Part shown: positions 1-64,000 of the stretch, piece after piece | Layout: each line of letters begins with the position of its first letter | How positions within the stretch are numbered: the first letter of the stretch is position 1 | Assembly (NCBI RefSeq): GCF_000265295.1 | Contig: NC_018002.1 | Location: 186,001-250,000, forward strand | Reading direction: 5' to 3' | From: Sulfurospirillum barnesii SES-3 | Lineage (GTDB): Bacteria; Campylobacterota; Campylobacteria; Campylobacterales; Sulfurospirillaceae | DNA length: 64,000 bases | The notes under the pieces: generated by a model | What the model was told of the DNA's origin: nothing | The model's input: the letters and a program-made list of their open reading frames with translations, nothing else | Databases searched by the model: none | Translations under genes and position numbers: made by a program

Positions 1-13
1 TGTGGATAAATAA
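1..13 (+). CDS. 3' tail of upstream gene (probably fabZ), partial
   Basis: Only the last few bases of an upstream gene can lie here. In frame 2 the bases read Val-Asp-Lys-stop (TAA at 11-13), directly before the lpxA start at 15; another frame gives a stop at 7-9. In C. jejuni and many other bacteria fabZ precedes lpxA, so a fabZ tail is the natural guess, but nothing in these bases proves it. Confidence 0.3.
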
Positions 14-14
14 G

Positions 15-806
15 ATGCCAAAAATTCACCCAAGCGCTATTGTGGAAGAGGGAGCATTGCTTGAAGCCAATGTTGAGGTGGGTGCCTTTTGTTTTATCTC
101 CAAAAATGCAAAAATAGGTGAGGGAACAAAAATCGCTCAGGGGTCGCATATTTATGGCAACACGACGATTGGAAAATATAATGAAATTTTTTCACACGCT
201 GTTTTGGGGTCCATTCCTCAAGATTTAAAATATGCGGGTGAAGAGGTTGAACTGATTATTGGTGATTATAATAAAATACGTGAATTTACACTGTTTAATC
301 CAGGCACACTGGGTGGTGGCAGTCAAACTGTGATTGGAAATCACAATTTATTTATGGGGTATGTACATGTTGGTCATGATGTACACATCGGAAATCACTG
401 TATTTTAGCCAATGCTGCAACCCTTGCAGGACATGTGGAGTTGGGAAGTTATGCTGTAATCGGGGGGATGACACCTGTACACCAGTTTGTAAAAATTGGA
501 GATTTTGCCATGATCGCAGGAGCCTCCGCACTTTCACAAGATATTCCACCGTTTTGTTTAGCAGAGGGCAATCGTGCTATTTTAAGAGGTTTAAATCTTA
601 ATGGTTTACGTCGTCACTTTGAACGCCCCGATATTGATGCTTTGCGTGGAGCGTATCGAAAATTATTTGAAGCAGGCAAACCGCTTCAAGAAGTTGCTTC
701 TACACTTTTAGAGAGTGAAGGCAATGACAAAGTGATACAGATGTGTCGTTTTATTGTGGATTCAACCCGTGGGATTCCATTTGAGAGGAAAAATAATGTT
801 GAGTAG
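15..806 (+). CDS. lpxA: UDP-N-acetylglucosamine acyltransferase LpxA
   Basis: First enzyme of lipid A synthesis, moving a 3-hydroxyacyl chain from acyl carrier protein to the 3-OH of UDP-GlcNAc in the cytoplasm. The 263-residue protein is full length for the family. The first ~190 residues are hexapeptide repeats (patterns such as AKIGEG, TTIGKY, VHIGNH) that form the left-handed beta-helix; His121 in the VGHDVHIG stretch matches the catalytic histidine of the family. The C-terminal ~70 residues are the helical domain ([11 protein letters not shown]). ATG at 15 sits just after a stop codon, so the gene is probably co-transcribed with its upstream neighbour. Its end overlaps the clpX start by 11 bases. 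Identity is secure. Confidence 0.97.
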
Positions 807-2034
807 AGAATGTAGTTTTTGTGGAACCAAAGAGAGTAATGACACCCGTTTGATTGCGGGAGATGATGTATTTATTTGTGAGCATTGTGTGATTTCTGCG
901 TACAAGATTTTTTTTGGTGAAATTCCAGAGTCTTCAGCTTCACAGCAACCACAAGGTGAGTCTTTTAACCCAACCGTACTTGCTCCCAAAGAGTTAAAAA
1001 AAGTATTGGATGATTTTGTCATTGGGCAAGATCAAGCCAAAAAGATTTTTTCCGTGGGTGTGTATAATCATTATAAACGTATTTTTAAACAAAGTAGTGT
1101 TGCGGATGATACAGAAATATCAAAATCAAACATCTTACTCATTGGACCAACAGGAAGTGGCAAAACGCTAATGGCACAGACCTTAGCTCGCTTTTTAGAT
1201 GTGCCTATTGCCATTTCAGATGCGACCAGCTTGACAGAAGCGGGGTATGTGGGTGAAGATGTTGAAAATATTTTGACAAAGCTTTTACAATGCGCCAACG
1301 GAGATATTAAAAAAGCAGAGCAAGGCATTGTTTTTATCGATGAGATTGACAAAATTGCACGTATGAGTGAAAACCGCTCGATTACCCGTGATGTTTCAGG
1401 GGAAGGTGTTCAGCAAGCACTCTTAAAAATCATTGAGGGTAGTGTTGTTAATATTCCACCCAAAGGTGGACGTAAACACCCAAATCAAGATTTTATTCAA
1501 ATCGATACCACTAACATTTTATTTGTTTGTGCAGGTGCGTTTGATGGTTTGGAAGAAATTGTAAAGCGACGTATCGGGAAAAATGTTTTAGGATTTGAGC
1601 AAGAAAAACGTACAAAGAGCCAAGATGAAGGACTTTTTGATTTGGTAGAACCTGATGATTTAGTGCATTATGGTCTGATTCCAGAGCTCATTGGACGCTT
1701 ACATGTAAGTGCAAAACTCTCCTCTATTACGAAAGAAGATATGGTACGCATTTTAACAGAACCTAAAAATGCTATTTATAAACAGTATCAGAAACTCTTT
1801 GCGATTGACACGGTAGAACTTACCTTTGAAAAAGAAGCGCTGGAGGCTGTAGCTGAACTTGCTATTAAACGTAAAACAGGTGCACGTGGGCTTCGAAGCA
1901 TTATGGAAGAGATGATGGTTGATGTGATGTATGAACTTCCTGAATTAGAGGGGTATGAAGTGGTGGTTACCAAAGATGCTGTCCAAAAAGGTGAAAAGCC
2001 TCTTTATATTAAAAAAGACAAAAAAAGCGCGTAA
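796..2034 (+). CDS. clpX: ATP-dependent Clp protease ATP-binding subunit ClpX
   Basis: AAA+ unfoldase that recognises tagged substrates and feeds them to ClpP. The N-terminal zinc-binding domain shows Cys6-x2-Cys9 and Cys28-x2-Cys31. Walker A is GPTGSGKT at about residues 117-124 and Walker B IVFIDEID at about 178-185; the [10 protein letters not shown] and GLIPELIGR segments and the C-terminal KTGARGLRS sensor-2 region are typical. A longer frame runs from 754, but I place the start at ATG 796 (412 aa): the extension MWIQPVGF... precedes the zinc finger without similarity, and a GAGAGGA ribosome site lies 6-7 bases before 796. It overlaps lpxA, which suggests translational coupling. clpP is not in this window. 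Confidence 0.97.
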
Positions 2035-2055
2035 ACGTAAAAAAGGATAGATGAG

Positions 2056-3090
2056 ATGATTTTAGACAAAGTGATAGGATTTTTTTCAAGCGATATGAGT
2101 ATCGACCTTGGAACTGCCAACACCTTAGTGTTGGTCAAGGGGAAAGGTATTATTATCAATGAGCCTTCCGTTGTCGCAGTACAACGCAATCGTTATGGTA
2201 AGCAAAATATTCTAGCTGTAGGAAAAGAAGCAAAAAATATGGTGGGAAAAACACCAGGCGACATTGAAGCGATTCGTCCGATGCGTGATGGCGTGATTGC
2301 TGATTTTGATATGACGGAAAAGATGATTCGTTACTTCATTGAAAAAGCACACCGTAGAAAAAGTTTTTTACGTCCTCGTATTATCATCTGTGTTCCCTAT
2401 GGTCTGACACAAGTGGAGCGTAAAGCGGTACGTGAGTCTGCGATGAGCGCAGGGGCTCGTGAAGTTTTTTTAATTGAAGAGCCTATGGCTGCAGCGATTG
2501 GTGCGGGGCTTCCGATTCGTGAACCCCAAGGTAGTTTGGTGGTCGATATTGGTGGTGGCACAACTGAAATTGGTGTCGTCTCCTTAGGTGGTTTGGTGAT
2601 TAGTAAATCCATTCGTGTTGCAGGCGATAAGATTGATATGGCGATTGTAGATTATGTGAAGAAAAAATACAACCTTCTTATTGGTGAGCGAACAGGCGAA
2701 GAGATTAAAATAGCTATTGGTACAGCCATTCCAATTGAAGAACCTCTTTCCATGATGGTTAAAGGACGAGATCAAGTGAGTGGATTATTAAGCCGTATTG
2801 AGCTTACCAGTGAAGATGTAAGAGATGCGATTAAAGAACCACTGAAAGAGATTGCCGATGCACTCAAAGATGTGCTTGAAGTGATGCCTCCTGATTTAGC
2901 AGGGGATATTGTTGAAAATGGTGTTGTTTTAACAGGTGGCGGTGCACTTATCCGTGGATTTGATAAGTATCTCTCAGACATTGTTAAATTACCTGTTTTT
3001 GTTGCAGATGAGCCACTTCTAGCCGTTGCTAAAGGAACAGGTAAAGCACTCGAAGAGATTGATTTATTACAACAATTATCGAATGAATAA
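2056..3090 (+). CDS. mreB: Rod shape-determining protein MreB
   Basis: Bacterial actin that polymerises under the inner membrane and guides lateral cell-wall synthesis. The 344-residue sequence carries the actin-fold phosphate-1 motif IDLGTANT (near residues 16-23), phosphate-2 [13 protein letters not shown], and the adenosine motif [12 protein letters not shown]. Start ATG at 2056 follows AAAAGGAT; an ATG at 2051 is out of frame. The gene overlaps mreC by 8 bases, forming the conserved mreB-mreC unit. mreD and rodA do not follow; carB does, as in C. jejuni. Confidence 0.97.
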
Positions 3091-3829
3091 AATTAAGATT
3101 ATTTTAGTGTGTGTGGCTTTTGTGGTCGTATCGTTTCGATACGGCACAGAAGCACGACATTTTATTGGCGGAATAAACAATAAAATCTTAGAAACATATT
3201 TAGATATTAAAAATACAGTGACTCAAAAAATTGATGAGCATATTAGCCAAACAGAAGAAATTAAGCGTTTGAGAGCAGAAAATCAAACTTTACAAAAATC
3301 AGCTGTTTTATCTATTGCATTTGCAAGTAAATTAAACGATCTTTTAAAAGAGCATAATATTGCTAGATATTATCCAAACGTAGAATTGGTTGAAACTATT
3401 GGGTATTCAAACCTCAATGATTATGGCAAAGTGTGGCTTCGTTTTAATGATTTTAATCAAAGTAAAATATATGGGCTTTTGCAAGAGGGATATGCCACAG
3501 GTATTGTGGTAGCAAGTGATGGGCATCCTCAAGCTTTATTGTTAAGCGATCCAAAATCAATTTTTGCAGTGTATGTGGGCGAGAGTAAAATGCAAGGCAT
3601 TATGCAAGGAAATCGTAAAGAAGTCTTAGTGAAATATCTTTCTCAGTGGCTACAACCTCAAATTGGTGATGAGGTTATAACCAGTGGATTAGATGGAATC
3701 TTTTTTGAGGGAATTAAAGTGGGTGTGGTTTCTAAAGTCATTGAAGAAGAGTCTTCAAAAACCGTTGTGATAACCCCCTATGTCACACCGCATGTACCAT
3801 CGTATATGCATGTGATTAAGCAAAATTAA
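3083..3829 (+). CDS. mreC: Rod shape-determining protein MreC
   Basis: Bitopic inner-membrane protein linking MreB to the periplasmic elongation machinery. Residues ~4-18 ([16 protein letters not shown]) form the membrane anchor, residues ~40-75 look like the coiled coil ([17 protein letters not shown]), and the rest forms the periplasmic beta-barrel domains, including the [16 protein letters not shown] region and [18 protein letters not shown] near the end. A frame open from 3026 would add 19 residues inside mreB; I choose ATG 3083 because it gives the expected short cytoplasmic tail and the usual overlap with the mreB stop. 248 aa. Confidence 0.93.
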
Positions 3830-3865
3830 TATTGAATCCAGTCTCTTTGGATATTGGCTTGAATA

Positions 3866-3875
3866 TTACATGTAG
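3866..3875. repeat. One-mismatch copy of TTACATGTAA palindrome
   Basis: Reads TTACATGTAG in the 60-base gap between mreC and carB, 15 bases before the carB start. It differs from the dispersed 10-mer only in the last base. The same gap holds a weak inverted repeat ATCCA / TGGAT (3836-3852) that is too short to call a terminator. Confidence 0.5.
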
Positions 3876-3889
3876 ATTAAAGGAAAGAG

Positions 3890-6800
3890 ATGCCAAAACG
3901 TCAAGATATTAAAACCATATTATTAATCGGATCAGGTCCTATTGTTATCGGACAGGCATGTGAATTTGACTATTCAGGAACACAAGCAGCCAAAACGCTT
4001 AAAGAGCTTGGATACCGAGTCGTATTGGTAAACTCCAATCCAGCGACCATTATGACCGATCCTGAATTTGCAGACCGTACGTATATTGAACCAATTACGC
4101 CTGAAGTGATCGCACGCATTATTGAAAAAGAGAGTGTGGACGCCGTACTTCCAACGATGGGTGGACAAACCGCACTTAATGTTGCGATGACGATGCACGA
4201 ACAAGGTATGCTCACGAATGTTATCTTTTTAGGTGCGAACCCAGAAGCGATTAAAAAAGGTGAAGACAGACAAGCCTTTAAAGAGGCGATGATCAAAATT
4301 GGGATGGATTTACCGATTAGCGCTTATGCGTATAACATGGAAGATGCGTATGCCGCAGCGGAGAAAATTGGCTTTCCTCTCATCATTCGTGCATCCTATA
4401 CGCTAGCAGGTGGGGGAAGTGGTGTGGCATATAACATTGATGAATTCAAAGAACTTGCGATGGCAGGACTGGATGCGAGTCCGATTAATGAGATTTTGAT
4501 CGAAGAGTCACTGCTTGGTTGGAAAGAGTATGAGATGGAAGTGATTCGTGATCGTGCCGATAACTGCATCATCGTCTGCTCTATCGAAAACTTTGACCCC
4601 ATGGGTGTTCATACGGGAGATTCCATTACCATTGCACCAGCGCTTACCTTGACCGATAAAGAGTACCAACGTATGCGCAATGCCTCATTTGCGATTCTTC
4701 GTGAAATTGGTGTGGATACGGGGGGAAGTAACGTACAATTTTCTATCTGCCCTGAAACGGGTCGTATGACGGTTATCGAGATGAACCCACGTGTAAGCCG
4801 TAGCTCTGCACTTGCTTCTAAAGCGACGGGGTATCCTATCGCCAAAGTAGCAACACTTTTAGCGGTTGGTTTTACACTCGATGAGATTAAAAATGACATC
4901 ACAGGAACGGCGGCAAGTTTTGAGCCTGTTATTGACTACATCGTGACTAAAATTCCTCGTTTTACCTTTGAAAAATTCCCATTAGCGGATTCTACACTGA
5001 CCACTTCGATGAAGAGCGTGGGTGAAGTGATGGCGATTGGTCGAACGTTTAAAGAGTCTTTCCAAAAAGCGCTCTGTTCCCTTGAGACGAACCTTAGCGG
5101 TTTTGAGAGTATGAAAGTGGATGAAGATAAACTCAAAAATGAGATCAGAAGACCCAATGCCGATAGAGCACTCTATGTCGGTGAAGCGTTCCGTCGAGGT
5201 TATAGCGTGGAAGATGTCTTCAACTTAAGTAAAATTGATCCATGGTTTTTAAATCAAATCAAAGAGATTATTGATTTTGAGAAAAAGATTGATATGTTCA
5301 TTCTTAACGATGAAAAACTCTTACGTCAAGCCAAAACGATGGGCTTCTCTGATAAGATGATCGCCAAACTGATCAACAAAGAGGACAATTTAGAGCTCAC
5401 GACCAATGACATCTATTTTGCACGTAACAAACTGAACATTGACTTTGAGTACAATGAAGTCGATACATGTGCAGCAGAGTTTAAAGCCCTCACCCCGTAC
5501 CTTTACTCCACGACCAATGTGACCAAACTGCCTTTACATGTAAACGAAAAAGAGACACAGAAAAAAGTCATGATTATCGGCGGTGGACCTAACCGTATTG
5601 GTCAAGGCATCGAGTTTGACTACTGTTGTGTCCATGCGGCATATGCGCTGGGTGATTTGGGCGTTAAAACCATTATGTACAACTGTAACCCTGAAACCGT
5701 TTCGACCGATTATGATACCAGCGATATTCTTTACTTTGAACCAATTGATTTTGAACACGTCAGAAGCGTGGTAGAAAAAGAGAACCCCGATGGCGTTATC
5801 GTGCATTTTGGTGGTCAAACACCGCTTAAATTAGCAAAGAAACTCACCGTGATGGGTGCGAAAATTATCGGTACCACAGCACGTGTGATCGACATGGCAG
5901 AAGATAGAGAGAAATTCTCACAATTTATTACCGAAAACAACATCAAACAACCCAACAATGCCACCGCAACGAGCGAAGAAGAGGCGATAGAAAAAGCTAA
6001 AGAGATCGGCTATCCTGTTTTGGTACGTCCAAGTTATGTTCTGGGTGGAAGGGCGATGCGTATCGTTTACAATGAGAGCGAACTTCGTACGTATATGAAC
6101 GAAGCAGTCAGCGTAAGCCACAATTCACCTGTTCTTATCGATCAATTCCTTGATCGTGCCATTGAAGTGGATGTCGATGCGATTTGTGATGGTAAAGAGG
6201 TGTACATCGGTGGCATTATGCAACACATTGAAGAAGCAGGTATTCACAGTGGCGATAGCGCATGTTCTTTGCCTTCTATCTCTTTGAGTGATGAGATTCT
6301 TACCAAAATTGAGTCTCAAACCAAACGAATCGCCCTTAACCTAGGCGTTGTTGGTTTGATGAACATTCAATACGCCATCTATCAAGACGATGTTTACATG
6401 ATCGAAGTCAATCCTCGTGCGAGTCGTACAGTGCCATTTGTGAGTAAAGCAACAGGCATTCCGATGGCAAAAGTGGCGACACGTGTCATGTACCAAGGAA
6501 ATCTCAGAGAAGCGCTTGCTTTTTACGATAAATTTGACGTGGTACGTGAAGGTAATGGCATCTTAAAACCGAAGAAATTCGACCACGTTGCGGTGAAAGA
6601 AGCGGTATTCCCGTTCAATAAACTTCAAGGCGCAGACCTTATCTTAGGACCTGAGATGAAATCAACGGGTGAGGTTATGGGCATTAGCCGCAACTTCCCA
6701 GCTTCGTTTGCAAAAAGCCAAATTGCTTCTGCAAACGTGCTTCCCAAAAGCGGTTCCGTCTTTATCTCGTTAGTAGACATCGACAAATCCTTTGCCAAAG

Positions 6801-7147
6801 AAATCGGTACAAAATTTGAGGCTTTGGGCTTTAAAGTTATCGCAACAGGTGGCACGCACAAAGCACTTCAAGAAGCAGGTGTGAACGCAGAGTTTGTCTA
6901 TAAAATCTCTGAAGGCAGACCAAACATCGAAGATAAACTCAAAAATGGTGACATTGCTTTGGTGATTAACACGAGTGATAATAAATCAAGCAAAGACGAT
7001 GCGAAGAAAATTCGCCAAGCCGTGTTGCGCTTTAAGATTCCTTACTTTACCACCGTTGCCGCAGCCGCAGCTGCAGCCACTGCGATAGAGTACATCCAAG
7101 ACAAAAGCGCACTTGAGCCACGTGCGTTACAAGACTATCTAAATTAA
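3890..7147 (+). CDS. carB: Carbamoyl-phosphate synthase large subunit
   Basis: Makes carbamoyl phosphate from bicarbonate, ATP and glutamine-derived ammonia for arginine and pyrimidine synthesis. The 1085 residues hold the expected duplicated ATP-grasp halves: first half from [18 protein letters not shown], second half from [19 protein letters not shown] (starting near residue 562), each with its own ATP-binding loop ([10 protein letters not shown] and [11 protein letters not shown]) and NPR motif, then a C-terminal MGS-like allosteric domain ([15 protein letters not shown]). The start follows AAAGGAAAGAG. carA is elsewhere. One TTACATGTAA copy lies at 5534-5543, encoding Leu-His-Val in the linker just before the second half. 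Confidence 0.98.
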
Positions 7148-7151
7148 AACC

Positions 7152-7592
7152 ATGAACCCCAAGCTTGTTTATCTCGCCCAAACAGAGACAACAGCAGGGT
7201 TCCTCTCTCAAAATGCTGAAGCACTTATCAAGACGAAAAACCGCCCAAGCGGTAAATCGTTTTTGATGAGTGTGGATTCACTCACCACCCTTCGTCATTT
7301 TACCAGAGTTCCAAAACGCCATAAAAACCGTGTCCGCAGAGCCCAAAAAACAACCTTTGCTTATCCGTGTGGACTAGCGATTCGTGTGGTCAAAGATGAA
7401 GCACATTTGCAGTTTCTACGAAAATTAAAATGGAGTTATTCGACTTCGTCAAACCCTAGTGGAAAGGGCTTTGATGAAGTGTATGCCAAAGAAAAAGCCG
7501 ATGTGATTATCTTTACATGTAAGGATTTTTTTGAGGCGAAACCTTCATCTATTTTTAGAGTAGGCACTGTGAGATTGAAGAGGCTTCGATAA
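7152..7592 (+). CDS. Short Sua5/YciO/YrdC-family protein
   Basis: The 146-residue product resembles a shortened Sua5/YrdC domain, the fold of enzymes making threonylcarbamoyl-AMP for the t6A modification of tRNA. I see the KTKNRPSGKSFLMSV stretch (family pattern K-x-RP...K.f...v), TTFAYPCGLAIRVV and a C-terminal SYSTSSNPSGKGF, matching the SANxSG motif. The usual N-terminal PTET..GL motif appears as AQTETTAGF. It begins 4 bases after carB with no clear ribosome site, suggesting coupled translation; C. jejuni also has a small gene here. It could be the TsaC enzyme of this lineage or a paralogue. FTC at 7513-7522 comes from a TTACATGTAA copy. Confidence 0.72.
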   Translation: MNPKLVYLAQTETTAGFLSQNAEALIKTKNRPSGKSFLMSVDSLTTLRHFTRVPKRHKNRVRRAQKTTFAYPCGLAIRVVKDEAHLQFLRKLKWSYSTSSNPSGKGFDEVYAKEKADVIIFTCKDFFEAKPSSIFRVGTVRLKRLR

Positions 7593-7598
7593 CTAAGA

Positions 7599-7620
7599 AG
7601 GCCACGCCAAAACGTAGCCT
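7599..7620. terminator. Possible hairpin between convergent genes
   Basis: The sequence AGGC-c-ACG ... CGT-a-GCCT can fold into a short stem with one mismatch and a 6-base loop, between the Sua5-family gene (plus) and the NifX-fold gene (minus). There is no T-run, so this is only a weak terminator candidate. Confidence 0.3.
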
Positions 7621-7627
7621 AAGATGT

Positions 7628-7993
7628 TTATTTATGACTGCACGTATGGTTTGGATTGATTTTTGCAACATTTCCTGCTAAAAATGCACGCAAAGAGTCT
7701 TCTAAAATTTCATTTTTATCATCAAAATAGACGTCAATACCAATGGCTAAAAACTTTTTCAAAGGTTCCCCACCAATACCACCAACAATTAAAACATCCG
7801 CTCCTAGGGATTGAATGTTATTGACCGCATCTGAACATGCCCCTGTCACATGCCCTGGGTTTTTATGAATCGCTACATCTTTTACAACACTATCTTCAAC
7901 AGTGATCACCGTATAATAATTTGCTTTACCAAAATGCGCACCACGTTTGGCACCTAAGCCCTCATCTTTTGTTGTAGGAAATACAATAATCAT
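7628..7993 (-). CDS. NifX/MTH1175-fold (dinitrogenase Fe-Mo cofactor biosynthesis family) protein
   Basis: A small single-domain protein (121 aa) of the dinitrogenase iron-molybdenum cofactor biosynthesis family, which includes NifX, the NifB C-terminus, archaeal MTH1175 and Desulfovibrio ORP. Signs are the FPTTKDEGLGAKRGAHFGKANYYTVI start, the central ACSDAVNNIQSLGADVLIVGGIGGEP and the final CSHK tail with a possible metal ligand. It is the last gene of the minus-strand cluster, 50 bases after its paralogue. No nif structural genes are present, so a role in nitrogenase is not implied; by analogy it may carry or insert a metal-sulfur cluster. Confidence 0.8.
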   Translation of the reverse strand: MIIVFPTTKDEGLGAKRGAHFGKANYYTVITVEDSVVKDVAIHKNPGHVTGACSDAVNNIQSLGADVLIVGGIGGEPLKKFLAIGIDVYFDDKNEILEDSLRAFLAGNVAKINPNHTCSHK

Positions 7994-8043
7994 AACTTAA
8001 CCTTTTATTTATTTTTTGAAATAGTTATTTTAACGCTTTTAAA

Positions 8044-8382
8044 CTAAAACTTTTCCAGTGCACCCTCTTGATACGCTTTATACGCTTCAGCCACACTCAT
8101 CTCTCCTGCGCCCACGTAGATAACCGTATTCATTTGTGCTAACACTGCACGGGCATTTTCTCCTGGACCATTGCCTGTAATGATGACATCCACCCCCAAA
8201 TCTGCCATGAGTTTTGCCATTTTAGGACCCGCTCCATGTTCTTGATTGACAATTTCACGGTTGTCGTGAATGGTGATTTGCCCACTTTGCTCATCAAAAA
8301 TAAGGACATAATAGGTACGTCCAAAGCGTGCTTCCATCATTGATTCCCATGCAGGATCAACCGTTGTAAAGGCTAGTTTCAT
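8044..8382 (-). CDS. NifX/MTH1175-fold protein, second copy
   Basis: 112-residue paralogue of the next gene in the cluster. It shows the same fold pattern: KLAFTTVDPAWESMMEARFGRTYYVLIFDE, then MADLGVDVIITGNGPGENARAVL. It lacks Cys entirely, unlike its neighbour with CSDA and C-terminal CSHK, so any cluster binding would have to use other groups or partner proteins. It starts one base after the stop of the adjacent ATPase gene, so translation is probably coupled. In ORP-type systems such a small protein works with MinD-like ATPases. Confidence 0.78.
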   Translation of the reverse strand: MKLAFTTVDPAWESMMEARFGRTYYVLIFDEQSGQITIHDNREIVNQEHGAGPKMAKLMADLGVDVIITGNGPGENARAVLAQMNTVIYVGAGEMSVAEAYKAYQEGALEKF

Positions 8383-8383
8383 T

Positions 8384-9262
8384 TTATACTCCTAATGTGT
8401 TTTTTATGGTTTCAAAACTTTCTTCAAGTAACTTTTTTAAAGGCACATCGCTGTATTCACTAATGGTTTTGGCTTCAACCATCGCTTGTGTGAAGGCTTT
8501 AGTGTAAGGGATATTTTTTACATGTAAAATGGATTCTTCCCTTAAAAAGGCTTCAATTTCCTCACACACTTTAGGGTTTAGGTCGGCTTTATTGATGATA
8601 CATCCTGCTTTAATGCGAAACTTTTTCACCACTTCATAAACCCGTTTTAAATCGTGCAATCCTGAGAGGGTTGGCTCTGTGACCAACAGTACAAAGTTTG
8701 CCCCACTTAAAGAAGAGACCACAGGACAGCCAATGCCAGGTGAGCCATCGACAATCATTAAAGCTTTGTTTTTCTCCAGTGCAATCGCTTTTCCCTCTTT
8801 TTTGACCTTGGCGACCAATTTACCTGAATTCTCCGCTCCAATGCCAAGCTTTGCGTGAATCATATCGCTTCCGTATTTTGTAGAGGAGTGAAACCAAGCA
8901 CCTGCCAAACGCTCGTTCATCGAAATCGCCTTTGGACGACACACTTTTTCACAGTACCCACACCCTTCACACGAGAGTTCATCAATGACATAACGCCCTT
9001 TTTCAAAGCGTATCGCATCAAAACGACACACATCGGCACAGCGACCACAATTGCGACACGCTTCTTCATCGATGTGGGCTAAAAGACCGCTGTAAAAATC
9101 CTCTTTATGAGCAAAGTCTGGCTGAAGTAACAAGTGCATATCCGCTGCATCCACATCGCAATCCACCACCACGCACGACTCTTTAGCTAAACTAGCAAGG
9201 GCTGCGGTGATGGAGGTTTTTCCCGTACCCCCTTTGCCTGAAATAACCACTATCTCTTTCAT
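8384..9262 (-). CDS. MinD-superfamily ATPase with two [4Fe-4S] ferredoxin motifs
   Basis: A deviant Walker A P-loop opens the protein (VVISGKGGTGKTS), followed near residues 70-110 by an inserted bacterial ferredoxin domain with CRNCGRCADVC and CEGCGYCEKVC motifs, then the rest of the MinD/Mrp fold (DGSPGIGCPV switch region, VTEPTLSGLHDL, CIINKAD). 292 aa. The family is common in anaerobes beside NifX-like proteins; in Desulfovibrio vulgaris two such ATPases (DVU2103/DVU2104) belong to the ORP complex. Its start overlaps the stop of the upstream ATPase gene by 4 bases. A TTACATGTAA copy (8518-8527) encodes LHV. Confidence 0.88.
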   Translation of the reverse strand: MKEIVVISGKGGTGKTSITAALASLAKESCVVVDCDVDAADMHLLLQPDFAHKEDFYSGLLAHIDEEACRNCGRCADVCRFDAIRFEKGRYVIDELSCEGCGYCEKVCRPKAISMNERLAGAWFHSSTKYGSDMIHAKLGIGAENSGKLVAKVKKEGKAIALEKNKALMIVDGSPGIGCPVVSSLSGANFVLLVTEPTLSGLHDLKRVYEVVKKFRIKAGCIINKADLNPKVCEEIEAFLREESILHVKNIPYTKAFTQAMVEAKTISEYSDVPLKKLLEESFETIKNTLGV

Positions 9263-10125
9263 TGTTCCACTCCTTGTGAGAAGTTCTTTACATGTAAAGC
9301 AATGTTTTGAATTTCATCTTTAAAGGATGGACTTTCTTTATAGATGAGTTTTCCCTCCGAATAGAGCTTTGCCGCTTCCATAAGATGAGGGATTTTCCCT
9401 AAAATTGGGATGTTTTCGCTTTGGCAGTAAGCCTCAACCTCGTCATTTCCCATACCATAACGGTTAATCACCACGCCAAACTTTTTCTTTAAAATGCGTG
9501 TCGTTTCCACCGCAAGCGTTAAATCATGCAAACCAAAAGGGGTAGGCTCTGTCACTAAAATAACAAAATCCGCATCTTTAATCGCCTCAATCACGGGGCA
9601 TGATGTCCCTGGAGGTGAATCAAAAATCTTGATAGCCTCATCATCAAAATGTTGATCAACGTATTTTTTTGTTTGCGCAATCAACGAGACGGCCTGCTCT
9701 TCCCCAATGTTTAAACGCCCTTCCACAAACTCTATATCCCCCGCTAGAAAATGGCTGAGTTCGCCCATTTTTATAGGCTCCATCGGCAGTGAACCTGTCG
9801 GACAAAGCTCTGAACAGGCGTAACAACTGTGGCAGAGATTTTGGAAGACTAAAATTTCATTGGCAATGAAAAGCAAAGCGTTAAAATTACAATTTTGAAC
9901 ACACTCCGCACACAAGGTGCATGAAGTGCTATCCCAGCGTGGAATCATCTTCATTTTGTCTTCCTTGCGTAGAAGCTCTCCATTTAAAAAAAGATTTGAA
10001 TTTGGCTCTTCCACGTCCAAATCAACTAAAACAACACGCTGGGTTTCTCCTAAATAGGTGGCTAAATTGGTGGAGAGGGTCGTTTTACCCGTTCCACCTT
10101 TACCGCTGGCTATGGCTATTTTCAT
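9259..10125 (-). CDS. MinD-superfamily ATPase with ferredoxin domain, paralogue
   Basis: 288-residue paralogue of the next gene: P-loop IASGKGGTGKTTLSTN, inserted ferredoxin domain CTLCAECVQNC / CHSCYACSELC, switch FDSPPGTSCPV, and VTEPTPFGLHDL. I start it at 10125 rather than at the upstream in-frame ATG 10155, because the ten extra residues lie inside the regulator gene and a GGAGGGAG ribosome site sits just before 10125. It overlaps the DUF134 gene by 4 bases (ATGA), so the cluster is one translationally coupled operon. The two ATPases may form a heterodimer that binds or transfers Fe-S or Mo-containing clusters; this is inferred from family behaviour. Confidence 0.88.
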   Translation of the reverse strand: MKIAIASGKGGTGKTTLSTNLATYLGETQRVVLVDLDVEEPNSNLFLNGELLRKEDKMKMIPRWDSTSCTLCAECVQNCNFNALLFIANEILVFQNLCHSCYACSELCPTGSLPMEPIKMGELSHFLAGDIEFVEGRLNIGEEQAVSLIAQTKKYVDQHFDDEAIKIFDSPPGTSCPVIEAIKDADFVILVTEPTPFGLHDLTLAVETTRILKKKFGVVINRYGMGNDEVEAYCQSENIPILGKIPHLMEAAKLYSEGKLIYKESPSFKDEIQNIALHVKNFSQGVEQ

Positions 10126-10574
10126 GCTCCCTCCTCTTCTGTGTGATGACAACACGATCCATGCCCAAACCCTTTAGCAAAATCTATCAGTTCACTTGAA
10201 TGACACAGAGGGCACTCTTTCTCTTCTTCATGGATACGTGCTCTAAAACGGTGGTTGCATGCCTTGCATTGGTAAACATTTTCTTTAAAATGCACACTTC
10301 CTCCATCAATCACCACCTTAGAGCCTTCAACAAGCATCAACGCCATTTTTTTGCGAGCTCGCTCTATCAGTCTGGTGAAGGTTGAGCGAGAAATACCCAT
10401 CATCTCAGCTGCCTCTTCGTGTTCTAAGCCTTCATAATCCGCCAAACGAATCGCTTCGTACTCATCCAGTTCTAGGGTAATGGTTGCTAGTTTGGTGGCT
10501 GCGACACCTGCAGGCTTAAAGGTCGTAAATAAAGGAGGGTGACTCACCGCTCTTGCTTTTGGATTGCGTGCCAT
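10122..10574 (-). CDS. DUF134 family DNA-binding regulator
   Basis: 150-residue predicted transcription factor. Residues ~38-75 form a sigma-70 region-4-like helix-turn-helix (ELDEYEAIRLADYEGLEHEEAAEMMGISRSTFTRLIERARKK, seen in shorter pieces in homologues), followed by a zinc-ribbon-like CKAC...CPLC pair and a His/Cys-rich tail (GHGSCCHHTEEE). DUF134 proteins habitually sit beside NifX-fold and MinD/ferredoxin ATPases, as here. It is the first gene of the minus-strand operon and faces a divergent gene across a region with paired symmetric sites, so it probably represses or activates both. The metal-binding tail suggests it senses metal or cluster status, which is an inference. Confidence 0.87.
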   Translation of the reverse strand: MARNPKARAVSHPPLFTTFKPAGVAATKLATITLELDEYEAIRLADYEGLEHEEAAEMMGISRSTFTRLIERARKKMALMLVEGSKVVIDGGSVHFKENVYQCKACNHRFRARIHEEEKECPLCHSSELIDFAKGFGHGSCCHHTEEEGA

Positions 10575-10605
10575 TTGGTTTCACCTTTCAATAAATTAAA
10601 GCCAT

Positions 10606-10633
10606 TATAATACACATATGTGCATAATGTCAA
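10606..10633 (-). promoter_or_regulatory. Sigma-70-type promoter of the DUF134/ATPase operon
   Basis: On the minus strand TTGACA (complement of 10628-10633) is followed after 18 bases by TATAAT (complement of 10604-10609), both perfect consensus hexamers. The spacer contains the palindrome CACATATGTG at 10613-10622. It lies 30-60 bases upstream of the DUF134 start. Confidence 0.75.
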
Positions 10634-10688
10634 GAGTTATTATTGACATATGTGCACTATGAAGGTATAATTTTTTTCAAACATATGT
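10614..10688. promoter_or_regulatory. Triple ACATATGT operator array in the divergent region
   Basis: ACATATGT occurs at 10614-10621, 10646-10653 and 10681-10688, spaced 32 and 35 bases (about three helical turns). The first two are part of longer direct repeats, CATATGTGCATAATG (10615-10629) and CATATGTGCACTATG (10647-10661). One lies in the minus-strand promoter spacer, one overlaps the -35/spacer of the plus promoter, one lies downstream of the plus -10. This layout suits a repressor controlling both directions; the DUF134 protein is the obvious candidate. Confidence 0.65.
10643..10671 (+). promoter_or_regulatory. Consensus sigma-70 promoter of the divergent unknown gene
   Basis: TTGACA at 10643-10648 and TATAAT at 10666-10671 with exactly 17 bases between them. 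Such a fully consensus -35 is unusual in this phylum, whose housekeeping promoters mostly lack a -35, which makes a strongly controlled promoter likely. The ribosome site AAAGGGG for the gene at 10710 follows. Confidence 0.75.
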
Positions 10689-10709
10689 TTAAAATAAAGG
10701 GGTTTTGAG

Positions 10710-11237
10710 ATGTTAAAAAAGCTCTTGCTTGTGCTCGGATTTGCCATTTTGGTGTTCATAGTTTATGCCATCTACACGCAGGTTACAAAAATCAGTTGTC
10801 GCTCTTTACGCCTTGAATGCCAAAAAGAAACGGTGGTGTTTGAACGTGTTTACTTCAAAGAAAAAATACATGCCTTTCAAGAAGCCATCCGTACACAAGG
10901 GCTTGTCGTAGACCTTGAGACACAAAAATCGCACTATGCTCCCTCAAAGCTTTTTGAGCGTTTAGACCTTAACGAAGTCCGAAATATCTTAATAAGAGAG
11001 TTTGGAGAAACACCCTCCAAAGACTCGCTTCGTTTACATGTACTGATATATGAAAACGACCCCCTAGACCCTGGAAAAAAAACCAAAGAAGCCAAACTTT
11101 ATGCAGGGTATGTGGTGTTTAGCTTTTTTGAGGGAGCGGATTTGGTGTATAAAATTCAAATTGATTTTATGGATAAAGAGGGAGAAGATATTGCAAAACG
11201 CATTGCTTGTGCCAAAGCATCGTTGATGAACTTATAA
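10710..11237 (+). CDS. Unknown membrane-anchored protein
   Basis: I do not recognise this 175-residue protein. Residues ~4-23 (KLLLVLGFAILVFIVYAIYT) form one hydrophobic segment, either a membrane anchor or an uncleaved signal, followed by a mostly charged soluble domain with two cysteines (ISCRSLRLEC) just outside the membrane and a third near the C-terminus (RIACAKAS). The start follows AAAGGGG at a good distance. It is transcribed divergently from the DUF134 cluster and shares its operator region, so it may belong to the same regulon. A degraded look-alike of its KTKEAKLY coding stretch appears at about 12177-12230. Confidence 0.8.
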   Translation: MLKKLLLVLGFAILVFIVYAIYTQVTKISCRSLRLECQKETVVFERVYFKEKIHAFQEAIRTQGLVVDLETQKSHYAPSKLFERLDLNEVRNILIREFGETPSKDSLRLHVLIYENDPLDPGKKTKEAKLYAGYVVFSFFEGADLVYKIQIDFMDKEGEDIAKRIACAKASLMNL

Positions 11238-11314
11238 ACACTATTGATGTGTCAAACGCTGTTTCGAGGTAAATAAGAATTTAGAATAAATAGCTATACA
11301 AAGGAAAACATACC

Positions 11315-12151
11315 ATGGAATTAAAAGTGTTAGTGGATAACAATACGATTATTGATCGTTATTTTTTGGCAGAACCTGCGGTTTCGTATCTCATTAGCGA
11401 GGGCGATACCAAAGTCTTATTTGATGTTGGGTACTCAGATATTTTTATCAAAAATGCGCAAAAAATGAATGAATCCCTCAAAGATATTGACTATGTGGTT
11501 ATTTCTCATGGGCATAATGACCATACAGGCGGGTTAATCTCTTTGGCTACATTTTACGCTGAGGCAAAAGCTGAAAATATCCCATACTCTCATCCGACGC
11601 TTATTGCACATCCAGAGGCTTTTTTGCACAAAGAAGAGAGCGGTCAGTGTATTGGTTCAATGCTGGATCAAAAAAATGTTAGCAAATATTTTAAGACACA
11701 ATGGAGTAGCAAACCCTTGTGGATAACACCTAAGTTAGTTTTTCTAGGAGAAATTGAAAGAACGAACGCTTTTGAAAATCTTGAACCAATGGGGCAGTAC
11801 GAAACGGCAGATGCAATGAAAGATGATTATGTTAAGGATGATTCTGCATTGGTTTATCAATCAGCCCAAGGACTTGTTATCATCACGGGGTGTTCGCATT
11901 CAGGCATTTGCAATATTATTGAATATGCAAAAAAAGTGTGTAAGGATGAGAGAATTGTTGATATTATTGGCGGTTTTCATTTGCTTCATCCCAGTGCAAT
12001 TCAAGCAGAGGGAACCTTAAAGTATTTTCATGAACAGCAGATAAAAACGATGCATCCTTGCCATTGCACCAGTTTAGAGTATAAAATCAAATTATCCAAA
12101 ACAAGCGAGGTTTTAGATGTGGGTGTTGGACTTTCTCTTATGTACGAGTAA
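11315..12151 (+). CDS. Metallo-beta-lactamase-fold hydrolase
   Basis: 278-residue metallo-hydrolase with the metal-binding HxHxDH motif in ISHGHNDHTGG (near residues 64-74), a later His in ITGCSHSGICN and another in IGGFHLLH, and a C-terminal HPCHCTS. The overall pattern resembles the subgroup often labelled 7,8-dihydropterin-6-methyl-4-(ribofuranosyl)aminobenzene-5'-phosphate synthase-like; that function is archaeal and is not implied here. The start ATG follows AAAGGAAAACATACC. It stands alone between two intergenic gaps. Substrate unknown. Confidence 0.85.
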   Translation: MELKVLVDNNTIIDRYFLAEPAVSYLISEGDTKVLFDVGYSDIFIKNAQKMNESLKDIDYVVISHGHNDHTGGLISLATFYAEAKAENIPYSHPTLIAHPEAFLHKEESGQCIGSMLDQKNVSKYFKTQWSSKPLWITPKLVFLGEIERTNAFENLEPMGQYETADAMKDDYVKDDSALVYQSAQGLVIITGCSHSGICNIIEYAKKVCKDERIVDIIGGFHLLHPSAIQAEGTLKYFHEQQIKTMHPCHCTSLEYKIKLSKTSEVLDVGVGLSLMYE

Positions 12152-12154
12152 CTT

Positions 12155-12164
12155 TTACATGTAA
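12155..12164. repeat. Intergenic TTACATGTAA copy
   Basis: Perfect copy of the dispersed palindrome 4 bases after the stop of the metallo-hydrolase gene, in the context CTTTTACATGTAAAG. The 200-base gap 12152-12351 also contains a possible gene remnant (12177-12230) and an AT-rich leader for the next gene. Confidence 0.9.
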
Positions 12165-12176
12165 AGATAAAATGAG

Positions 12177-12230
12177 ATAAAAACCAAAGAGCCAAAGTTT
12201 TCTATGGGCATTGGGTGTACAAAGGAGTAG
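12177..12230 (+). pseudogene. Possible decayed fragment related to the gene at 10710
   Basis: Bases 12177-12200 align with 11078-11100 inside the unknown membrane-protein gene, matching over about 20 of 22 positions with a one-base gap; translated pieces read KTKE-K-F and then, after a frame change, YGHWVYKG, against KTKEAKLYAGYVV. A small duplicated and decayed fragment would explain this, though the match is short and could be coincidence. Confidence 0.3.
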
Positions 12231-12351
12231 TCCATAATATGATAAACTCTGATAAGAAAAAAAACTGATCGGATAAGTTTGTACCTCTAAAAATGATAAA
12301 GAAAACTTTAAATATTTTTTAAGATATATGAAGCAATGCTGAGGAAATAAA

Positions 12352-13851
12352 ATGAAAAAGATATTTTATAGAATTAGAAATTTAAACAGTTTACTAGGAA
12401 AGTATAAAGAGTTAGAAAATCAAGAGATATTTTTTCAAACTCCTGAAAAACTAAATGATCCAATGGAAGGCTTTATGGATTTTGTTTTTGATGGGGATGA
12501 AATTGTATGGAGAAATTTTTTTGAACACTACATCTATTGTCTCAATAGCGTTTTTATGCTTTATTATAAGATCATTGGAGAAAAATTTATTTTTTCTAAC
12601 GATATTATTCCTATTTTTCATAATCTTTATGATGTTAGGCAATCAAGTACATATATTGAGCTTCAAGATATTCCTAAAATATTCTTTGACTTATATGGAG
12701 ATTTAATAGATAAAATTTCTAAAAGAACTACCGCAATTACAAAAAATGAATTTCTTAATTATCTATATACTTTTAATTATGATTTATTGGAGATTATTCA
12801 AAAAGTTTATGAAGCTAAAGGACTCATGCCTAAAAGAGAACAATTTATAGAAATTGATAAAAATAAAATACAAGAGATGATTAAAGCTATAGATGCTCTT
12901 GAGGAATTACAAAATGAGTATGGTGTTGAAAAAGTAAATATAATTCATCAAAATAATAAATCTTGGTATGACAAGTTAATGCTTGAGTTATCTTGTGTCT
13001 CAAAAATAGACCAAAACACCCCTAATAAATATTTTATAATGAATTTTCATACACATTATTTAGAAGCTTTACAAAAACTTGCATATCCAAAAATTTATGT
13101 TGCAAGTTTTTTAGAAGACTATCATAACTCATCTGTTTGGGGAAATTATGGAGAAAATCATAGCGGAGTTTGTTTAATATTTGAAGCTGATGAAAATAAC
13201 AGTTTAAACTTTTTGAATGTTTTATCAGGAAATACACAAACAAAACAATCTATGAGGTTTCAAAAGGTAAATTATGATGGCAATTTTGAAGAGATAAATT
13301 TTTTTGAATCATTTGGATTATCGACTGAACCAACTGTAAACTCATGGTATATGGATGAAAATAAAAATAAGAGTAATTTATTTGATGAAGTGATCAATAA
13401 TCAAGAAAAATGGCGTGATGTATTCTGGAGTAAATTAGAAAATAACAAATTAATAAAAACTAAAGACTGGAGCTATGAAAATGAGTACAGAATAACTTGG
13501 CATAGATTACAAAACTATGATATTGAAGAAAACTATAGAAAACTAAAATATGATTTTAATAGTTTAAAAGGTTTGATTTTTGGTATTAAAACTCCTCTAG
13601 AAAAAAAATGCGAAATAATAGAGATCATTAAAAAGAAATGCATGGAACATGAAAGATGTGAATTTGAATTTTATCAAGCTTATTATTGCAATAATAACAA
13701 GGATGTTAGAAAAGGGAAATTAAATATTGATATAGGTGTAACTCAAGAAAGTATTAGAACAAAGTTAAATTTAGAGTTTTTACAACATAAGTATAAAGCT
13801 ATAGAATTAGAAAATAGACTAAATAAAATAATGGGCATTAAAGATGAATAA
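12352..13851 (+). CDS. DUF2971-domain protein, AT-rich accessory gene
   Basis: The 499-residue product fits the DUF2971 pattern: an N-terminal FYRIRNLNSLL...IFFQTPEKLNDPMEG block and a central KIYVASFLEDYHNSSVWGNYGENHSGVCLIFEAD block (the family's W..Y...H.G.c..F signature), then AYENEYRITW-like and FGIKTP segments. Biochemical function is not known to me; DUF2971 genes are often found in variable regions, some near defence genes. Its base composition is visibly more AT-rich, with A-ending codons, than every neighbour, pointing to horizontal acquisition. No partner gene, transposase or integrase is adjacent. The C-terminal ~45 residues look like a coiled coil. Confidence 0.8.
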   Translation: MKKIFYRIRNLNSLLGKYKELENQEIFFQTPEKLNDPMEGFMDFVFDGDEIVWRNFFEHYIYCLNSVFMLYYKIIGEKFIFSNDIIPIFHNLYDVRQSSTYIELQDIPKIFFDLYGDLIDKISKRTTAITKNEFLNYLYTFNYDLLEIIQKVYEAKGLMPKREQFIEIDKNKIQEMIKAIDALEELQNEYGVEKVNIIHQNNKSWYDKLMLELSCVSKIDQNTPNKYFIMNFHTHYLEALQKLAYPKIYVASFLEDYHNSSVWGNYGENHSGVCLIFEADENNSLNFLNVLSGNTQTKQSMRFQKVNYDGNFEEINFFESFGLSTEPTVNSWYMDENKNKSNLFDEVINNQEKWRDVFWSKLENNKLIKTKDWSYENEYRITWHRLQNYDIEENYRKLKYDFNSLKGLIFGIKTPLEKKCEIIEIIKKKCMEHERCEFEFYQAYYCNNNKDVRKGKLNIDIGVTQESIRTKLNLEFLQHKYKAIELENRLNKIMGIKDE

Positions 13852-13864
13852 AGCGCAAAGAAAA

Positions 13865-13894
13865 GATAGGGACAAATAAATAGGGACAGGCAAC
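13865..13894. repeat. Tandem ATAGGGACA motif, possible REP/RAYT remnant
   Basis: GATAGGGACAAATAAATAGG continues as GACAGGCAAC, so ATAGGGACA occurs twice 15 bases apart just downstream of the DUF2971 gene. Very similar GGGACAGGC strings border REP-associated tyrosine transposases in many genomes. No transposase is left, so this is only a candidate scar. Confidence 0.35.
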
Positions 13895-13927
13895 AATATG
13901 ACCACCATCAAACATTCAAACCCCACT

Positions 13928-14023
13928 TTACATGTAAGCTTTTTTTGAACACTCCCGACAAAATATCTTCTTATGAAAAGGGTTATTTTCAGTTTAAAAT
14001 AGCCTCGCTATCTTTACATGTAA
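13928..14023. repeat. Two intergenic TTACATGTAA copies
   Basis: Perfect copies at 13928-13937 and 14014-14023 flank an AT-rich 76-base stretch between the DUF2971 gene and tcdA. The second is 3 bases beyond the tcdA stop, and a one-mismatch copy (TTACATGTAG) lies at 14115-14124 inside tcdA. The gap 13852-14026 shows no gene. Confidence 0.9.
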
Positions 14024-14026
14024 AGC

Positions 14027-14671
14027 CTACATTCTCCCCATAATCTTCCGAATCGCCAACGATGCCAGTGTGAAACCAAAAGCGCCTGTGACGCACATGA
14101 GGCTTCCTAACTCTTTACATGTAGGCTCTTCATCCGAATATACGGTGAGAAAATCTCCCTTAAAACCGCTCTTTTTCAGCTCATAACGCATTTTTTTCGC
14201 CAACGCATCGCCGTGGGTTTTCCAGATAGAAGCGGTGCGGATGCGAGTGGGGTCAAGTTTTTTGGCACTGCCGCTAGAACTTAAGAGTTTTTCGCTTGTT
14301 TGATGTGCAATAGCAACTTTGGCTGGCATATCATCAATGGCATCAATGACCACATCGTAGGGTGAAAAATCAAACGCTTCGACCCACGCAGGGGTGATAA
14401 GGACGTGAATGGGTCTGACATTGGGATACAAGGAGGCAAGGTGTGTGACCTTCACTTCGCCCACCGCTTCAGAACCCAATTGGCGGTTTTGGTTCGTGAT
14501 GTCATAGACATCATCATCCACAATAGTAATGCACCCAATGCCTGTGCGAAAGAGTGCGTCCAAACAGACACTTCCTACCCCTCCCACACCCAAAAGTAAA
14601 ACGTGAGCATTTTGGAGTTTCTCAAAATCCTCTCCTAAAACACGGCGCACTCTGGTAAAGCGATCATCCAT
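14027..14671 (-). CDS. tcdA: tRNA threonylcarbamoyladenosine dehydratase-like ThiF-family protein (TcdA)
   Basis: E1-like enzyme of the ThiF/MoeB/HesA family. It has the nucleotide-binding LLGVGGVGS (residues ~26-34), RTGIGCITIVDDD, the TNQNRQ motif and VIDAIDDMPAK, and near the end a GSAKKLDPTRIRTASIWKTHGDALAKKMR block that matches TcdA (CsdL) rather than MoeB or ThiF. TcdA converts t6A37 in tRNA to the cyclic form with ATP. At 214 residues it is shorter than the ~268 of E. coli. It overlaps surE by 8 bases. Two other possible t6A-related genes (7152, 58293) are in the window but unlinked. Confidence 0.85.
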   Translation of the reverse strand: MDDRFTRVRRVLGEDFEKLQNAHVLLLGVGGVGSVCLDALFRTGIGCITIVDDDVYDITNQNRQLGSEAVGEVKVTHLASLYPNVRPIHVLITPAWVEAFDFSPYDVVIDAIDDMPAKVAIAHQTSEKLLSSSGSAKKLDPTRIRTASIWKTHGDALAKKMRYELKKSGFKGDFLTVYSDEEPTCKELGSLMCVTGAFGFTLASLAIRKIMGRM

Positions 14672-15455
14672 TTTGAATCCATCGCTTTAAATTTTCTAGT
14701 TCATCGTGAGCGGTCATGTCGAGTTTTACAGGCGTAATAGAGATGTATCCCTCTTCAATGGCACTGAGATCACAGTCATTGTTTTCACTTTTAATCCATT
14801 CAAGCGTGTGTACACCCAGCCAATAATACTCCTCACCTCGTGGGTTGCGGTGCAGATGCGCGTCATTGCCATACATGCGGTGCCCCGCACGGGTGATTTT
14901 GTAGCCTTTACATTCGTTGGGGCTTAGAGGGGGAATATTGACATTTAAAAAGCGACGTTCACCTAAAGGGTAGGTGCCTTCCAAAATCTTTTTAGCCAAA
15001 TCATACACGGTTTGCTCCGCCAAATCGTACCCATGACTCAGCTCAATATTTTGAGGACCTCCCACATAAACTTGCGATATTGCAATGGCAGGAACCCCAT
15101 GCAATGCCGCTTCCATCGCAGCACTTGCTGTTCCACTGTAGGTGATGTCCTCTCCTAAGTTTGAGCCTTTATTGATGCCACTCACCACCAAATCAGGTTT
15201 ACTATCACCTTCAAAAAGAGCGTTAATAGAGAGGTAAATACAATCCGTGGGTGTGCCATCGTCCAGTTTAAAAAAGTCATCTTCAAGGGAGATGAAACGA
15301 AGCGGACGGGTGAGGGTGAGGGAGTGCCCACACGCCGATTTCTCAGAGCTGGGTGCGACAATGGTGACATGCCCTAAAGGACGAAGTGCACGTGCTAAAG
15401 CGTGAAGCCCCGCACTTTCAAAGCCATCATCGTTGGTGATTAAAATGCGTTTCAT
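14664..15455 (-). CDS. surE: 5'/3'-nucleotidase SurE
   Basis: Metal-dependent nucleoside monophosphate phosphatase (263 aa). It starts with the metal-binding ITNDDGFES motif (Asp8-Asp9) and continues with VAPSSEKSACGHSLT, VSGINKGSNLGEDITYSGTASAAMEA and NVNIPP, all hallmarks of SurE. The start ATG at 15455 lies 20 bases from a TATAAT-like -10 on the minus strand. It overlaps tcdA, as in C. jejuni, where surE also neighbours a ThiF-family gene. Confidence 0.96.
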   Translation of the reverse strand: MKRILITNDDGFESAGLHALARALRPLGHVTIVAPSSEKSACGHSLTLTRPLRFISLEDDFFKLDDGTPTDCIYLSINALFEGDSKPDLVVSGINKGSNLGEDITYSGTASAAMEAALHGVPAIAISQVYVGGPQNIELSHGYDLAEQTVYDLAKKILEGTYPLGERRFLNVNIPPLSPNECKGYKITRAGHRMYGNDAHLHRNPRGEEYYWLGVHTLEWIKSENNDCDLSAIEEGYISITPVKLDMTAHDELENLKRWIQNG

Positions 15456-15474
15456 AGAACCTACTTTTTGAGGT

Positions 15475-15480
15475 ATTATA
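15475..15480 (-). promoter_or_regulatory. -10 element for surE-tcdA
   Basis: ATTATA on the plus strand reads TATAAT on the minus strand, 20 bases before the surE start. The 68-base gap is shared with the divergent lpxB operon. Confidence 0.5.
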
Positions 15481-15550
15481 ACGTAACAGACTTATAGTTT
15501 TAAGAGAGTTTTGTATAGACTTCGTGATAAAGAAGATAAAAGGCATTAAT

Positions 15551-16582
15551 TTGAAATTATTGATTTCCGCACTTGAGCCATCGGCAAATTTGCACTTAGA
15601 ACCAATTTTAAATGCGCTGGATAGCTGTGAAATTTACGGAGTATTTGATGAGCGCTTTGGAAAACCTGTGATGCCAAGCAAGGCATTTTCAATTATGGGG
15701 TTTTTAGACGCATTGCCCAAGATTCGTAAAGCAAAAAAAGCCATTAAAATTATGGCACGCATGAGTTTTTTCGTGGATAAAGTTATTTTAATCGATTCAC
15801 CCGCATTTAATTTGCCTTTAGCCAAAGCGATTAAGACGATTAATCCCAATGTGCCAATTATTTATTATATTTTGCCAAAAGTGTGGGCGTGGAAGCCCAG
15901 TCGCATTAAAGCAATGGAGCGCTATTGTGATGTACTAGCCTCCATTTTTCCTTTTGAAGATCAGTTTTACACCAAATCAACCTATGTGGGCAATCCTTTA
16001 TTGGATGAAATACCGCTTTTTAAATTGCAATGTGACACAAGTGGCGTGATTGCATTTTTGCCAGGAAGTCGTAAAAGTGAAATCAAAACGCTTTTTCCTA
16101 TTTATAAAGCGTTGGCCAGTAAATTAGTAGGAAAAGAGAAAATTTTAGTGATTCCTCCCCATTTTGATTATCGAGAGATTGCAGAAATTTATGGGGATAT
16201 TCATGATTTTAAAATTTGTCGCAATACCTATGAAGCCTTTGCAAAGAGTGAATTTGCCTTTATCTGTTCAGGCACAGCCACACTTGAAGCGGCCCTTGTA
16301 GGCGTTCCATTTGTGTTGGCGTACAAGGCTAAAGCGATTGATTATTGGATTGCAAAGCATTTCGTAAAACTCACGCACGTGGGTTTGGCAAATATTTTAT
16401 TTGATTTTGCCAAGAAACCCTCTTTGCATCAAGAACTTTTGCAAGAAGATGTCAGTGTTGAGGGCTTATTGCATGCCTATAAAAGTGTCAATAAAGAAGC
16501 CTTTTTAACACAAGCCAAGGAGCTTCGGGGCATGTTAAAGCAAGGTTCCACAGAGGCAATGATAAGCATTATTAAGGCATAA
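15551..16582 (+). CDS. lpxB: Lipid-A-disaccharide synthase LpxB
   Basis: GT19 glycosyltransferase joining UDP-2,3-diacylglucosamine and lipid X in lipid A synthesis. Recognised by SALEPSANLHL at the N-terminus, YYILPKVWAWKPSRI, FPFEDQFY, YVGNPLLDE, FLPGSRKSEIKTLFP and CSGTATLEAALVGVPFVLAYK. The frame opens at GTG 15524, but I favour TTG 15551 (343 aa) because the family begins about here and AAAAGG sits 7 bases ahead, whereas 15524 has no well-placed ribosome site. It heads the lpxB-greA-argC-lpxH run; having lpxB and the LpxH-like gene together fits lipid A work. Confidence 0.94.
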   Translation: MKLLISALEPSANLHLEPILNALDSCEIYGVFDERFGKPVMPSKAFSIMGFLDALPKIRKAKKAIKIMARMSFFVDKVILIDSPAFNLPLAKAIKTINPNVPIIYYILPKVWAWKPSRIKAMERYCDVLASIFPFEDQFYTKSTYVGNPLLDEIPLFKLQCDTSGVIAFLPGSRKSEIKTLFPIYKALASKLVGKEKILVIPPHFDYREIAEIYGDIHDFKICRNTYEAFAKSEFAFICSGTATLEAALVGVPFVLAYKAKAIDYWIAKHFVKLTHVGLANILFDFAKKPSLHQELLQEDVSVEGLLHAYKSVNKEAFLTQAKELRGMLKQGSTEAMISIIKA

Positions 16583-16608
16583 TACACGAAGAATAAAGGA
16601 GTGAAACA

Positions 16609-17115
16609 ATGAACGCAACGAAAGAGCCAATGACCGAATATGGGTATAAAAAATTAACCGAAGAGTTAAATGATTTAAAAAAAAGACAGCGTCCAGAGAC
16701 TGTTATAGAGCTTGATATTGCACGAAGTCATGGTGATTTAAAAGAGAATGCTGAATACCATGCTGCCAAAGAGAAATTGGCATTTATTGATGCACGTATT
16801 GCGGAGCTGAGTGATTTTGTCTCACGCTCTCAAGTCATTGATCCGAGCAGTTACGAACACGATAAAGTGCGTTTTGGCTCAACCATTACGTTAGAGAATT
16901 TGGAAACCAATGAAGAGGTAACGTACAGTATCGTGGGAAGTACCGAGAGCAATCCTGATTTGGGGCTTATCTCATACCATTCGCCACTTTCAAAACAGTT
17001 GATGGGTCGTTGCGTGGATGAAGAAGTTGTGATTAAATTGCCTGTAGGAACGCAAGAGTATGCCATTTTAAACATTACGTATTGTGAAATAGACTTTGAG
17101 GTGAAGTTCAAATGA
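16609..17115 (+). CDS. greA: Transcription elongation factor GreA
   Basis: Rescues backtracked RNA polymerase by stimulating transcript cleavage through its secondary channel. The N-terminal coiled coil carries the acidic tip region in ARSHGDLKENAEYHAAKEK; the C-terminal FKBP-like domain includes GLISYHSPLSKQLMG. At 168 residues it is of normal length, with a few extra residues at the N-terminus (MNATKEP) before the canonical MTEYGYKKL. The ribosome site AAAGGAG precedes ATG 16609. It overlaps argC by 4 bases (ATGA). Confidence 0.97.
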   Translation: MNATKEPMTEYGYKKLTEELNDLKKRQRPETVIELDIARSHGDLKENAEYHAAKEKLAFIDARIAELSDFVSRSQVIDPSSYEHDKVRFGSTITLENLETNEEVTYSIVGSTESNPDLGLISYHSPLSKQLMGRCVDEEVVIKLPVGTQEYAILNITYCEIDFEVKFK

Positions 17116-18116
17116 GAGTAGCCATTATTGGGGCGAGTGGGTATACGGGCTTAGAGCTGATTAAGATGCTTATTTCCCATCCGCATTTTGAGATTACGTA
17201 TATTGCAACCACTGAGGGTGGGGTGAAAGCCAGTGCATTGCATCCTAGTTTAGCAGGTGTGTTTGAACAAGAGGTTGTAAAAGCCGATGCCAAAGAGGTG
17301 GCACAACATGCGGATTTAGCATTTTTAGCCCTTCCTCATCAAGCTGCTATGGGATTTGCAAAAGAGCTTTTGGATTTACATGTAAAGGTGGTTGACCTCT
17401 CAGCGGATTATCGTTTGGAGCTTGAAGCGTATGAGAAACACTACTGCGAACATTTGGATAAAGAGCACCTAAGCGAGGCAGTGTATGGGTTGCCTGAAAT
17501 TCACACTGCAAAAATTAAACAGGCTCGTTTAATTGCTAATCCTGGGTGTTATCCAACCGCTTCGTTGTTGGCAGTTTTACCGTTTCTTCCTTACTTAAAA
17601 AAAGAAGCACCTATTTTTATTGATGCGAAAAGTGGGGTTTCAGGTGCAGGTAAAAAACTTTCTCAAACATCACACTTTGTCACCATTAATGAAAATATTT
17701 TTGCCTACAACCCTTTAAAACACCGCCATGAACCAGAGATTGCTGAGAAAATTGCGCAGGTAAGTGGGCATGCATATGAAGTCAATTTTATCCCGCATCT
17801 TTTACCCGTGAGTCGAGGAATGTTGGTGAGCGCTTATTTGCAAACCACAGAGGTGCTTGATGCAAAAGCCCTGCTTGAGTCTTTTTATCAAGAGGCCCGT
17901 TTTGTGCGAGTCAGGGGAAATCCTGTGGATATTAAATCAGTAGCAGGAACCAATTTTTGCGATATTTTTGTCACACAAAAAGGCACATCGCTTTTTGTCT
18001 CTTCCGCCATTGATAACCTTCTTAGAGGTGCTTCCTCTCAAGCAGTGGTCAATGCCAACTTAATGTGTGGGTTTGAAGAGAGTGCTGGAATTCCCATTAT
18101 TGCGTATGTCCCCTAA
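17112..18116 (+). CDS. argC: N-acetyl-gamma-glutamyl-phosphate reductase ArgC
   Basis: NADPH-dependent reductase of arginine synthesis. The nucleotide-binding GASGYTGLELI (residues ~7-17), FLALPHQAAM, and the catalytic cysteine in LIANPGCYPTA are present, as is HRHEPEI and the HLLPVSRGML motif. 334 aa, standard length. Start overlaps greA; the end overlaps the next gene by 11 bases. A TTACATGTAA copy at 17376-17385 encodes Leu-His-Val in the variable stretch just before VVDLSADYR. Confidence 0.96.
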   Translation: MRVAIIGASGYTGLELIKMLISHPHFEITYIATTEGGVKASALHPSLAGVFEQEVVKADAKEVAQHADLAFLALPHQAAMGFAKELLDLHVKVVDLSADYRLELEAYEKHYCEHLDKEHLSEAVYGLPEIHTAKIKQARLIANPGCYPTASLLAVLPFLPYLKKEAPIFIDAKSGVSGAGKKLSQTSHFVTINENIFAYNPLKHRHEPEIAEKIAQVSGHAYEVNFIPHLLPVSRGMLVSAYLQTTEVLDAKALLESFYQEARFVRVRGNPVDIKSVAGTNFCDIFVTQKGTSLFVSSAIDNLLRGASSQAVVNANLMCGFEESAGIPIIAYVP

Positions 18117-18843
18117 TCTTTTAATTCACGAAGGAGCGCACTTTATCGCCGATGCGCATGATAGTTCTGAGCGCTCCTTTTTCTTAGAATACCTTTTACA
18201 TGTAAAGAAAAATCCTCCATCCCAACTCTTCTTAATGGGTGATATGTTTGATTTGCTTGTGGGCGATGTGGTGTATGGGGTAAAAAAATATGAGCACTAT
18301 ATTGCTCTTATTGAAGAGATTGCGCAGGTGTGTGAGGTCTATTATTTTGAGGGAAATCATGACTTTCGTTTGGCTCAACTTTTTTTACATGTAAAGGTCA
18401 TTTCCATTGAAGAACAACCCCTTACATGTAAGCTTCCCAGTGGAAAAACCTGCCTTTTATTGCACGGCGATAAATACGGTGATAGATTCAATCGTTTCTA
18501 CACAAAACTCATACGAAACCCTTTCATTTTGAGCTTTTTAAATGGGTGTGATATGTTAAGCCAAGGCGCCATCTCAAAAGCAATTGAACAATCTCAATCC
18601 AAAAAGAATTTATGCAAACACATCTGCGATTTTACAACGCTGATACAACGCAAGCTCTTTTTATACCCTAAAGCAGAGGTAATCGCAGAAGGTCATTACC
18701 ATCAGAATCACGCATTTATGGTATCTGGCGTTCATTACATAAATTTTTCATCTTTTGCGTGCAATCAAAGCTACTTTAGTGTACAATCTTCCTCAGAGAC
18801 AGAATTTGCACCAATGCAATTTAGGTCATGTCCAAGCACATAA
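18106..18843 (+). CDS. lpxH: LpxH-like UDP-2,3-diacylglucosamine pyrophosphatase (calcineurin-like phosphoesterase)
   Basis: Metallophosphoesterase with the ordered metal motifs FIADAHDS (the family usually has SDLHL), MGDMFDLLVG, EGNHDFRL, LLHGDKYGD and EGHYHQ. In lipid A synthesis LpxH hydrolyses UDP-2,3-diacylglucosamine to lipid X, the substrate of LpxB encoded three genes upstream. I take ATG 18106, inside the end of argC, over the in-frame start at 18067, since homologous sequence starts with the ADAH strand. 245 aa. It holds three TTACATGTAA copies (18196, 18385, 18422), the densest coding cluster in the window. Confidence 0.82.
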   Translation: MSPNLLIHEGAHFIADAHDSSERSFFLEYLLHVKKNPPSQLFLMGDMFDLLVGDVVYGVKKYEHYIALIEEIAQVCEVYYFEGNHDFRLAQLFLHVKVISIEEQPLTCKLPSGKTCLLLHGDKYGDRFNRFYTKLIRNPFILSFLNGCDMLSQGAISKAIEQSQSKKNLCKHICDFTTLIQRKLFLYPKAEVIAEGHYHQNHAFMVSGVHYINFSSFACNQSYFSVQSSSETEFAPMQFRSCPST

Positions 18844-18852
18844 GGGGCAGAA

Positions 18853-19803
18853 ATGGCGAAAGAAAGTATTTTAAAAGTAGGCTCCAATGAGATGGAGTTG
18901 GTGGACTTCCGTATTTTTAAAAAGGAAGAAAATGGTGTGTATGAGGGAATTTATGGTGTTAACGTAGCTAAAGTACGTGAAATCATCAAAATCCCTAATC
19001 TTACAGAACTTCCAGGTGTTCCTGATTATATTGAGGGAATTTTTGATTTGCGTGGTATTGTTATTCCTGTGGTCAATCTTGCCAAGTGGATGAACATTAA
19101 AGAACCTGATGATGGTTCCATTAAACCACGTATTATTATTACCGAATTTAGCGATATTTTGATTGGTTTTGTGGTGCATGAAGCCAAGCGCATTCGTCGT
19201 ATTAGTTGGAAAGATATAGAACCAGCCTCCTTTGTCGCAGGTATGGGCTCACTGGATAAGAGTCAAATCACGGGTGTGACACGGATTGAAAACGATGAGG
19301 TATTGCTTATTTTAGACCTTGAAAATGTAGTTCAATCCTTAGGTATTTACCAGCCAAAAATTGATGTTGCAGATGATCAAATTCAAAAAATTGATGGTAC
19401 AGCTCTGATTTTGGATGACAGTATGACCGCTCGAAAACTCGTCAGCGATGCCCTCAGAAAAATGGGTATGCGTGTGGTCGAGGCAAAAGACGGCATGGAA
19501 GGTTTGGAGAGACTCAATGAGCTTTATAAAACCTACAGTGATCGTTTAACCGATGTGGTTAAAATTATTATCAGCGATGTGGAAATGCCACAAATGGATG
19601 GATTTCATTTTGCAGCCAATGTTAAAGAAGATCCTCGGTTTAAAAATATTCCTATTGTTTTTAACTCATCTATTAGCGACCATTTTAGTGAAATTAGAGG
19701 CAAAGAGGCGGGCGGTGAGGCCTATTTAACAAAATTTGATGCGGGAATTTTTTACACAGAAGTCTCAAAAGTCATCAAAGCACACGTGAAAACAGCACAA
19801 TAG
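18853..19803 (+). CDS. cheV: Chemotaxis coupling protein CheV
   Basis: A CheW-like adaptor domain (residues ~1-165, with IPNLTELPGVPDYIEGIFDLRGIVIPVVNL) fused to a receiver domain (from ALILDDSMTARKLV; phospho-acceptor Asp in IIISDVEMPQMDGF). CheV links receptors to CheA and may help adaptation. 316 aa, full length. It is the first of three chemotaxis genes cheV-cheA-cheW with 10- and 11-base gaps, as in C. jejuni. It starts 9 bases after the lpxH-like gene, so it may be read from the same transcript. Confidence 0.97.
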   Translation: MAKESILKVGSNEMELVDFRIFKKEENGVYEGIYGVNVAKVREIIKIPNLTELPGVPDYIEGIFDLRGIVIPVVNLAKWMNIKEPDDGSIKPRIIITEFSDILIGFVVHEAKRIRRISWKDIEPASFVAGMGSLDKSQITGVTRIENDEVLLILDLENVVQSLGIYQPKIDVADDQIQKIDGTALILDDSMTARKLVSDALRKMGMRVVEAKDGMEGLERLNELYKTYSDRLTDVVKIIISDVEMPQMDGFHFAANVKEDPRFKNIPIVFNSSISDHFSEIRGKEAGGEAYLTKFDAGIFYTEVSKVIKAHVKTAQ

Positions 19804-19813
19804 GGGTAGAACG

Positions 19814-22162
19814 ATGGAAGATATTCAAGAAATTTTAGAAGATTTTTTGGTTGAAGCGTTCGAACTTATTGAACAACTTGATCAAAATTTGGTAGAGCTA
19901 GAGTCCAATCCTGATGATTTGGAACTGCTCAACAGCATTTTTAGGGTGGCGCATACGATTAAAGGGTCATCATCATTTTTAAATTTTGATGTCCTAACAG
20001 GTCTGACACATCACATGGAGGATGTTTTAAATAAAGCACGCCATGGTGAGGTAAAATTAACACACGGTGTGATGGATGTGGTGCTAGAGTCAATTGATTT
20101 AATGAAAAGCTTGCTTCATGCGATTCGTGATAATGGCAATGACACTTCTATTGGTATTGATATTACCGATATTTGCCGTCGCTTAGATATTATCTCTAAT
20201 GGAGAAGCCACACATGAAGAAGAACAGATAGCGACATCTAGTACATCTGCGCCTGTTGAAATGGACCCTGTAGAGACGCCAATGAATGAAGACAATGTGG
20301 ATTATTCAAAATTGAGCGATAAAGAAGTTGAAGACGAAATTGAACGATTACTCAAGATGCGTAAGGAAGAAGATCGTCAACGTAAGCAAAACACGCAAGC
20401 TCCATCACCAGTTGTTCCACGTAGTTCATCCGTGGTTGTGGATGAGGATGCAGATGAGGAAAAAGAGGCACCTAGGGTTGTTGAACCTGTCAAAAGAGCT
20501 GCTAATGCGGAGAATACTGCCCCAGCAAAAAAAGATGCTTCTAGTTCGATGGAGCAGACCATTCGTGTTGAGGTAAAACGACTTGATCACTTAATGAATT
20601 TAATTGGTGAGCTTGTTTTAGGTAAAAACCGATTGCTTAAAATTTATGACGACGTTGAAGAGCGTTATGAGGGTGAAAAATTCTTAGAAGAGCTTAACCA
20701 AGTTGTTTCTTCTATTTCTTTGGTAACGACAGATTTACAAATTGCGGTTATGAAAACCAGAATGTTGCCTATTGCCAAAGTGTTTAATAAATTTCCAAGA
20801 ATGGTACGTGACCTTTCTCGAGAACTAGGTAAACAAATTGAGCTTGAAATCTCAGGTGAAGAGACAGAGCTTGATAAGTCTATTGTGGAAGAGATTGGCG
20901 ATCCTTTGGTTCATATTATTCGTAACTCATGCGACCATGGTATTGAAGATATTGCAACCAGACGTGCAAAAGGAAAACCTGAGACAGGACTCATTCAGCT
21001 CAAAGCATACAATGAGGGCAATAATATTGTCATTGAGATCACCGATGATGGTAAAGGCTTAGATGCTGATTTATTGCGTTCAAAAGCAATTGAAAAAGGA
21101 ATGATTACCGAGCGAGAAGCCGATGGTATGAGTGACAAAGAGGCCTATGCGCTTATCTTTAAACCATCCCTTTCAACGGCAAAAGTCGTCACTAATGTTT
21201 CAGGTCGTGGTGTGGGCATGGATGTGGTTAAGACCAACATTGAAAAGCTCAATGGTATTATTGATGTTGACAGTGAGTTAGGTCATGGAACGGTCATTCG
21301 TTTAAAAATTCCACTAACCCTTGCTATTATTCAAGCTTTATTGGTCGGTGCTCAAGAAGAGTATTATGCGATTCCTTTAGCTTCCGTTTTAGAGACGGTT
21401 CGCATTCCACTGGATGAGATTTATACCATTGAGGGTAAAAATGTTTTACGACTTCGAGATGAAGTTTTATCTCTTGTGCGACTTTCTGATATTTTTGGAG
21501 TCAAACAGGTGTATGAGGGAGGCGAGCATACCTATGTTGTTGTTATAGGACTTGCGGAGTCAAAACTGGGTGTTGTGGTTGATATGCTTGTGGGTCAAGA
21601 AGAGATTGTTATTAAATCTTTGGGCGATTATTTACAGGGTATTGAGGGTATTGCAGGGGCTACCATTCGAGGGGATGGTCGTGTGACACTCATTGTGGAT
21701 GTGGCAGCACTGATGAATCTTGCAAAAGGCATCAATGTTGACATTCGTGCCAGTGCTGAAACCGTTGTGAAGGCAAAAACAGTACCAAGTGATTATGTGG
21801 TATTGGTCGTGGACGATAGCGCTATGGATCGAAATATTATGAAAAAATCGATGGAACCTATAGGGGTGAAAACCATAGAAGCAAGCAATGGACAAGAAGC
21901 GCTTAACATGATTAAATCATCGGAACACAGTATTGATGCGGTGTTGATTGATATTGAGATGCCACGCATGGATGGTTATACGTTGGCTATGGAGATTCGA
22001 AAGTATTCAAAATACAAAAACCTTCCATTAATTGCAGTCACATCTCGTACCTCAAAATCGGATAGATTAAGAGGTGTTGAATCAGGCATGAGCGAATACA
22101 TCACCAAACCATACTCTCCAGAATACCTCGAGAGTGTTGTTCGTAAAAATATTAAATTATAG
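19814..22162 (+). CDS. cheA: Chemotaxis histidine kinase CheA with C-terminal receiver (CheAY)
   Basis: Central kinase of chemotaxis. Domains in order: Hpt with the phospho-accepting His47 in FRVAHTIKGSSSFL; an acidic linker (~150-245); dimerisation domain (RLDHLMNLIGELVLGKNRLL); ATPase with IIRNSCDHGIE, ITDDGKGLD and SGRGVGMDVVK; a CheW-like regulatory domain; and a C-terminal receiver (VLVVDDSAMDR, Asp in VLIDIEMPRMDGY, Lys in ITKPYSP). The attached receiver, absent in E. coli CheA, is characteristic of campylobacterotal CheA and probably acts as a phosphate sink. 782 aa. Confidence 0.98.
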   Translation: MEDIQEILEDFLVEAFELIEQLDQNLVELESNPDDLELLNSIFRVAHTIKGSSSFLNFDVLTGLTHHMEDVLNKARHGEVKLTHGVMDVVLESIDLMKSLLHAIRDNGNDTSIGIDITDICRRLDIISNGEATHEEEQIATSSTSAPVEMDPVETPMNEDNVDYSKLSDKEVEDEIERLLKMRKEEDRQRKQNTQAPSPVVPRSSSVVVDEDADEEKEAPRVVEPVKRAANAENTAPAKKDASSSMEQTIRVEVKRLDHLMNLIGELVLGKNRLLKIYDDVEERYEGEKFLEELNQVVSSISLVTTDLQIAVMKTRMLPIAKVFNKFPRMVRDLSRELGKQIELEISGEETELDKSIVEEIGDPLVHIIRNSCDHGIEDIATRRAKGKPETGLIQLKAYNEGNNIVIEITDDGKGLDADLLRSKAIEKGMITEREADGMSDKEAYALIFKPSLSTAKVVTNVSGRGVGMDVVKTNIEKLNGIIDVDSELGHGTVIRLKIPLTLAIIQALLVGAQEEYYAIPLASVLETVRIPLDEIYTIEGKNVLRLRDEVLSLVRLSDIFGVKQVYEGGEHTYVVVIGLAESKLGVVVDMLVGQEEIVIKSLGDYLQGIEGIAGATIRGDGRVTLIVDVAALMNLAKGINVDIRASAETVVKAKTVPSDYVVLVVDDSAMDRNIMKKSMEPIGVKTIEASNGQEALNMIKSSEHSIDAVLIDIEMPRMDGYTLAMEIRKYSKYKNLPLIAVTSRTSKSDRLRGVESGMSEYITKPYSPEYLESVVRKNIKL

Positions 22163-22173
22163 GCGGTAGTGCG

Positions 22174-22668
22174 ATGAGTGATAAATTAAATCAAATTATC
22201 CAAAAACAGCAAAAGCAGATTGAAGAGCCTCTTAAAAAAGAGGATGATGTTGTTCAGCTCGTTGGATTTATTATTGGTCAAGAAGAGTACGCCGTGCCCA
22301 TTTTGAGTATTCAAGAGATTATTAAACCCATTGAATATACTAGAGTTCCAAGTGTTCCTGATTATATTCTGGGCGTTTTTAATCTTCGAGGAAGCGTTAT
22401 TCCTTTGATTGATTTGCGTCGTAAGTTTAAAATGGATTCCGTTAAAGCCACAGAAGATACCCGCTATATTGTTATGAAAGGGCATGATAATACCGCTGGT
22501 TTTGTGATAGATAGACTCACAGAGGCAATTCGTATCAAAAGCAGTCGTATTGGACCACCACCTGAGACTATTCATGCAGAAAAAGGGATGGTTTATGGTA
22601 TTGGTATGCGAGAAGAGAATATCTTAACGATTCTTAAAGTAGAAGCCCTGTTAAAACGAGATTTTTAA
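22174..22668 (+). CDS. cheW: Chemotaxis adaptor CheW
   Basis: Adaptor that bridges chemoreceptors and CheA. The single CheW domain runs from about residue 25 (QLVGFIIGQEEYAVPILSIQEIIKPIEYTRVPSVPDYILGVFNLRGSVIPLIDLR) to the end, after a charged N-terminal tail of ~24 residues. 164 aa. Last gene of the cheV-cheA-cheW set; a hairpin terminator follows immediately. Confidence 0.97.
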   Translation: MSDKLNQIIQKQQKQIEEPLKKEDDVVQLVGFIIGQEEYAVPILSIQEIIKPIEYTRVPSVPDYILGVFNLRGSVIPLIDLRRKFKMDSVKATEDTRYIVMKGHDNTAGFVIDRLTEAIRIKSSRIGPPPETIHAEKGMVYGIGMREENILTILKVEALLKRDF

Positions 22669-22675
22669 TCCCGTG

Positions 22676-22713
22676 AAGAGCTAAGCCTAGAGGTTTAGCT
22701 CTTTTACATGTAA
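22676..22713. terminator. Bidirectional terminator between cheW and metF-like gene, with TTACATGTAA
   Basis: AAGAGCTAA (22676-22684) pairs with TTAGCTCTT (22695-22703); the inner CCT/AGG bases extend the stem. A T-run follows, and the dispersed palindrome TTACATGTAA (22704-22713) overlaps the T-run and runs on into ACGCTT. It separates two convergent genes. Confidence 0.8.
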
Positions 22714-22716
22714 CGC

Positions 22717-23631
22717 TTAGGCTTTTAGCAGATCTGCTACCAATTCAAAGTTATTGGCGCTCATCATATGAATTTTTGGGTGAACTTTTTTTAACGCATG
22801 AAAGGTTTGAAGCGAAAGTTCAAAACCTACTTTTTTCTCTTCTTCTTCACTGATTTTCTTAGCACGAGCTAGTTTCTCCATCCAAAAATTGGGCACATTC
22901 ACCCCTGGGACGTGAGCTGAGAGAAATTGCGCAGTGCGTAGTTTTACAATAGGGAAAAATCCTAAAATCATTTGTGCTTCATTGTCTTCTTTACCAAGCT
23001 CTTTTTTAGCCTCTTTGAGCAGTTCAAGAAGCATTGAAGCATTGTCTACACTGTAGACAGGTTGTGAAATAATCCCCACAGCTCCATGGCTAATTTTAGT
23101 AGCAATTTTTTTCATCAAGTGGCGTGGTGTATTGCTATGGGCGTTACAGACGGCAAAAGGGTAGATGGGGTGCGGTTGTGTTTTAAAAGGTTTGCCTGAG
23201 TAATCCATCCCCGCATTAAAGCATTGAATAATATCCATCAAGAGTGTGCTGTTTCCCTCAAAAACGCCTTTAAGGGATGGTTGGTCACTTGCACTTGAAG
23301 GATCACCAGTAAGGCACAAAATGGCACGAAGATCATTTTCATTAGCTCCTAGGAGGTCTGATTGAAGAGCAAGTTTATTGCGATCACGCATACTCATGGT
23401 TGCAATGACAGGTTTGTTAAAACGGTTTTGAAGTTTGAGTGCGCCAAAAAGAGCATTGTATTTAAGCCGTGCTAAGGGGTTATCGGTGGTGCTAAAGCCA
23501 TCGACGTGTTTATCCAATCCAAAGTGAGCAATTTTTTCAATCATAGGCTCAAAGGTTGGTTCGTGAATAGGGGTTGTTTCAAGGCTTAAAAAGCTCTCAT
23601 ATTTTAATTTTTCAATAAAAGGTTCTAGCAT
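22717..23631 (-). CDS. metF: Methylenetetrahydrofolate reductase family protein
   Basis: 304-residue TIM-barrel protein with MetF features: LETTPIHEPTFEPMIEKI at the start, VIATMSMRDRNKLALQSDLLGA, ILCLTGDP, YPFAVCNAHS, GIISQPVYS, ILGFFPIVKLRTAQFL. MetF reduces 5,10-methylene-THF to 5-methyl-THF for methionine synthesis or, in some anaerobes, C1 metabolism. The match is to the wider family; standard E. coli-type MetF motifs are somewhat diverged, so a paralogue with another partner is possible. It stands alone, convergent with cheW and divergent from serB. Confidence 0.78.
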   Translation of the reverse strand: MLEPFIEKLKYESFLSLETTPIHEPTFEPMIEKIAHFGLDKHVDGFSTTDNPLARLKYNALFGALKLQNRFNKPVIATMSMRDRNKLALQSDLLGANENDLRAILCLTGDPSSASDQPSLKGVFEGNSTLLMDIIQCFNAGMDYSGKPFKTQPHPIYPFAVCNAHSNTPRHLMKKIATKISHGAVGIISQPVYSVDNASMLLELLKEAKKELGKEDNEAQMILGFFPIVKLRTAQFLSAHVPGVNVPNFWMEKLARAKKISEEEEKKVGFELSLQTFHALKKVHPKIHMMSANNFELVADLLKA

Positions 23632-23660
23632 TTTTTTCCCATGTAATTAAACTTTGGTGT

Positions 23661-23713
23661 ATTATAACCGAAAATTTCCTTGGAATATTACCTAAGGTTT
23701 AGCGTGATATAAT
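23661..23713. promoter_or_regulatory. Divergent -10 elements for metF-like gene and serB
   Basis: ATTATA at 23661-23666 reads TATAAT on the minus strand, 30 bases from the metF-like start. TATAAT at 23708-23713 on the plus strand lies 33 bases before the serB start and is preceded by GTGA, a common extended form in this phylum. No clear -35 elements. Confidence 0.55.
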
Positions 23714-23746
23714 AAATCCTTTATTTGTAATAAGGGAGTCATGGAA

Positions 23747-24367
23747 ATGAAATTGTGTGTGTTTGATTTTGATTCAACCCTCATGGATGGTGAAACGATA
23801 GATTTTTTAGCAAAAGAGCATGGGGTAGAAAAAGAGGTCTGCGCTATTACCGAAGCAGCGATGCGTGGAGAGCTGGATTTTTTTGAGAGTTTAACCACAC
23901 GTGTAGGGCTTTTAAAAGGGATGAATGCACGTAAAGCAGAAGAGATTTGTGCGCATTTGCCTTTAATGAATGGTGCACGTGAGGCGATTGCTGGGCTCAA
24001 AGCAAAAGGCTATACGGTCATTGTTTTTAGCGGAGGATTTCGTATGGGGACAACACCCGCTAAAGCGATTTTAGGCTTTGATGCGGACTTTGCGAATATT
24101 TTACATGTAAGAGATGGCCATTTGAGTGGTCTGGTTGGTGGTGATATGATGTTTGGTTTTTCCAAAGGTGACATGTTAAAAAGGGTGCAAAATCTTTTAC
24201 ATGTAAACGAAGAAAATACAGTGGCGGTGGGAGATGGTGCTAATGATCTTTCAATGTTTGAACACGCCCATAAAAAAGTGGCATTTTGCGCAAAGCCTAT
24301 TTTAAAAAGTGCGGCCAATATTGTGATTGATGAGAAAGATATGCGCAATTTACTTGAATTTATTTAG
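23747..24367 (+). CDS. serB: Phosphoserine phosphatase SerB
   Basis: HAD-type phosphatase releasing serine from phosphoserine. Motif I DFDSTLMDGE (nucleophile Asp), motif II in VIVFSGGF, and the Asp pair in VAVGDGANDLSM are present, with a MRGELDFFESLTTRVGLLKG cap. ATG codons occur at 23741 and 23747; I take 23747 (206 aa) because AAGGGAG ends 8 bases before it and only 2 before 23741. Two TTACATGTAA copies (24101, 24197) code for ILHVRD and LLHVNE, 96 bases apart. Followed closely by tal, as in C. jejuni. Confidence 0.95.
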   Translation: MKLCVFDFDSTLMDGETIDFLAKEHGVEKEVCAITEAAMRGELDFFESLTTRVGLLKGMNARKAEEICAHLPLMNGAREAIAGLKAKGYTVIVFSGGFRMGTTPAKAILGFDADFANILHVRDGHLSGLVGGDMMFGFSKGDMLKRVQNLLHVNEENTVAVGDGANDLSMFEHAHKKVAFCAKPILKSAANIVIDEKDMRNLLEFI

Positions 24368-24381
24368 AAAAGAGTTTTAGA

Positions 24382-25377
24382 ATGTACAACAATGAATTAA
24401 AATTTTCGTTATGGTGTGATTTTGTTGAGAGAAGTTTTTTAGAGAATGAATTTTCTAGCTTAGTTGAAAAAAATATTGTCAATGCGGCGACAAGTAATCC
24501 TTCTATTTTTAAGAGTGCTTTTTTAGGCTCACCAGCGTATAAAGAGGCAAAAACACTTCTTGAGGGTAGACCTGCTAAAGAAATTTATGAAACATTGGCT
24601 ATTCAAGATATTCAATGTGCTGCTGGTAAACTTTTAAGTGCTTATGAAAGTGGAAATGATGGGTTTATTAGCATTGAAGTGGATCCTTTTTTATGCGATG
24701 ATGCCAAGGCAACCATTGAGGAGGGTAAACGTCTTTTTAAGGCAATTGCTTATCCCAATGTGATGATTAAAGTTCCTGCGACTGAAGCAGGGTTTGTTGC
24801 TATGGAAGCATTGCTCAGTGAGGGTATTCATGTGAATGCGACCCTTGTTTTCTCAAAGCAACAAACACAAAATTGTTTGGATGCCTTTTCACGTGCCAAT
24901 CTGCTTTTAAAAGAAAAAGGGGTAGAGTCGCTTCCTAAAGCAGTGATTAGTATTTTTGTAAGCCGTTTTGATCGAAAGTTGGACGACATGCTTTCTAAGA
25001 TTGATTTTCCAATGGGGCGTGTAGGCATTATGAACGCTTTACGTTGTTATGAGTGTATTAAGGCGTATGGTCTTGAAAATGTAAGGGCATTATTTGCAAG
25101 TACAGGTGTTAAAGGTGATCGGTTTAGAGAAGATTATTATATTCGAGAACTTTTGGTTGAAAATACCATCAATACGGCTCCTCTTGATACCATTCATGCC
25201 TTTGTAGCGTCGAAAGAATGTAAGGCTATCGAGTATACTTCTGAGATGATTGAGAACTTTTTTAATGCACTAGCTGCAAATGAAATTTACTTAGATGAAG
25301 TAAGTGATACGTTAATGGATGAGGGATTGCGTGCTTTTAAGGAAGCCTTTGTGGAGATTTTAAACGAACTCAAATAG
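24382..25377 (+). CDS. tal: Transaldolase
   Basis: Pentose-phosphate enzyme moving a dihydroxyacetone unit. The Schiff-base lysine is in VMIKVPATEAGF, with ATSNPSIF near the N-terminus (family TTNPS), INVNATLVFS-like HVNATLVFS, SIFVSRFDRKLDD and ALFASTGVKGD. 331 aa, usual for the TalB/TalA-like bacterial form. It follows serB by 14 bases and precedes pilT by 14, so all three are likely one transcript although their roles are unrelated. Confidence 0.94.
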   Translation: MYNNELKFSLWCDFVERSFLENEFSSLVEKNIVNAATSNPSIFKSAFLGSPAYKEAKTLLEGRPAKEIYETLAIQDIQCAAGKLLSAYESGNDGFISIEVDPFLCDDAKATIEEGKRLFKAIAYPNVMIKVPATEAGFVAMEALLSEGIHVNATLVFSKQQTQNCLDAFSRANLLLKEKGVESLPKAVISIFVSRFDRKLDDMLSKIDFPMGRVGIMNALRCYECIKAYGLENVRALFASTGVKGDRFREDYYIRELLVENTINTAPLDTIHAFVASKECKAIEYTSEMIENFFNALAANEIYLDEVSDTLMDEGLRAFKEAFVEILNELK

Positions 25378-25391
25378 CAAGGATAAACACA

Positions 25392-26591
25392 ATGGCAGAA
25401 AGTGTCAATGTTAGTGAACTTACCTTTGAGATGACAAAACGGCTCAAAGTCTATTTGAGTCAATTGGTTGAAAGTGAGGGAAGCGATTTACATGTTAAAA
25501 CAGGTACGACGATTCGAGGACGAATTAACGGTGAAATTGTTCCCTTTTCAAATGAAGCCTTAAGCTATCAAGAGGGCTTAACTTTAGCCAAAGAGCTTTT
25601 ACGCAGTCGTTTTCCTGAATTGGTAGAGAAAAAAAACATTGATTTTACCTTTAAATTGAATGATGCCTATCGCTTTCGTGTCAATATGTTTTTTCAAGTT
25701 GATGGCGTTTCGGCTGTTTTTCGAACCATTCCAATGGTTTTGCCCACAGTAGAGTCTTTGCATTTACCTTCAGTTATCAACACCTTGTGTGATCTTTCAC
25801 GAGGCTTAGTCTTGGTCACAGGCCCTACAGGTTCAGGTAAAACAACAACGCTTGCTTCCATGATTAATCGTATTAATCAAACACAAAAGAAACACATTAT
25901 TACCATTGAAGACCCTGTTGAATTTATTTACAAAGATGCTTCATGTGTGGTCAATCAACGTGCCATTGGTCCTGATGCTATCTCGTTTTCAGATGCTCTG
26001 CGTGCAGCACTTCGAGAAGATCCTGATGTGATTTTAGTGGGGGAAATGCGCGATTTAGAGACCATTGAGACAGCAATTCATGCTGCAGAGACAGGGCATC
26101 TAGTCCTCTCAACCCTGCACACATTGGATGCTAAAGAGACCATCGGGAGAATTATTGGCATGTTCCCAGGCAGTGAGCAAAATCGTATTAAAATGTCACT
26201 TTCATCTGTTTTGCAGGGTATTGTGGCACAAAGACTTGTGAAAACAGTTGATAAAGGGCGCACGGCTGCGGTTGAAATATTGGTTAAAAATGCACGCATT
26301 GAAGCATTAATTTTAGAAGGGCGTGAATTAGAGATTCCTGATGCCCTTAAAGAGGGAAAAGAAGTTTATAAAACGCAAACCTTTGACCAAGCCTTGTTGG
26401 GGCTTTATACCGAGGGGAAAATTTCAAGAGAAGAAGCCATTCGCTCCTCCTCAAGTCGTAATGACATTGCGATGGCACTTGATTTTTACGATGCTGATAA
26501 AATGCAAAAAGAAAAACGAAAAAATGATACGCATTCTCTTCAAAATGAAGTGGAAATGGTTGACCAAGATATTATTGCTCTCAAAAAATAG
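25392..26591 (+). CDS. pilT: PilT-family twitching/retraction ATPase
   Basis: Type II/IV secretion-family ATPase most like PilT, which drives pilus retraction, twitching and, in many bacteria, DNA uptake. Visible are SEGSDLHVKTGT (the PilT SDLH.. motif), Walker A GPTGSGKT near residues 144-151, the Asp box TIEDPVEFIY, Walker B VILVGEMRD and the His box AAETGHLVLSTLHT. 399 aa; the C-terminal ~45 residues are a charged extension beyond the usual AIRSSSSRNDIAM end. No other pilus genes are nearby. Its DLHV codons contain TTACATGTTA, one base off the dispersed palindrome. Confidence 0.92.
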   Translation: MAESVNVSELTFEMTKRLKVYLSQLVESEGSDLHVKTGTTIRGRINGEIVPFSNEALSYQEGLTLAKELLRSRFPELVEKKNIDFTFKLNDAYRFRVNMFFQVDGVSAVFRTIPMVLPTVESLHLPSVINTLCDLSRGLVLVTGPTGSGKTTTLASMINRINQTQKKHIITIEDPVEFIYKDASCVVNQRAIGPDAISFSDALRAALREDPDVILVGEMRDLETIETAIHAAETGHLVLSTLHTLDAKETIGRIIGMFPGSEQNRIKMSLSSVLQGIVAQRLVKTVDKGRTAAVEILVKNARIEALILEGRELEIPDALKEGKEVYKTQTFDQALLGLYTEGKISREEAIRSSSSRNDIAMALDFYDADKMQKEKRKNDTHSLQNEVEMVDQDIIALKK

Positions 26592-26658
26592 TTATATTTA
26601 TACAGTTTTTAGGTTTGTTTCAGTAAAATTAGCCCCTTAATTTTTATAAAGGAAGACC

Positions 26659-27195
26659 ATGTTAGAAGGCATCATTAGAGATAGTATCGAAAAAAAGGCT
26701 ACTAAAGCACTTCGTAGAGATGGATATCTAATTGCTAATATTTACGGTAAGGGTGAAGAAAACATCAATGCTGCATTTAAAGCAAACGAATTCATCAAGG
26801 CAGCAAAGAGTAAAGAGACGCTTATTTTCCCAGTTAAAGTGGCTGGTAAAGAGTACAGTGTTGTAATCCAAGATTACCAAAGAGACCCAGTAAACAGCAA
26901 TCTTTTACATGTAGATTTACGTATTGCGCTTCCAGGTGTTGTTAGTAAATATTTAGTTCCTGTAAAAACGGTCGGTATTCCAAAAGGTACAAAAAATAAA
27001 GGTGTTTTAATTCAGTCTAAAAAACGTTTAGCGGTTAAATGTACAGCCGAAAACCTACCAAATGATTTTACCGTTGATGTGAGTGAACTTGATGTGGGTG
27101 AAACCATTCTTGTACGTGATATTGCGGTTCCAGCCAATGTAAAAATTATGGATGAGACACGTGTATCTGTAGCGGGAGTTATTAAAGCGAAGTAA
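26659..27195 (+). CDS. rplY: 50S ribosomal protein L25/Ctc
   Basis: 5S-rRNA-binding protein of the long (L25/TL5/CTC) type: N-terminal L25 domain followed by the second beta domain (residues ~95-178, with [20 protein letters not shown] and [22 protein letters not shown]). 178 aa. Its start follows TAAAGGAAGACC. A one-mismatch palindrome (TTACATGTAG, 26905-26914) encodes LHVD in the conserved segment where LHVD is a family motif, so that copy may be coincidental. pth follows by 6 bases, a widely conserved pair. Confidence 0.96.
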
Positions 27196-27201
27196 CGCTT
27201 A

Positions 27202-27777
27202 ATGACACTGATTGTTGGATTAGGAAACCCTGATTTTCAATACAAAAACAACCGACATAATGTTGGATTTATGGTCATCGATGCTTTTCTCGATGACCAT
27301 CCTCTTGCAGAAAAAATTACCAAAACCTCTTTTAAAGGGGAGCTTTTTAAAGCCCCATCAATGCTACTTCTAAAACCCACAACCTATATGAATCTTTCTG
27401 GAGAAAGTGTTCGCTCTGTGAGTGATTACTTTAAACCCGATCAGATTATTGTGATTCATGATGATTTAGATCTACCTTTTGGAACGGTACGTTATAAGAT
27501 AGGTGGAGGTCATGGTGGACACAATGGGCTTCGCTCGATTGATGCACATATAGGAGCTGAGTATATACGGGTTCGTATTGGTATTGGAAAACCACTGCAC
27601 AAAAGTGATGTGGCTAAATACGTTCTTTCTGATTTTTCAATGTGCCAAAGAGAATTTTTACCTGAATTACTTTTACATGTAAAGAAAAGCATTCAGGAAT
27701 TGTTACGTGAGGATTTAAAAGAAGTTTCGCTACAATATTCCCTTAAACAAACATGGTGTGATGGAGATAAGGTATGA
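27202..27777 (+). CDS. pth: Peptidyl-tRNA hydrolase
   Basis: Recycles tRNA from peptidyl-tRNA released by stalled ribosomes. Catalytic His in NNRHNVGFMVID, Asp in VIHDDLDLPFG, Asn in TTYMNLSGESV and the GGGHGGHNGLRSI loop are all present. 191 aa, family length. Overlaps the next gene by 4 bases. TTACATGTAA at 27673-27682 encodes LLHVKK in the C-terminal helix. Confidence 0.97.
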   Translation: MTLIVGLGNPDFQYKNNRHNVGFMVIDAFLDDHPLAEKITKTSFKGELFKAPSMLLLKPTTYMNLSGESVRSVSDYFKPDQIIVIHDDLDLPFGTVRYKIGGGHGGHNGLRSIDAHIGAEYIRVRIGIGKPLHKSDVAKYVLSDFSMCQREFLPELLLHVKKSIQELLREDLKEVSLQYSLKQTWCDGDKV

Positions 27778-28835
27778 AACTTTTTGAGAAATATATCATC
27801 ATGCATTATCTCAAAAACGTCTTCGTTATTTTCTTGGGTTTGGATCTCTTTTATGTAGGCGTTGATCTTTTAAGCAATTATAAAAATATACCTGACTCAG
27901 CAAACCTTCAATTGCTATACGCGCTTTTTCAAGCCATGAATGCTATTAATTATGTCTTACCCCTTTCCATCGTTTTTGGAATGATTGTTACGTATTTTAC
28001 GATGCTGAAAACCAATGAAATTATTTGTATGTATGCTTCAAGCATTAGCAAAAAAGCGTTGGCTCGTCCTTTGTTTTTTTCTGCTTTAGCACTGAGTATC
28101 CTCTATGTATCGCTCAATTTTACAGAATTTGCCTATGCACACGAATATGGCTCAAACCTTAAAAAATACAATCGTATCTCAACCAGTTCTGAAGATTTGT
28201 TTTTAAAACACAACAATCAATATATCTATTTTAAAAAATTAGACCCCTTGAAACAAATTGCTTATGATGTAAGCATCTTTGAGGTGAATGATGTTGATGT
28301 CAACCGTATTATTCGTGCAAAAACGGCTTCGTTCATCAATAACGCATGGTTGCTAAGAGAGGTTGATATTATCAACAAGCCTTATATTAGCTCCTTAGAT
28401 GATAAAGGGTTTTCCAAAGAGAAACGTGAGAGTTTAAGCGCAATGGAAAATTTTAAACCAAAAATTATGGACAATGTCTACCAAAGTGATTTTTCACTTT
28501 CAATTCGTGATGGTATCGATGCATTGCGCTTCTTTACCGTACAAGGAGTGAATACAACAAAAATTAAAGCAACCCTTTTTTATCAAATCTTTTTTCCCTT
28601 TTTTGCTCCTTTTTTAATTGTTATTTTATTTTACAAAGCACCTCTCATGGGACGTTATTATAATACTGCATGGGTGGCTTCTGTTTTTGCTTTTATAACA
28701 TTGCTTATTTGGAGTGGACTCTTTTTGCTTAGTCGTTTGGCAATTAATGGGGTATTACTTTCAGAAATTGCGATTCTAGCACCGATTCTTTTATTGGGCT
28801 TTGTCGCACTTTATTTTTACGCTAAACGCACATAA
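27774..28835 (+). CDS. LptF/LptG-family lipopolysaccharide export permease
   Basis: Inner-membrane permease of the YjgP/YjgQ family, part of the ABC transporter that extracts LPS and passes it to LptA. 353 residues with three N-terminal membrane segments (about 15-35, 50-80, 95-120), a periplasmic beta-rich region (~125-260) and three C-terminal segments. The KTNEIICMYASSISKKAL motif matches the family's coupling region. I cannot decide between LptF and LptG from this gene alone. Start overlaps pth. Confidence 0.88.
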   Translation: MKLFEKYIIMHYLKNVFVIFLGLDLFYVGVDLLSNYKNIPDSANLQLLYALFQAMNAINYVLPLSIVFGMIVTYFTMLKTNEIICMYASSISKKALARPLFFSALALSILYVSLNFTEFAYAHEYGSNLKKYNRISTSSEDLFLKHNNQYIYFKKLDPLKQIAYDVSIFEVNDVDVNRIIRAKTASFINNAWLLREVDIINKPYISSLDDKGFSKEKRESLSAMENFKPKIMDNVYQSDFSLSIRDGIDALRFFTVQGVNTTKIKATLFYQIFFPFFAPFLIVILFYKAPLMGRYYNTAWVASVFAFITLLIWSGLFLLSRLAINGVLLSEIAILAPILLLGFVALYFYAKRT

Positions 28836-28869
28836 ATCCCTTTTAATTATTTTTTGCTTAACTTTTTGA

Positions 28870-28875
28870 TAGAAT
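28870..28875 (+). promoter_or_regulatory. -10 element upstream of lysA
   Basis: TAGAAT in the context TTTTTGATAGAATAAAAG, 34 bases before the lysA start, in the 74-base gap after the permease gene. The preceding T-rich stretch is typical of housekeeping promoters in this phylum. Confidence 0.5.
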
Positions 28876-28909
28876 AAAAGAATTATTGTTATCTCTCATA
28901 AGGTTTAAA

Positions 28910-30115
28910 ATGACGAAATTCTCTGCTTTAGCACAAAAATATGGTACCCCTTTGTATGTTTACAATTTCGATACGATTACCCAAAAATTTAGCGCACTCA
29001 AAGAAGTTTTCAAAGCACGCAAATCATTGATTTGTTTTGCGGTTAAAGCCAATTCCAACCTTTCGGTTCTACACCATATGGCACACTTAGGTGCAGGATG
29101 TGATTGTGTCTCCATTGGTGAAGTGAAACGAGCTTTATTTGCGGGTATTCCTAAGTATAAAATTATTTTTAGTGGTGTGGGTAAAAGGGACGATGAGATT
29201 GAAGAAGCACTTCGTAATGATATTTTAATGCTCAATCTTGAGAGCGAAGAAGAGATGAAGCGGGTGGAAATAATTGCTGAAAAATTGGGTGTTGTTGCAC
29301 GTATTAGTATTCGGGTAAATCCCAATATTGACCCTAAAACGCATCCTTATATTTCCACAGGATTGCATGAAAACAAATTTGGCGTGGATATTGAAAGTGC
29401 AAAGCGTATGTATATTCATGCGAAAAATAGCCTTTCACTTGATCCTGTGGGCATTCATTTTCATATTGGCAGTCAAATTACAGAGGTAAATCCTTTTAAA
29501 GAAGCCGCCGAGGTTTTAGCTAACTTGCTTCGCAATTTAAAAGCACTGAAGATTGATATTAAATTTTTTGATGTCGGTGGTGGCATTGGTATTCAGTATA
29601 AAGAAGAAGAGACCATTGCTCTGTATGAATACGCTCAGTCTATTTTTAGTGCGTTAGGTGGATTGGATGTTACGCTTGTGTGTGAACCTGGGCGTTATTT
29701 GGTGGGTGATTGTGGCTATTTTCTCACGAAAGTTTTGTATGAAAAACATAATGGTTTTAAGCGTTTTGTGATCGTGGATGGTGCTATGAACGATTTGATT
29801 CGACCAAGCCTTTACCAAGCCTACCATGCGATTGAAGCTGAGGGAAAAGAGGGTGCTGAAAAAAGTGTGTGTGATGTGGTAGGTCCTGTGTGTGAGAGTG
29901 GTGATTTTTTTGCGAAAAACATTGAACTTCCTGCTTTGGAACACGATGATCTTTTGGTGGTGAAAAGTGCAGGTGCGTATGGATTTACCATGAGTAGCAA
30001 TTACAATACCCGTTCACGTGTGGCAGAAGTTGCTCTCCAAAACGGAGAAGATCGTTTAATTCGCAGACGTGAAACATTTGAGGATGTCATTGCGTTGGAG
30101 AAAGCGTGTCTATGA
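28910..30115 (+). CDS. lysA: Diaminopimelate decarboxylase
   Basis: PLP enzyme making L-lysine from meso-diaminopimelate. PLP lysine in CFAVKANSNLSVL, then HIGSQI, DVGGGIGIQY, EPGRYLVGDCG and the active-site Cys in GPVCESGDFF. I choose ATG 28910 (401 aa), where AAGG precedes at good distance and the family's N-terminus begins (MTKFSALAQKYGTPLYVYN); an in-frame start at 28886 adds eight unrelated residues. The stop overlaps the next gene. Confidence 0.96.
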   Translation: MTKFSALAQKYGTPLYVYNFDTITQKFSALKEVFKARKSLICFAVKANSNLSVLHHMAHLGAGCDCVSIGEVKRALFAGIPKYKIIFSGVGKRDDEIEEALRNDILMLNLESEEEMKRVEIIAEKLGVVARISIRVNPNIDPKTHPYISTGLHENKFGVDIESAKRMYIHAKNSLSLDPVGIHFHIGSQITEVNPFKEAAEVLANLLRNLKALKIDIKFFDVGGGIGIQYKEEETIALYEYAQSIFSALGGLDVTLVCEPGRYLVGDCGYFLTKVLYEKHNGFKRFVIVDGAMNDLIRPSLYQAYHAIEAEGKEGAEKSVCDVVGPVCESGDFFAKNIELPALEHDDLLVVKSAGAYGFTMSSNYNTRSRVAEVALQNGEDRLIRRRETFEDVIALEKACL

Positions 30116-30891
30116 GTTATTTAATTGATGTACAAGGAACGCTCATTGATGATGTGAATAAAGAGCCGATTGAGGGAGCTATTGCTTTTATTGAGTCTTT
30201 AAATGCTTCCAAAATACCTTATGTGGTGATTACCAATAACACAAAAATTCCTAGTGTGGAGTTTCATCAATTTTTATGCAATTTGGGTTTTGCTATTCCA
30301 AAAAATAATTATCTTGATCCCTTTATGACGTTAGAAAAAGTCTTACATGTAAAAGCCATTCGTAGCTTTGGTGCACAAGAGTTTTTGGATGTGATGGAGA
30401 CATTAGGGTATGAACAAAACGCACAAAATCCTGAAGCCATCGTCATTGCGAGTAAAAAGGATTTTGATGCGAATGATTATGCAAGCATGATAGAATTGGT
30501 TTTAGGCGGCGCTAAAATCGTAGGAATGCATGCCACAAGCATTTACGCAAAAGATAAACGTCGCTATCCAGGTGTTGGCGCAATTTTAGAAATGCTTTCG
30601 TATGCCACAGGTGCGGAGTATAGTGTGGTAGGAAAACCTAGTACACTGTTTTACAGCGAAGCGTTAAAGCGTTTACAAATGCAAGCTGATGTGAAAAATT
30701 TTGATGAGATTACGATTATTAGCGATGATGCTATTGGGGATTTAGTAGGTGCAAAAGCCTTGGGGATGAAAACGATTTTAGTGCTCAGCGGTAAATGCCA
30801 AAGTGAGGCAGAAGTCTTACATGTAAAGAGTTCCTTAGATGCGATTGTTCCCAATATTGGGCATATTAAAGGTGAAGAATGCAAACGATAG
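30112..30891 (+). CDS. NagD-type HAD-IIA family protein with altered motif I
   Basis: 259-residue haloacid dehalogenase-fold protein of the NagD-like subclass: ITNNTKIPS (motif II), VVGKPSTLFYSEAL with its Lys, and IISDDAIGDLVGAKALGMKTILV (motif III Asp pair). Motif I is YLIDVQGTLID: the nucleophile Asp is kept but the second acidic residue of DxD is Gln, which in phosphatases acts as acid/base. Function is therefore uncertain. ATG 30112 overlaps the lysA stop (ATGA). Two TTACATGTAA copies (30343, 30817) both encode VLHVK. A HAD gene also lies between lysA and pheA in C. jejuni. Confidence 0.83.
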   Translation: MSYLIDVQGTLIDDVNKEPIEGAIAFIESLNASKIPYVVITNNTKIPSVEFHQFLCNLGFAIPKNNYLDPFMTLEKVLHVKAIRSFGAQEFLDVMETLGYEQNAQNPEAIVIASKKDFDANDYASMIELVLGGAKIVGMHATSIYAKDKRRYPGVGAILEMLSYATGAEYSVVGKPSTLFYSEALKRLQMQADVKNFDEITIISDDAIGDLVGAKALGMKTILVLSGKCQSEAEVLHVKSSLDAIVPNIGHIKGEECKR

Positions 30892-31946
30892 AAACGTATC
30901 GCAAAAAAATTGATGCCATTGATAATGACATTTTAAAACTTTTAAATGAGCGTATGGAGTTGGTCAAAGAGATTGGTAAGGCAAAGCAAACCAGTGGGAC
31001 TGCAATTTATCGACCTGAGCGGGAAAAAGAGATTTTGGATCGTTTAAAGTCACTGAACAAAGGTGCTTTAAATGAGAAAGCCATTGATGCGATTTTTTTA
31101 GAAGTTTTTGCGGTAAGCCGAAATCTTGAGTTTCCAGAAAAAATTGCTTTTATGGGACCAGAGGGAAGTTATACCCATCAAGCAGCAGAAAGCCGTTTTG
31201 GAGCTATGGGTAGCTACATTGAAGTGAGCTCTATTGAAGCGGTTTTTCATGTCCTTGAAAACGGTGAAGCTAAGTATGGTGTGGTTCCTGTTGAAAACAA
31301 TACCGCAGGGGCGGTGGGAACAACGCTGGATTGTTTAGGCAAGTTTAGCTCAAAAATTGTCGCAGAGCTTTATATGGATATTCACCACTCGTTTGCAACC
31401 GTTTGTGAAGATATTAAAAAAATTAAACGTATCTATTCGCATCCGCAAGGCTACAATCAGTGTCGTAAATTTTTAGAAGAACACAGGCTTTTGGGTGTGG
31501 AATTTATTCCCACAAAATCAACAGCAGAAGCAGCGCAAAAAGCAAGTGTTGAACATGATTCTGCTGCTATTTGTTCGCATATCGCTGCAAAATTATCCAA
31601 TCTTCCTGTTTTGTTTGAAAAAATTGAAGACAATATGGCAAATCAAACACGCTTTTTAATTTTGAGTGATTTCAAGAACAAAAAAGGGATTCACAATAAA
31701 ACCTCTATTTTGGCAAAAACCGATGACAAACCAGGAGGACTTGTAGAGTTTTTACAAACCTTTCAAGACCAAAAAGTAAATCTCACTAAAATAGAGTCGC
31801 GACCAACCAAAGAAAAAGGGTTTCAATCCATTTTTTATATGGATTTTGAGGGGCACATTGATGATGAAAATGTTCAAAAAGTGATTGAAGAGAACAAAGA
31901 CAGATACGATATTAAATGGCTTGGAAGCTATATTTGTGGAGGATGA
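30879..31946 (+). CDS. pheA: Bifunctional chorismate mutase/prephenate dehydratase (P-protein)
   Basis: Makes prephenate and then phenylpyruvate for phenylalanine. Chorismate mutase (residues ~1-90: YRKKIDAIDNDILKLLNERMELVKEIGKAK...YRPEREKEI), prephenate dehydratase (~95-270: FMGPEGSYTHQAA, PVENNTAGAVG, and the catalytic TRFLIL) and an ACT domain with the ESRP phenylalanine-binding motif (KIESRPTKEKGFQSIFYMDFEGH). 355 aa. Overlaps the HAD gene by 13 bases; hisC follows 3 bases later. Confidence 0.97.
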   Translation: MQTIETYRKKIDAIDNDILKLLNERMELVKEIGKAKQTSGTAIYRPEREKEILDRLKSLNKGALNEKAIDAIFLEVFAVSRNLEFPEKIAFMGPEGSYTHQAAESRFGAMGSYIEVSSIEAVFHVLENGEAKYGVVPVENNTAGAVGTTLDCLGKFSSKIVAELYMDIHHSFATVCEDIKKIKRIYSHPQGYNQCRKFLEEHRLLGVEFIPTKSTAEAAQKASVEHDSAAICSHIAAKLSNLPVLFEKIEDNMANQTRFLILSDFKNKKGIHNKTSILAKTDDKPGGLVEFLQTFQDQKVNLTKIESRPTKEKGFQSIFYMDFEGHIDDENVQKVIEENKDRYDIKWLGSYICGG

Positions 31947-31949
31947 GGA

Positions 31950-33050
31950 ATGCAATTTAACAGCGTTTTAGATAATTTAAAAACCTATGAAGCGGGAAAA
32001 CCTATAGAGTTAGTTGTAAGAGAGTATGGCATTGAAGCCAAAGATGTCATTAAGCTTGCAAGTAATGAAAACCCACGAGGATGTAGCCAAAAAGTTATTG
32101 AAGCGGTCAGAGAAGAAGCTACAAAAATGAATTTATATCCTGATGACAGTATGTATGAACTCAAAGAAGCGCTTGCTCATAAATACAATGTGAGTGATAA
32201 AAATATTATTATTGGCTCAGGAAGCGATCAAGTCATCGAATTTGCTATTCATGCCAAAGCCAATGCAAATACGAAAGTACTAATAGCAGGCGTTACCTTT
32301 GCCATGTATGAAATTTACACCCTTCAAACAGGGGCAAAAGTTCTGAAAACACCTTCTGCACAGCATAATTTAAAAGAGATGCTAGAACTCTATAAAGCCA
32401 ATAGTGATATTTCTATTGTTGTGCTTTGTCTTCCCAACAATCCTTTAGGTGAGTGTGTGGATACAAAAGATGTGTATGCTTTTTTAGATGAAATTCATCC
32501 AGAAACCCTTGTGATTATTGATGGAGCCTACCAAGAGTATGCTCGTTTTAAAGATGCTGCAAAGAAAATTGAGCCATCTGATATAATCGCAAAATACCCT
32601 AATACAATTTACACAGGGACGTTTTCAAAAGCGTATGGATTGGGAGGAATGCGTTGTGGGTATGGTATTGCTCAGCCTGAAATTATTAAAGCTTTATTAA
32701 AACTTCGTGCTCCTTTTAATATTACAAATTTGACATTAAAAGCAGCGATTGTTGCTTTAAGAGATCAAGATTTTGTGGATGCTTCTGTGCGAGAAAATTT
32801 TGAACAGATGAAGGCATACGAAGCGTTTGCAAAAGCATTGGGTTTTCGTATTATTGAGAGTTATACCAATTTTATTGTTTTAGAATTTGATGCACGTAAA
32901 AACTCTGGAGAAATTGCTCAAAAATTAATGGAAAAGGGTATAATCGTTAGAAATTTAGGTTCATACGGGATGAATGCTATTCGTGTAACCATTGGAACTC
33001 CTGAGCAAAATAGTCGCTTTTTTGAATGCTTTAAAACACTTTACATGTAA
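31950..33050 (+). CDS. hisC: Histidinol-phosphate aminotransferase
   Basis: PLP aminotransferase of histidine synthesis; beside pheA it may also serve aromatic amino acids. [30 protein letters not shown] and the PLP lysine in [16 protein letters not shown] are visible. 366 aa. Its last codons and stop are formed by a perfect TTACATGTAA (33041-33050), giving Leu-Tyr-Met-stop: the only coding copy in the frame that contains TAA. Confidence 0.96.
33041..33050. repeat. TTACATGTAA copy forming the hisC stop codon
   Basis: The palindrome reads T-TAC-ATG-TAA here, so the final TAA is the hisC stop. It lies 11 bases before the fliF start. Confidence 0.95.
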
Positions 33051-33061
33051 GAGAATATTAA

Positions 33062-34789
33062 ATGGATCTTAGAACACTTTTAAATCAAATCGCAACGCTG
33101 ATTCAAAACCTGACTCTACGTCAAAGAATTGTATCGGCTGTATCTATCATTGTTTTAATTGGTTTTCTTGTGTTTCTCATGCTGTACAAAAACACCAGTA
33201 CCTCTTCTATGAATGGATACTCGGTTTTATTTGAAAAAACATCTGCAGGTGATGCTGCATTGATTGTGCAACAGCTTGATAAGGAGAAAGTTCCTTACAA
33301 AATTATTGATGAGGGAACCATTGCCGTCCCTAATGATATGGTGCATAAACAGCGTATTGCCATTGCTGCTCTTGGTATTCCTAAAAACAGTAAAGTTGGT
33401 TTTGAAATTTTTGATAAAACCGAATTTGGTGCAACGGATTTTGAACAGAAAATTAAGTATGTAAGAGCAGCCCTTGAGGGTGAGTTGGCTCGCACCATTG
33501 AAAGTTTGGGGCCTATTGCCAATGCAAGCGTGCATATTGCTATTCCTAAAGAGACAGTCTTTGCACAAAAGCAAGCTCCTGCAACAGCGTCTATTGTACT
33601 TAATATTCGATCAGGGATGAGCCTTTCTATTAAGCAAATTGTAGGCATTCGAAATTTAGTCGCAGCGTCTATTTCTAACTTACCCGCAGAAAATGTTTCT
33701 ATTGTCAATCAAGATGGTGAGCCTTTGGGAGATGAAGAGAGTAACCTTTTTCAAGGCGAGTTGGTTAAGAGTCAAATGCGCTATAAAAAAGAGTTTGAGC
33801 ATAATATTGAGCAAAAAATTATTCAAGTCTTAGCTCCTGTGATTGGCGGTGTTGATAAAGTGAACGCTAAAGTCACGGTTGATTTTGATTTTTCACAACA
33901 AAATTCTGTCAGTGAGATTTATGATCCTAATTCCGTTCCAAGAAGTGAGCAGAGTGTCGAGGAAAAACGTGAAGGAAAAGAACCACAAGATGTTGGCGGG
34001 GTTCCAGGTGCGATTAGTAACATTGGTCCTGTGCAAGGTTTAGAGAGCAACAAAAAAAGTGAAACTTATCAAAAAAGCTCCACGACAACCAATTATGAAA
34101 TTTCTAAAAAAGTAGTCAATTCCAAAGATGAATTTGCCAAAATCAAACGTTTAACCGCTGCCGTTGTTGTGGATGGAACGTATAAATATGGCGTAGATGC
34201 GGATGGAAATAAAAAGAATGAACTAGAGTATTTCCCTTTAAGCAAAGAGCAAATGGATGCTATTCGTGATGTAGTAAGGCAAACAGTTGGTTATAATCTT
34301 GCAAGGGGTGATGAGGTTACGGTGAGTAACTTAGAATTTAAACCACTCTCCAGTGATGGAACAAGGCTTCCTGCTAAAAGTACAACAGAGAAGATTTTTA
34401 CCTATGCTATGGCATTGTCTCCTATCTTAAAATACATAGTTGTAGCGGTTTTATTATTTATTTTCTATAAAAAAGTTATTCTTCCATTTAGTCAGAAAAT
34501 GGTTGAAACAAAATTGGATGATTTTGAAGACGAACTCGAACCTGTTAAAGTAGACGATGAAAGCGTAGAAGATACGTTAGAAAAATTTAAAGAAGCTCGT
34601 AAAAAGGTAGAAGATCAATTAGGTATTGGTCAAGATTTTAATGAAGACGCACTTAAGTACGATGTATTGCTTGAAAAGCTTAAGCATATCGCCGATGAAA
34701 AAGGTGAAGATTTTGCAGGTATTATTCAATCAATGATTCGCAATGAAGGTGAATATGAAATTAGAAACAATACGAGGGATTTTGGATAA
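33062..34789 (+). CDS. fliF: Flagellar MS-ring protein FliF
   Basis: Forms the membrane ring of the flagellar basal body and houses the export gate. 575 aa: first membrane segment near residues 24-42, periplasmic YscJ-type ring-building motifs (VPYKIIDEGTIAVP, GFEIFDKTEFGATDFEQKIKYVRALEGEL-like), a flexible region (~300-345), second membrane segment near 450-468, and the FliG-binding C-terminus. fliF-fliG-fliH are contiguous, as in C. jejuni. Confidence 0.97.
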   Translation: MDLRTLLNQIATLIQNLTLRQRIVSAVSIIVLIGFLVFLMLYKNTSTSSMNGYSVLFEKTSAGDAALIVQQLDKEKVPYKIIDEGTIAVPNDMVHKQRIAIAALGIPKNSKVGFEIFDKTEFGATDFEQKIKYVRAALEGELARTIESLGPIANASVHIAIPKETVFAQKQAPATASIVLNIRSGMSLSIKQIVGIRNLVAASISNLPAENVSIVNQDGEPLGDEESNLFQGELVKSQMRYKKEFEHNIEQKIIQVLAPVIGGVDKVNAKVTVDFDFSQQNSVSEIYDPNSVPRSEQSVEEKREGKEPQDVGGVPGAISNIGPVQGLESNKKSETYQKSSTTTNYEISKKVVNSKDEFAKIKRLTAAVVVDGTYKYGVDADGNKKNELEYFPLSKEQMDAIRDVVRQTVGYNLARGDEVTVSNLEFKPLSSDGTRLPAKSTTEKIFTYAMALSPILKYIVVAVLLFIFYKKVILPFSQKMVETKLDDFEDELEPVKVDDESVEDTLEKFKEARKKVEDQLGIGQDFNEDALKYDVLLEKLKHIADEKGEDFAGIIQSMIRNEGEYEIRNNTRDFG

Positions 34790-35814
34790 TGAAACTAACT
34801 GAAGAGCAAAAAACCCTTTACAATGAACTAACAATGGCTGAAAAAGCGGCTATTTTGTTAATACAGCTTGGAGAAGATGCTACGGCAAATCTTTTTTCAC
34901 ACATGGAAATTGATGTCGTTACGGATATTTCTAAGCACATTGCAACCGCTAAAAATATTGATAAATCTGTTGCCAATGCTGTACTGGAAGAATTTTATGT
35001 TATTTTACAATCCAATCAGTATATTAGAAGCGGTGGTTTGGAATATGCAAAAGAGATTTTATACCGAACCTTTGGTGCAGAGGGCGCACAAAAGATTTTA
35101 GATAAACTCTCCAAATCCATGGAAAATTCTCAAAGCTTTGGTTATCTTTCTCAAATTAAACCGCAACAATTGGGTGATTTTATTATTAATGAGCATCCGC
35201 AAACGGTTGCGCTTATTTTAGCTCATATGGATCCAACCAGTGCAGCTGAGACACTTTCTTATTTTCCAGATCAAATACGCAGTGAAGTGACCATTAGAAT
35301 GGCAAATCTAGGTGAGATTTCCCCTTCAGTAGTCAAACGTGTCTCAGCCGTATTGGAAAATAAATTAGAATCACTAACATCGTATAAAGTTGAGGTAGGT
35401 GGTCCTCGTGCGGTTGCTGAAATTCTGAACCGTCTTGGTCAAAAAGCTTCTAAAACAACCATTGCTTACATCGAACAAGCTGATGAAAAATTAGCTTCAG
35501 TGATTAAAGATATGATGTTTACCTTTGAAGATATTATGAAACTTGATGGTAATTCTGTGCGTGAAATTCTGAAAGTTGCCGATAAAAAAGACTTGATGGT
35601 CGCCCTTAAGGGTGCTGTGCCTGAATTACAACAAAAGTTTTTCGATAATATGTCTCAACGTGCACAAGAGGCTTTTGTTGAGGAGATGAACTTTTTAGGT
35701 GCTGTGCGTGTCAAAGATGTTGAAGAGTCACAGCGAAAAATTGTTGAAGAAGTGCAAAAACTAGCAGAGCAAGGTGTACTTCAAATTGGCGAAGCCGAAG
35801 AGATGATAAACTAA
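34789..35814 (+). CDS. fliG: Flagellar motor switch protein FliG
   Basis: Rotor protein that couples to the stator and reverses rotation in response to CheY-P. The 341-residue sequence shows the N-terminal FliF-binding part (LTMAEKAAILLIQLGEDATANLF), the middle domain with EHPQTVALILAHMDP, and the C-terminal torque helix region with EDIMKLDGNSVREILKVADKKDLMVALKGA. Its start overlaps the fliF stop by one base. Confidence 0.98.
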   Translation: MKLTEEQKTLYNELTMAEKAAILLIQLGEDATANLFSHMEIDVVTDISKHIATAKNIDKSVANAVLEEFYVILQSNQYIRSGGLEYAKEILYRTFGAEGAQKILDKLSKSMENSQSFGYLSQIKPQQLGDFIINEHPQTVALILAHMDPTSAAETLSYFPDQIRSEVTIRMANLGEISPSVVKRVSAVLENKLESLTSYKVEVGGPRAVAEILNRLGQKASKTTIAYIEQADEKLASVIKDMMFTFEDIMKLDGNSVREILKVADKKDLMVALKGAVPELQQKFFDNMSQRAQEAFVEEMNFLGAVRVKDVEESQRKIVEEVQKLAEQGVLQIGEAEEMIN

Positions 35815-35815
35815 A

Positions 35816-36610
35816 ATGATGGAAAATATTATTGGCAAAGAACGGGTGGAAGAACACTCGATACAGCGCTATAATTTTAAAGTCTTAGGCTCTGTTTCGG
35901 ATGCTCCTATACCTTTACATGTAAAAGAAGATACGTATAGTAAAGAGATTGAAACATCATCGCCTCTGAGTGATGAAGTGGTTTCCATCACACGCATTGA
36001 AGAAGGAAAGCAAAATCAATTTATTGAAGAGTTACTTAAAAAAACAGATGAGCTGACATCCAGTGTCATAAAACTTCAAATTCAAATTGAAAAGCAAGAA
36101 GAAGATTTTTCAAAGCGCTTAACAGAAGCTGTGGAGAGAGAGCGTGAAAATGCGTATACACAAGGCTATCAAAAAGCTAAAGAGGAGAGTGAAACGTCTC
36201 TTTCTGAAGTAAAATCTCGTTATTTAAAATCCATTACGCATTTGGATACACTCTACAAAAGTTTTGATGAGAGATTAGGCAAAGTTGAGAGTGAAATGAG
36301 TGTGAGTGCCTTTGAAATTGCTAAAGAGGTGATTAAAAAAGAGATTGCTTTTTCAAGTTCTCAGGTGGCTGTAGCACTTTCGAAGGCTCTTCTGCAAGAG
36401 GTTAAAGATGCGATTAAAATTGAACTTAGAGTTAATCCAAAAGATTTTGAGGCACTCAAAGAGGTGTATGCTAATGAGGAAAAAATTAAAGTAATTTCAG
36501 ATGATGCCGTGGCGCAAGGGGGCATTGTTATTTTTAGCGATGTTGGAAATCTTGATGGGAATGTGGCAATGCGCTTAGATAAAGTAAAATATTTATTACA
36601 TGAAAATTAA
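35816..36610 (+). CDS. fliH: Flagellar export regulator FliH
   Basis: Negative regulator and stator of the FliI ATPase in flagellar export. 264 aa, with a variable N-terminal half containing a coiled coil (~65-165, including GYQKAKEESETSLSEVKSRY) and a conserved C-terminal domain (FEIAKEVIKKEIAFSSSQVAVALSKALLQEVKD, IKIELRVNPKDFEAL). Starts one base after fliG. TTACATGTAA (35915-35924) encodes PLHVKE in the poorly conserved N-terminal part. Confidence 0.92.
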   Translation: MMENIIGKERVEEHSIQRYNFKVLGSVSDAPIPLHVKEDTYSKEIETSSPLSDEVVSITRIEEGKQNQFIEELLKKTDELTSSVIKLQIQIEKQEEDFSKRLTEAVERERENAYTQGYQKAKEESETSLSEVKSRYLKSITHLDTLYKSFDERLGKVESEMSVSAFEIAKEVIKKEIAFSSSQVAVALSKALLQEVKDAIKIELRVNPKDFEALKEVYANEEKIKVISDDAVAQGGIVIFSDVGNLDGNVAMRLDKVKYLLHEN

Positions 36611-36625
36611 GAAGAATTGGATCTC

Positions 36626-38464
36626 ATGAAAGAATTAAAAGAATATTCTATTGAAGAACTAGAGTCGTATTGTGAGCAGATTAGAGAAAAAATTATTCAG
36701 ACGGTGAGTCATAATGGTGGGCATTTAAGTAGCAATATTGGTGCCGTAGAATTGATAGTTGCCATGCATTATGTTTTTGACGTTAAAAAAGACCCTTTTA
36801 TTTTTGACGTCAGTCATCAAGCCTATACGCATAAACTTCTCACTGATCGTTGGGAGCGCTTTGATACATTAAGAGAACTTGATGGTATTAGCGGTTACAC
36901 CAGACCTGATGAATCAATGTATGATTATTTTGTAGCAGGTCATAGTTCGACGTCGATTTCATTGGCTGTGGGTGCAGCGAAGGCTATTGCATTAAAGAAT
37001 GAACAAACAAAACGTCTGCCTGTTGCATTAATTGGCGATGGCTCACTCAGTGCTGGAATGGTGTATGAAGCGCTTAATGAACTAGGTGATCGCAGATACC
37101 CCGTTGTCATCATTTTAAACGATAATAAAATGAGTATTTCCAAACCGATTGGTGCGATTAGTAAATTTTTATCCAGTGCTATGGCAGGTACTTTTTACCA
37201 AAAAATCAAAAAAACAACAGAGCAAATTTTACAATATTTACCCGAGAGTGCAACGTATATGGCAAAGAAATTTGAAGAGAGTTTTAAGCTGATTACTCCA
37301 GGTATTTTATTTGAAGAGTTAGGAATTGATTATATTGGTCCCATTGATGGCCATGATATAGAGAGTTTAATTCGTGCCATGCAATCAGCACGTAGCCTTA
37401 AAAAACCCGTTATTATTCATACCCAAACCCTTAAAGGTAAAGGGTATGAAATGGCTGAGGGATATTATGAAAAGTGGCATGGCGTTGGACCTTTTGATGT
37501 GAATAGTGGAGAGGCTTTAAAGCAAGGTGCAAGTAAAAACGCTACGACGATGTATTCAGAAGCATTAATGGCATTGGCAAAAGATCACAATGATGTGGTT
37601 GGTGTAACCGCTGCTATGCCAAGTGGTACAGGACTTTCGCCTCTCATTCAAGCCTATCCAGAGCGTTTTTGGGATGTTGCTATTGCTGAACAACATGCAG
37701 TAACATCGATGTGTGCAATGGCAAAAGAGGGCTTTAAGCCTTATATTAGCATTTACTCTACCTTTTTACAACGTGCCTATGATCAGGTAATTCATGATGC
37801 CTGTATTATGAATTTGAATGTCGTGTTTGCGATTGATAGAGCAGGCATTGTTGGAGAAGATGGCGAAACACACCAAGGTGCTTTTGATATTGCTTACTTA
37901 AGTGCTATTCCGAATATGACACTTATGGCACCACGTGATGAATTGAGTATGCACGAAGCGATTCGCTATGCGTACACACACCAAGGACCATTAGCAATTC
38001 GCTATCCTAGAGGCTCATTTTTACCGTGTAGCGATGTGCCGTCATTGCCTTTTGTTTGTGGTAAAGCAGAAGTGCTGAAAGAGGGGAATAGTACAGTCCT
38101 TTTGATTGGATATGGCAACGGCGTGGGTAAGGCATGCGCAGTATCCCAGATGATGCAAGATGTAGGTGTTGATGTGGGTATTGTAGATTTAAGATTTGCA
38201 AAACCTTTGGATGAGAATCTTTTACTAGAGCTCTCCAAGCAATACACACAATGGTACGTTATTAGTGAGAGTGCTAAAATTGGTGGCGTGGCTTCTTTAC
38301 TGAGTGCATTTAAAGAAAAATATACTTTACATGTAAAGATAAAAAGTTTTGAATATGATGATATGTTTATCAGGCATGGAGCGACACATTTGGTTGAAGA
38401 GAGATTAGGTATTACGGCACGACAAATAAGTTCCTCTATTTTAAAAGTATTTCTTAGTAAATAA
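36626..38464 (+). CDS. dxs: 1-deoxy-D-xylulose-5-phosphate synthase
   Basis: First enzyme of the MEP isoprenoid pathway, also supplying thiamine and pyridoxal precursors. TPP-binding GDGSLSAGMVYEALN...NDNKMSISKP, FVAGHSSTSISLAVGAA, IDYIGPIDGHD and the C-terminal RAGIVGEDGETHQGAFD motifs are present. The frame opens at TTG 36617 but I favour ATG 36626 (612 aa). TTACATGTAA (38327-38336) encodes TLHVKI near the C-terminus. Sits between the flagellar genes and perR, as in C. jejuni. Confidence 0.96.
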   Translation: MKELKEYSIEELESYCEQIREKIIQTVSHNGGHLSSNIGAVELIVAMHYVFDVKKDPFIFDVSHQAYTHKLLTDRWERFDTLRELDGISGYTRPDESMYDYFVAGHSSTSISLAVGAAKAIALKNEQTKRLPVALIGDGSLSAGMVYEALNELGDRRYPVVIILNDNKMSISKPIGAISKFLSSAMAGTFYQKIKKTTEQILQYLPESATYMAKKFEESFKLITPGILFEELGIDYIGPIDGHDIESLIRAMQSARSLKKPVIIHTQTLKGKGYEMAEGYYEKWHGVGPFDVNSGEALKQGASKNATTMYSEALMALAKDHNDVVGVTAAMPSGTGLSPLIQAYPERFWDVAIAEQHAVTSMCAMAKEGFKPYISIYSTFLQRAYDQVIHDACIMNLNVVFAIDRAGIVGEDGETHQGAFDIAYLSAIPNMTLMAPRDELSMHEAIRYAYTHQGPLAIRYPRGSFLPCSDVPSLPFVCGKAEVLKEGNSTVLLIGYGNGVGKACAVSQMMQDVGVDVGIVDLRFAKPLDENLLLELSKQYTQWYVISESAKIGGVASLLSAFKEKYTLHVKIKSFEYDDMFIRHGATHLVEERLGITARQISSSILKVFLSK

Positions 38465-38499
38465 AAAATACTAATTAATTTTTTTTTATTTAAATTCAT

Positions 38500-38520
38500 C
38501 TATAGTATGGAATACTATAG
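38500..38520. promoter_or_regulatory. Perfect 9-3-9 palindrome upstream of perR (candidate PerR box)
   Basis: Arms CTATAGTAT (38500-38508) and ATACTATAG (38512-38520) are perfect inverted repeats around GGA, 28 bases before the perR start and just ahead of its ribosome site. Fur-family repressors bind AT-rich dyads of this size, and PerR is autoregulated in C. jejuni, so this is the most likely PerR operator in the window. Confidence 0.7.
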
Positions 38521-38548
38521 AAAATTTTTGTAAAGGAGGTGTATTACT

Positions 38549-38962
38549 ATGTATGACGTTATTCAACTTTTAAAAGATAAAGAGTTAAAGGCAACACCTC
38601 AACGAATTTCCGTTTTAAAAGAGTTGGGACGAAAAACCCATCCAACAATGGATGATTTGTATGAGGCATTAAAAAAAGAGAATCCGTCCATGTCTTTAGC
38701 CACAGTCTATAAAAATATTTCAACACTAAAAGAAAAAGGTGTTGTTATAGAAGTAAATGTTGCTGATGGAAAAATGCGTTATGATGTTTATTCAAAGCCA
38801 CATATTCATTTAATTTGCCAGCAATGTGGTTCAATTGAAGACGTTGATTGTGATGAGAGTATGTACCAATACCAGATGTGCTTAGAATCAAATCAACATG
38901 TAAAAATTGAAAGAATGGACATTATTGCGACAGTAAAATCGTGTTCATTGTGCCCAAAATAA
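38549..38962 (+). CDS. perR: Peroxide-responsive Fur-family repressor PerR
   Basis: Metal-dependent repressor of oxidative-stress genes. 137 aa: winged helix (ATPQRISVLKEL...SLATVYKNISTLKEKGVV), regulatory metal ligands RYDVYSKPHIHLIC, and structural zinc pairs CQQC and CSLC. The residue after CGSIE is Asp, where PerR proteins have Asp and Fur proteins Glu, supporting PerR over Fur; so does its place next to dxs and ahpC, as in C. jejuni. It has a near-perfect ribosome site (AAAGGAGGT). Confidence 0.88.
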   Translation: MYDVIQLLKDKELKATPQRISVLKELGRKTHPTMDDLYEALKKENPSMSLATVYKNISTLKEKGVVIEVNVADGKMRYDVYSKPHIHLICQQCGSIEDVDCDESMYQYQMCLESNQHVKIERMDIIATVKSCSLCPK

Positions 38963-38973
38963 ATCTGCTTTAT

Positions 38974-39003
38974 CCCTCAAAGAAGTCTAAACTTCTTTGA
39001 GGG
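38974..39003. terminator. Bidirectional hairpin between perR and ahpC
   Basis: CCCTCAAAGAAGT (38974-38986) and ACTTCTTTGAGGG (38991-39003) form a perfect 13-bp stem with a 4-base loop CTAA between two convergent genes. The following T-run is short (ACTCTTT), so termination may be partly by the stem alone. Confidence 0.8.
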
Positions 39004-39009
39004 GACTCT

Positions 39010-39606
39010 TTAGAGTTTATCAGAGTTGTTTGCAAGATATTCTGCAACACCATCGGTGCTTGCTTTCATGCCTTCATCCCCTTTTCTCCAACCCGCAGGG
39101 CATACTTCACCGTATTCATTGGTAAAAAGCATCGTATCAATCATGCGTATCATTTCATCAATGTTTCTTCCCAGCGGTAAATCATTAATAACAGCATGTC
39201 TTACAGTACCATCTTTATCAATTAAAAATGAGCCACGAAGCGCAACACCTTCTTTGAATAGAACATCATAATCACGAGAAATTTGTTTTGTAATATCTGC
39301 AACCATAGGGAACCTGACTTGTCCGATACCGCCTTGATTGACAGGTGTATTTTTCCAAGCAAAGTGTGAAAATTGTGAATCAACAGAAACAGCGATGACA
39401 TTAATACCACGGCTGGTAAATTCCTCAAGTCTTTTATCAAATGCAATAATTTCTGACGGACAAACAAATGTAAAGTCTAGTGGATAAAAGAATAAAACGG
39501 CACCTTTTGTACCGATGTTTTCATAAAGGTTGAAGGTATCAACAATCTGATTATCACCTAAAACAGCAGTTGCTGTGAAATCTGGAGCTTTATTAGTTAC
39601 TAACAT
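39010..39606 (-). CDS. ahpC: Peroxiredoxin AhpC (2-Cys)
   Basis: Thiol peroxidase reducing peroxides. 198 aa with the peroxidatic Cys in PLDFTFVCPSEI and resolving Cys in GEVCPAGWRKG, typical of the AhpC/Prx1 group. No ahpF is adjacent, so electrons probably come from thioredoxin. Adjacent to perR and divergent from fdxA, the arrangement known in C. jejuni, where AhpC is controlled by PerR and CosR; both regulators are encoded in this window. Confidence 0.97.
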   Translation of the reverse strand: MLVTNKAPDFTATAVLGDNQIVDTFNLYENIGTKGAVLFFYPLDFTFVCPSEIIAFDKRLEEFTSRGINVIAVSVDSQFSHFAWKNTPVNQGGIGQVRFPMVADITKQISRDYDVLFKEGVALRGSFLIDKDGTVRHAVINDLPLGRNIDEMIRMIDTMLFTNEYGEVCPAGWRKGDEGMKASTDGVAEYLANNSDKL

Positions 39607-39996
39607 AGAATATCCTTAATAATAAATTTTATTGACGAAGAAATTATATATAAAAATAATAAAAACTATTTTTATTAAATAGGATTAATAGTAGTATATA
39701 AAGGTATATTTAAGTTAATTATGAATATTAAAAAATTATATATAAAATATTCTACATGTAAAGGCTCAAAGAGCTTAAAAAAAGCTTTGTAGCTATTTTC
39801 ATGCTATGAATTTGATGTAATATTACTCTGAAAACGTTTTAGTAAAGATATCTTGAAGCAGGGTAGCGGTGCCAGTATTTTTGGTTAAATTAAGCCACTT
39901 TGTAGTTTTAAACTAGTAATTTAGGTTTAATATCAATTTTAATTTTGTTTAGATATAGTTTTTAGTTAGTAAAAAACATCAAGTTAAGGAGAAATT
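39607..39996. promoter_or_regulatory. 390-base divergent control region ahpC / fdxA
   Basis: No gene fits here. It contains an inverted repeat CTATTT / AAATAG (39666-39682), a near copy of the dispersed palindrome (CTACATGTAA, 39752-39761), AAAACGTTTT (39831-39840), AAGATATCTT (39845-39854), a short GC-richer island (39855-39885) and TAGTTT-T-AAACTA (39903-39915), a 6-1-6 dyad of the size bound by Fur-type proteins. A TATAGT -10 for fdxA lies at 39954-39959. Confidence 0.6.
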
Positions 39997-40281
39997 ATGG
40001 CAGTAAAAATTACAGATATTTGTATCGCATGTGGCGCCTGTATCGATGAGTGTCCTGTTGAAGCAATTGTGGATGATAGTGATAACCCAACAGGTGCAGA
40101 CATTTATTATGTATATGCAGATAAATGTGTTGAGTGTGTAGGTCATCATGATGCACCAGCGTGTGCAGAAGCCTGTCCAACAGAGGGTTGTATTGTATGG
40201 GATGCTCCATATGCTGGTCAACCAAGCCGCGATGATATTGGTGCAGACATGAGAAAAGGCACAACCCCTTGTGCTGAATAA
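39997..40281 (+). CDS. fdxA: Ferredoxin FdxA
   Basis: 94-residue 2[4Fe-4S] ferredoxin: CIACGACIDECP near residues 9-20 and CVECVGHHDAPACAEACP near 45-62, with the longer second loop of the Alvin-type ferredoxins, and a C-terminal extension ending TTPCAE. In C. jejuni the orthologous fdxA is iron-induced, divergent from ahpC, and needed for aerotolerance. Ribosome site AAGGAG; a strong terminator follows directly. Confidence 0.94.
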   Translation: MAVKITDICIACGACIDECPVEAIVDDSDNPTGADIYYVYADKCVECVGHHDAPACAEACPTEGCIVWDAPYAGQPSRDDIGADMRKGTTPCAE

Positions 40282-40286
40282 GAACG

Positions 40287-40317
40287 ATAAAGAGGGGTAA
40301 CCCTCTTTATTTTTTTA
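40287..40317 (+). terminator. Rho-independent terminator of fdxA
   Basis: ATAAAGAGGG (40287-40296) pairs perfectly with CCCTCTTTAT (40301-40310) around loop GTAA, followed by six T residues. Confidence 0.92.
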
Positions 40318-40358
40318 TTAAATGTTAGTGTTTAATTGATATTAAAAAAAAATTCTGC

Positions 40359-40364
40359 TATACT
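40359..40364 (+). promoter_or_regulatory. -10 element for ndk
   Basis: TATACT in the context TCTGCTATACTCCC, 57 bases before the ndk start and after the fdxA terminator; the extended TGC before it supports promoter activity. Confidence 0.5.
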
Positions 40365-40420
40365 CCCCCGTTCTAATTCCCTGCAAAGTTATGAAATTCA
40401 ACTATATATAGGAGAGGATT

Positions 40421-40834
40421 GTGGAAAGCACATTATCCATTATTAAACCAGATGCTGTAGCAAAAAATGTTATTGGTAAAATTGTTGATAGATTTGAGTC
40501 AAATGGCTTAAGAATTGCCGCAATGAAAAAAGTACAATTAAGCCAAGCAGATGCAGAAGCTTTTTACGCTGTCCATGCAAGCAGACCATTTTTTGGTGAT
40601 TTGGTTAAATTTATGATTAGCGGACCTGTTGTGGTTATGGTACTTGAAGGCGAAAATGCTGTTTTGAAAAACCGTGATCTTATGGGTGCAACCAATCCAA
40701 GAGAGGCTGCAAAAGGTACCATTAGAGCAGATTTTGCTGATAGTATTGATGCAAATGCTGTTCATGGTAGTGATAGTTTAGAAAATGCAAAAATCGAAAT
40801 TGATTTCTTTTTTGCACGAAGAGAGATTAACTAA
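40421..40834 (+). CDS. ndk: Nucleoside diphosphate kinase
   Basis: Transfers the terminal phosphate among nucleoside triphosphates. [53 protein letters not shown] and the phospho-His in [12 protein letters not shown] are all present; 137 aa. Starts with GTG after GGAGAGGA. It precedes yceD-rpmF-plsX-fabH and probably is read with them. Confidence 0.98.
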
Positions 40835-40839
40835 TTCCA

Positions 40840-41199
40840 ATGCAGATTGAATTCAAAAAAATTCCTAGCAGTGGAATTCATTTTGAAACATCTTTGGATG
40901 AAATTAAATTTTCTGGTGAAGCTGTAAAAACAGGCAAAATATTGGTCAAATGCAAGGGTGTCATCGAAGGAACACTTCTACACACTTGTGATCGATGTGG
41001 TGAAAGTTTTGTATTAACCGTGAATGAAAATGTTGAAGTTTTTGCCAGTGATGGTCTTTATGAAGACAAAGAAGGTGAAGAACTTTTAAATGTTATAGAG
41101 TTTTTTGATAGCTTTATTGAAGTGGATACCCTACTTCAAAGTGAAATTGAAGCTTTCAAAAGCGACTACCACTATTGTGGACAATGCGAACAACTATAA
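40840..41199 (+). CDS. yceD: YceD/DUF177 family protein
   Basis: 119-residue protein of the DUF177 family, which almost always lies directly before rpmF; in plants and E. coli it affects 23S rRNA accumulation. It carries the CDRC and CGQC cysteine pairs (positions ~49-52 and ~113-116) that could bind zinc, the first in the conserved HTCDRCGE motif. It starts 5 bases after ndk. Confidence 0.85.
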
Positions 41200-41209
41200 G
41201 GAGAATAAA

Positions 41210-41362
41210 ATGGCAGTACCTAAGAGACGTGTCAGCAAAACAAGAGCTGCAAAAAGAAGAACTCACTACAAAGTGACCCTTCCAATGCCTGTAAAAGATA
41301 GTGATGGAACATGGAAGATGCCTCACAGAGTGAACAAAACAACAGGCGAATATAAAAATTAA
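41210..41362 (+). CDS. rpmF: 50S ribosomal protein L32
   Basis: 50-residue ribosomal protein starting [21 protein letters not shown], the canonical L32 N-terminus. The frame is open from 41105, but ATG 41210 with AAGGAG just before it is clearly the start. This form lacks the zinc-binding cysteines found in some L32 proteins. rpmF-plsX-fabH is a classic operon order. Confidence 0.97.
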
Positions 41363-41363
41363 T

Positions 41364-42356
41364 ATGCTAAGCATAGCAATTGATGCAATGGGCGGAGACT
41401 TTGGTCCCGCTCCAATTGTCGAGGGAACGCTCCATGCGTTAAAAGAACGTTCTTTTAAAGCGATTCTTGTTGGGGATGTTACAGTTCTTAAACCTCTTAT
41501 TCCTTCAGAGTTTTTAGACAGAATCTCTTTTATTGAATCAACCGATATTTTAGATATGCATGAAGCTGCAACCAATGCGCTCAAACGTAAAGAAACATCT
41601 ATCTATAAAGCTGTTGATTTAGTAAAAGATAAAGTAGCCGATGCTGTTGTCTCTATGGGACATAGTGGTGCTACGATGAGTTTAGCAACCCTTCGTATTG
41701 GAAGACTCAAAGGTGTTTTACGTCCTGCTATTGCTACGATTATGCCTACAGCAGTTCATGGAAAAGTAAGCCTTGTTTTAGATGTGGGTGCTAATGTAGA
41801 TTGTAAAGCAGAGCATTTAGCGCAGTTTGCAGTTATGGGCGAAGCATACGTGAAAGATATTTTAAAAGTAGGTAATCCTAAAGTAGGACTTCTCTCAAAC
41901 GGTGAAGAAGAGAGCAAAGGGAATGAAATTACCAAAGAGGCTTTTGGCTTCCTCAAACAACTTAAAAGTTTTGTAGGTAATGTTGAGGGTAATAATATTT
42001 TTGATGGCTCAGTTGATGTTATTGTTTGTGATGGTTTTGTAGGTAATATTTTGCTTAAAACAAGTGAAGGTGTAGCAGAATCTATCACAAAAATTATCAA
42101 ACAAAATGTCAGGCGCTCACCCCTAGCCATTGCAGGTGCTGTTTTAATGCGAAAAGTTTTTACGGTGCTTAAAAAGCAAGTTGATTATGCTGAATACGGT
42201 GGAGCTCCACTGATTGGTATTAATGGCTGTGCTATTATTGGGCATGGCAAAAGCAATGCTAAAGCAGTAAAAAATGCAATTTTTCAAGCCATTAATTTTT
42301 CAAGTTCAAATATTAATGCTGATATTGAATCTAAACTTGCACAACTAGAGTTATAA
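41364..42356 (+). CDS. plsX: Phosphate acyltransferase PlsX
   Basis: Makes acyl-phosphate from acyl-ACP for phospholipid synthesis, feeding PlsY encoded at 50821-51447. [19 protein letters not shown] at the N-terminus, [45 protein letters not shown] and [16 protein letters not shown] are diagnostic. 330 aa. Starts one base after rpmF. Confidence 0.97.
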
Positions 42357-42365
42357 AGGATATAT

Positions 42366-43358
42366 GTGTACGCATCTTTAAAATCAATTGGAGCCTATGC
42401 TCCTTCTCGTATTTTAAGTAATTTTCATCTTGAAGAGATGGTAGAAACCAGTGATGAGTGGATAGAAAAACGTACAGGTATTAAAGAAAGACGTATTGCA
42501 TCAGCAGAAGAAGCTACCAGTGATTTAGGTGTACAAGCAGCTTTAAAGGCCATTGAACGTGCTGGCATTGCAAAAGAAGAGATAGATTTAATTATTTGTG
42601 CGACACTTTCTCCTGATTATTTGTGTATGCCATCAACCGCATGTGTGATTGCTGGAAAGTTAGACATTAACAATGTCATGGCTTTTGACATCAGTGCTGC
42701 ATGTAGTGGGTTTGTTTATATGCTCTCCATGGCAAAAGCCTTTATTGAATCTGGAATGAAAAAAAATATTTTGCTTATCGGTGCTGAAAAAATCAGTAGC
42801 ATGATTGACTATACCGATAGGGGTACGTGTATTCTTTTTGGCGATGGTGCAGGAGCGGCGATTATTGGTGCGACTGAAAATAAAAACGAAGCTATTTTAG
42901 ATATTCATGCCTCAGCCGATGGTCGTTATGGCGATCTTCTCATCACTCCAGGCTGTGGTTCCAAATATCCATGTTCCCAAGAGACACTGGATAATAAACT
43001 TAATTACATCAAAATGCAAGGCAATGAAGTGTACAAAGTGGCTGTGAAAACTTTGACCAATGATGTGATTGATATTTTAGAAAAAAATAACATTGATGCT
43101 TCACAAGTCGATCATTTTATCCCGCATCAAGCCAATTTTAGAATCATTGAAGCAGTACGTGCAAAACTAAATTTCCCTATCGAAAAAACCGTTTTAACGG
43201 TTGCAAAATATGGCAATACTTCAGCAGCTTCTATTCCAATGGCCATCAATGATGCGTATGAAGAAGGACGTATCAAGAAAGGTGATCTGATGCTCTTAGA
43301 TACCTTTGGTGGCGGGTTTACCTGGGCCAGTGCTCTTGTACGTTTTGGTGGTCAGTAA
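42366..43358 (+). CDS. fabH: 3-oxoacyl-[ACP] synthase III FabH
   Basis: Starts fatty acid synthesis by condensing acetyl-CoA with malonyl-ACP. Catalytic Cys in [14 protein letters not shown], His in [11 protein letters not shown], Asn in [10 protein letters not shown]. 330 aa. Start is GTG 42366 after AAAGGA; an ATG two bases earlier is out of frame. Its stop is followed at once by the double-hairpin terminator. Confidence 0.97.
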
Positions 43359-43407
43359 GCGTTACATGTAACTCTAAAAAAGCTTTACATGTAACGCTTT
43401 TTTAGAG
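43357..43407. terminator. Convergent terminator built from an inverted pair of TTACATGTAA
   Basis: AAGCGTTACATGTAA (43357-43371) and TTACATGTAACGCTT (43385-43399) are perfect 15-base inverted arms with a 13-base loop. Interlocked with it, CTCTAAAAAAGC (43372-43383) and GCTTTTTTAGAG (43396-43407) form a second perfect 12-bp stem, so the two folds exclude each other. A T-run lies in the second arm. The site separates fabH and tyrA. Confidence 0.85.
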
Positions 43408-44229
43408 GATTTTATGCAAGGTCGTGGCTTTGCTCATCCACGCTTCAAGACCTTCCCAATCTTCTTCTTCTATCATTTTCCTTGATTTATGCAATTCTCG
43501 CTCAAATATTTCAATTGATTTTAATACATTATCTCTGTTTTGTCTAAAAATGTCCGACCACATTTGTGGTGAACTTTTTGCAATCCTACTCATATCTTTA
43601 AAACCACCTGCAGCAAGCAGTAAAATACTTTTAGGATCTTCTTGTCCCATAACGCTATTGGCAAGAGCATAGCTTAGGACATGGGGAAGGTGGGAGATAA
43701 ATGCAGCATGTGCATCGTGGGAGGTAGGATCCATAAAAACAATTTTCATTCCAATATGTGAAAAAATCTGAATGGCTCTGTTCTTATGCAAATCACCGCT
43801 ATGATCTGTATCACACAAAACAACTACTTTATCATGGTAAAGATTTTGAATGGCGGCACTTGGCCCAAATTTTTCTGTTCCAGTCATGGGATGCGTTGCA
43901 ATAAAATTGTATCGGATTTTTTCAGGAACACATGCCACAATTTCAGCTTTTGTACTTCCTAAATCAATAATCGTTGTATGCGCTGATACATCTTGGAGCT
44001 CTTGCAATGCTTTAATAATTCCTCCAACAGGGATAGCCAAAAAAATAACATCGCATGTTTTCATTTCAGCAAACGATACAATTTCGTGCACAAGAGTCAA
44101 TCGTAACGCCTCTTCACAATGACTAAGGTTGTGATCAAAGCCAACAACTTTTGAAACCAACTTGGTATGTTGAAGTGCTAATCCTAAAGAGCCACCCATT
44201 AATCCTAATCCAACAATTCCCACAATCAT
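43402..44229 (-). CDS. tyrA: Prephenate dehydrogenase TyrA
   Basis: NAD(P)-dependent oxidative decarboxylation of prephenate toward tyrosine. The Rossmann motif GIVGLGLMGGSLGLAL, IDLGSTKAEIV, ATHPMTGTEKFGPSAA, the HDAHAAFISHLPHVLSYAL helix and RIAKSSPQMW are family marks. 275 aa. Single gene on the minus strand, divergent from bamA. In C. jejuni tyrA also neighbours the Omp85/bamA gene. Confidence 0.95.
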   Translation of the reverse strand: MIVGIVGLGLMGGSLGLALQHTKLVSKVVGFDHNLSHCEEALRLTLVHEIVSFAEMKTCDVIFLAIPVGGIIKALQELQDVSAHTTIIDLGSTKAEIVACVPEKIRYNFIATHPMTGTEKFGPSAAIQNLYHDKVVVLCDTDHSGDLHKNRAIQIFSHIGMKIVFMDPTSHDAHAAFISHLPHVLSYALANSVMGQEDPKSILLLAAGGFKDMSRIAKSSPQMWSDIFRQNRDNVLKSIEIFERELHKSRKMIEEEDWEGLEAWMSKATTLHKIL

Positions 44230-44305
44230 ATCGTTCCTTTTTTATCTCGTAATAGGCTACTAAAAACTATTAATACCTTTAATGGGCACTTAATTCTAGA
44301 GATGG

Positions 44306-44323
44306 TATTATATTTTAAAATAT
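44306..44323 (+). promoter_or_regulatory. Candidate bamA promoter with 14-base palindrome
   Basis: TATTAT (44306-44311) could be the -10, overlapping the perfect palindrome ATATTTTAAAATAT (44310-44323), 35-48 bases before bamA. Because the palindrome is purely A/T it may be chance. Confidence 0.35.
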
Positions 44324-44357
44324 CTAAAAAATCTATTCTAACATAGGGCTAAATCGC

Positions 44358-46595
44358 ATGAAAAAAATAACTGCTCTGTCTCTCATTGTTGCAACATCTT
44401 TGTATGCAGTACCGTTAAAAAGTCTTCAGTTTGATGGCCTCATTCGTCTCTCTCCTGAAATGGCTTCAGAAATGATCGACATAAAAGCAGGTGATTCTGT
44501 TGATATGGAAAAAATCAATAAAGCCATTAAAACGCTTTATAAACAAAATTATTTTGAGGATGTGTGGGTTGAAGAGGTGGGCGAGGGTAATTTGGTCGTT
44601 CACGTGAAAGAAAAACCTGTTATTGCAAAAGTTGATTTTACAGGTGTCAGTGAAAACGATGTTGAGGATATGAACAAAATTGTAGGTGTTAAAAAAGGGG
44701 AAGTATACGATCCTGAAAGAGCTGAACTTGCTAAAGAAAAAATTGTAAAATTTTATGAAGACAAAGGTTATTTTGATACGGTTGTTGAAATTAAAACGAA
44801 TCCTTTGAATGAAAAGCTTTCTACATCACTTGATTTTGTGATTAATCGTGGTGAAAATATTGTGATTAAAAAGGTTGCTTTGTGTGGAACAAAAGCCTTG
44901 GATTATGATGATGTTGAGCCCAATATTGCCAATAAATCTGAAGAGTGGCTTCCATGGATGTGGGGCTTTAATGATGGCAAGCTCAGAGTGAATGATTTGG
45001 AACATGACTCTGCACGTATTAAAGATACTTATATGCAAAAAGGGTATCTTGATTGTGAAGTCAGCCAACCCTTCTTAAAAACTTATTTTGATAGTTATAC
45101 GGCTGATTTGGTTTACAGTGTTAATGAGGGTGAACAGTACAAAGTGGGTGAAATTGCCATTGAAATCCCTGAGGGATTCATTGATTCACAAGAAACGATT
45201 AAAGAGATGTTCTTACAAAATGGCAAGGTCTTTAATATAGCAAAGCTGCGTAAAGATATGGCATTGATTGAAACAAAAGTCGCTGATTTGGGCTATGCGT
45301 TTGTAAAAGTCGTTCCTGATGTTAAAAATGATAAAACCACACATCTTGCTCATATAACCTATCGTGTCATTCCTGGCGAAAAAGTTTATATCAATAGTGT
45401 ACGTATCGCAGGAAATAGTCGCACAATTGATCGAGTTGTAAGACGTGAAGTCTATTTGGCAGACGGTGAGTTATACAGCAGAACCGATGTGGCAGATACG
45501 AAAAGTGCTTTAAAGAGAACAGGTTATTTTGAAGATGTTGAGATTAAAGAGGAGCGCTTAAGTAAGAACTCTATGGATTTAGTGATCAATGTTAAAGAAG
45601 CATCCACAGGCTCTATTGGTGGTGGTATTGGTTATGGCTCTTCCGATGGACTTCTTTTGAGTGCTAACTTCTCTGATGGTAATATTTTTGGATCAGGGCT
45701 AAGAGCAGGTATTGATATTGAGCGAAGTGATAGCGAGTTAAATGGAGGCATCTCACTTTCAAATCCTCGTTTGTTTGATTCAGTCTATAGTTTAAGTGGT
45801 AGAATTTATGCTGCAGACAATGATTATGACTACTACGATGAGAAACGATACGGTATTAGCGTGGTGTTGGGTCGTAAAATCGCACGGCATTGGGGTGTTT
45901 CGCTAGGCTATATTATTGAGCAAAACAAACTATCAAATCTTGATAGCGAATTAACACCGTATAAAGGTGAATTGTGGACCGATGAAACAACCATTAAAAG
46001 TTCTTTTGTTCCAGGTATCTCTTTTAACAACACGGATGATTATTATTTACCACGCAAGGGTATTTCGGCAAGCAGTACACTGGAGCTTGCAGGTTTTGGT
46101 GGTGATGAAAAGTTTGCAAGCAGTGTTAATAAATTTGCCTACTATTATGGTTTACAAGACTTAATTGATTACGATTTGATTTTCCGTTATAAGTCACAAT
46201 TTAAATACCTTGCCATTAAAGATTCTGATGAAAAATATTCGTTTGGTGAAAAATATTACATGGGAGGTGTTCGAACGGTCCGTGGGTATGAATCAAACTC
46301 TCTTTCTCCAAAAATTCCAGGAACAGATGTGTTAGTTGGTGGTAATACGATGTTTATCAATACGGTAGAGCTTAGTTTTCCGTTGGTTGAACGTCTTAAG
46401 ATGCGTGGTGCACTTTTCTTTGATTACGGTATGATTGGTGAAGATAACCTTAACATCAAACGTGGTGGTACGGGTGTTGCACTGGAATGGATCTCTCCAT
46501 TAGGACCTATTGGTCTTATCTTTGCACAACCTGTTATGGATAAAAGTGGCGATGATAAAGCATCGTTTGAATTTACTATTGGACAAAAGTTTTAA
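44358..46595 (+). CDS. bamA: Outer-membrane assembly factor BamA (Omp85)
   Basis: Inserts beta-barrel proteins into the outer membrane. Signal peptide MKKITALSLIVATSLYA, five POTRA domains (about residues 22-405; repeating G-x-Y-F and Y-x-x-x-G-Y patterns such as YFEDVWVEEV, FYEDKGYFDTVV, YMQKGYLDCEV, GYAFVKVVP, GYFEDVEIKEE), and a C-terminal 16-stranded barrel containing GGVRTVRGYESNSL, the conserved VRGY/F motif, ending in FEFTIGQKF with the C-terminal Phe. 745 aa, full length. Confidence 0.97.
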   Translation: MKKITALSLIVATSLYAVPLKSLQFDGLIRLSPEMASEMIDIKAGDSVDMEKINKAIKTLYKQNYFEDVWVEEVGEGNLVVHVKEKPVIAKVDFTGVSENDVEDMNKIVGVKKGEVYDPERAELAKEKIVKFYEDKGYFDTVVEIKTNPLNEKLSTSLDFVINRGENIVIKKVALCGTKALDYDDVEPNIANKSEEWLPWMWGFNDGKLRVNDLEHDSARIKDTYMQKGYLDCEVSQPFLKTYFDSYTADLVYSVNEGEQYKVGEIAIEIPEGFIDSQETIKEMFLQNGKVFNIAKLRKDMALIETKVADLGYAFVKVVPDVKNDKTTHLAHITYRVIPGEKVYINSVRIAGNSRTIDRVVRREVYLADGELYSRTDVADTKSALKRTGYFEDVEIKEERLSKNSMDLVINVKEASTGSIGGGIGYGSSDGLLLSANFSDGNIFGSGLRAGIDIERSDSELNGGISLSNPRLFDSVYSLSGRIYAADNDYDYYDEKRYGISVVLGRKIARHWGVSLGYIIEQNKLSNLDSELTPYKGELWTDETTIKSSFVPGISFNNTDDYYLPRKGISASSTLELAGFGGDEKFASSVNKFAYYYGLQDLIDYDLIFRYKSQFKYLAIKDSDEKYSFGEKYYMGGVRTVRGYESNSLSPKIPGTDVLVGGNTMFINTVELSFPLVERLKMRGALFFDYGMIGEDNLNIKRGGTGVALEWISPLGPIGLIFAQPVMDKSGDDKASFEFTIGQKF

Positions 46596-46608
46596 GCACT
46601 GCTTTTTT

Positions 46609-46639
46609 AAAACGAAGAAGAGCTTCTCTTCTTCGTTTT
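46609..46639. terminator. Bidirectional terminator between bamA and ppx
   Basis: AAAACGAAGAAGAG (46609-46622) pairs perfectly with CTCTTCTTCGTTTT (46626-46639) around CTT. The A/T ends provide a U-run in both directions. Confidence 0.9.
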
Positions 46640-46660
46640 CCTCACTAAAATTTTTTCGGT

Positions 46661-48127
46661 TTATTTGATAATAATGGCAAAAGAAGCAGGTTTTAGAAGT
46701 TGTTTAATTTGTTCGCGTGCAAGAAAAAGCTTTTTTTCTGTTTCTATGGTAAGGGTATGATTTTGATAACTAAGGCTTATTTTGCCTTGTGAGAGGTCAT
46801 TACAAAGTGTTTTGGTTAATGAAAGCAAAAAACTAAGCCAATGTAAGGTTCTTAAATCTGGCAAAAGTGTTTTATAGGTGAGCATATCTTCTTCTGTAGG
46901 AAGTTTGTTAGTTTGGTATTTTATTAACATAGCAATCAGTATCTTCTGTTGATGTGAAAAACCATAATTAAGATTATTTAATACAAAATAGAAGCTGTGC
47001 AGTTGATTTTGATAGAAGCCTAAGTTTATACCAATATTATACAATTCACACGCCATACCTAGCTCATAGGTATACGAACTTGATATGCCATGCAATGGGG
47101 TTAAGGTCTCAAAAAGTTCACCTGCTAGACGCTTCATGGATAGGTTACTTTTTTCTGTAAAAGAAAATCTATCTTTTAGGCTTTTTAGGCTTAATTTAAA
47201 ATTGGATGGAAATTTATGATGATGAGAACGCAAGAGATCACATAGATAAGCACCCTCACGAATTCCTGCTCCACTGGTGATGATTGAAGTTGCTTTAAAT
47301 TTTTGAGCAATAGCTTCAAAAATTGCACACCCTTCTCTCATGGTGTCATAACGGTCTTTACGCACACCCAATGTTTTTAGATTCAGAACATCAGCATTAA
47401 CAATATTATGAATCAATGCCATATGCTCTGAAAGGGTATATTCAAAGCCATGAACTGTTGTCAGGGGATAATCCATTTTTTCCATAATAATTTTTGAGAG
47501 TGAACGCAGGGTTCCGCCAATGCCTATCATTGTTTTACATGTAAAGTGTTCAGGAATAGTTTCAATAATTTCTGAAATGAAAGCGTAGACGTGTTCAATA
47601 GATTTCTTTTTATCAAAGAAAAGCTCTTTAAGCCGAACGGTTCCAATATTTAAAGAAATGGTATCTACAATTTTGCCGTTTTCAATTTTTGCAAGTTCTG
47701 TTGAGCCACCACCAATATCAATGGTAACCGCTTCTTGAATTTCTTTAAGGTAATTCAGAGCTCCTACAGCACCATAATATGCCTCGGTTTTACCGTCAAT
47801 AATTTTAATATTGATATTAAGTTCGTTGCGAATTTTGTTTAAAAGAACAGATGCATTAGGAGCATCTCTCAGGGCTGATGTCGCAATACAAATCACTTTA
47901 GTACACGCATAGCTTTTCAAAATTGCATTAAATTCTTCTAAGGTATTAAAAGCTCTCTTAAGGGCAGGTTCTTGCAAGACACCACCGAAGTTATAAGCTC
48001 CCTCCCCAATTCGTACTCGACCTTTTGTTTCGTTAATTAAATGAAAAGCAAAACGGCTACTTTTTTCAAAGATTGCCATTCGTGCTGAGTTGGAGCCTAT
48101 ATCAATAATAGCCGTACGTTTGGACAT
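46661..48127 (-). CDS. ppx: Ppx/GppA-family exopolyphosphatase
   Basis: Hydrolyses polyphosphate and/or pppGpp. 488 aa: actin-like ATPase fold with AIIDIGSNSARMAIFE, TSALRDAPN, TIDIGGGSTELAKIENG and GIGGTLRSLSKII, plus a C-terminal HD-like helical region (~305-488) that lacks an obvious HD pair. In C. jejuni the equivalent gene is next to fdxB and cosR. It abuts the ferredoxin gene by one base. TTACATGTAA (47535-47544) is read as FTCKTM here. Confidence 0.9.
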   Translation of the reverse strand: MSKRTAIIDIGSNSARMAIFEKSSRFAFHLINETKGRVRIGEGAYNFGGVLQEPALKRAFNTLEEFNAILKSYACTKVICIATSALRDAPNASVLLNKIRNELNINIKIIDGKTEAYYGAVGALNYLKEIQEAVTIDIGGGSTELAKIENGKIVDTISLNIGTVRLKELFFDKKKSIEHVYAFISEIIETIPEHFTCKTMIGIGGTLRSLSKIIMEKMDYPLTTVHGFEYTLSEHMALIHNIVNADVLNLKTLGVRKDRYDTMREGCAIFEAIAQKFKATSIITSGAGIREGAYLCDLLRSHHHKFPSNFKLSLKSLKDRFSFTEKSNLSMKRLAGELFETLTPLHGISSSYTYELGMACELYNIGINLGFYQNQLHSFYFVLNNLNYGFSHQQKILIAMLIKYQTNKLPTEEDMLTYKTLLPDLRTLHWLSFLLSLTKTLCNDLSQGKISLSYQNHTLTIETEKKLFLAREQIKQLLKPASFAIIIK

Positions 48128-48378
48128 TAATTGTCACTGTTGAGTTGTTCGTATTTGAGTTTAAGTTCTTCAACGCTTTCTATATTATCAGGATCAGGGA
48201 TAATACATTCAACAGGACAGACTGAAATACACGCAGGCTCATCATAGTGTCCTACACATTCTGTGCAAATGTCTGGATCAATAATATAAATAGGATCAGA
48301 TTCTTCTATTGCACCATTAGGGCATTCATCACGACAGGCATCGCACGCAATACATTCTTCCGTAATCATTAAAGACAT
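48127..48378 (-). CDS. fdxB: Ferredoxin (2[4Fe-4S], FdxB type)
   Basis: 83-residue ferredoxin: CIACDACRDECP and CTECVGHYDEPACISVCPVEC, the latter with the extended loop of the Alvin/YfhL group, and a short acidic C-terminus. It lies between the histidine kinase and ppx, as fdxB does near cosR in C. jejuni. Distinct from FdxA at 39997; both have the ..CVGH.. loop, and their redox partners are unknown. Confidence 0.9.
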   Translation of the reverse strand: MSLMITEECIACDACRDECPNGAIEESDPIYIIDPDICTECVGHYDEPACISVCPVECIIPDPDNIESVEELKLKYEQLNSDN

Positions 48379-48445
48379 ACTTGTTTTCCTTTATTAAAGT
48401 CAAATTTATTGACGAGTTTATACACTAAAAATACTTTAACGAAAT

Positions 48446-49756
48446 TTAAAGAGAGTGTTTTCGAGACGGTAGGAAGAGGGTGGCAATGGTACCTTGTGCA
48501 TCTTCTCTATTTTTGAGGGTTATTTTTGCTCCAAGGGCATCAGCGGCATTTTTGGCAAGGAAAAGTCCAAGCCCAGCACCCGTTTGATTTCCATAGCGTT
48601 TAAAGGGCGCAAAGAGGTCTTTACTTTCATCAATTCCTGTTCCCTCATCCATAATATAAATAAAAAGTCCCTCATCATTTAAATGCGCTTGAATGGTGAT
48701 TTTGCCATGTTTAGGTGTAAATTTAATAGCATTTTGAACAAAATTTTGTAAAATATGTACCAATAAGGTAGGTTGAGTGATAACTTTATAATACTTAGGT
48801 GCGATTCGTGCGACAATCTCTTTTTCTTCCATTTTGGCTAAAATCGTGTAGTTATTAATTTGTTCCCTTAGAAATTTAACCAAATCAATTTCAATAGGCT
48901 TTTCAAATTGTGCTCCTTCTTGGCGCCCAATTTCGAGGATATTGCCAATCATCTTGTTCATATCATTAATCGTTTGGTTATTACTTTTAAGCGTTTCAAT
49001 ATACTTTTCAGTGTCACGAAGTTTTATAAGGGCAACTTCATTCTTTGTTTTCATAACGGCTAGAGGTGTTTTAAGTTCATGTGCAGCACCAATGAAAAGT
49101 TCTTTTTGAGAGTTGACAAAGATTTGTATACGTTCAACCAATTTATTAATACTTGCACCCAGTGGTTGGAATTCATCAGGAAGTTTTTGTGTATCAATGA
49201 TTTGCAAAAAGTTTTCATTCATACTAGCAAGCTTATTGGTGAGTGAACGAATAGGAAGTACTAGCATACGTGAGAGAAATAGTGCGTAAAAAAGAATTAA
49301 AAAAATAGCTGTTAAGTTAATAATAAGAACATTAGTAAAAATTTTGTCCAGTAAAATATCGGTATTAGAAATATTTTTAGTGATGGAAACAAAGTGATGC
49401 GGACGTTTTTCCAAAGGATAATAAATACTCAGGAATTTTTGTTTGTTTCTTTCGCTGTGCTCAAAAGAGATGGTATTGCCTTGATTGACTCGAATCGCAA
49501 TGGTGACTTGAATTTCAGATGGATTATTAATGGAGCTAAGAGAAGGGTTGAAAATGTTAATACCCATATGCTCAACAGAACTCGTGCGAGCTGAAGCTAT
49601 AATCTGAGCTTGTTTTGTCAGCTCTTGCGTAATATCTTCAAAAATAGAAATTTTGATGTAATTGTAGAGGATAACGGAGAAAATTACAATCAGTGTCGCC
49701 GAAGCAGACACCAATTGTAAAATAAAACTATCTCTTATACTTTTTTGGGAAAGCAA
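48446..49756 (-). CDS. Sensor histidine kinase, probable partner of CosR
   Basis: 436 aa: membrane segments at ~12-33 and ~141-162 enclosing a ~105-residue periplasmic sensor, HAMP linker, HisKA with the phospho-His226 in GAAHELKTPLAV, and HATPase with NFVQNAIKFTP (N box), MDEGTGID (G1) and GNQTGAGLGLFLAK (G2). Start is TTG 49756 inside the end of cosR, with AAGAGG upstream; the 22-base overlap implies coupled translation. C. jejuni CosR and H. pylori HP1043 lack such a partner, so this pair may represent the older state. Confidence 0.9.
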   Translation of the reverse strand: MLSQKSIRDSFILQLVSASATLIVIFSVILYNYIKISIFEDITQELTKQAQIIASARTSSVEHMGINIFNPSLSSINNPSEIQVTIAIRVNQGNTISFEHSERNKQKFLSIYYPLEKRPHHFVSITKNISNTDILLDKIFTNVLIINLTAIFLILFYALFLSRMLVLPIRSLTNKLASMNENFLQIIDTQKLPDEFQPLGASINKLVERIQIFVNSQKELFIGAAHELKTPLAVMKTKNEVALIKLRDTEKYIETLKSNNQTINDMNKMIGNILEIGRQEGAQFEKPIEIDLVKFLREQINNYTILAKMEEKEIVARIAPKYYKVITQPTLLVHILQNFVQNAIKFTPKHGKITIQAHLNDEGLFIYIMDEGTGIDESKDLFAPFKRYGNQTGAGLGLFLAKNAADALGAKITLKNREDAQGTIATLFLPSRKHSL

Positions 49757-50406
49757 AATCGGTAACCTCTTCGTCTTACAGTCTCAATGGTTGAGATTTC
49801 TAATGGTTTATCCATTTTTTGACGAATTTGGTTAATAGCAACTTCAATAACATTTGGGGTAACAAGTTCTGGCTCTTCCCAAATAGCATCTAAAAGCTGT
49901 TCTTTAGAGACGATTTGGTCACTGTGGCGTGCAAGGTGCGTTAAGACTTCAAACGGTTTACCTTTAAGCTCAATTTCTTGACCTTTATAGGTGATTTTTT
50001 CTTCATCTGGATCGATAGTTAAATCGTCAATTTTAATGACATTGGTACCACCAAAACGTAGGCGTGCTTCAATGCGAGCAACTAAAATATCAAAATCAAA
50101 CGGTTTACGAATGTAATCATCTGCACCAGCTTTAAGCGCTTTGATTTCACTCTCTTTGTCATCTTTTGCAGAGATAATTACTGCAGCAGTACGTGGAGAT
50201 TTTTGTTTAATGAGGTTGATTAAATCAACACCATCGCCATCTGGTAACATCCAGTCGGTTAAAACGAGGTCATAATTGCGAATACCAATATAGTATTCAG
50301 CATCTTTATAGTTTTCAGAGCTATCGGTTTGATACCCAAACTCTTGCAAACCTTCTGCAATGGTTTTGTTAAGGGTTACTTCGTCTTCAACGATTAAAAT
50401 TCGCAT
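49735..50406 (-). CDS. cosR: CosR-type OmpR-family response regulator
   Basis: 223 aa, receiver plus OmpR-type winged helix. The DNA-binding half (KGKPFEVLTHLARHSDQIVSK, then NVIEVAINQIRQKMDKP and TVRRRGYRFCFPKK) closely matches what I remember of C. jejuni CosR and H. pylori HP1043, essential regulators of oxidative-stress and metabolic genes including ahpC. Those two lack a normal phospho-acceptor; here Asp51 in LVLTDWMLPDGDG, the acidic DE pair at 8-9 and Lys in IRKPFD are intact. The gene overlaps a histidine kinase gene, so it probably works as a true two-component regulator. Confidence 0.9.
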   Translation of the reverse strand: MRILIVEDEVTLNKTIAEGLQEFGYQTDSSENYKDAEYYIGIRNYDLVLTDWMLPDGDGVDLINLIKQKSPRTAAVIISAKDDKESEIKALKAGADDYIRKPFDFDILVARIEARLRFGGTNVIKIDDLTIDPDEEKITYKGQEIELKGKPFEVLTHLARHSDQIVSKEQLLDAIWEEPELVTPNVIEVAINQIRQKMDKPLEISTIETVRRRGYRFCFPKKV

Positions 50407-50422
50407 TATAAATTCCTTAGTT

Positions 50423-50458
50423 GCTAAAATTTAAACGGGATTATACCACAATTTTAGC
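50423..50458 (-). promoter_or_regulatory. cosR promoter with flanking inverted repeat
   Basis: A minus-strand TATAAT (complement of 50440-50445) lies 34 bases before the cosR start. Perfect 9-base arms GCTAAAATT (50423-50431) and AATTTTAGC (50450-50458) bracket it at an 18-base spacing, as an autoregulatory site might. Confidence 0.6.
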
Positions 50459-50485
50459 TAGATTTAAAGTTTTTTTAATCAAATT

Positions 50486-50821
50486 TTAATTTTTTTTGAA
50501 GCAAAGGCTTTGTGAAACCCCAACTATCGCATTTGGTAAAATGGATGGTTTTAAAATTTTGAGTTTGATTTTATCCATTTGAGGGTATAGAATTTTTAAT
50601 TTTTGCATTAAATCATTTAAGGCATCTTCAAGTAAAAAGTAGGCCATCTCTTGCATCGTAGATTCTAAGAAAGAGGCAACTTTAGCATAATCAATAAAAT
50701 TATTTTCCGTATATGTATAATCAATCTTTACATGTAAAACAACTTTTTGAGGCGTGTGGCGTTCTTCTTCAAGAATACCAACAATCGTCTCAAAACTTAA
50801 ATCTTGAATGTGAATATGCAT
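50486..50821 (-). CDS. folB: Dihydroneopterin aldolase FolB
   Basis: Folate-pathway enzyme of the tunnelling fold. 111 aa with IHIQDLSFETIVGILEEERHTPQ (family GI...ER...Q), the central DYAKVASFLESTM region and a C-terminal IKLKILKPSILPNAIVGVS strand pair. Its start overlaps the plsY stop by one base. TTACATGTAA (50728-50737) encodes VLHVKI, at the beta strand where homologues have similar v..D residues. Confidence 0.9.
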   Translation of the reverse strand: MHIHIQDLSFETIVGILEEERHTPQKVVLHVKIDYTYTENNFIDYAKVASFLESTMQEMAYFLLEDALNDLMQKLKILYPQMDKIKLKILKPSILPNAIVGVSQSLCFKKN

Positions 50822-51447
50822 TAAATGACTTTGGACTCTTTACCTTGAAAAAGGCGAACAATGTTAGGTATGTGTTTATACACGATGATAAATGCAATCA
50901 TCCATAAAGGTGCATGGGTTTGAATTCCCTCTAAATCATGATGCATAACATAGGAAGAAGCAATAAGTGCTATTAACGCAAGCAAGGATGAAAGAGAAGA
51001 GATTTTTAAGACTTTACCTACAACAAACCACGTAAGAAAAGCAATAAGCGTCTCAATGGGAAGCATGACCAGTAAGACACCCGCTCCTGTGGCAACACCT
51101 TTACCGCCTTCAAATTTTAAATAGGGACTATAGCAATGACCTAAGACTGAAAAAACAGCAATTGCCCAAAGGGTGGAAATATCTAAGCCAATTATTTTTG
51201 CAATTAAAAGAATAACAATACCTTTCAGTGCATCTAAAATAACCGTTAAAATAGCCAATTTTTTTGCTAATGCTGGATTGGTCTCTTTTAAGACACGTAG
51301 GACGTTGGTTGCACCGATGCTGCCACTTCCAGCCTCTCGGATGTCTTTGCCTGTAAAAAGCTTAGCAAACACTAACCCAAAAGGAATGCCACCCACAAGG
51401 TAGCTTAAAATATAAAACTGCACATTGATATTAAAAAGAAAATCCAC
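50821..51447 (-). CDS. plsY: Glycerol-3-phosphate acyltransferase PlsY
   Basis: Membrane enzyme that transfers the acyl group from acyl-phosphate (PlsX product) to glycerol-3-phosphate. The motifs SYLVGGIPFGLVFAK, GSGSIGATNVLR, GHCYSPYLKFEGGKGVATGAGVLL and HIPNIVRLFQGKE match the three conserved loops; about five membrane spans in 208 aa. Start is GTG 51447; a minus-strand TATACT (complement of 51474-51479) may be its -10. Heads the plsY-folB minus-strand pair. Confidence 0.96.
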   Translation of the reverse strand: MDFLFNINVQFYILSYLVGGIPFGLVFAKLFTGKDIREAGSGSIGATNVLRVLKETNPALAKKLAILTVILDALKGIVILLIAKIIGLDISTLWAIAVFSVLGHCYSPYLKFEGGKGVATGAGVLLVMLPIETLIAFLTWFVVGKVLKISSLSSLLALIALIASSYVMHHDLEGIQTHAPLWMIAFIIVYKHIPNIVRLFQGKESKVI

Positions 51448-51546
51448 ACTCTATCCTTGATTAAAATGCGTTCAGTATAGCAATAATTTTGTTATTATTT
51501 CTTTAACGTTATAATGTATTTTTTGATATAACAAAAGGATTTTAGG

Positions 51547-52539
51547 GTGAATGATAAAGCTTTAAAAGAAGAAATTTTAAAACTCAAAGATGAATTACAT
51601 GTAAGCATTGTGGCACATTTTTATCAAAAAGATGAGGTTTTTGAGTTGGCGGATTATGCAGGCGATTCTTTACAGCTTGCACAATGGGCAGCCAAAGATG
51701 CCAACCCGTATTTGATTTTTTGTGGGGTGGGTTTTATGGGACAAAGTGTGAAGATTCTAGCACCCCAAAAACGTGTGTTGATGCCTAAAATTGCCTGTTG
51801 TGCAATGGCTAGGATGATCGATGTGGAGTATTACCATCAAAACATTCAGCTTCTTGAAAAAGCAGGAATTTCCAAAGAGGCTATGGTTCCAGTGACGTAT
51901 ATTAATTCCTCTGCAGAAGTCAAAGCAGAAGTAGGTAAAATGGGTGGCTATGTCTGTACCAGTTCCAATGCGAAGAAAATTATTACCAAAGCCTTAAACA
52001 GTGGCAAGAAAATTTTATTTGTTCCTGATCGCTGTTTGGGTCAAAATATTGCTAAAGAAATGGGTTTAAAATCGTGTATTATCGGGGATGGCTCTGATCC
52101 AAAAGAGGCTGATATTATTTGTTATAATGGTTTTTGCTCCGTGCATCAACTCTTTGATGTGGAAGATATTGCCTTTTACCGTGCGAAGTATCCTGATATT
52201 CTCATTGCAACGCATCCAGAATGTAAAGTTGAAGTATGCGATGCCTCCGATTTTGTAGGCTCAACCAGTCAAATTATTGAATATGTTACAAAACTCCCAC
52301 AGGAGCAAAAAGTAGCCGTTGGCACAGAATACAATATGGTCAAACGCCTGCGTAAGGAAAATACATATGTGCTCTCTTCAACAAAGCCAGAATGCCCAAC
52401 AATGAACGAAACAACGCTTGAAGATGTATATCATGTGCTTTTAAGTATTAAAGAGGGGCGATTCGAAAATGAGATAAGTATCTCTGAAGAGACACGAAAA
52501 TGGGCACATAAAGCACTCAATAGGATGTTCGAAGTATGA
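51547..52539 (+). CDS. nadA: Quinolinate synthase NadA
   Basis: [4Fe-4S] enzyme condensing iminoaspartate and dihydroxyacetone phosphate to quinolinate in NAD synthesis. Conserved pieces: VAHFYQKDEVFELADYAGDSLQLA, FCGVGFMGQSVKIL, cluster cysteines in ACCAMARM, CYNGFCSVH and KPECPTMNET, and THPEC. 330 aa, GTG start after AAAGGA. Overlaps nadC by 4 bases. nadB is not in the window. TTACATGTAA (51595-51604) encodes ELHVSI right before the first conserved HFYQ motif. Confidence 0.96.
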   Translation: MNDKALKEEILKLKDELHVSIVAHFYQKDEVFELADYAGDSLQLAQWAAKDANPYLIFCGVGFMGQSVKILAPQKRVLMPKIACCAMARMIDVEYYHQNIQLLEKAGISKEAMVPVTYINSSAEVKAEVGKMGGYVCTSSNAKKIITKALNSGKKILFVPDRCLGQNIAKEMGLKSCIIGDGSDPKEADIICYNGFCSVHQLFDVEDIAFYRAKYPDILIATHPECKVEVCDASDFVGSTSQIIEYVTKLPQEQKVAVGTEYNMVKRLRKENTYVLSSTKPECPTMNETTLEDVYHVLLSIKEGRFENEISISEETRKWAHKALNRMFEV

Positions 52540-53366
52540 TTAAGACATTTGTAAAAAAAGCACTTGAAGAAGATATTGGCAGGGGTGATTTATTTAATTT
52601 AGTAGGTAAAAATAGTTTTGCTAGTGCCAATATTATATGCAAAGATGTGGGGATTTTTGCAGGAAAACCCTATGTAAAAGCTTTGTGTAAAATGAATAAA
52701 TTGGATATTACATTTTATTTTAAAGATGGGGATACTTTGCAAAAAGGTGATCTTGTAGCCCGCATTGAGGGAAAATCTAAAACGATTTTGCGTTGTGAAC
52801 GAACCATTCTTAATTTGATGCAACATGCCAGTGGGATTGCAAGTAATGTAGCGCAGTATAAAAAAGTGCTACAAGGGTATAGCCTCAAACTTCTAGATAC
52901 CCGTAAAACCAGACCCCATTTGCGTATTTTTGAAAAATATGCCATTCGTTGTGGGGGTGGTAATAATCATCGAATGGGCTTAGATGATTGTTTAATGCTT
53001 AAAGATACACATTTACAAACGATTAATGATCTGAAAAGTTTTATTCAAGAAGCCAGAGAAAAAATTCCCTTTACATGTAAGATTGAAATTGAGTGTGAAG
53101 ATGTTGATTTTGCGAAGTTTGCGATGCAGTGTGGGGCAGATATTGTGATGTGCGATAATATGTCTCATGAAGCGATAGCAGCCGTTGTTGCGTATAAAAA
53201 CAGTGATTTTCCTCACGTCCTTTTAGAAGCCAGTGGAAATATAACCAAAGATAACATTATTCAATACGCACAAACAGGAGTAGATGCTATTAGCAGTGGG
53301 AGTTTGATTCATCATGCTACATGGCTTGATTTTTCAATGAAAATTACGCATAAAACCGTTGCTTAA
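52536..53366 (+). CDS. nadC: Quinolinate phosphoribosyltransferase NadC
   Basis: Converts quinolinate and PRPP to nicotinate mononucleotide. EEDIGRGDLF, CERTILNLMQHASGIAS, LDTRKTRPHLRIFEKYAIRCGGGNNHRMGLDDCLMLKD (seen as consecutive motifs), IEIECEDVDFA and LLEASGNIT are diagnostic. 276 aa. TTACATGTAA (53071-53080) is read as FTCKIE between these motifs. Confidence 0.97.
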   Translation: MIKTFVKKALEEDIGRGDLFNLVGKNSFASANIICKDVGIFAGKPYVKALCKMNKLDITFYFKDGDTLQKGDLVARIEGKSKTILRCERTILNLMQHASGIASNVAQYKKVLQGYSLKLLDTRKTRPHLRIFEKYAIRCGGGNNHRMGLDDCLMLKDTHLQTINDLKSFIQEAREKIPFTCKIEIECEDVDFAKFAMQCGADIVMCDNMSHEAIAAVVAYKNSDFPHVLLEASGNITKDNIIQYAQTGVDAISSGSLIHHATWLDFSMKITHKTVA

Positions 53367-53383
53367 GATGAGGATATTCTACC

Positions 53384-54442
53384 GTGGCTGATGATCAAGA
53401 AAAGACCGAAGAAGCCACCTCCAAAAAGATAGAAGATGCCAGAAAAGAAGGAAACGTCCCCAAAAGTCAAGATACCAGCGCCTTTGTAACATTGGTTGTA
53501 GCCTTGGGTGCTTTTCTAGCACTTCTGCCATGGATAAAGGCACGGACTATTTTCCTTTACCACTATTACCAATCTTTAATTGGAATAGAAATCACGAAAG
53601 AAGTTACCTTCCAAATTTCAATGATTTCATTTAGAGAAATTATTTTTATGGTTATTCCTCTAGCCTTAGCCGTTGCTATTGCAGGCGTGTTAGCCAATGT
53701 TATGCAAACAGGATTTTTATTTACAACAAAGCCTCTGATGCCAAATTTTGGTAAATTAGATCCTATTAAAGGATTTAAAAATCTGTTTTCGTTAAAAAAG
53801 TTGGTTGAAACAGTTAAAACACTTTTAAAAGTCAGTGTTGTTATGGGCGTTGCGTATGTTTTTTTGTGGGAATTTACCAAGGAGCTTCCAACCGTTATCT
53901 ATTTTCCTTTGTATGACCAGTTGGCATGGCTAAAAGAAAAAATGATTATTCTTGCCGCTGTGATTTTAATCATATTTTTAGTTCTTGCCTTAGCGGATTT
54001 ACTTTTTGTACGTTACAACTATTTTAAAGACTTACGTATGAGCAAACAAGAAGTTAAAGACGAATACAAGCAAATGGAAGGTGATCCAAAAATTAAGGCC
54101 AAGATCCGTCAAATTCAGATGCAAATGACCCGTAAACGCATGATGCAAGAAATTCCGCAGGCCGATGTGGTCATTACCAATCCTACCCATTATGCTGTGG
54201 CTATTCGTTACCATCAAGACAAAGAAGCCGCCCCGAAAGTGATTGCAAAAGGAACGGATTTAGTTGCTCTTCGTATTAAAGAAATTGCCATGAATTATAA
54301 TATTCAAATTGTTGAAAATCCTCCCCTAGCACGTGAACTTTATAAAAAATGTGCGATTGGAGACATTATTCCAGAAAATCTTTATAAGGCTGTTGCAGAA
54401 GTTTTAGCCTTTGTGTATAAAAGTTCTAACAAAATGCGCTAA
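53384..54442 (+). CDS. flhB: Flagellar export protein FlhB
   Basis: Export-apparatus membrane protein that switches substrate specificity from rod/hook to filament. 352 aa: N-terminal EKTEEATSKKIEDARKEGNVPKSQD, four membrane spans (~30-50, 85-108, 140-165, 180-205), and a cytoplasmic domain with the self-cleaving NPTH site in VVITNPTHYAVAIRY. GTG start after AGGATA. It follows nadC by 17 bases and is separate from the fliFGH block. Confidence 0.97.
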   Translation: MADDQEKTEEATSKKIEDARKEGNVPKSQDTSAFVTLVVALGAFLALLPWIKARTIFLYHYYQSLIGIEITKEVTFQISMISFREIIFMVIPLALAVAIAGVLANVMQTGFLFTTKPLMPNFGKLDPIKGFKNLFSLKKLVETVKTLLKVSVVMGVAYVFLWEFTKELPTVIYFPLYDQLAWLKEKMIILAAVILIIFLVLALADLLFVRYNYFKDLRMSKQEVKDEYKQMEGDPKIKAKIRQIQMQMTRKRMMQEIPQADVVITNPTHYAVAIRYHQDKEAAPKVIAKGTDLVALRIKEIAMNYNIQIVENPPLARELYKKCAIGDIIPENLYKAVAEVLAFVYKSSNKMR

Positions 54443-54474
54443 CCCATCTCAATAACTTTTCAGGAAAAATTAAG

Positions 54475-54480
54475 TATAAT
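54475..54480 (+). promoter_or_regulatory. -10 element for the DHH-gene operon
   Basis: TATAAT in AATTAAGTATAATCTGC, 27 bases before the start at 54508, in the 65-base gap after flhB. Confidence 0.5.
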
Positions 54481-54507
54481 CTGCTTTTTTAATAAGGTGG
54501 AGTTCAC

Positions 54508-55452
54508 ATGTATCAACAGGCGTGGAAACGTATGCTTGAAGCAAAGCATAGTGTTATTGTCTCACATGTGCATCCTGATGGCGATACATTGGGAAGTGCA
54601 CTTGCCTTGTATGATGCATTAAGTCGTGCAGGTAAAAAAGTGACACTGTATAATCACACAAAAGAGCTACCTCTTTGTTACGATTTTTTACCTAATTTTA
54701 CAAAAGTGAAGCATACCTTGCCAAAGGCATTTGATTTGGTCATTAGTTGCGATTGTTCAACATTGAACAGACTCAAAATTCCCCAAGGGGATTATGATAT
54801 TGTGAACATTGACCATCATCTTACCAATCACTATTTTGGTACAGTAAATGTGGTGGTGGATCATTTTAGCAGTGCAGGTATGGTGGTTTATGAGCTGTTA
54901 AAGGCTAATGGTATTGAAATGAGTGAAGCGTGCGCAACATCTCTTTACACAGCGATTGCCGATGATACAGGTTTTTTCTTATACGGTGATATGGATGCAT
55001 TAACCTTTTCAATCGTTTCGCAATTGGTAAAGTGTGGAGCCAATCCTAAAGAAATTGCTTCTAAGGTTAAACGACGAGAGCCTCTTTCTAAAATACGTTT
55101 GTATGGCTATATGTTGAATCATTTTGATTTACATGAAAACGGAACGATTGCTACGATTATTTTTGATAAAGCATCGCTTGAAGCCACAGGGGCAACACGT
55201 TACGATACGAAAAATATTGTCAACATGCTTCGAAGTATTGCCCATGTGACAATAGCCATCATGATTTTAGAAGAAAAAGAGGGTGGATATAAAATTTCAT
55301 TACGTAGCAAAGAGCTTAACGTTGCACAGATTGCATTGGCGTATCAAGGCGGTGGTCATAAAACAGCTGCTGGTTTTGAGGTAGCACCATGCGATCCATA
55401 CATGCTTAGAGATGAGATTGTAGAACAAATAAAAAGGATTAAAACATTATGA
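54508..55452 (+). CDS. DHH-family phosphoesterase (NrnA-like)
   Basis: 314 aa with DHH motifs SHVHPDGDTLGSALAL, CDCSTL, NIDHHLTN and the DHHA1 tail GGGHKTAAGFEV. NrnA-type enzymes degrade nano-RNA and pAp or cyclic-dinucleotide breakdown products; which of these applies here cannot be told from the sequence. It overlaps the M23 peptidase gene by 4 bases and opens a long run up to ribD. Confidence 0.9.
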   Translation: MYQQAWKRMLEAKHSVIVSHVHPDGDTLGSALALYDALSRAGKKVTLYNHTKELPLCYDFLPNFTKVKHTLPKAFDLVISCDCSTLNRLKIPQGDYDIVNIDHHLTNHYFGTVNVVVDHFSSAGMVVYELLKANGIEMSEACATSLYTAIADDTGFFLYGDMDALTFSIVSQLVKCGANPKEIASKVKRREPLSKIRLYGYMLNHFDLHENGTIATIIFDKASLEATGATRYDTKNIVNMLRSIAHVTIAIMILEEKEGGYKISLRSKELNVAQIALAYQGGGHKTAAGFEVAPCDPYMLRDEIVEQIKRIKTL

Positions 55453-56819
55453 AAAGAGAAGGAAAATCTTCCGTTGCTGGGTTACTTTTAGGGCTTATTT
55501 TTTTTATTTTCATAAGCGGAGTAGTATATATTTTAAGTTCAAATGCTTTTGAAAGGGATGTTCCTAATATTGCATTAGAAAAAGAGATTGAGTGGAATTT
55601 AAAGGAACCCTTGAAAATTCACATAACGGATGAAAGTGGTCTTCGCTTTGTAGAGGCTTCACTTTTTGATGGTGAAAAGCATGCTATTTTAGAAACAAAA
55701 ACATTCAAAGAGACACAGCAAAGTGTGGATTTAAACTTAACATTTCCAAAAGTAGGGCTTAACCCAAATCAAAAAGTGTTTGAATTGAGTATTAAAGCTA
55801 TTGATAAGAGTAAATGGAACTTTTTCTCAGGCAATAGCGTAGAGGCAAAGGCTGTTATTAAAGTCGATACAAAACGCCCAGAAGTAACTATCCTCAACAA
55901 TTCGTATAAAATTACTAAAGGTGGCGTCGCAACGGTTGTATTTAGAGCGTATGATGAAGCTATGAAATCGTTATATATTGAAACCAATTTTGGAAAAAAA
56001 TTCTATCCAACACCTTTTTATAAAGAGGGGTATTATATTTCTTTTGTAGCATGGCCAACTACTGTTGAAAATTTTACTGCTTCTGTTGTTGCTACAGATA
56101 GAGCAGGCAATGTGAGTCGTTCTCATATTGCTTATTTTCTCCAAGATAAAAAATATAAAACATCAACCATTGCATTAAATGATCGTTTTTTAGAAGGAAA
56201 AATCACAGACCTTATTGCAGAAATGGCTCCAGCACAGTCCTCTCTATCTGCATTAGAAAAGTTTAAATATGTCAATGAAGAGATGCGTAAGGGAAATGAA
56301 GAGGCTATCTTAAAAGTAACGTCTAATACGCCAATCGAGCTGACCAAAAGCTTCTATCTGAAACCTTTTTATCCTTTAAGAAATGGACAAGTGGTTGCAA
56401 GTTTTGGGGATCATCGCTTTTATGAATACAATAAACAACCTATTAGTGAATCGTTTCACTTAGGGCTTGATTTTGCAAGTAACGCACAAGCTTCAATGCA
56501 GACATCCAATGATGGTTTGGTTGTGTTTGCCCGTGAAAACGGTATTTATGGAAATAACATTATTATTTCACACGGGCTTGGGGTTTACTCTTTGTATGGC
56601 CATTGTTCCAGTTATATGGTTAAAGAGGGCGATTTGGTTAGAGCAGGCGATGTTATTGCTAAAACAGGGGTTTCAGGGCTTGCTTTAGGAGATCATTTAC
56701 ATTTTGGAATGTATGTTCAAGGAATTGATGTAAGGCCTGAAGAGTGGATGGATGAGGTGTGGCTTAAAGAGAGTATTTTTAGTATTATTGATGCTGCAAA
56801 GAAGATGATTGACAGATGA
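55449..56819 (+). CDS. M23-family peptidoglycan endopeptidase, membrane-anchored
   Basis: 456 aa. One N-terminal membrane segment (~10-30), a periplasmic beta-rich region (~35-260) and a C-terminal LytM/M23 domain with zinc ligands in SFHLGLDFAS and GDHLHFGMYVQGID. H. pylori and C. jejuni have an M23 peptidase at this position before minC/lpxC, and related enzymes there trim peptide cross-links and shape the cell. Direct target not known here. Overlaps the minC gene by 4 bases. Confidence 0.92.
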   Translation: MKREGKSSVAGLLLGLIFFIFISGVVYILSSNAFERDVPNIALEKEIEWNLKEPLKIHITDESGLRFVEASLFDGEKHAILETKTFKETQQSVDLNLTFPKVGLNPNQKVFELSIKAIDKSKWNFFSGNSVEAKAVIKVDTKRPEVTILNNSYKITKGGVATVVFRAYDEAMKSLYIETNFGKKFYPTPFYKEGYYISFVAWPTTVENFTASVVATDRAGNVSRSHIAYFLQDKKYKTSTIALNDRFLEGKITDLIAEMAPAQSSLSALEKFKYVNEEMRKGNEEAILKVTSNTPIELTKSFYLKPFYPLRNGQVVASFGDHRFYEYNKQPISESFHLGLDFASNAQASMQTSNDGLVVFARENGIYGNNIIISHGLGVYSLYGHCSSYMVKEGDLVRAGDVIAKTGVSGLALGDHLHFGMYVQGIDVRPEEWMDEVWLKESIFSIIDAAKKMIDR

Positions 56820-57415
56820 AAGTAGCACAAAAAAATGTACGTGTCTTTCACATTGAAATTGATGATGAAGCAATTTTTTTAGACTATTTTAGAAAAAATA
56901 GTCTTCTTTTAAAGGAATTCCTTTTGCTTGTTGAAGGCAAAATAACAAAAAATATTGCTTTTGTCTTAGATCAAAGTGGTGTGTGTTATAAAGAGATTAA
57001 TCATTGTCATATTCGTTTGGGTGGGATTAAAAAAGAGACCCCTCTTTTAGAAGAGCCCTATTGTGAAGAATCTCCGTCTAAAGAGAAGTTTGTTGAAACA
57101 AAAACAGTTGAAAAACTAAGGCTTTTTGATCGGCCCATTCGTTCGGGTGAGGAAATTATTGAAACTTTACCTATGGTTATTTTTGGTAGGGTTAATAGTG
57201 GTGCAAAAGTTTTTTGCGAAGAGAGTGTGAGTATTTATGGTATTATAGACGGATTAGTCCAGTGTGATGGTGAATATATTGTCCTAAATGGCATTAGTCC
57301 TAGAGGGCATTTAATTTTTAATGGCGAAATTATCGATAGAGACGTCTTAAAACCAAACGTACTTCAAAAAATCGTAATGCGCGATCATGTAATTGAAATA
57401 AAGGAAATTGTGTGA
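56816..57415 (+). CDS. minC: Septum-site inhibitor MinC
   Basis: 199 aa. The C-terminal beta-helix domain is clear from ~105: LFDRPIRSGEEI, then VIFGRVNSGAKVFCEESVSIYGIIDGLVQCDGEY. The N-terminal FtsZ-inhibiting half is present but diverged. MinC blocks FtsZ assembly away from mid-cell together with MinD, whose gene is elsewhere. H. pylori has minC between an M23 peptidase gene and lpxC, the same order as here. The stop overlaps the lpxC start by 4 bases. Confidence 0.9.
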   Translation: MKVAQKNVRVFHIEIDDEAIFLDYFRKNSLLLKEFLLLVEGKITKNIAFVLDQSGVCYKEINHCHIRLGGIKKETPLLEEPYCEESPSKEKFVETKTVEKLRLFDRPIRSGEEIIETLPMVIFGRVNSGAKVFCEESVSIYGIIDGLVQCDGEYIVLNGISPRGHLIFNGEIIDRDVLKPNVLQKIVMRDHVIEIKEIV

Positions 57416-58296
57416 AACAGACCACATTAGCCAAAGCAGTCAGTGGTATTGGGATAGGATTGCATAAGGGAGAGCCGATTAAAATACGCCTTGAACCCCT
57501 AGAAGCAAACAGTGGCATTGTTTTTTATCGAAGTGATGTCGGCTTGTCGGTTCAAGCATTACCGCAAAATGTTGTCAATACACAAATGGCAACGGTGATT
57601 GGAAATGCTAGCCATTATATCTCTACTATTGAACACTTACTCTCTGCGGTATATGCCTATGGAATTGATAATATACGTATTGTTGTAGATGGTGCGGAAG
57701 TTCCTGTTATGGATGGCAGTAGTGCAAGTTTTTGTATGATGCTTGATGAAGCTGGAATTCGAAAATTAGAGGCAACAAAACGATTGTTAGTCATTAAAAA
57801 AGAGATAGAAGTGAGTGAGGGTACAAAATTTGTGCGGGTTTCACCCAGTAGTAAACCGACCTATAATTTTATGATTGATTTTAACCATCCTTCTATTGGA
57901 AAGCAAGAATACAGTTTTGAGTTTAGTAAACGTAATTTTATTGAAGAGATAGCAAAAGCCCGTACATTTGGTTTTTTAAAAGATGTACAAATGCTGCGTT
58001 CTCGTGGCTTAGCCCTTGGTGGTTCTTTGGATAATGCTGTTGTGATGGATGAGACAAAGATTTTAAATCCTGAGGGTTTACGATTTAGTAACGAATTTGT
58101 TAGGCATAAAATTTTGGATGCAATTGGGGATCTCTCCTTGCTCGGAGCTCCTTTTTTAGGTGATTATACATCACATGCGGGAAGTCACAATCTAAATCAT
58201 GAGCTTACAAAAGCGATTTTAAGAGATCCAAGCAATTATGAAATTAAAACCTTGAGTGCGGAAAAAGCAGTTGAGTTTGAAAGGGTTTACGCATAA
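57412..58296 (+). CDS. lpxC: UDP-3-O-acyl-N-acetylglucosamine deacetylase LpxC
   Basis: Zinc deacetylase and committed step of lipid A synthesis. TTLAKAVSGIGIGLHKGEP, the zinc His in STIEHLLSAVYAYGIDN, MDGSSASF, KARTFGFL, RLSNEFVRHKILDAIGDLSLLG-like segment with the second zinc His and Asp, and SHNLNHELTKAIL. 294 aa. GTG start overlaps minC. Its stop overlaps the proposed ATA start of the next gene. Confidence 0.97.
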   Translation: MKQTTLAKAVSGIGIGLHKGEPIKIRLEPLEANSGIVFYRSDVGLSVQALPQNVVNTQMATVIGNASHYISTIEHLLSAVYAYGIDNIRIVVDGAEVPVMDGSSASFCMMLDEAGIRKLEATKRLLVIKKEIEVSEGTKFVRVSPSSKPTYNFMIDFNHPSIGKQEYSFEFSKRNFIEEIAKARTFGFLKDVQMLRSRGLALGGSLDNAVVMDETKILNPEGLRFSNEFVRHKILDAIGDLSLLGAPFLGDYTSHAGSHNLNHELTKAILRDPSNYEIKTLSAEKAVEFERVYA

Positions 58297-58751
58297 AAAC
58301 GGCTGTTGATATTGTTGTTATTACACTTACCTCGCCTTTACATGTAGGCATTTATGAAAATAATCAACGGATTAAAACATTTCAAACGACAGAGCAAACC
58401 AGTGAGGCTTTGCCCTTGCTTTTTAGGGATATACTCAAAGAGTATCAACCTGCTAGGCTCTTTTTTGCCAGAGGGCCAGGAAGTTTTATGGCCATTAAAA
58501 TCACCTATATTTTTTTAAAAACTTTAAGTTTGACATTACAGATTCCTCTCTTAGCCTGTGATGGTTTTCTTTTCAATGAAGGGAATCCAATACGAGCAAT
58601 GCGTAATCTTTATTTTGTTAAAAAAGAGGGTGTTATTAGTACAGAGCGTTTTGCTCATGAATATGCTCAAAACTTTTCATTACCAGAGGTATTAGAAGAA
58701 TCTTATTTTAATCATGATAATGAACCACTTTATATGTTACCAGCAGTTTAG
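58293..58751 (+). CDS. tsaB: TsaB-like (YeaZ) protein, proposed ATA start
   Basis: TsaB partners TsaD in t6A tRNA modification. The domain is seen in VDIVVITLTSPLHVGIYENN, TTEQTSEALPLLFRDIL and the FFARGPGSFMAIKITYIFLKTL signature (family GPGSFTGLRI); it is short (152 aa). Counting only ATG/GTG/TTG, the first start is TTG 58410, which would cut off the first beta strands. The frame stays open back to TGA 58278, and the only suitably placed codon is ATA 58293, overlapping the lpxC stop (ATAA) and preceded at 7 bases by AAAGGG. H. pylori has a small gene between lpxC and thrB. Confidence 0.72.
   Translation: MKTAVDIVVITLTSPLHVGIYENNQRIKTFQTTEQTSEALPLLFRDILKEYQPARLFFARGPGSFMAIKITYIFLKTLSLTLQIPLLACDGFLFNEGNPIRAMRNLYFVKKEGVISTERFAHEYAQNFSLPEVLEESYFNHDNEPLYMLPAV
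58338..58347. repeat. One-mismatch TTACATGTAG copy in tsaB-like gene
   Basis: Encodes Leu-His-Val in the upstream extension of the tsaB-like gene. It is the only near-copy in the 10.6 kb between the perfect copies at 53071 and 63656. Confidence 0.6.
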
Positions 58752-58760
58752 GAGTCGTGT

Positions 58761-59645
58761 TTGAAAATAAAAATACCAGCGACCAGTGCAAATTTAGGAC
58801 CAGGTTTTGATTGTTTAGGTCTAGCCATTGCACTTTACAATGAAGTTTCTATTAAGCCTTCTACTTACCAAAGCATTTCGGTAAAAGGAGAAGGTGAAGA
58901 GAATGTTAAACTGAAAAAAAATAATATTTTTGTCTCCATTTTTTATGATGTCTATCAGGAACTCGTAGGGAAGAAAGATTTGTTCCGTTTTGAGTTTCAC
59001 AATAAGATTCCTTTTTCAAGAGGAATGGGAAGCAGTTCCGCAGTTATTGTAGGAGCCATTGCGAGTGCATATGAAATGGCAGGAGTTAAGGCAAGTAGAG
59101 AAATTATTTTGAATAAAGCCCTTATTTACGAAACACATCCTGATAATATTGCACCTGCTGTTTATGGAGGGTTTACAAGCTCTATTGTTGAACATGGAAA
59201 AGTGAAAACATTAAAAAAAGAGCTAGGTACTTCATTAAAAGTTGTTATGGTGATCCCCGATCGTCCTATGTCAACAGCACACTCAAGAACACTTTTGCCA
59301 AAGTCGTATATGATGAAAAATGTGGTGTACAACCTCTCTCGCGCTTCTTTACTCAGCGCAGCGTTTTTTAGTGAAAATTGGGAGTATTTAAGAGCTGCTT
59401 CAAAAGATTGTATGCACGAGCATCGTCGGATGAAACAGATGAGAGAGTTGTTTGACGTGCGTGAAATAGCTTTAAAACATGGGGCTTTAATGAGTACGCT
59501 TTCAGGGAGTGGCTCTTCTTTTTTTAATTTAGTAAAAGCAGAAGAAGCACAAAAAGTTAAGGAAGCTCTTCAAAAGAGCTTTGAAATGTTTAGGGTTGAA
59601 ATCTTCGAGTTAGATAATGATGGATTTCAAATTGTAAAAAGCTGA
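58761..59645 (+). CDS. thrB: Homoserine kinase ThrB
   Basis: GHMP kinase phosphorylating homoserine for threonine synthesis. IPATSANLGPGFDCLGLAI, the ATP loop FSRGMGSSSAVIVGA and STLSGSGSSFF near the C-terminus are classic. 294 aa. Start is TTG 58761 with GGAG 6 bases before, 9 bases after the tsaB-like stop. Confidence 0.97.
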   Translation: MKIKIPATSANLGPGFDCLGLAIALYNEVSIKPSTYQSISVKGEGEENVKLKKNNIFVSIFYDVYQELVGKKDLFRFEFHNKIPFSRGMGSSSAVIVGAIASAYEMAGVKASREIILNKALIYETHPDNIAPAVYGGFTSSIVEHGKVKTLKKELGTSLKVVMVIPDRPMSTAHSRTLLPKSYMMKNVVYNLSRASLLSAAFFSENWEYLRAASKDCMHEHRRMKQMRELFDVREIALKHGALMSTLSGSGSSFFNLVKAEEAQKVKEALQKSFEMFRVEIFELDNDGFQIVKS

Positions 59646-59663
59646 AAAACAGCTAAATTTTGA

Positions 59664-59669
59664 TATAAT
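59664..59669 (+). promoter_or_regulatory. -10 element before ylxR-infB, very short leader
   Basis: TATAAT in TTTTGATATAATCAGG, the strongest promoter-like word here, only 11 bases before the ylxR start, so its transcript would be nearly leaderless. Confidence 0.45.
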
Positions 59670-59680
59670 CAGGCGCAAAA

Positions 59681-59932
59681 ATGAGTCAACCAATACGAAT
59701 GTGCATTATTTGTAGACAAAGAGCTTTACAAGAAAGTTTACAACGATTGCAAATCATCAACGGCGAACTCGTACCTTTTTCTAAATCAGGAAGAAGCTTT
59801 TATATCTGCAAGGCATGTATGACAAACAATGAAAAGAAAGTTGTGAAGATACTCAACAATAAATGCAAAACAAATCACAAAGCAATGATGGATTTTGGTA
59901 AAACTTTTAAGGAGACAGCTACGAATGGATAA
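59681..59932 (+). CDS. ylxR: YlxR/DUF448 RNA-binding-like protein
   Basis: 83-residue protein of the YlxR family ([17 protein letters not shown], then [11 protein letters not shown]), normally found next to nusA/infB. YlxR has been reported to bind nucleic acid and influence RNase P in some bacteria; no firm role here. The two CxxC pairs could bind zinc. It overlaps infB by 8 bases. The ribosome site is weak. Confidence 0.88.
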
Positions 59933-62573
59933 GGTTCGCATAACCGAAATAGCAAAAGAACTAGGCATGAAAAGTAAAGATATTATTGAAAAGGCAATAG
60001 ATATGGGGCTTGATGTCAAAGCACCTTCCAGTTCTATCAATACAGAAGATGCTGAAAAATTAATGAACTATGTTTTAACAGGTGAGAGCCCAAATACCCC
60101 CAAGCCTATATCTCCACTTAAGAGTGTTGAAGTTAAAAAAGCAGAGGTTGTAGAAAAACCATCCATTGTTGAAGAACCAAAGGTTGAAAAAATAACACCT
60201 ACTAAGACAAAGACGCTGAAAGAAAAAGAATCTGAGGTACTCAATACTGAGCCTTTATCTTTATCAGTCGAACAAAAAGATGATGAAATGTTGCAAGGTG
60301 ATGCAGAAGAGATCAGCGAAGATAAGAATGATCCTACCAATGTACGAAAACGTAGAGGTTTGGTTATTGTTAAAAAGAAAAGACCAGAAAAAGAAGAACA
60401 ACTGATTGAAGAGAAAAAAGAGACGCATCTGTCCTACGGTTCTCAAGAACAAGAGAAGTCTCGTAGTTTTGACTCTATTTTCTCTACTCCATCAAACAGT
60501 GATTTACAAAAAAAGAAGAAAAAAGTTAAAAAATTACCTGCTGAGAAAAAGACCAACGCAGAGAAACTAGATATTGCTTTAAATATTGAAATGACCAATA
60601 CACATATTGATTCAGATGAAGAAGATATGATTGTTTTGCCTGATTTAAATGAGGGACTTAAGGTCACAGAAGAAGTCAAAAAGAAAAAGCAGATTGATCC
60701 TAGTCAAATTAGAACAACGAAAAAAACAAATTTTGTTATGCAAGGTATTCAAAGAGTTGGACGTAAAAAAAGACGACGTACTGTCATGACACAAGAAGCA
60801 GAAGCTATTAGTGCTATTGAAATTCCTGAAGAAATTCGTGTGTATGAATTTGCTGAAAAAATGAATAAACCTGTGGGTGAAGTGATTAAGGAACTTTTCT
60901 CTTTAGGTGTTATGTTTACAAAAAATGACTTTCTTGATAAAGATTCGATTGAAATTTTAGCAGACACATTTGGGGTGAATGTTACCACCGTCAATGATCA
61001 AGAAGCATTTGATTACGTTAAAGCTTATGATGAAGAGGGCGAAGCAGGTGAGCAAAACTTGGTAGAGCGTGCCCCTGTAATTACGATCATGGGACACGTT
61101 GATCATGGTAAAACGTCATTACTTGATTACATTCGTAGTGCAAAAGTGGCTGCGGGTGAAGCGGGTGGTATTACCCAACACGTAGGTGCTTATATGGTTG
61201 AAAAAAATGGTCGCAATATTACTTTTATCGATACTCCAGGTCATGAGGCTTTTACGGAGATGCGTTCTCGTGGAGCGAAAGTTACGGATATTGTTATTGT
61301 GGTTGTGGCTGCAGATGATGGTGTAAAACCTCAAACCAAAGAGGCGGTTGAGCATGCTAAGGCAGCGGGCGTTCCTATTATCATTGCGGTCAATAAAATG
61401 GATAAAGAATCTGCCAATCCTGATTTGGTAAAAGCTCAGCTTGCTGAGCTTGGTATTACGCCAATTGATTGGGGTGGAGAGCATGAGTTTGTGCCAGTAT
61501 CTGCTAAAACAGGTATGGGTATCGAAGATTTATTAGAGACGATTTTATTGCAAGCGGATTTACTCGAACTTCAAGCAGACCCTAGCCGAGAGGTTAAAGC
61601 AACGGTTATTGAGAGCTCTCTTGAAAAAGGAAGAGGTCCTGTAGCAACAGTGGTAATAGAAGATGGTACGATGAGAGTGGGTGATATTGTTGTAGCAGGT
61701 ATTGCTTTTGGTAAAGTAAAAGCATTGCTTAATGATAGAGGTCTTGCTGTGAAAGAAGCAAAACCAGGTGAGCCTGTTGTTGTTTTGGGACTCAGTGAAG
61801 TTCCAGGTGCTGGTGAGACACTCATTAGCGTTAAAACCGATAAAATTGCACGTGAATATGCTAAGAAAAAAGCAGAATATTTACGCCAAAAAGAGCTTTC
61901 TAAATCTACTAAAGTGAGTCTTGATGAGCTTAGCGATATGATTGCTGAGGGCGCTTTAAAAACGTTACCAGTTATTATTAAAGCGGATGTTCAAGGAAGC
62001 TTAGAGGCGATTAAAGGCAGTTTGAAAAAAATTAGAAATGCTGAAACTAAAGTTAATATCGTAAGTGCAGGTATTGGTGGTATTACAGAAAGTGATGTGG
62101 CACTTGCTAGTGCTAGTTCAGATTGTATTATCTTAGGTTTCCATGTTCGCCCAACTGGTACGGTCAAAGAGAGAGCAAAAAGCTCAGGCGTTGAAATTAA
62201 AACGTACAATATTATTTATGATTTGATTGATGATGTAACCAATATTGTTACAGGATTGATGGCACCTGTTATTCGTGAAGAAAATATTGGTCAAGCAATG
62301 GTTAGAGAAGTGTTTGCCGTGCCAAAACTAGGACATATTGCTGGATGTATCGTAACCGATGGTACGATTAACCGTGGTGTGAAAATCAGGGTTATTCGTG
62401 ATGGTGTGATTATTTATGAAGGCAGTGTCTCTTCTTTAAAACGTTTCAAAGACGATGTAAAAGAAGTAGGTAAAGGGTATGAATGTGGTGTAGGCATTGA
62501 GGGCTACACGGATATTAAAGTGGGCGATTATATCGAGAGCTTTAAAGAGGTTGAAGAAAAAGCAAAACTATGA
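59925..62573 (+). CDS. infB: Translation initiation factor IF-2
   Basis: GTPase delivering fMet-tRNA to the ribosome. 882 aa from ATG 59925 (AAGGAG upstream); an in-frame start at 59895 adds ten unrelated residues. N-terminal IF2N ([25 protein letters not shown]), a long lysine/glutamate-rich linker (~70-300), a second IF2N-like module ([22 protein letters not shown]), the G domain starting near residue 388 ([24 protein letters not shown]), and C-terminal domains. No TTACATGTAA copy occurs in this long gene. Confidence 0.98.
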
Positions 62574-62947
62574 TGGATAAAAGTATTAAAATCCAACGTA
62601 CACAGAGTGTTTTAAAAGAGCTCATCCCAGAAGCGATAAGCACCCTTGAAGATGAGATGCTTCGGGGGGTTTGTGTCATTGATGTGGAGTGTAGCCGTGG
62701 AAAATACGATGCAATTGTCTATTTGGATGGTTCTGTCTATGATGAAGCGGAAAAACGTTATATTCTTTCACATTTAGACCGTGTGCAACGTCATATTCAA
62801 ACACATTGCATGCAAGTTGAGGGATGGTTTAGATGTCCTCATTTTCGTTTCCGCTTTGATGATAGCTTAGAGCGTCAAAATAAGATGGATGCATTGTTTG
62901 CCAAAGTAGCAGAAGAGTTAGAAAAAGGGAAAAAAAGCGATGATTGA
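62570..62947 (+). CDS. rbfA: Ribosome-binding factor A
   Basis: 30S maturation factor with a KH-like fold. 125 aa: [45 protein letters not shown] and the C-terminal helix; typical RbfA pattern R...vL.eli..ais.l.d..l. ATG 62570 overlaps the infB stop; ATG 62573 is an equally possible start. Part of infB-rbfA-rimP. Confidence 0.92.
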
Positions 62948-63368
62948 TACAGAACAACTTATTAAAATTGTAGAGAGCTGTGGTGTGAGCCTTTATGATA
63001 CAGAAGTCGCTAGCGAATTTGATAAAAAAATTTTTCGTATTTACATTACTTCTAAAGAGGGAATTAATTTAGATAAATGTGCGGAAGTCAGTCGTATTTT
63101 ATCACCTATTTTTGACGTTGAGCCTCCATTGGAGGGTGAATATCTTTTTGAAGTAAGCTCTCCTGGTATTGAGCGAAAGCTTCTTAAACCTGAGCATTTT
63201 AGTGCTTCTGTGGGTGAAAAAGTGAAGATTAAGCTTAAAAATAAAGAGAAATTTATTGGTATTTTAGAAAGCTTTGAAAACAATACTCTTCAGGTGCGTA
63301 TTGAAAAAGAGTTAAAAGAGATTGCACTTGAAGAGATTGAAAAAGCCCGTACTTATTTTGAATGGTAA
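62940..63368 (+). CDS. rimP: Ribosome maturation factor RimP
   Basis: Assists 30S assembly. 142 aa with the N-terminal domain (VESCGVSLYDTEVAS...RIYITSKEGINLDKCAEVSRILSPIFDVEPPLEGEYLFEVSSPGIERKLLKPEHF, the SSPG.eR motif being diagnostic) and a C-terminal SH3-like domain. Overlaps rbfA by 8 bases and touches ribD. Confidence 0.95.
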   Translation: MIDTEQLIKIVESCGVSLYDTEVASEFDKKIFRIYITSKEGINLDKCAEVSRILSPIFDVEPPLEGEYLFEVSSPGIERKLLKPEHFSASVGEKVKIKLKNKEKFIGILESFENNTLQVRIEKELKEIALEEIEKARTYFEW

Positions 63369-64000
63369 TGCCATTTGGTGCATCGTTGATGCAAAAAGCA
63401 TTGGATGCGGCGTGGCCGTATCAGGTGCTGACGTTTCCTAATCCTGCAGTGGGCGCAGTTGTGAGTAATGATGCTGGAGAGATTTTAGGCATTGGCGCAC
63501 ACCATAAGGCAGGATTGCCACATGCTGAGGTTTTAGCGCTTAAAGAAGCGTATCTTGCGTTAACCCACGATAAACGCATTGAAGCACTGAGTGATTCAAT
63601 GGCGCTGCATCTTTTTTTAAAAGAAAATCATCAAGACCTCTTTTTAAATCTTTCTTTACATGTAACGCTTGAACCATGTAACCATTTTGGAAAAACTCCT
63701 CCGTGTTCCTCTTTAATCGAAGCTTTAGGCATTAAACGTGTAGTCATTGGCTCTTTTGATGAGAGTGCAAATGCCAAGGGGGGTGGAGTATATTTGCAAA
63801 GCAGAGGTGTTAATGTCAGCTTTGGATGCCTTAAAGAGGCGTGTGATACTCTTTTAACTCCTTTTACATGTAAAGAAAAACAAGAGCCTTTCATTTTTTT
63901 TAAATTGGCTTTGAGTGCTAACAATGTTGCGACAGGTGGGATGATTACTTCGCTTGATTCTCGCACGATGGTACATCGTCTGAGGGATTGTTGTGATTTG
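63368..64000 (+). CDS. ribD: Riboflavin biosynthesis deaminase/reductase RibD, partial
   Basis: The gene runs off the window end; 211 codons are visible. The deaminase domain has FPNPAVGAVV, the zinc His and Glu in LPHAEVLAL and the zinc cysteines in TLEPCNHFGKTPPC; the start of the reductase domain appears near FIFFKLALSANN. An insertion of about 30 residues sits between HAEVLALKEAY and the zinc Cys motif and contains a TTACATGTAA copy (63656-63665) immediately before TLEPC; a second copy is at 63864. Start ATG 63368 shares its first base with the rimP stop; ATG 63362 is an alternative. Confidence 0.93.
   Translation, partial: MPFGASLMQKALDAAWPYQVLTFPNPAVGAVVSNDAGEILGIGAHHKAGLPHAEVLALKEAYLALTHDKRIEALSDSMALHLFLKENHQDLFLNLSLHVTLEPCNHFGKTPPCSSLIEALGIKRVVIGSFDESANAKGGGVYLQSRGVNVSFGCLKEACDTLLTPFTCKEKQEPFIFFKLALSANNVATGGMITSLDSRTMVHRLRDCCDL

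Follow-up and report, generated by a model that had tools for sequence, protein, structure and literature searches.

The closest described counterpart of the locus analyzed here is the Orange Protein (ORP) complex of Desulfovibrio vulgaris, which comprises Orp3, Orp4, Orp5, Orp8 and MrpORP (Orp9) and is encoded by divergent transcription units (PMC6345978; PMC3897727). Orp3 and Orp4 are paralogous MinD-type ATPases that each carry two [4Fe-4S] motifs, and Orp8 is homologous to proteins that hold a [S2MoS2CuS2MoS2] cluster (PMC6345978). A role at the septum has been put forward by the ORP authors as a ‘tempting hypothesis’ (PMC4672049). A second point of reference is IssA of Pyrococcus furiosus, in which a NifX-fold globular domain is joined to a long cationic, Gly-rich tail; its authors remark that fewer than four cysteines are present in many proteins of this family (PMC5524996). 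The nitrogenase-cofactor carriers NifX, NafY and NifB share the same superfamily fold.

The stretch of DNA examined (hereafter the window) spans 64,000 nucleotides of Sulfurospirillum barnesii SES-3, positions 186001-250000 of a single-contig genome of 2.51 Mb that is 99.99% complete. The ORF listing of the window places five ORFs on the minus strand at 7628-10574, in the transcriptional order DUF134, ATP1, ATP2, NifXa and NifXb (Table 1). The composition originally predicted for this operon, namely a DUF134 regulator, two ferredoxin-containing ATPases and two NifX-fold proteins, is borne out by the ORFs and by Pfam: the DUF134 match (PF02001) scores 91.1 bits against a curated cut-off of 27, both ATPases show CbiA/ParA P-loop and Fer4 clusters, and NifXa and NifXb match Nitro_FeMo-Co with 57 and 52 bits (cut-off 26.3). 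A broken cluster, which had been named beforehand as grounds for doubt, is not what we find, as all five frames are intact. Three of the four junctions are as tight as had been claimed (ATGA overlaps at 10122-10125 and 9259-9262, and a single-base gap at 8383), but the last is a gap of 50 bases (7994-8043) ahead of NifXb. The ATP1 start is the ATG at 10125; an alternative GTG at 10155 is unsupported by relatives. Because relatives with identities of ~40-95% keep the same genes in the same order, the five-gene set is not a chance assembly. We assign a probability of roughly 55% to the reading that this operon is a DUF134-controlled, ORP-type module that handles a metal-sulfur cluster. The unit reaches further upstream, through the intergenic region 10575-10709 into a divergent gene pair. 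Downstream, a 146-amino-acid Sua5/YciO/YrdC-like short protein (7152-7592) is encoded convergently with the operon.

Table 1. Genes and regulatory features of the operon and its divergent unit (window coordinates)
Feature	Position	Strand	Remarks
Weak terminator-like hairpin, 9 pairs	7599..7620	-	directly 3′ of NifXb; overall number of such sites not above shuffles
NifXb, NifX-fold protein, 121 aa, TM1816/PH0822-like	7628..7993	-	C53 and, near the C-terminus, C118/H120 are conserved within Campylobacterota
NifXa, ORP-like NifX-fold protein, 112 aa	8044..8382	-	zero cysteine
ATP2, second ferredoxin-insert MinD-type ATPase, 292 aa	8384..9262	-	paralogue of ATP1
ATP1, MinD/Mrp-type P-loop ATPase, 288 aa	9259..10125	-	inserted 2x[4Fe-4S] ferredoxin domain; COG1149/Orp3-Orp4-like
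DUF134 (UPF0251) regulator, 150 aa	10122..10574	-	Pfam; sigma-70 region-4-like HTH; C-terminal CxxC...CxxC zinc-ribbon-like part; Cys/His-rich tail
Operon promoter, TTGACA-18-TATAAT	10604..10633	-	12/12 consensus sigma-70 bases
Predicted DUF134 operator 1, TGCACATATGTGTA, core ACATATGT at 10614-10621	10611..10624	-	within spacer of operon promoter
Divergent promoter, TTGACA-17-TATAAT	10643..10671	+	12/12 consensus bases
Predicted DUF134 operator 2, core ACATATGT at 10646-10653	10643..10656	.	overlaps -35 of divergent promoter
Weaker third operator-like palindrome, AAACATATGTTT, core at 10681-10688	10678..10691	.	downstream of divergent -10
Divergent gene, 175 aa	10710..11237	+	hydrophobic N-terminus, probable membrane anchor
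Metallo-beta-lactamase (MBL)-fold hydrolase, 278 aa	11315..12151	+	Pfam

Both ATPases carry a deviant Walker A motif (SGKGGTGKT). Among bacterial and archaeal sequences, none of the eight ferredoxin cysteines varies in ATP1 (87/87), and a single substitution, to Ser, occurs across 88 ATP2 sequences. Equally invariant is a cysteine in switch II (DSPPGTSCP in ATP1, 87/87; DGSPGIGCP in ATP2, 88/88), with C176 and C179 lying seven residues past the switch-II aspartates D169 and D172, respectively. In NifH, Cys132, a ligand of the bridging cluster, lies seven residues past the switch-II aspartate D125. From this shared spacing, which is a match of residue counts rather than an alignment, we argue that the switch-II cysteine of ATP1 and ATP2 may form a metal site responsive to nucleotide state. 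ATP2 accompanies ATP1 in 94 of 95 ATP1-containing loci, and a Lentimicrobiaceae MAG (L105:6956-8743) encodes the two as one fused protein of 595 amino acids. This fusion supports a heterodimer as the probable working form of ATP1 and ATP2.

The structure model of ATP1 (pLDDT 96) matches MinD, HypB, Mrp (AF_226) and BchL, with MinD-fold proteins first, and by fold alone a spatial role therefore stays compatible with this protein. The published septum hypothesis and the nearness to MinD both count in favor of a role in cell division or polarity, in which ATP1 and ATP2 would be MinD/ParA switches that place the septum. We regard this role as highly improbable: it leaves the invariant ferredoxin and switch-II cysteines unexplained, no division gene was recognized beside the operon, and a survey of Campylobacterota finds ATP1 to be patchy, occurring in only 15/397 genomes and 10/68 genera. 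ATP1 and ATP2 yield no match to the minD_bact equivalog (40 bits versus a cut-off of 213). A search for an amphipathic C-terminal helix like that of MinD returned unremarkable moments (0.32 and 0.38), to which we give no weight either way.

NifXa matches the profiles of TM1290, ORP and MTH1175 (2wfb, ORP, at E 2e-13), and its structure model (pLDDT 93.7) is closest in the PDB to apo-ORP of D. gigas (TM 0.91), compared to 0.70 for NafY and 0.67 for NifX. NifXa is also the NifX-like protein that the original prediction had correctly described as devoid of cysteine. We reject this feature as an oddity, given that 29/72 NifXa homologues have no cysteine and that the aligned parts of the solved relatives TM1290, ORP and MTH1175 are likewise free of it. 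NifXb is nearest by profile to TM1816 and PH0822, and its C118 is conserved in 36/40 sequences. Neither protein matches the nifX equivalog.

The absence of this match bears on a link to nitrogenase, to which the original prediction had also spoken by pointing out that there is no nif locus. This holds within the window but is false for the genome, which carries nif genes at ~0.96-1.01 Mb: NifH (397 bits, 1.009 Mb), four Oxidored_nitro proteins that we took for the products of nifDK and nifEN from their positions (1.010-1.013 and 0.969-0.972 Mb), as well as NifB (560 bits) and two NifX-family proteins. Seven PF02579 matches are present in the genome in total. These genes, together with the NifX-fold family of the carriers, are what would recommend the operon as an accessory nitrogenase-cofactor module. 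However, NifH is found in 7/15 module-bearing Campylobacterota genomes and is absent from the other 8, whereas 11 of 13 comparison genomes that lack the module have it. Because module presence does not track NifH, the operon is nif-independent, and a nitrogenase link, which we consider scarcely credible, was rejected. Thus, the earlier conclusion stands even though its premise does not.

Beyond Campylobacterota, a scan of GTDB genomes with an ATP1 profile found at least 323 relatives among candidate stretches, and the best 80 of these at least 323 relatives are spread over many bacterial phyla and archaea. The 95 collected loci include an ORP-like NifX protein in 86 cases, DUF134 in 45, DUF5320 in 40, a Gly-rich zinc-ribbon protein in 36, NifU_N in 20 and sigma-54 activators in 14, with NifXb-type and NifU-type partners not being universal. 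Counts of Mrp and NifXb in this set contain weak cross-matches and were left out of account. DUF134 is encoded somewhere in the genome for 39/50 module-bearing genomes outside Campylobacterota. An MrpORP-type ATPase follows ATP2 in orp-like loci such as L137 and L169, and MrpORP/ApbC proteins occur among the neighbors. The presence of NifU_N, MrpORP/ApbC and sigma-54 activators among these partners suggests Fe-S chemistry, and we consider an Fe-S cargo somewhat more likely than a Mo/Cu-S cargo. A SLAC1-family transporter gene lies between NifXa and NifXb in one locus (L055:1962-2927) and beside DUF134 in L063, with a similar gene in L062. In three close relatives, a gene between DUF134 and ATP1 encodes a small protein that is rich in Gly/Asn and ends in a zinc ribbon (L047:4489-4743, L048:6166-6425 and L054 ~4663-4943). 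This gene is absent from the window strain and from L053, where DUF134 overlaps ATP1; it was not found elsewhere in the source genome, which is a weak negative as the search had no positive control.

A tree of ATP1 plus ATP2 unites the Campylobacterota sequences in one clade (95/83), outside the clade (100/100) of L112, L137 and L169, loci with orp-like neighbors. A weakly resolved NifX tree hinted that the Sulfurospirillum-type operon had a horizontal origin of its own; this reading was set aside because the ATPase tree, with its single Campylobacterota clade, does not support it.

Two other cargoes were weighed. With a Mo-Cu-S cluster on the carriers, like the one in D. gigas ORP, the module could buffer Mo and Cu in sulfidic conditions. 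The ORP-like fold of NifXa and the cluster-holding homologues of Orp8 count for this thiomolybdate reading, as does a DUF134-NifX fusion gene (G240; L063:4565-10507) located between a SLAC1/TDT-family transporter and an apparent molybdate-transport set that includes a ModE-like TOBE regulator, a molbindin-like TOBE protein, an ABC permease, an ATPase and a binding protein. We nevertheless judge it rather unlikely, since no Mo transport or Mo-cofactor gene was recognized beside the window operon and the partners elsewhere include Fe-S-type proteins (NifU_N, MrpORP/ApbC). Less likely again is storage of iron and sulfur as thioferrate, in which NifX-fold proteins and Gly/Arg-rich partners would build an Fe-S store. 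IssA belongs to the same InterPro family (PMC5524996), and relatives of the operon encode, between DUF134 and ATP1, a small protein rich in Gly/Asn or Gly/Arg (DUF5320 Gly/Arg-rich proteins in 40/95 loci; the zinc-ribbon type in 36/95). Yet NifXa ends with its domain and NifXb extends only ~12 residues beyond, so both are without the long tail of IssA, and the small Gly-rich gene is missing from both the operon and, as far as the search went, the genome.

The most testable result concerns control of the module. Two perfect promoters are arranged back to back, with one copy of a palindrome overlapping each of them; its core, ACATATGT, occurs only four times in the 64-kb window, with three copies falling at 10614-10688. 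We examined 97 distinct DUF134 genes, some of which share ancestry and so are not fully independent, although their flanking DNA has diverged. The core ACATATGT lies upstream of 46 of these genes, compared to an expected 0.56 and a maximum of 3 in 50 shuffles, and it is their commonest upstream palindromic 8-mer (the next reaches 13 genes). Allowing two or fewer mismatches, the 14-mer TG[AC]ACATATGT[GT]CA precedes 59/97 genes (61%), versus 0.4% for shuffles and 3.7% for the upstream regions of other ORFs in the same loci. The consensus of these 59 sites is TGAACATATGTTCA with A/T-rich flanks. Sites derive from Campylobacterota, Bacteroidota, Calditrichota, Spirochaetota, Neomarinimicrobiota, Chloroflexota, Omnitrophota, an alphaproteobacterial MAG and others, while a site is missing or poor before ~29-39% of DUF134 genes, a group with many archaeal or distant members. 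This conserved palindromic operator, TGAACATATGTTCA, before DUF134 genes of many phyla is a new result, and binding by DUF134 is predicted from sequence.

Because both promoters overlap operator copies, DUF134 probably represses its own operon and the divergent unit, including the MBL-fold gene; judged by position alone, the operators would also suit activation. A regulon beyond the operon was rejected for the source genome, where exact GCACATATGTNNA sites number only three, the third inside coding sequence, and one-mismatch matches are close to the reversed control (27 versus 25). A local regulator is therefore more likely. In the divergent unit, the 175-amino-acid protein has no Pfam or NCBIfam match, and its homologues adjoin DUF134 genes in G109, G235 and L065; the MBL-fold family occurs near the module in 16/95 loci of several phyla.

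No functional study of DUF134 was found in the literature searched. DUF134 is fused to a NifX-fold protein in 14/97 cases, and 36 more genes have one within 1.5 kb. We tentatively propose, at somewhat less than even odds, that the DUF134 proteins form a widespread autorepressor family recognizing TGAACATATGTTCA and responding to the metal-sulfur cargo of NifX-fold carriers, acting in trans or as a fused domain. If true, anaerobes would possess in DUF134 a regulator family dedicated to sensing metal clusters, with an operator common across phyla. The source genome has a second DUF134 gene (2125.9-2127.1 kb; L010:8938-10135), which encodes a NifX-fused protein of 193 amino acids, is divergent from another NifX gene and has two degenerate operator-like sites upstream. 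In G134 (L065:4907-9603), genes for cytochrome bd oxidase, a NifX gene and a homologue of the 175-amino-acid gene run divergently from a DUF134-NifX fusion gene. In G125 (L046:4994-8433), genes for DUF134, a NifX-like protein, a cytochrome-c-like protein, a Crp-like regulator and a hybrid-cluster (prismane) protein lie in a row, making a link to nitrosative stress possible.

For a module that handles a metal-sulfur cluster, we envision that an ATP1/ATP2 heterodimer would use ATP turnover and ferredoxin electrons to load or release the cluster on the carriers. In NifXa, as in ORP, no cysteine ligands would be involved in holding it, while NifXb has conserved Cys/His residues. DUF134, as a dimeric autorepressor on TGAACATATGTTCA sites over both divergent promoters, would keep its operon and the 10710/MBL unit silent until it is released by a metal or cluster signal, for which its Cys/His tail may be the sensor. 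Anaerobic bacteria and archaea widely carry ORP-type modules, and the DUF134 operator provides a direct handle on their purpose: the signal that releases DUF134 should reveal what the module senses, and operator searches could define the DUF134 regulon in any genome.

How closely, then, does this locus resemble known systems? It shares the superfamily fold with NifX, NafY and NifB, but NifXa is structurally less similar to NifX and NafY (TM 0.67-0.70) and the module does not depend on nif genes. With IssA, it shares a NifX-fold globular domain in which cysteines are few or absent; an ATPase pair is not mentioned alongside IssA in the available text (PMC5524996). The original likening to ORP holds insofar as NifXa is closest to D. 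gigas ORP, thereby providing the ORP-fold small protein that Orp8 represents (2wfb E 2e-13; TM 0.91), and the two ferredoxin-insert ATPases fit Orp3 and Orp4 as compared by published description. A second small metal-binding protein and divergent transcription units are also shared. Even so, this is not the D. vulgaris orp system. MrpORP (Orp9) is absent from the window cluster (best score 46 bits versus a cut-off of 450), and sigma-54 control of the D. vulgaris type finds no activator gene in the window, where the divergent promoters have 12/12 sigma-70 consensus bases and are accompanied by DUF134. Moreover, the window operon adds NifXb and the MBL-fold gene, and its ATPases lie outside the clade of ORP-like loci. 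Nearer matches are the DUF134-ATPase-ATPase-NifX modules of Bacteroidota, Calditrichota, Spirochaetota and Neomarinimicrobiota, which have the same order, ~55-65% ATP1 identity and the same operator; Gly-rich DUF5320 and zinc-ribbon proteins are their usual additions, whereas Campylobacterota add NifXb. Given that two features of the D. vulgaris system, MrpORP and sigma-54 control, are lacking, the operon is a variant of the ORP-type module, in which an ATPase pair of an already known kind is combined with DUF134 instead of MrpORP and a sigma-54 activator.
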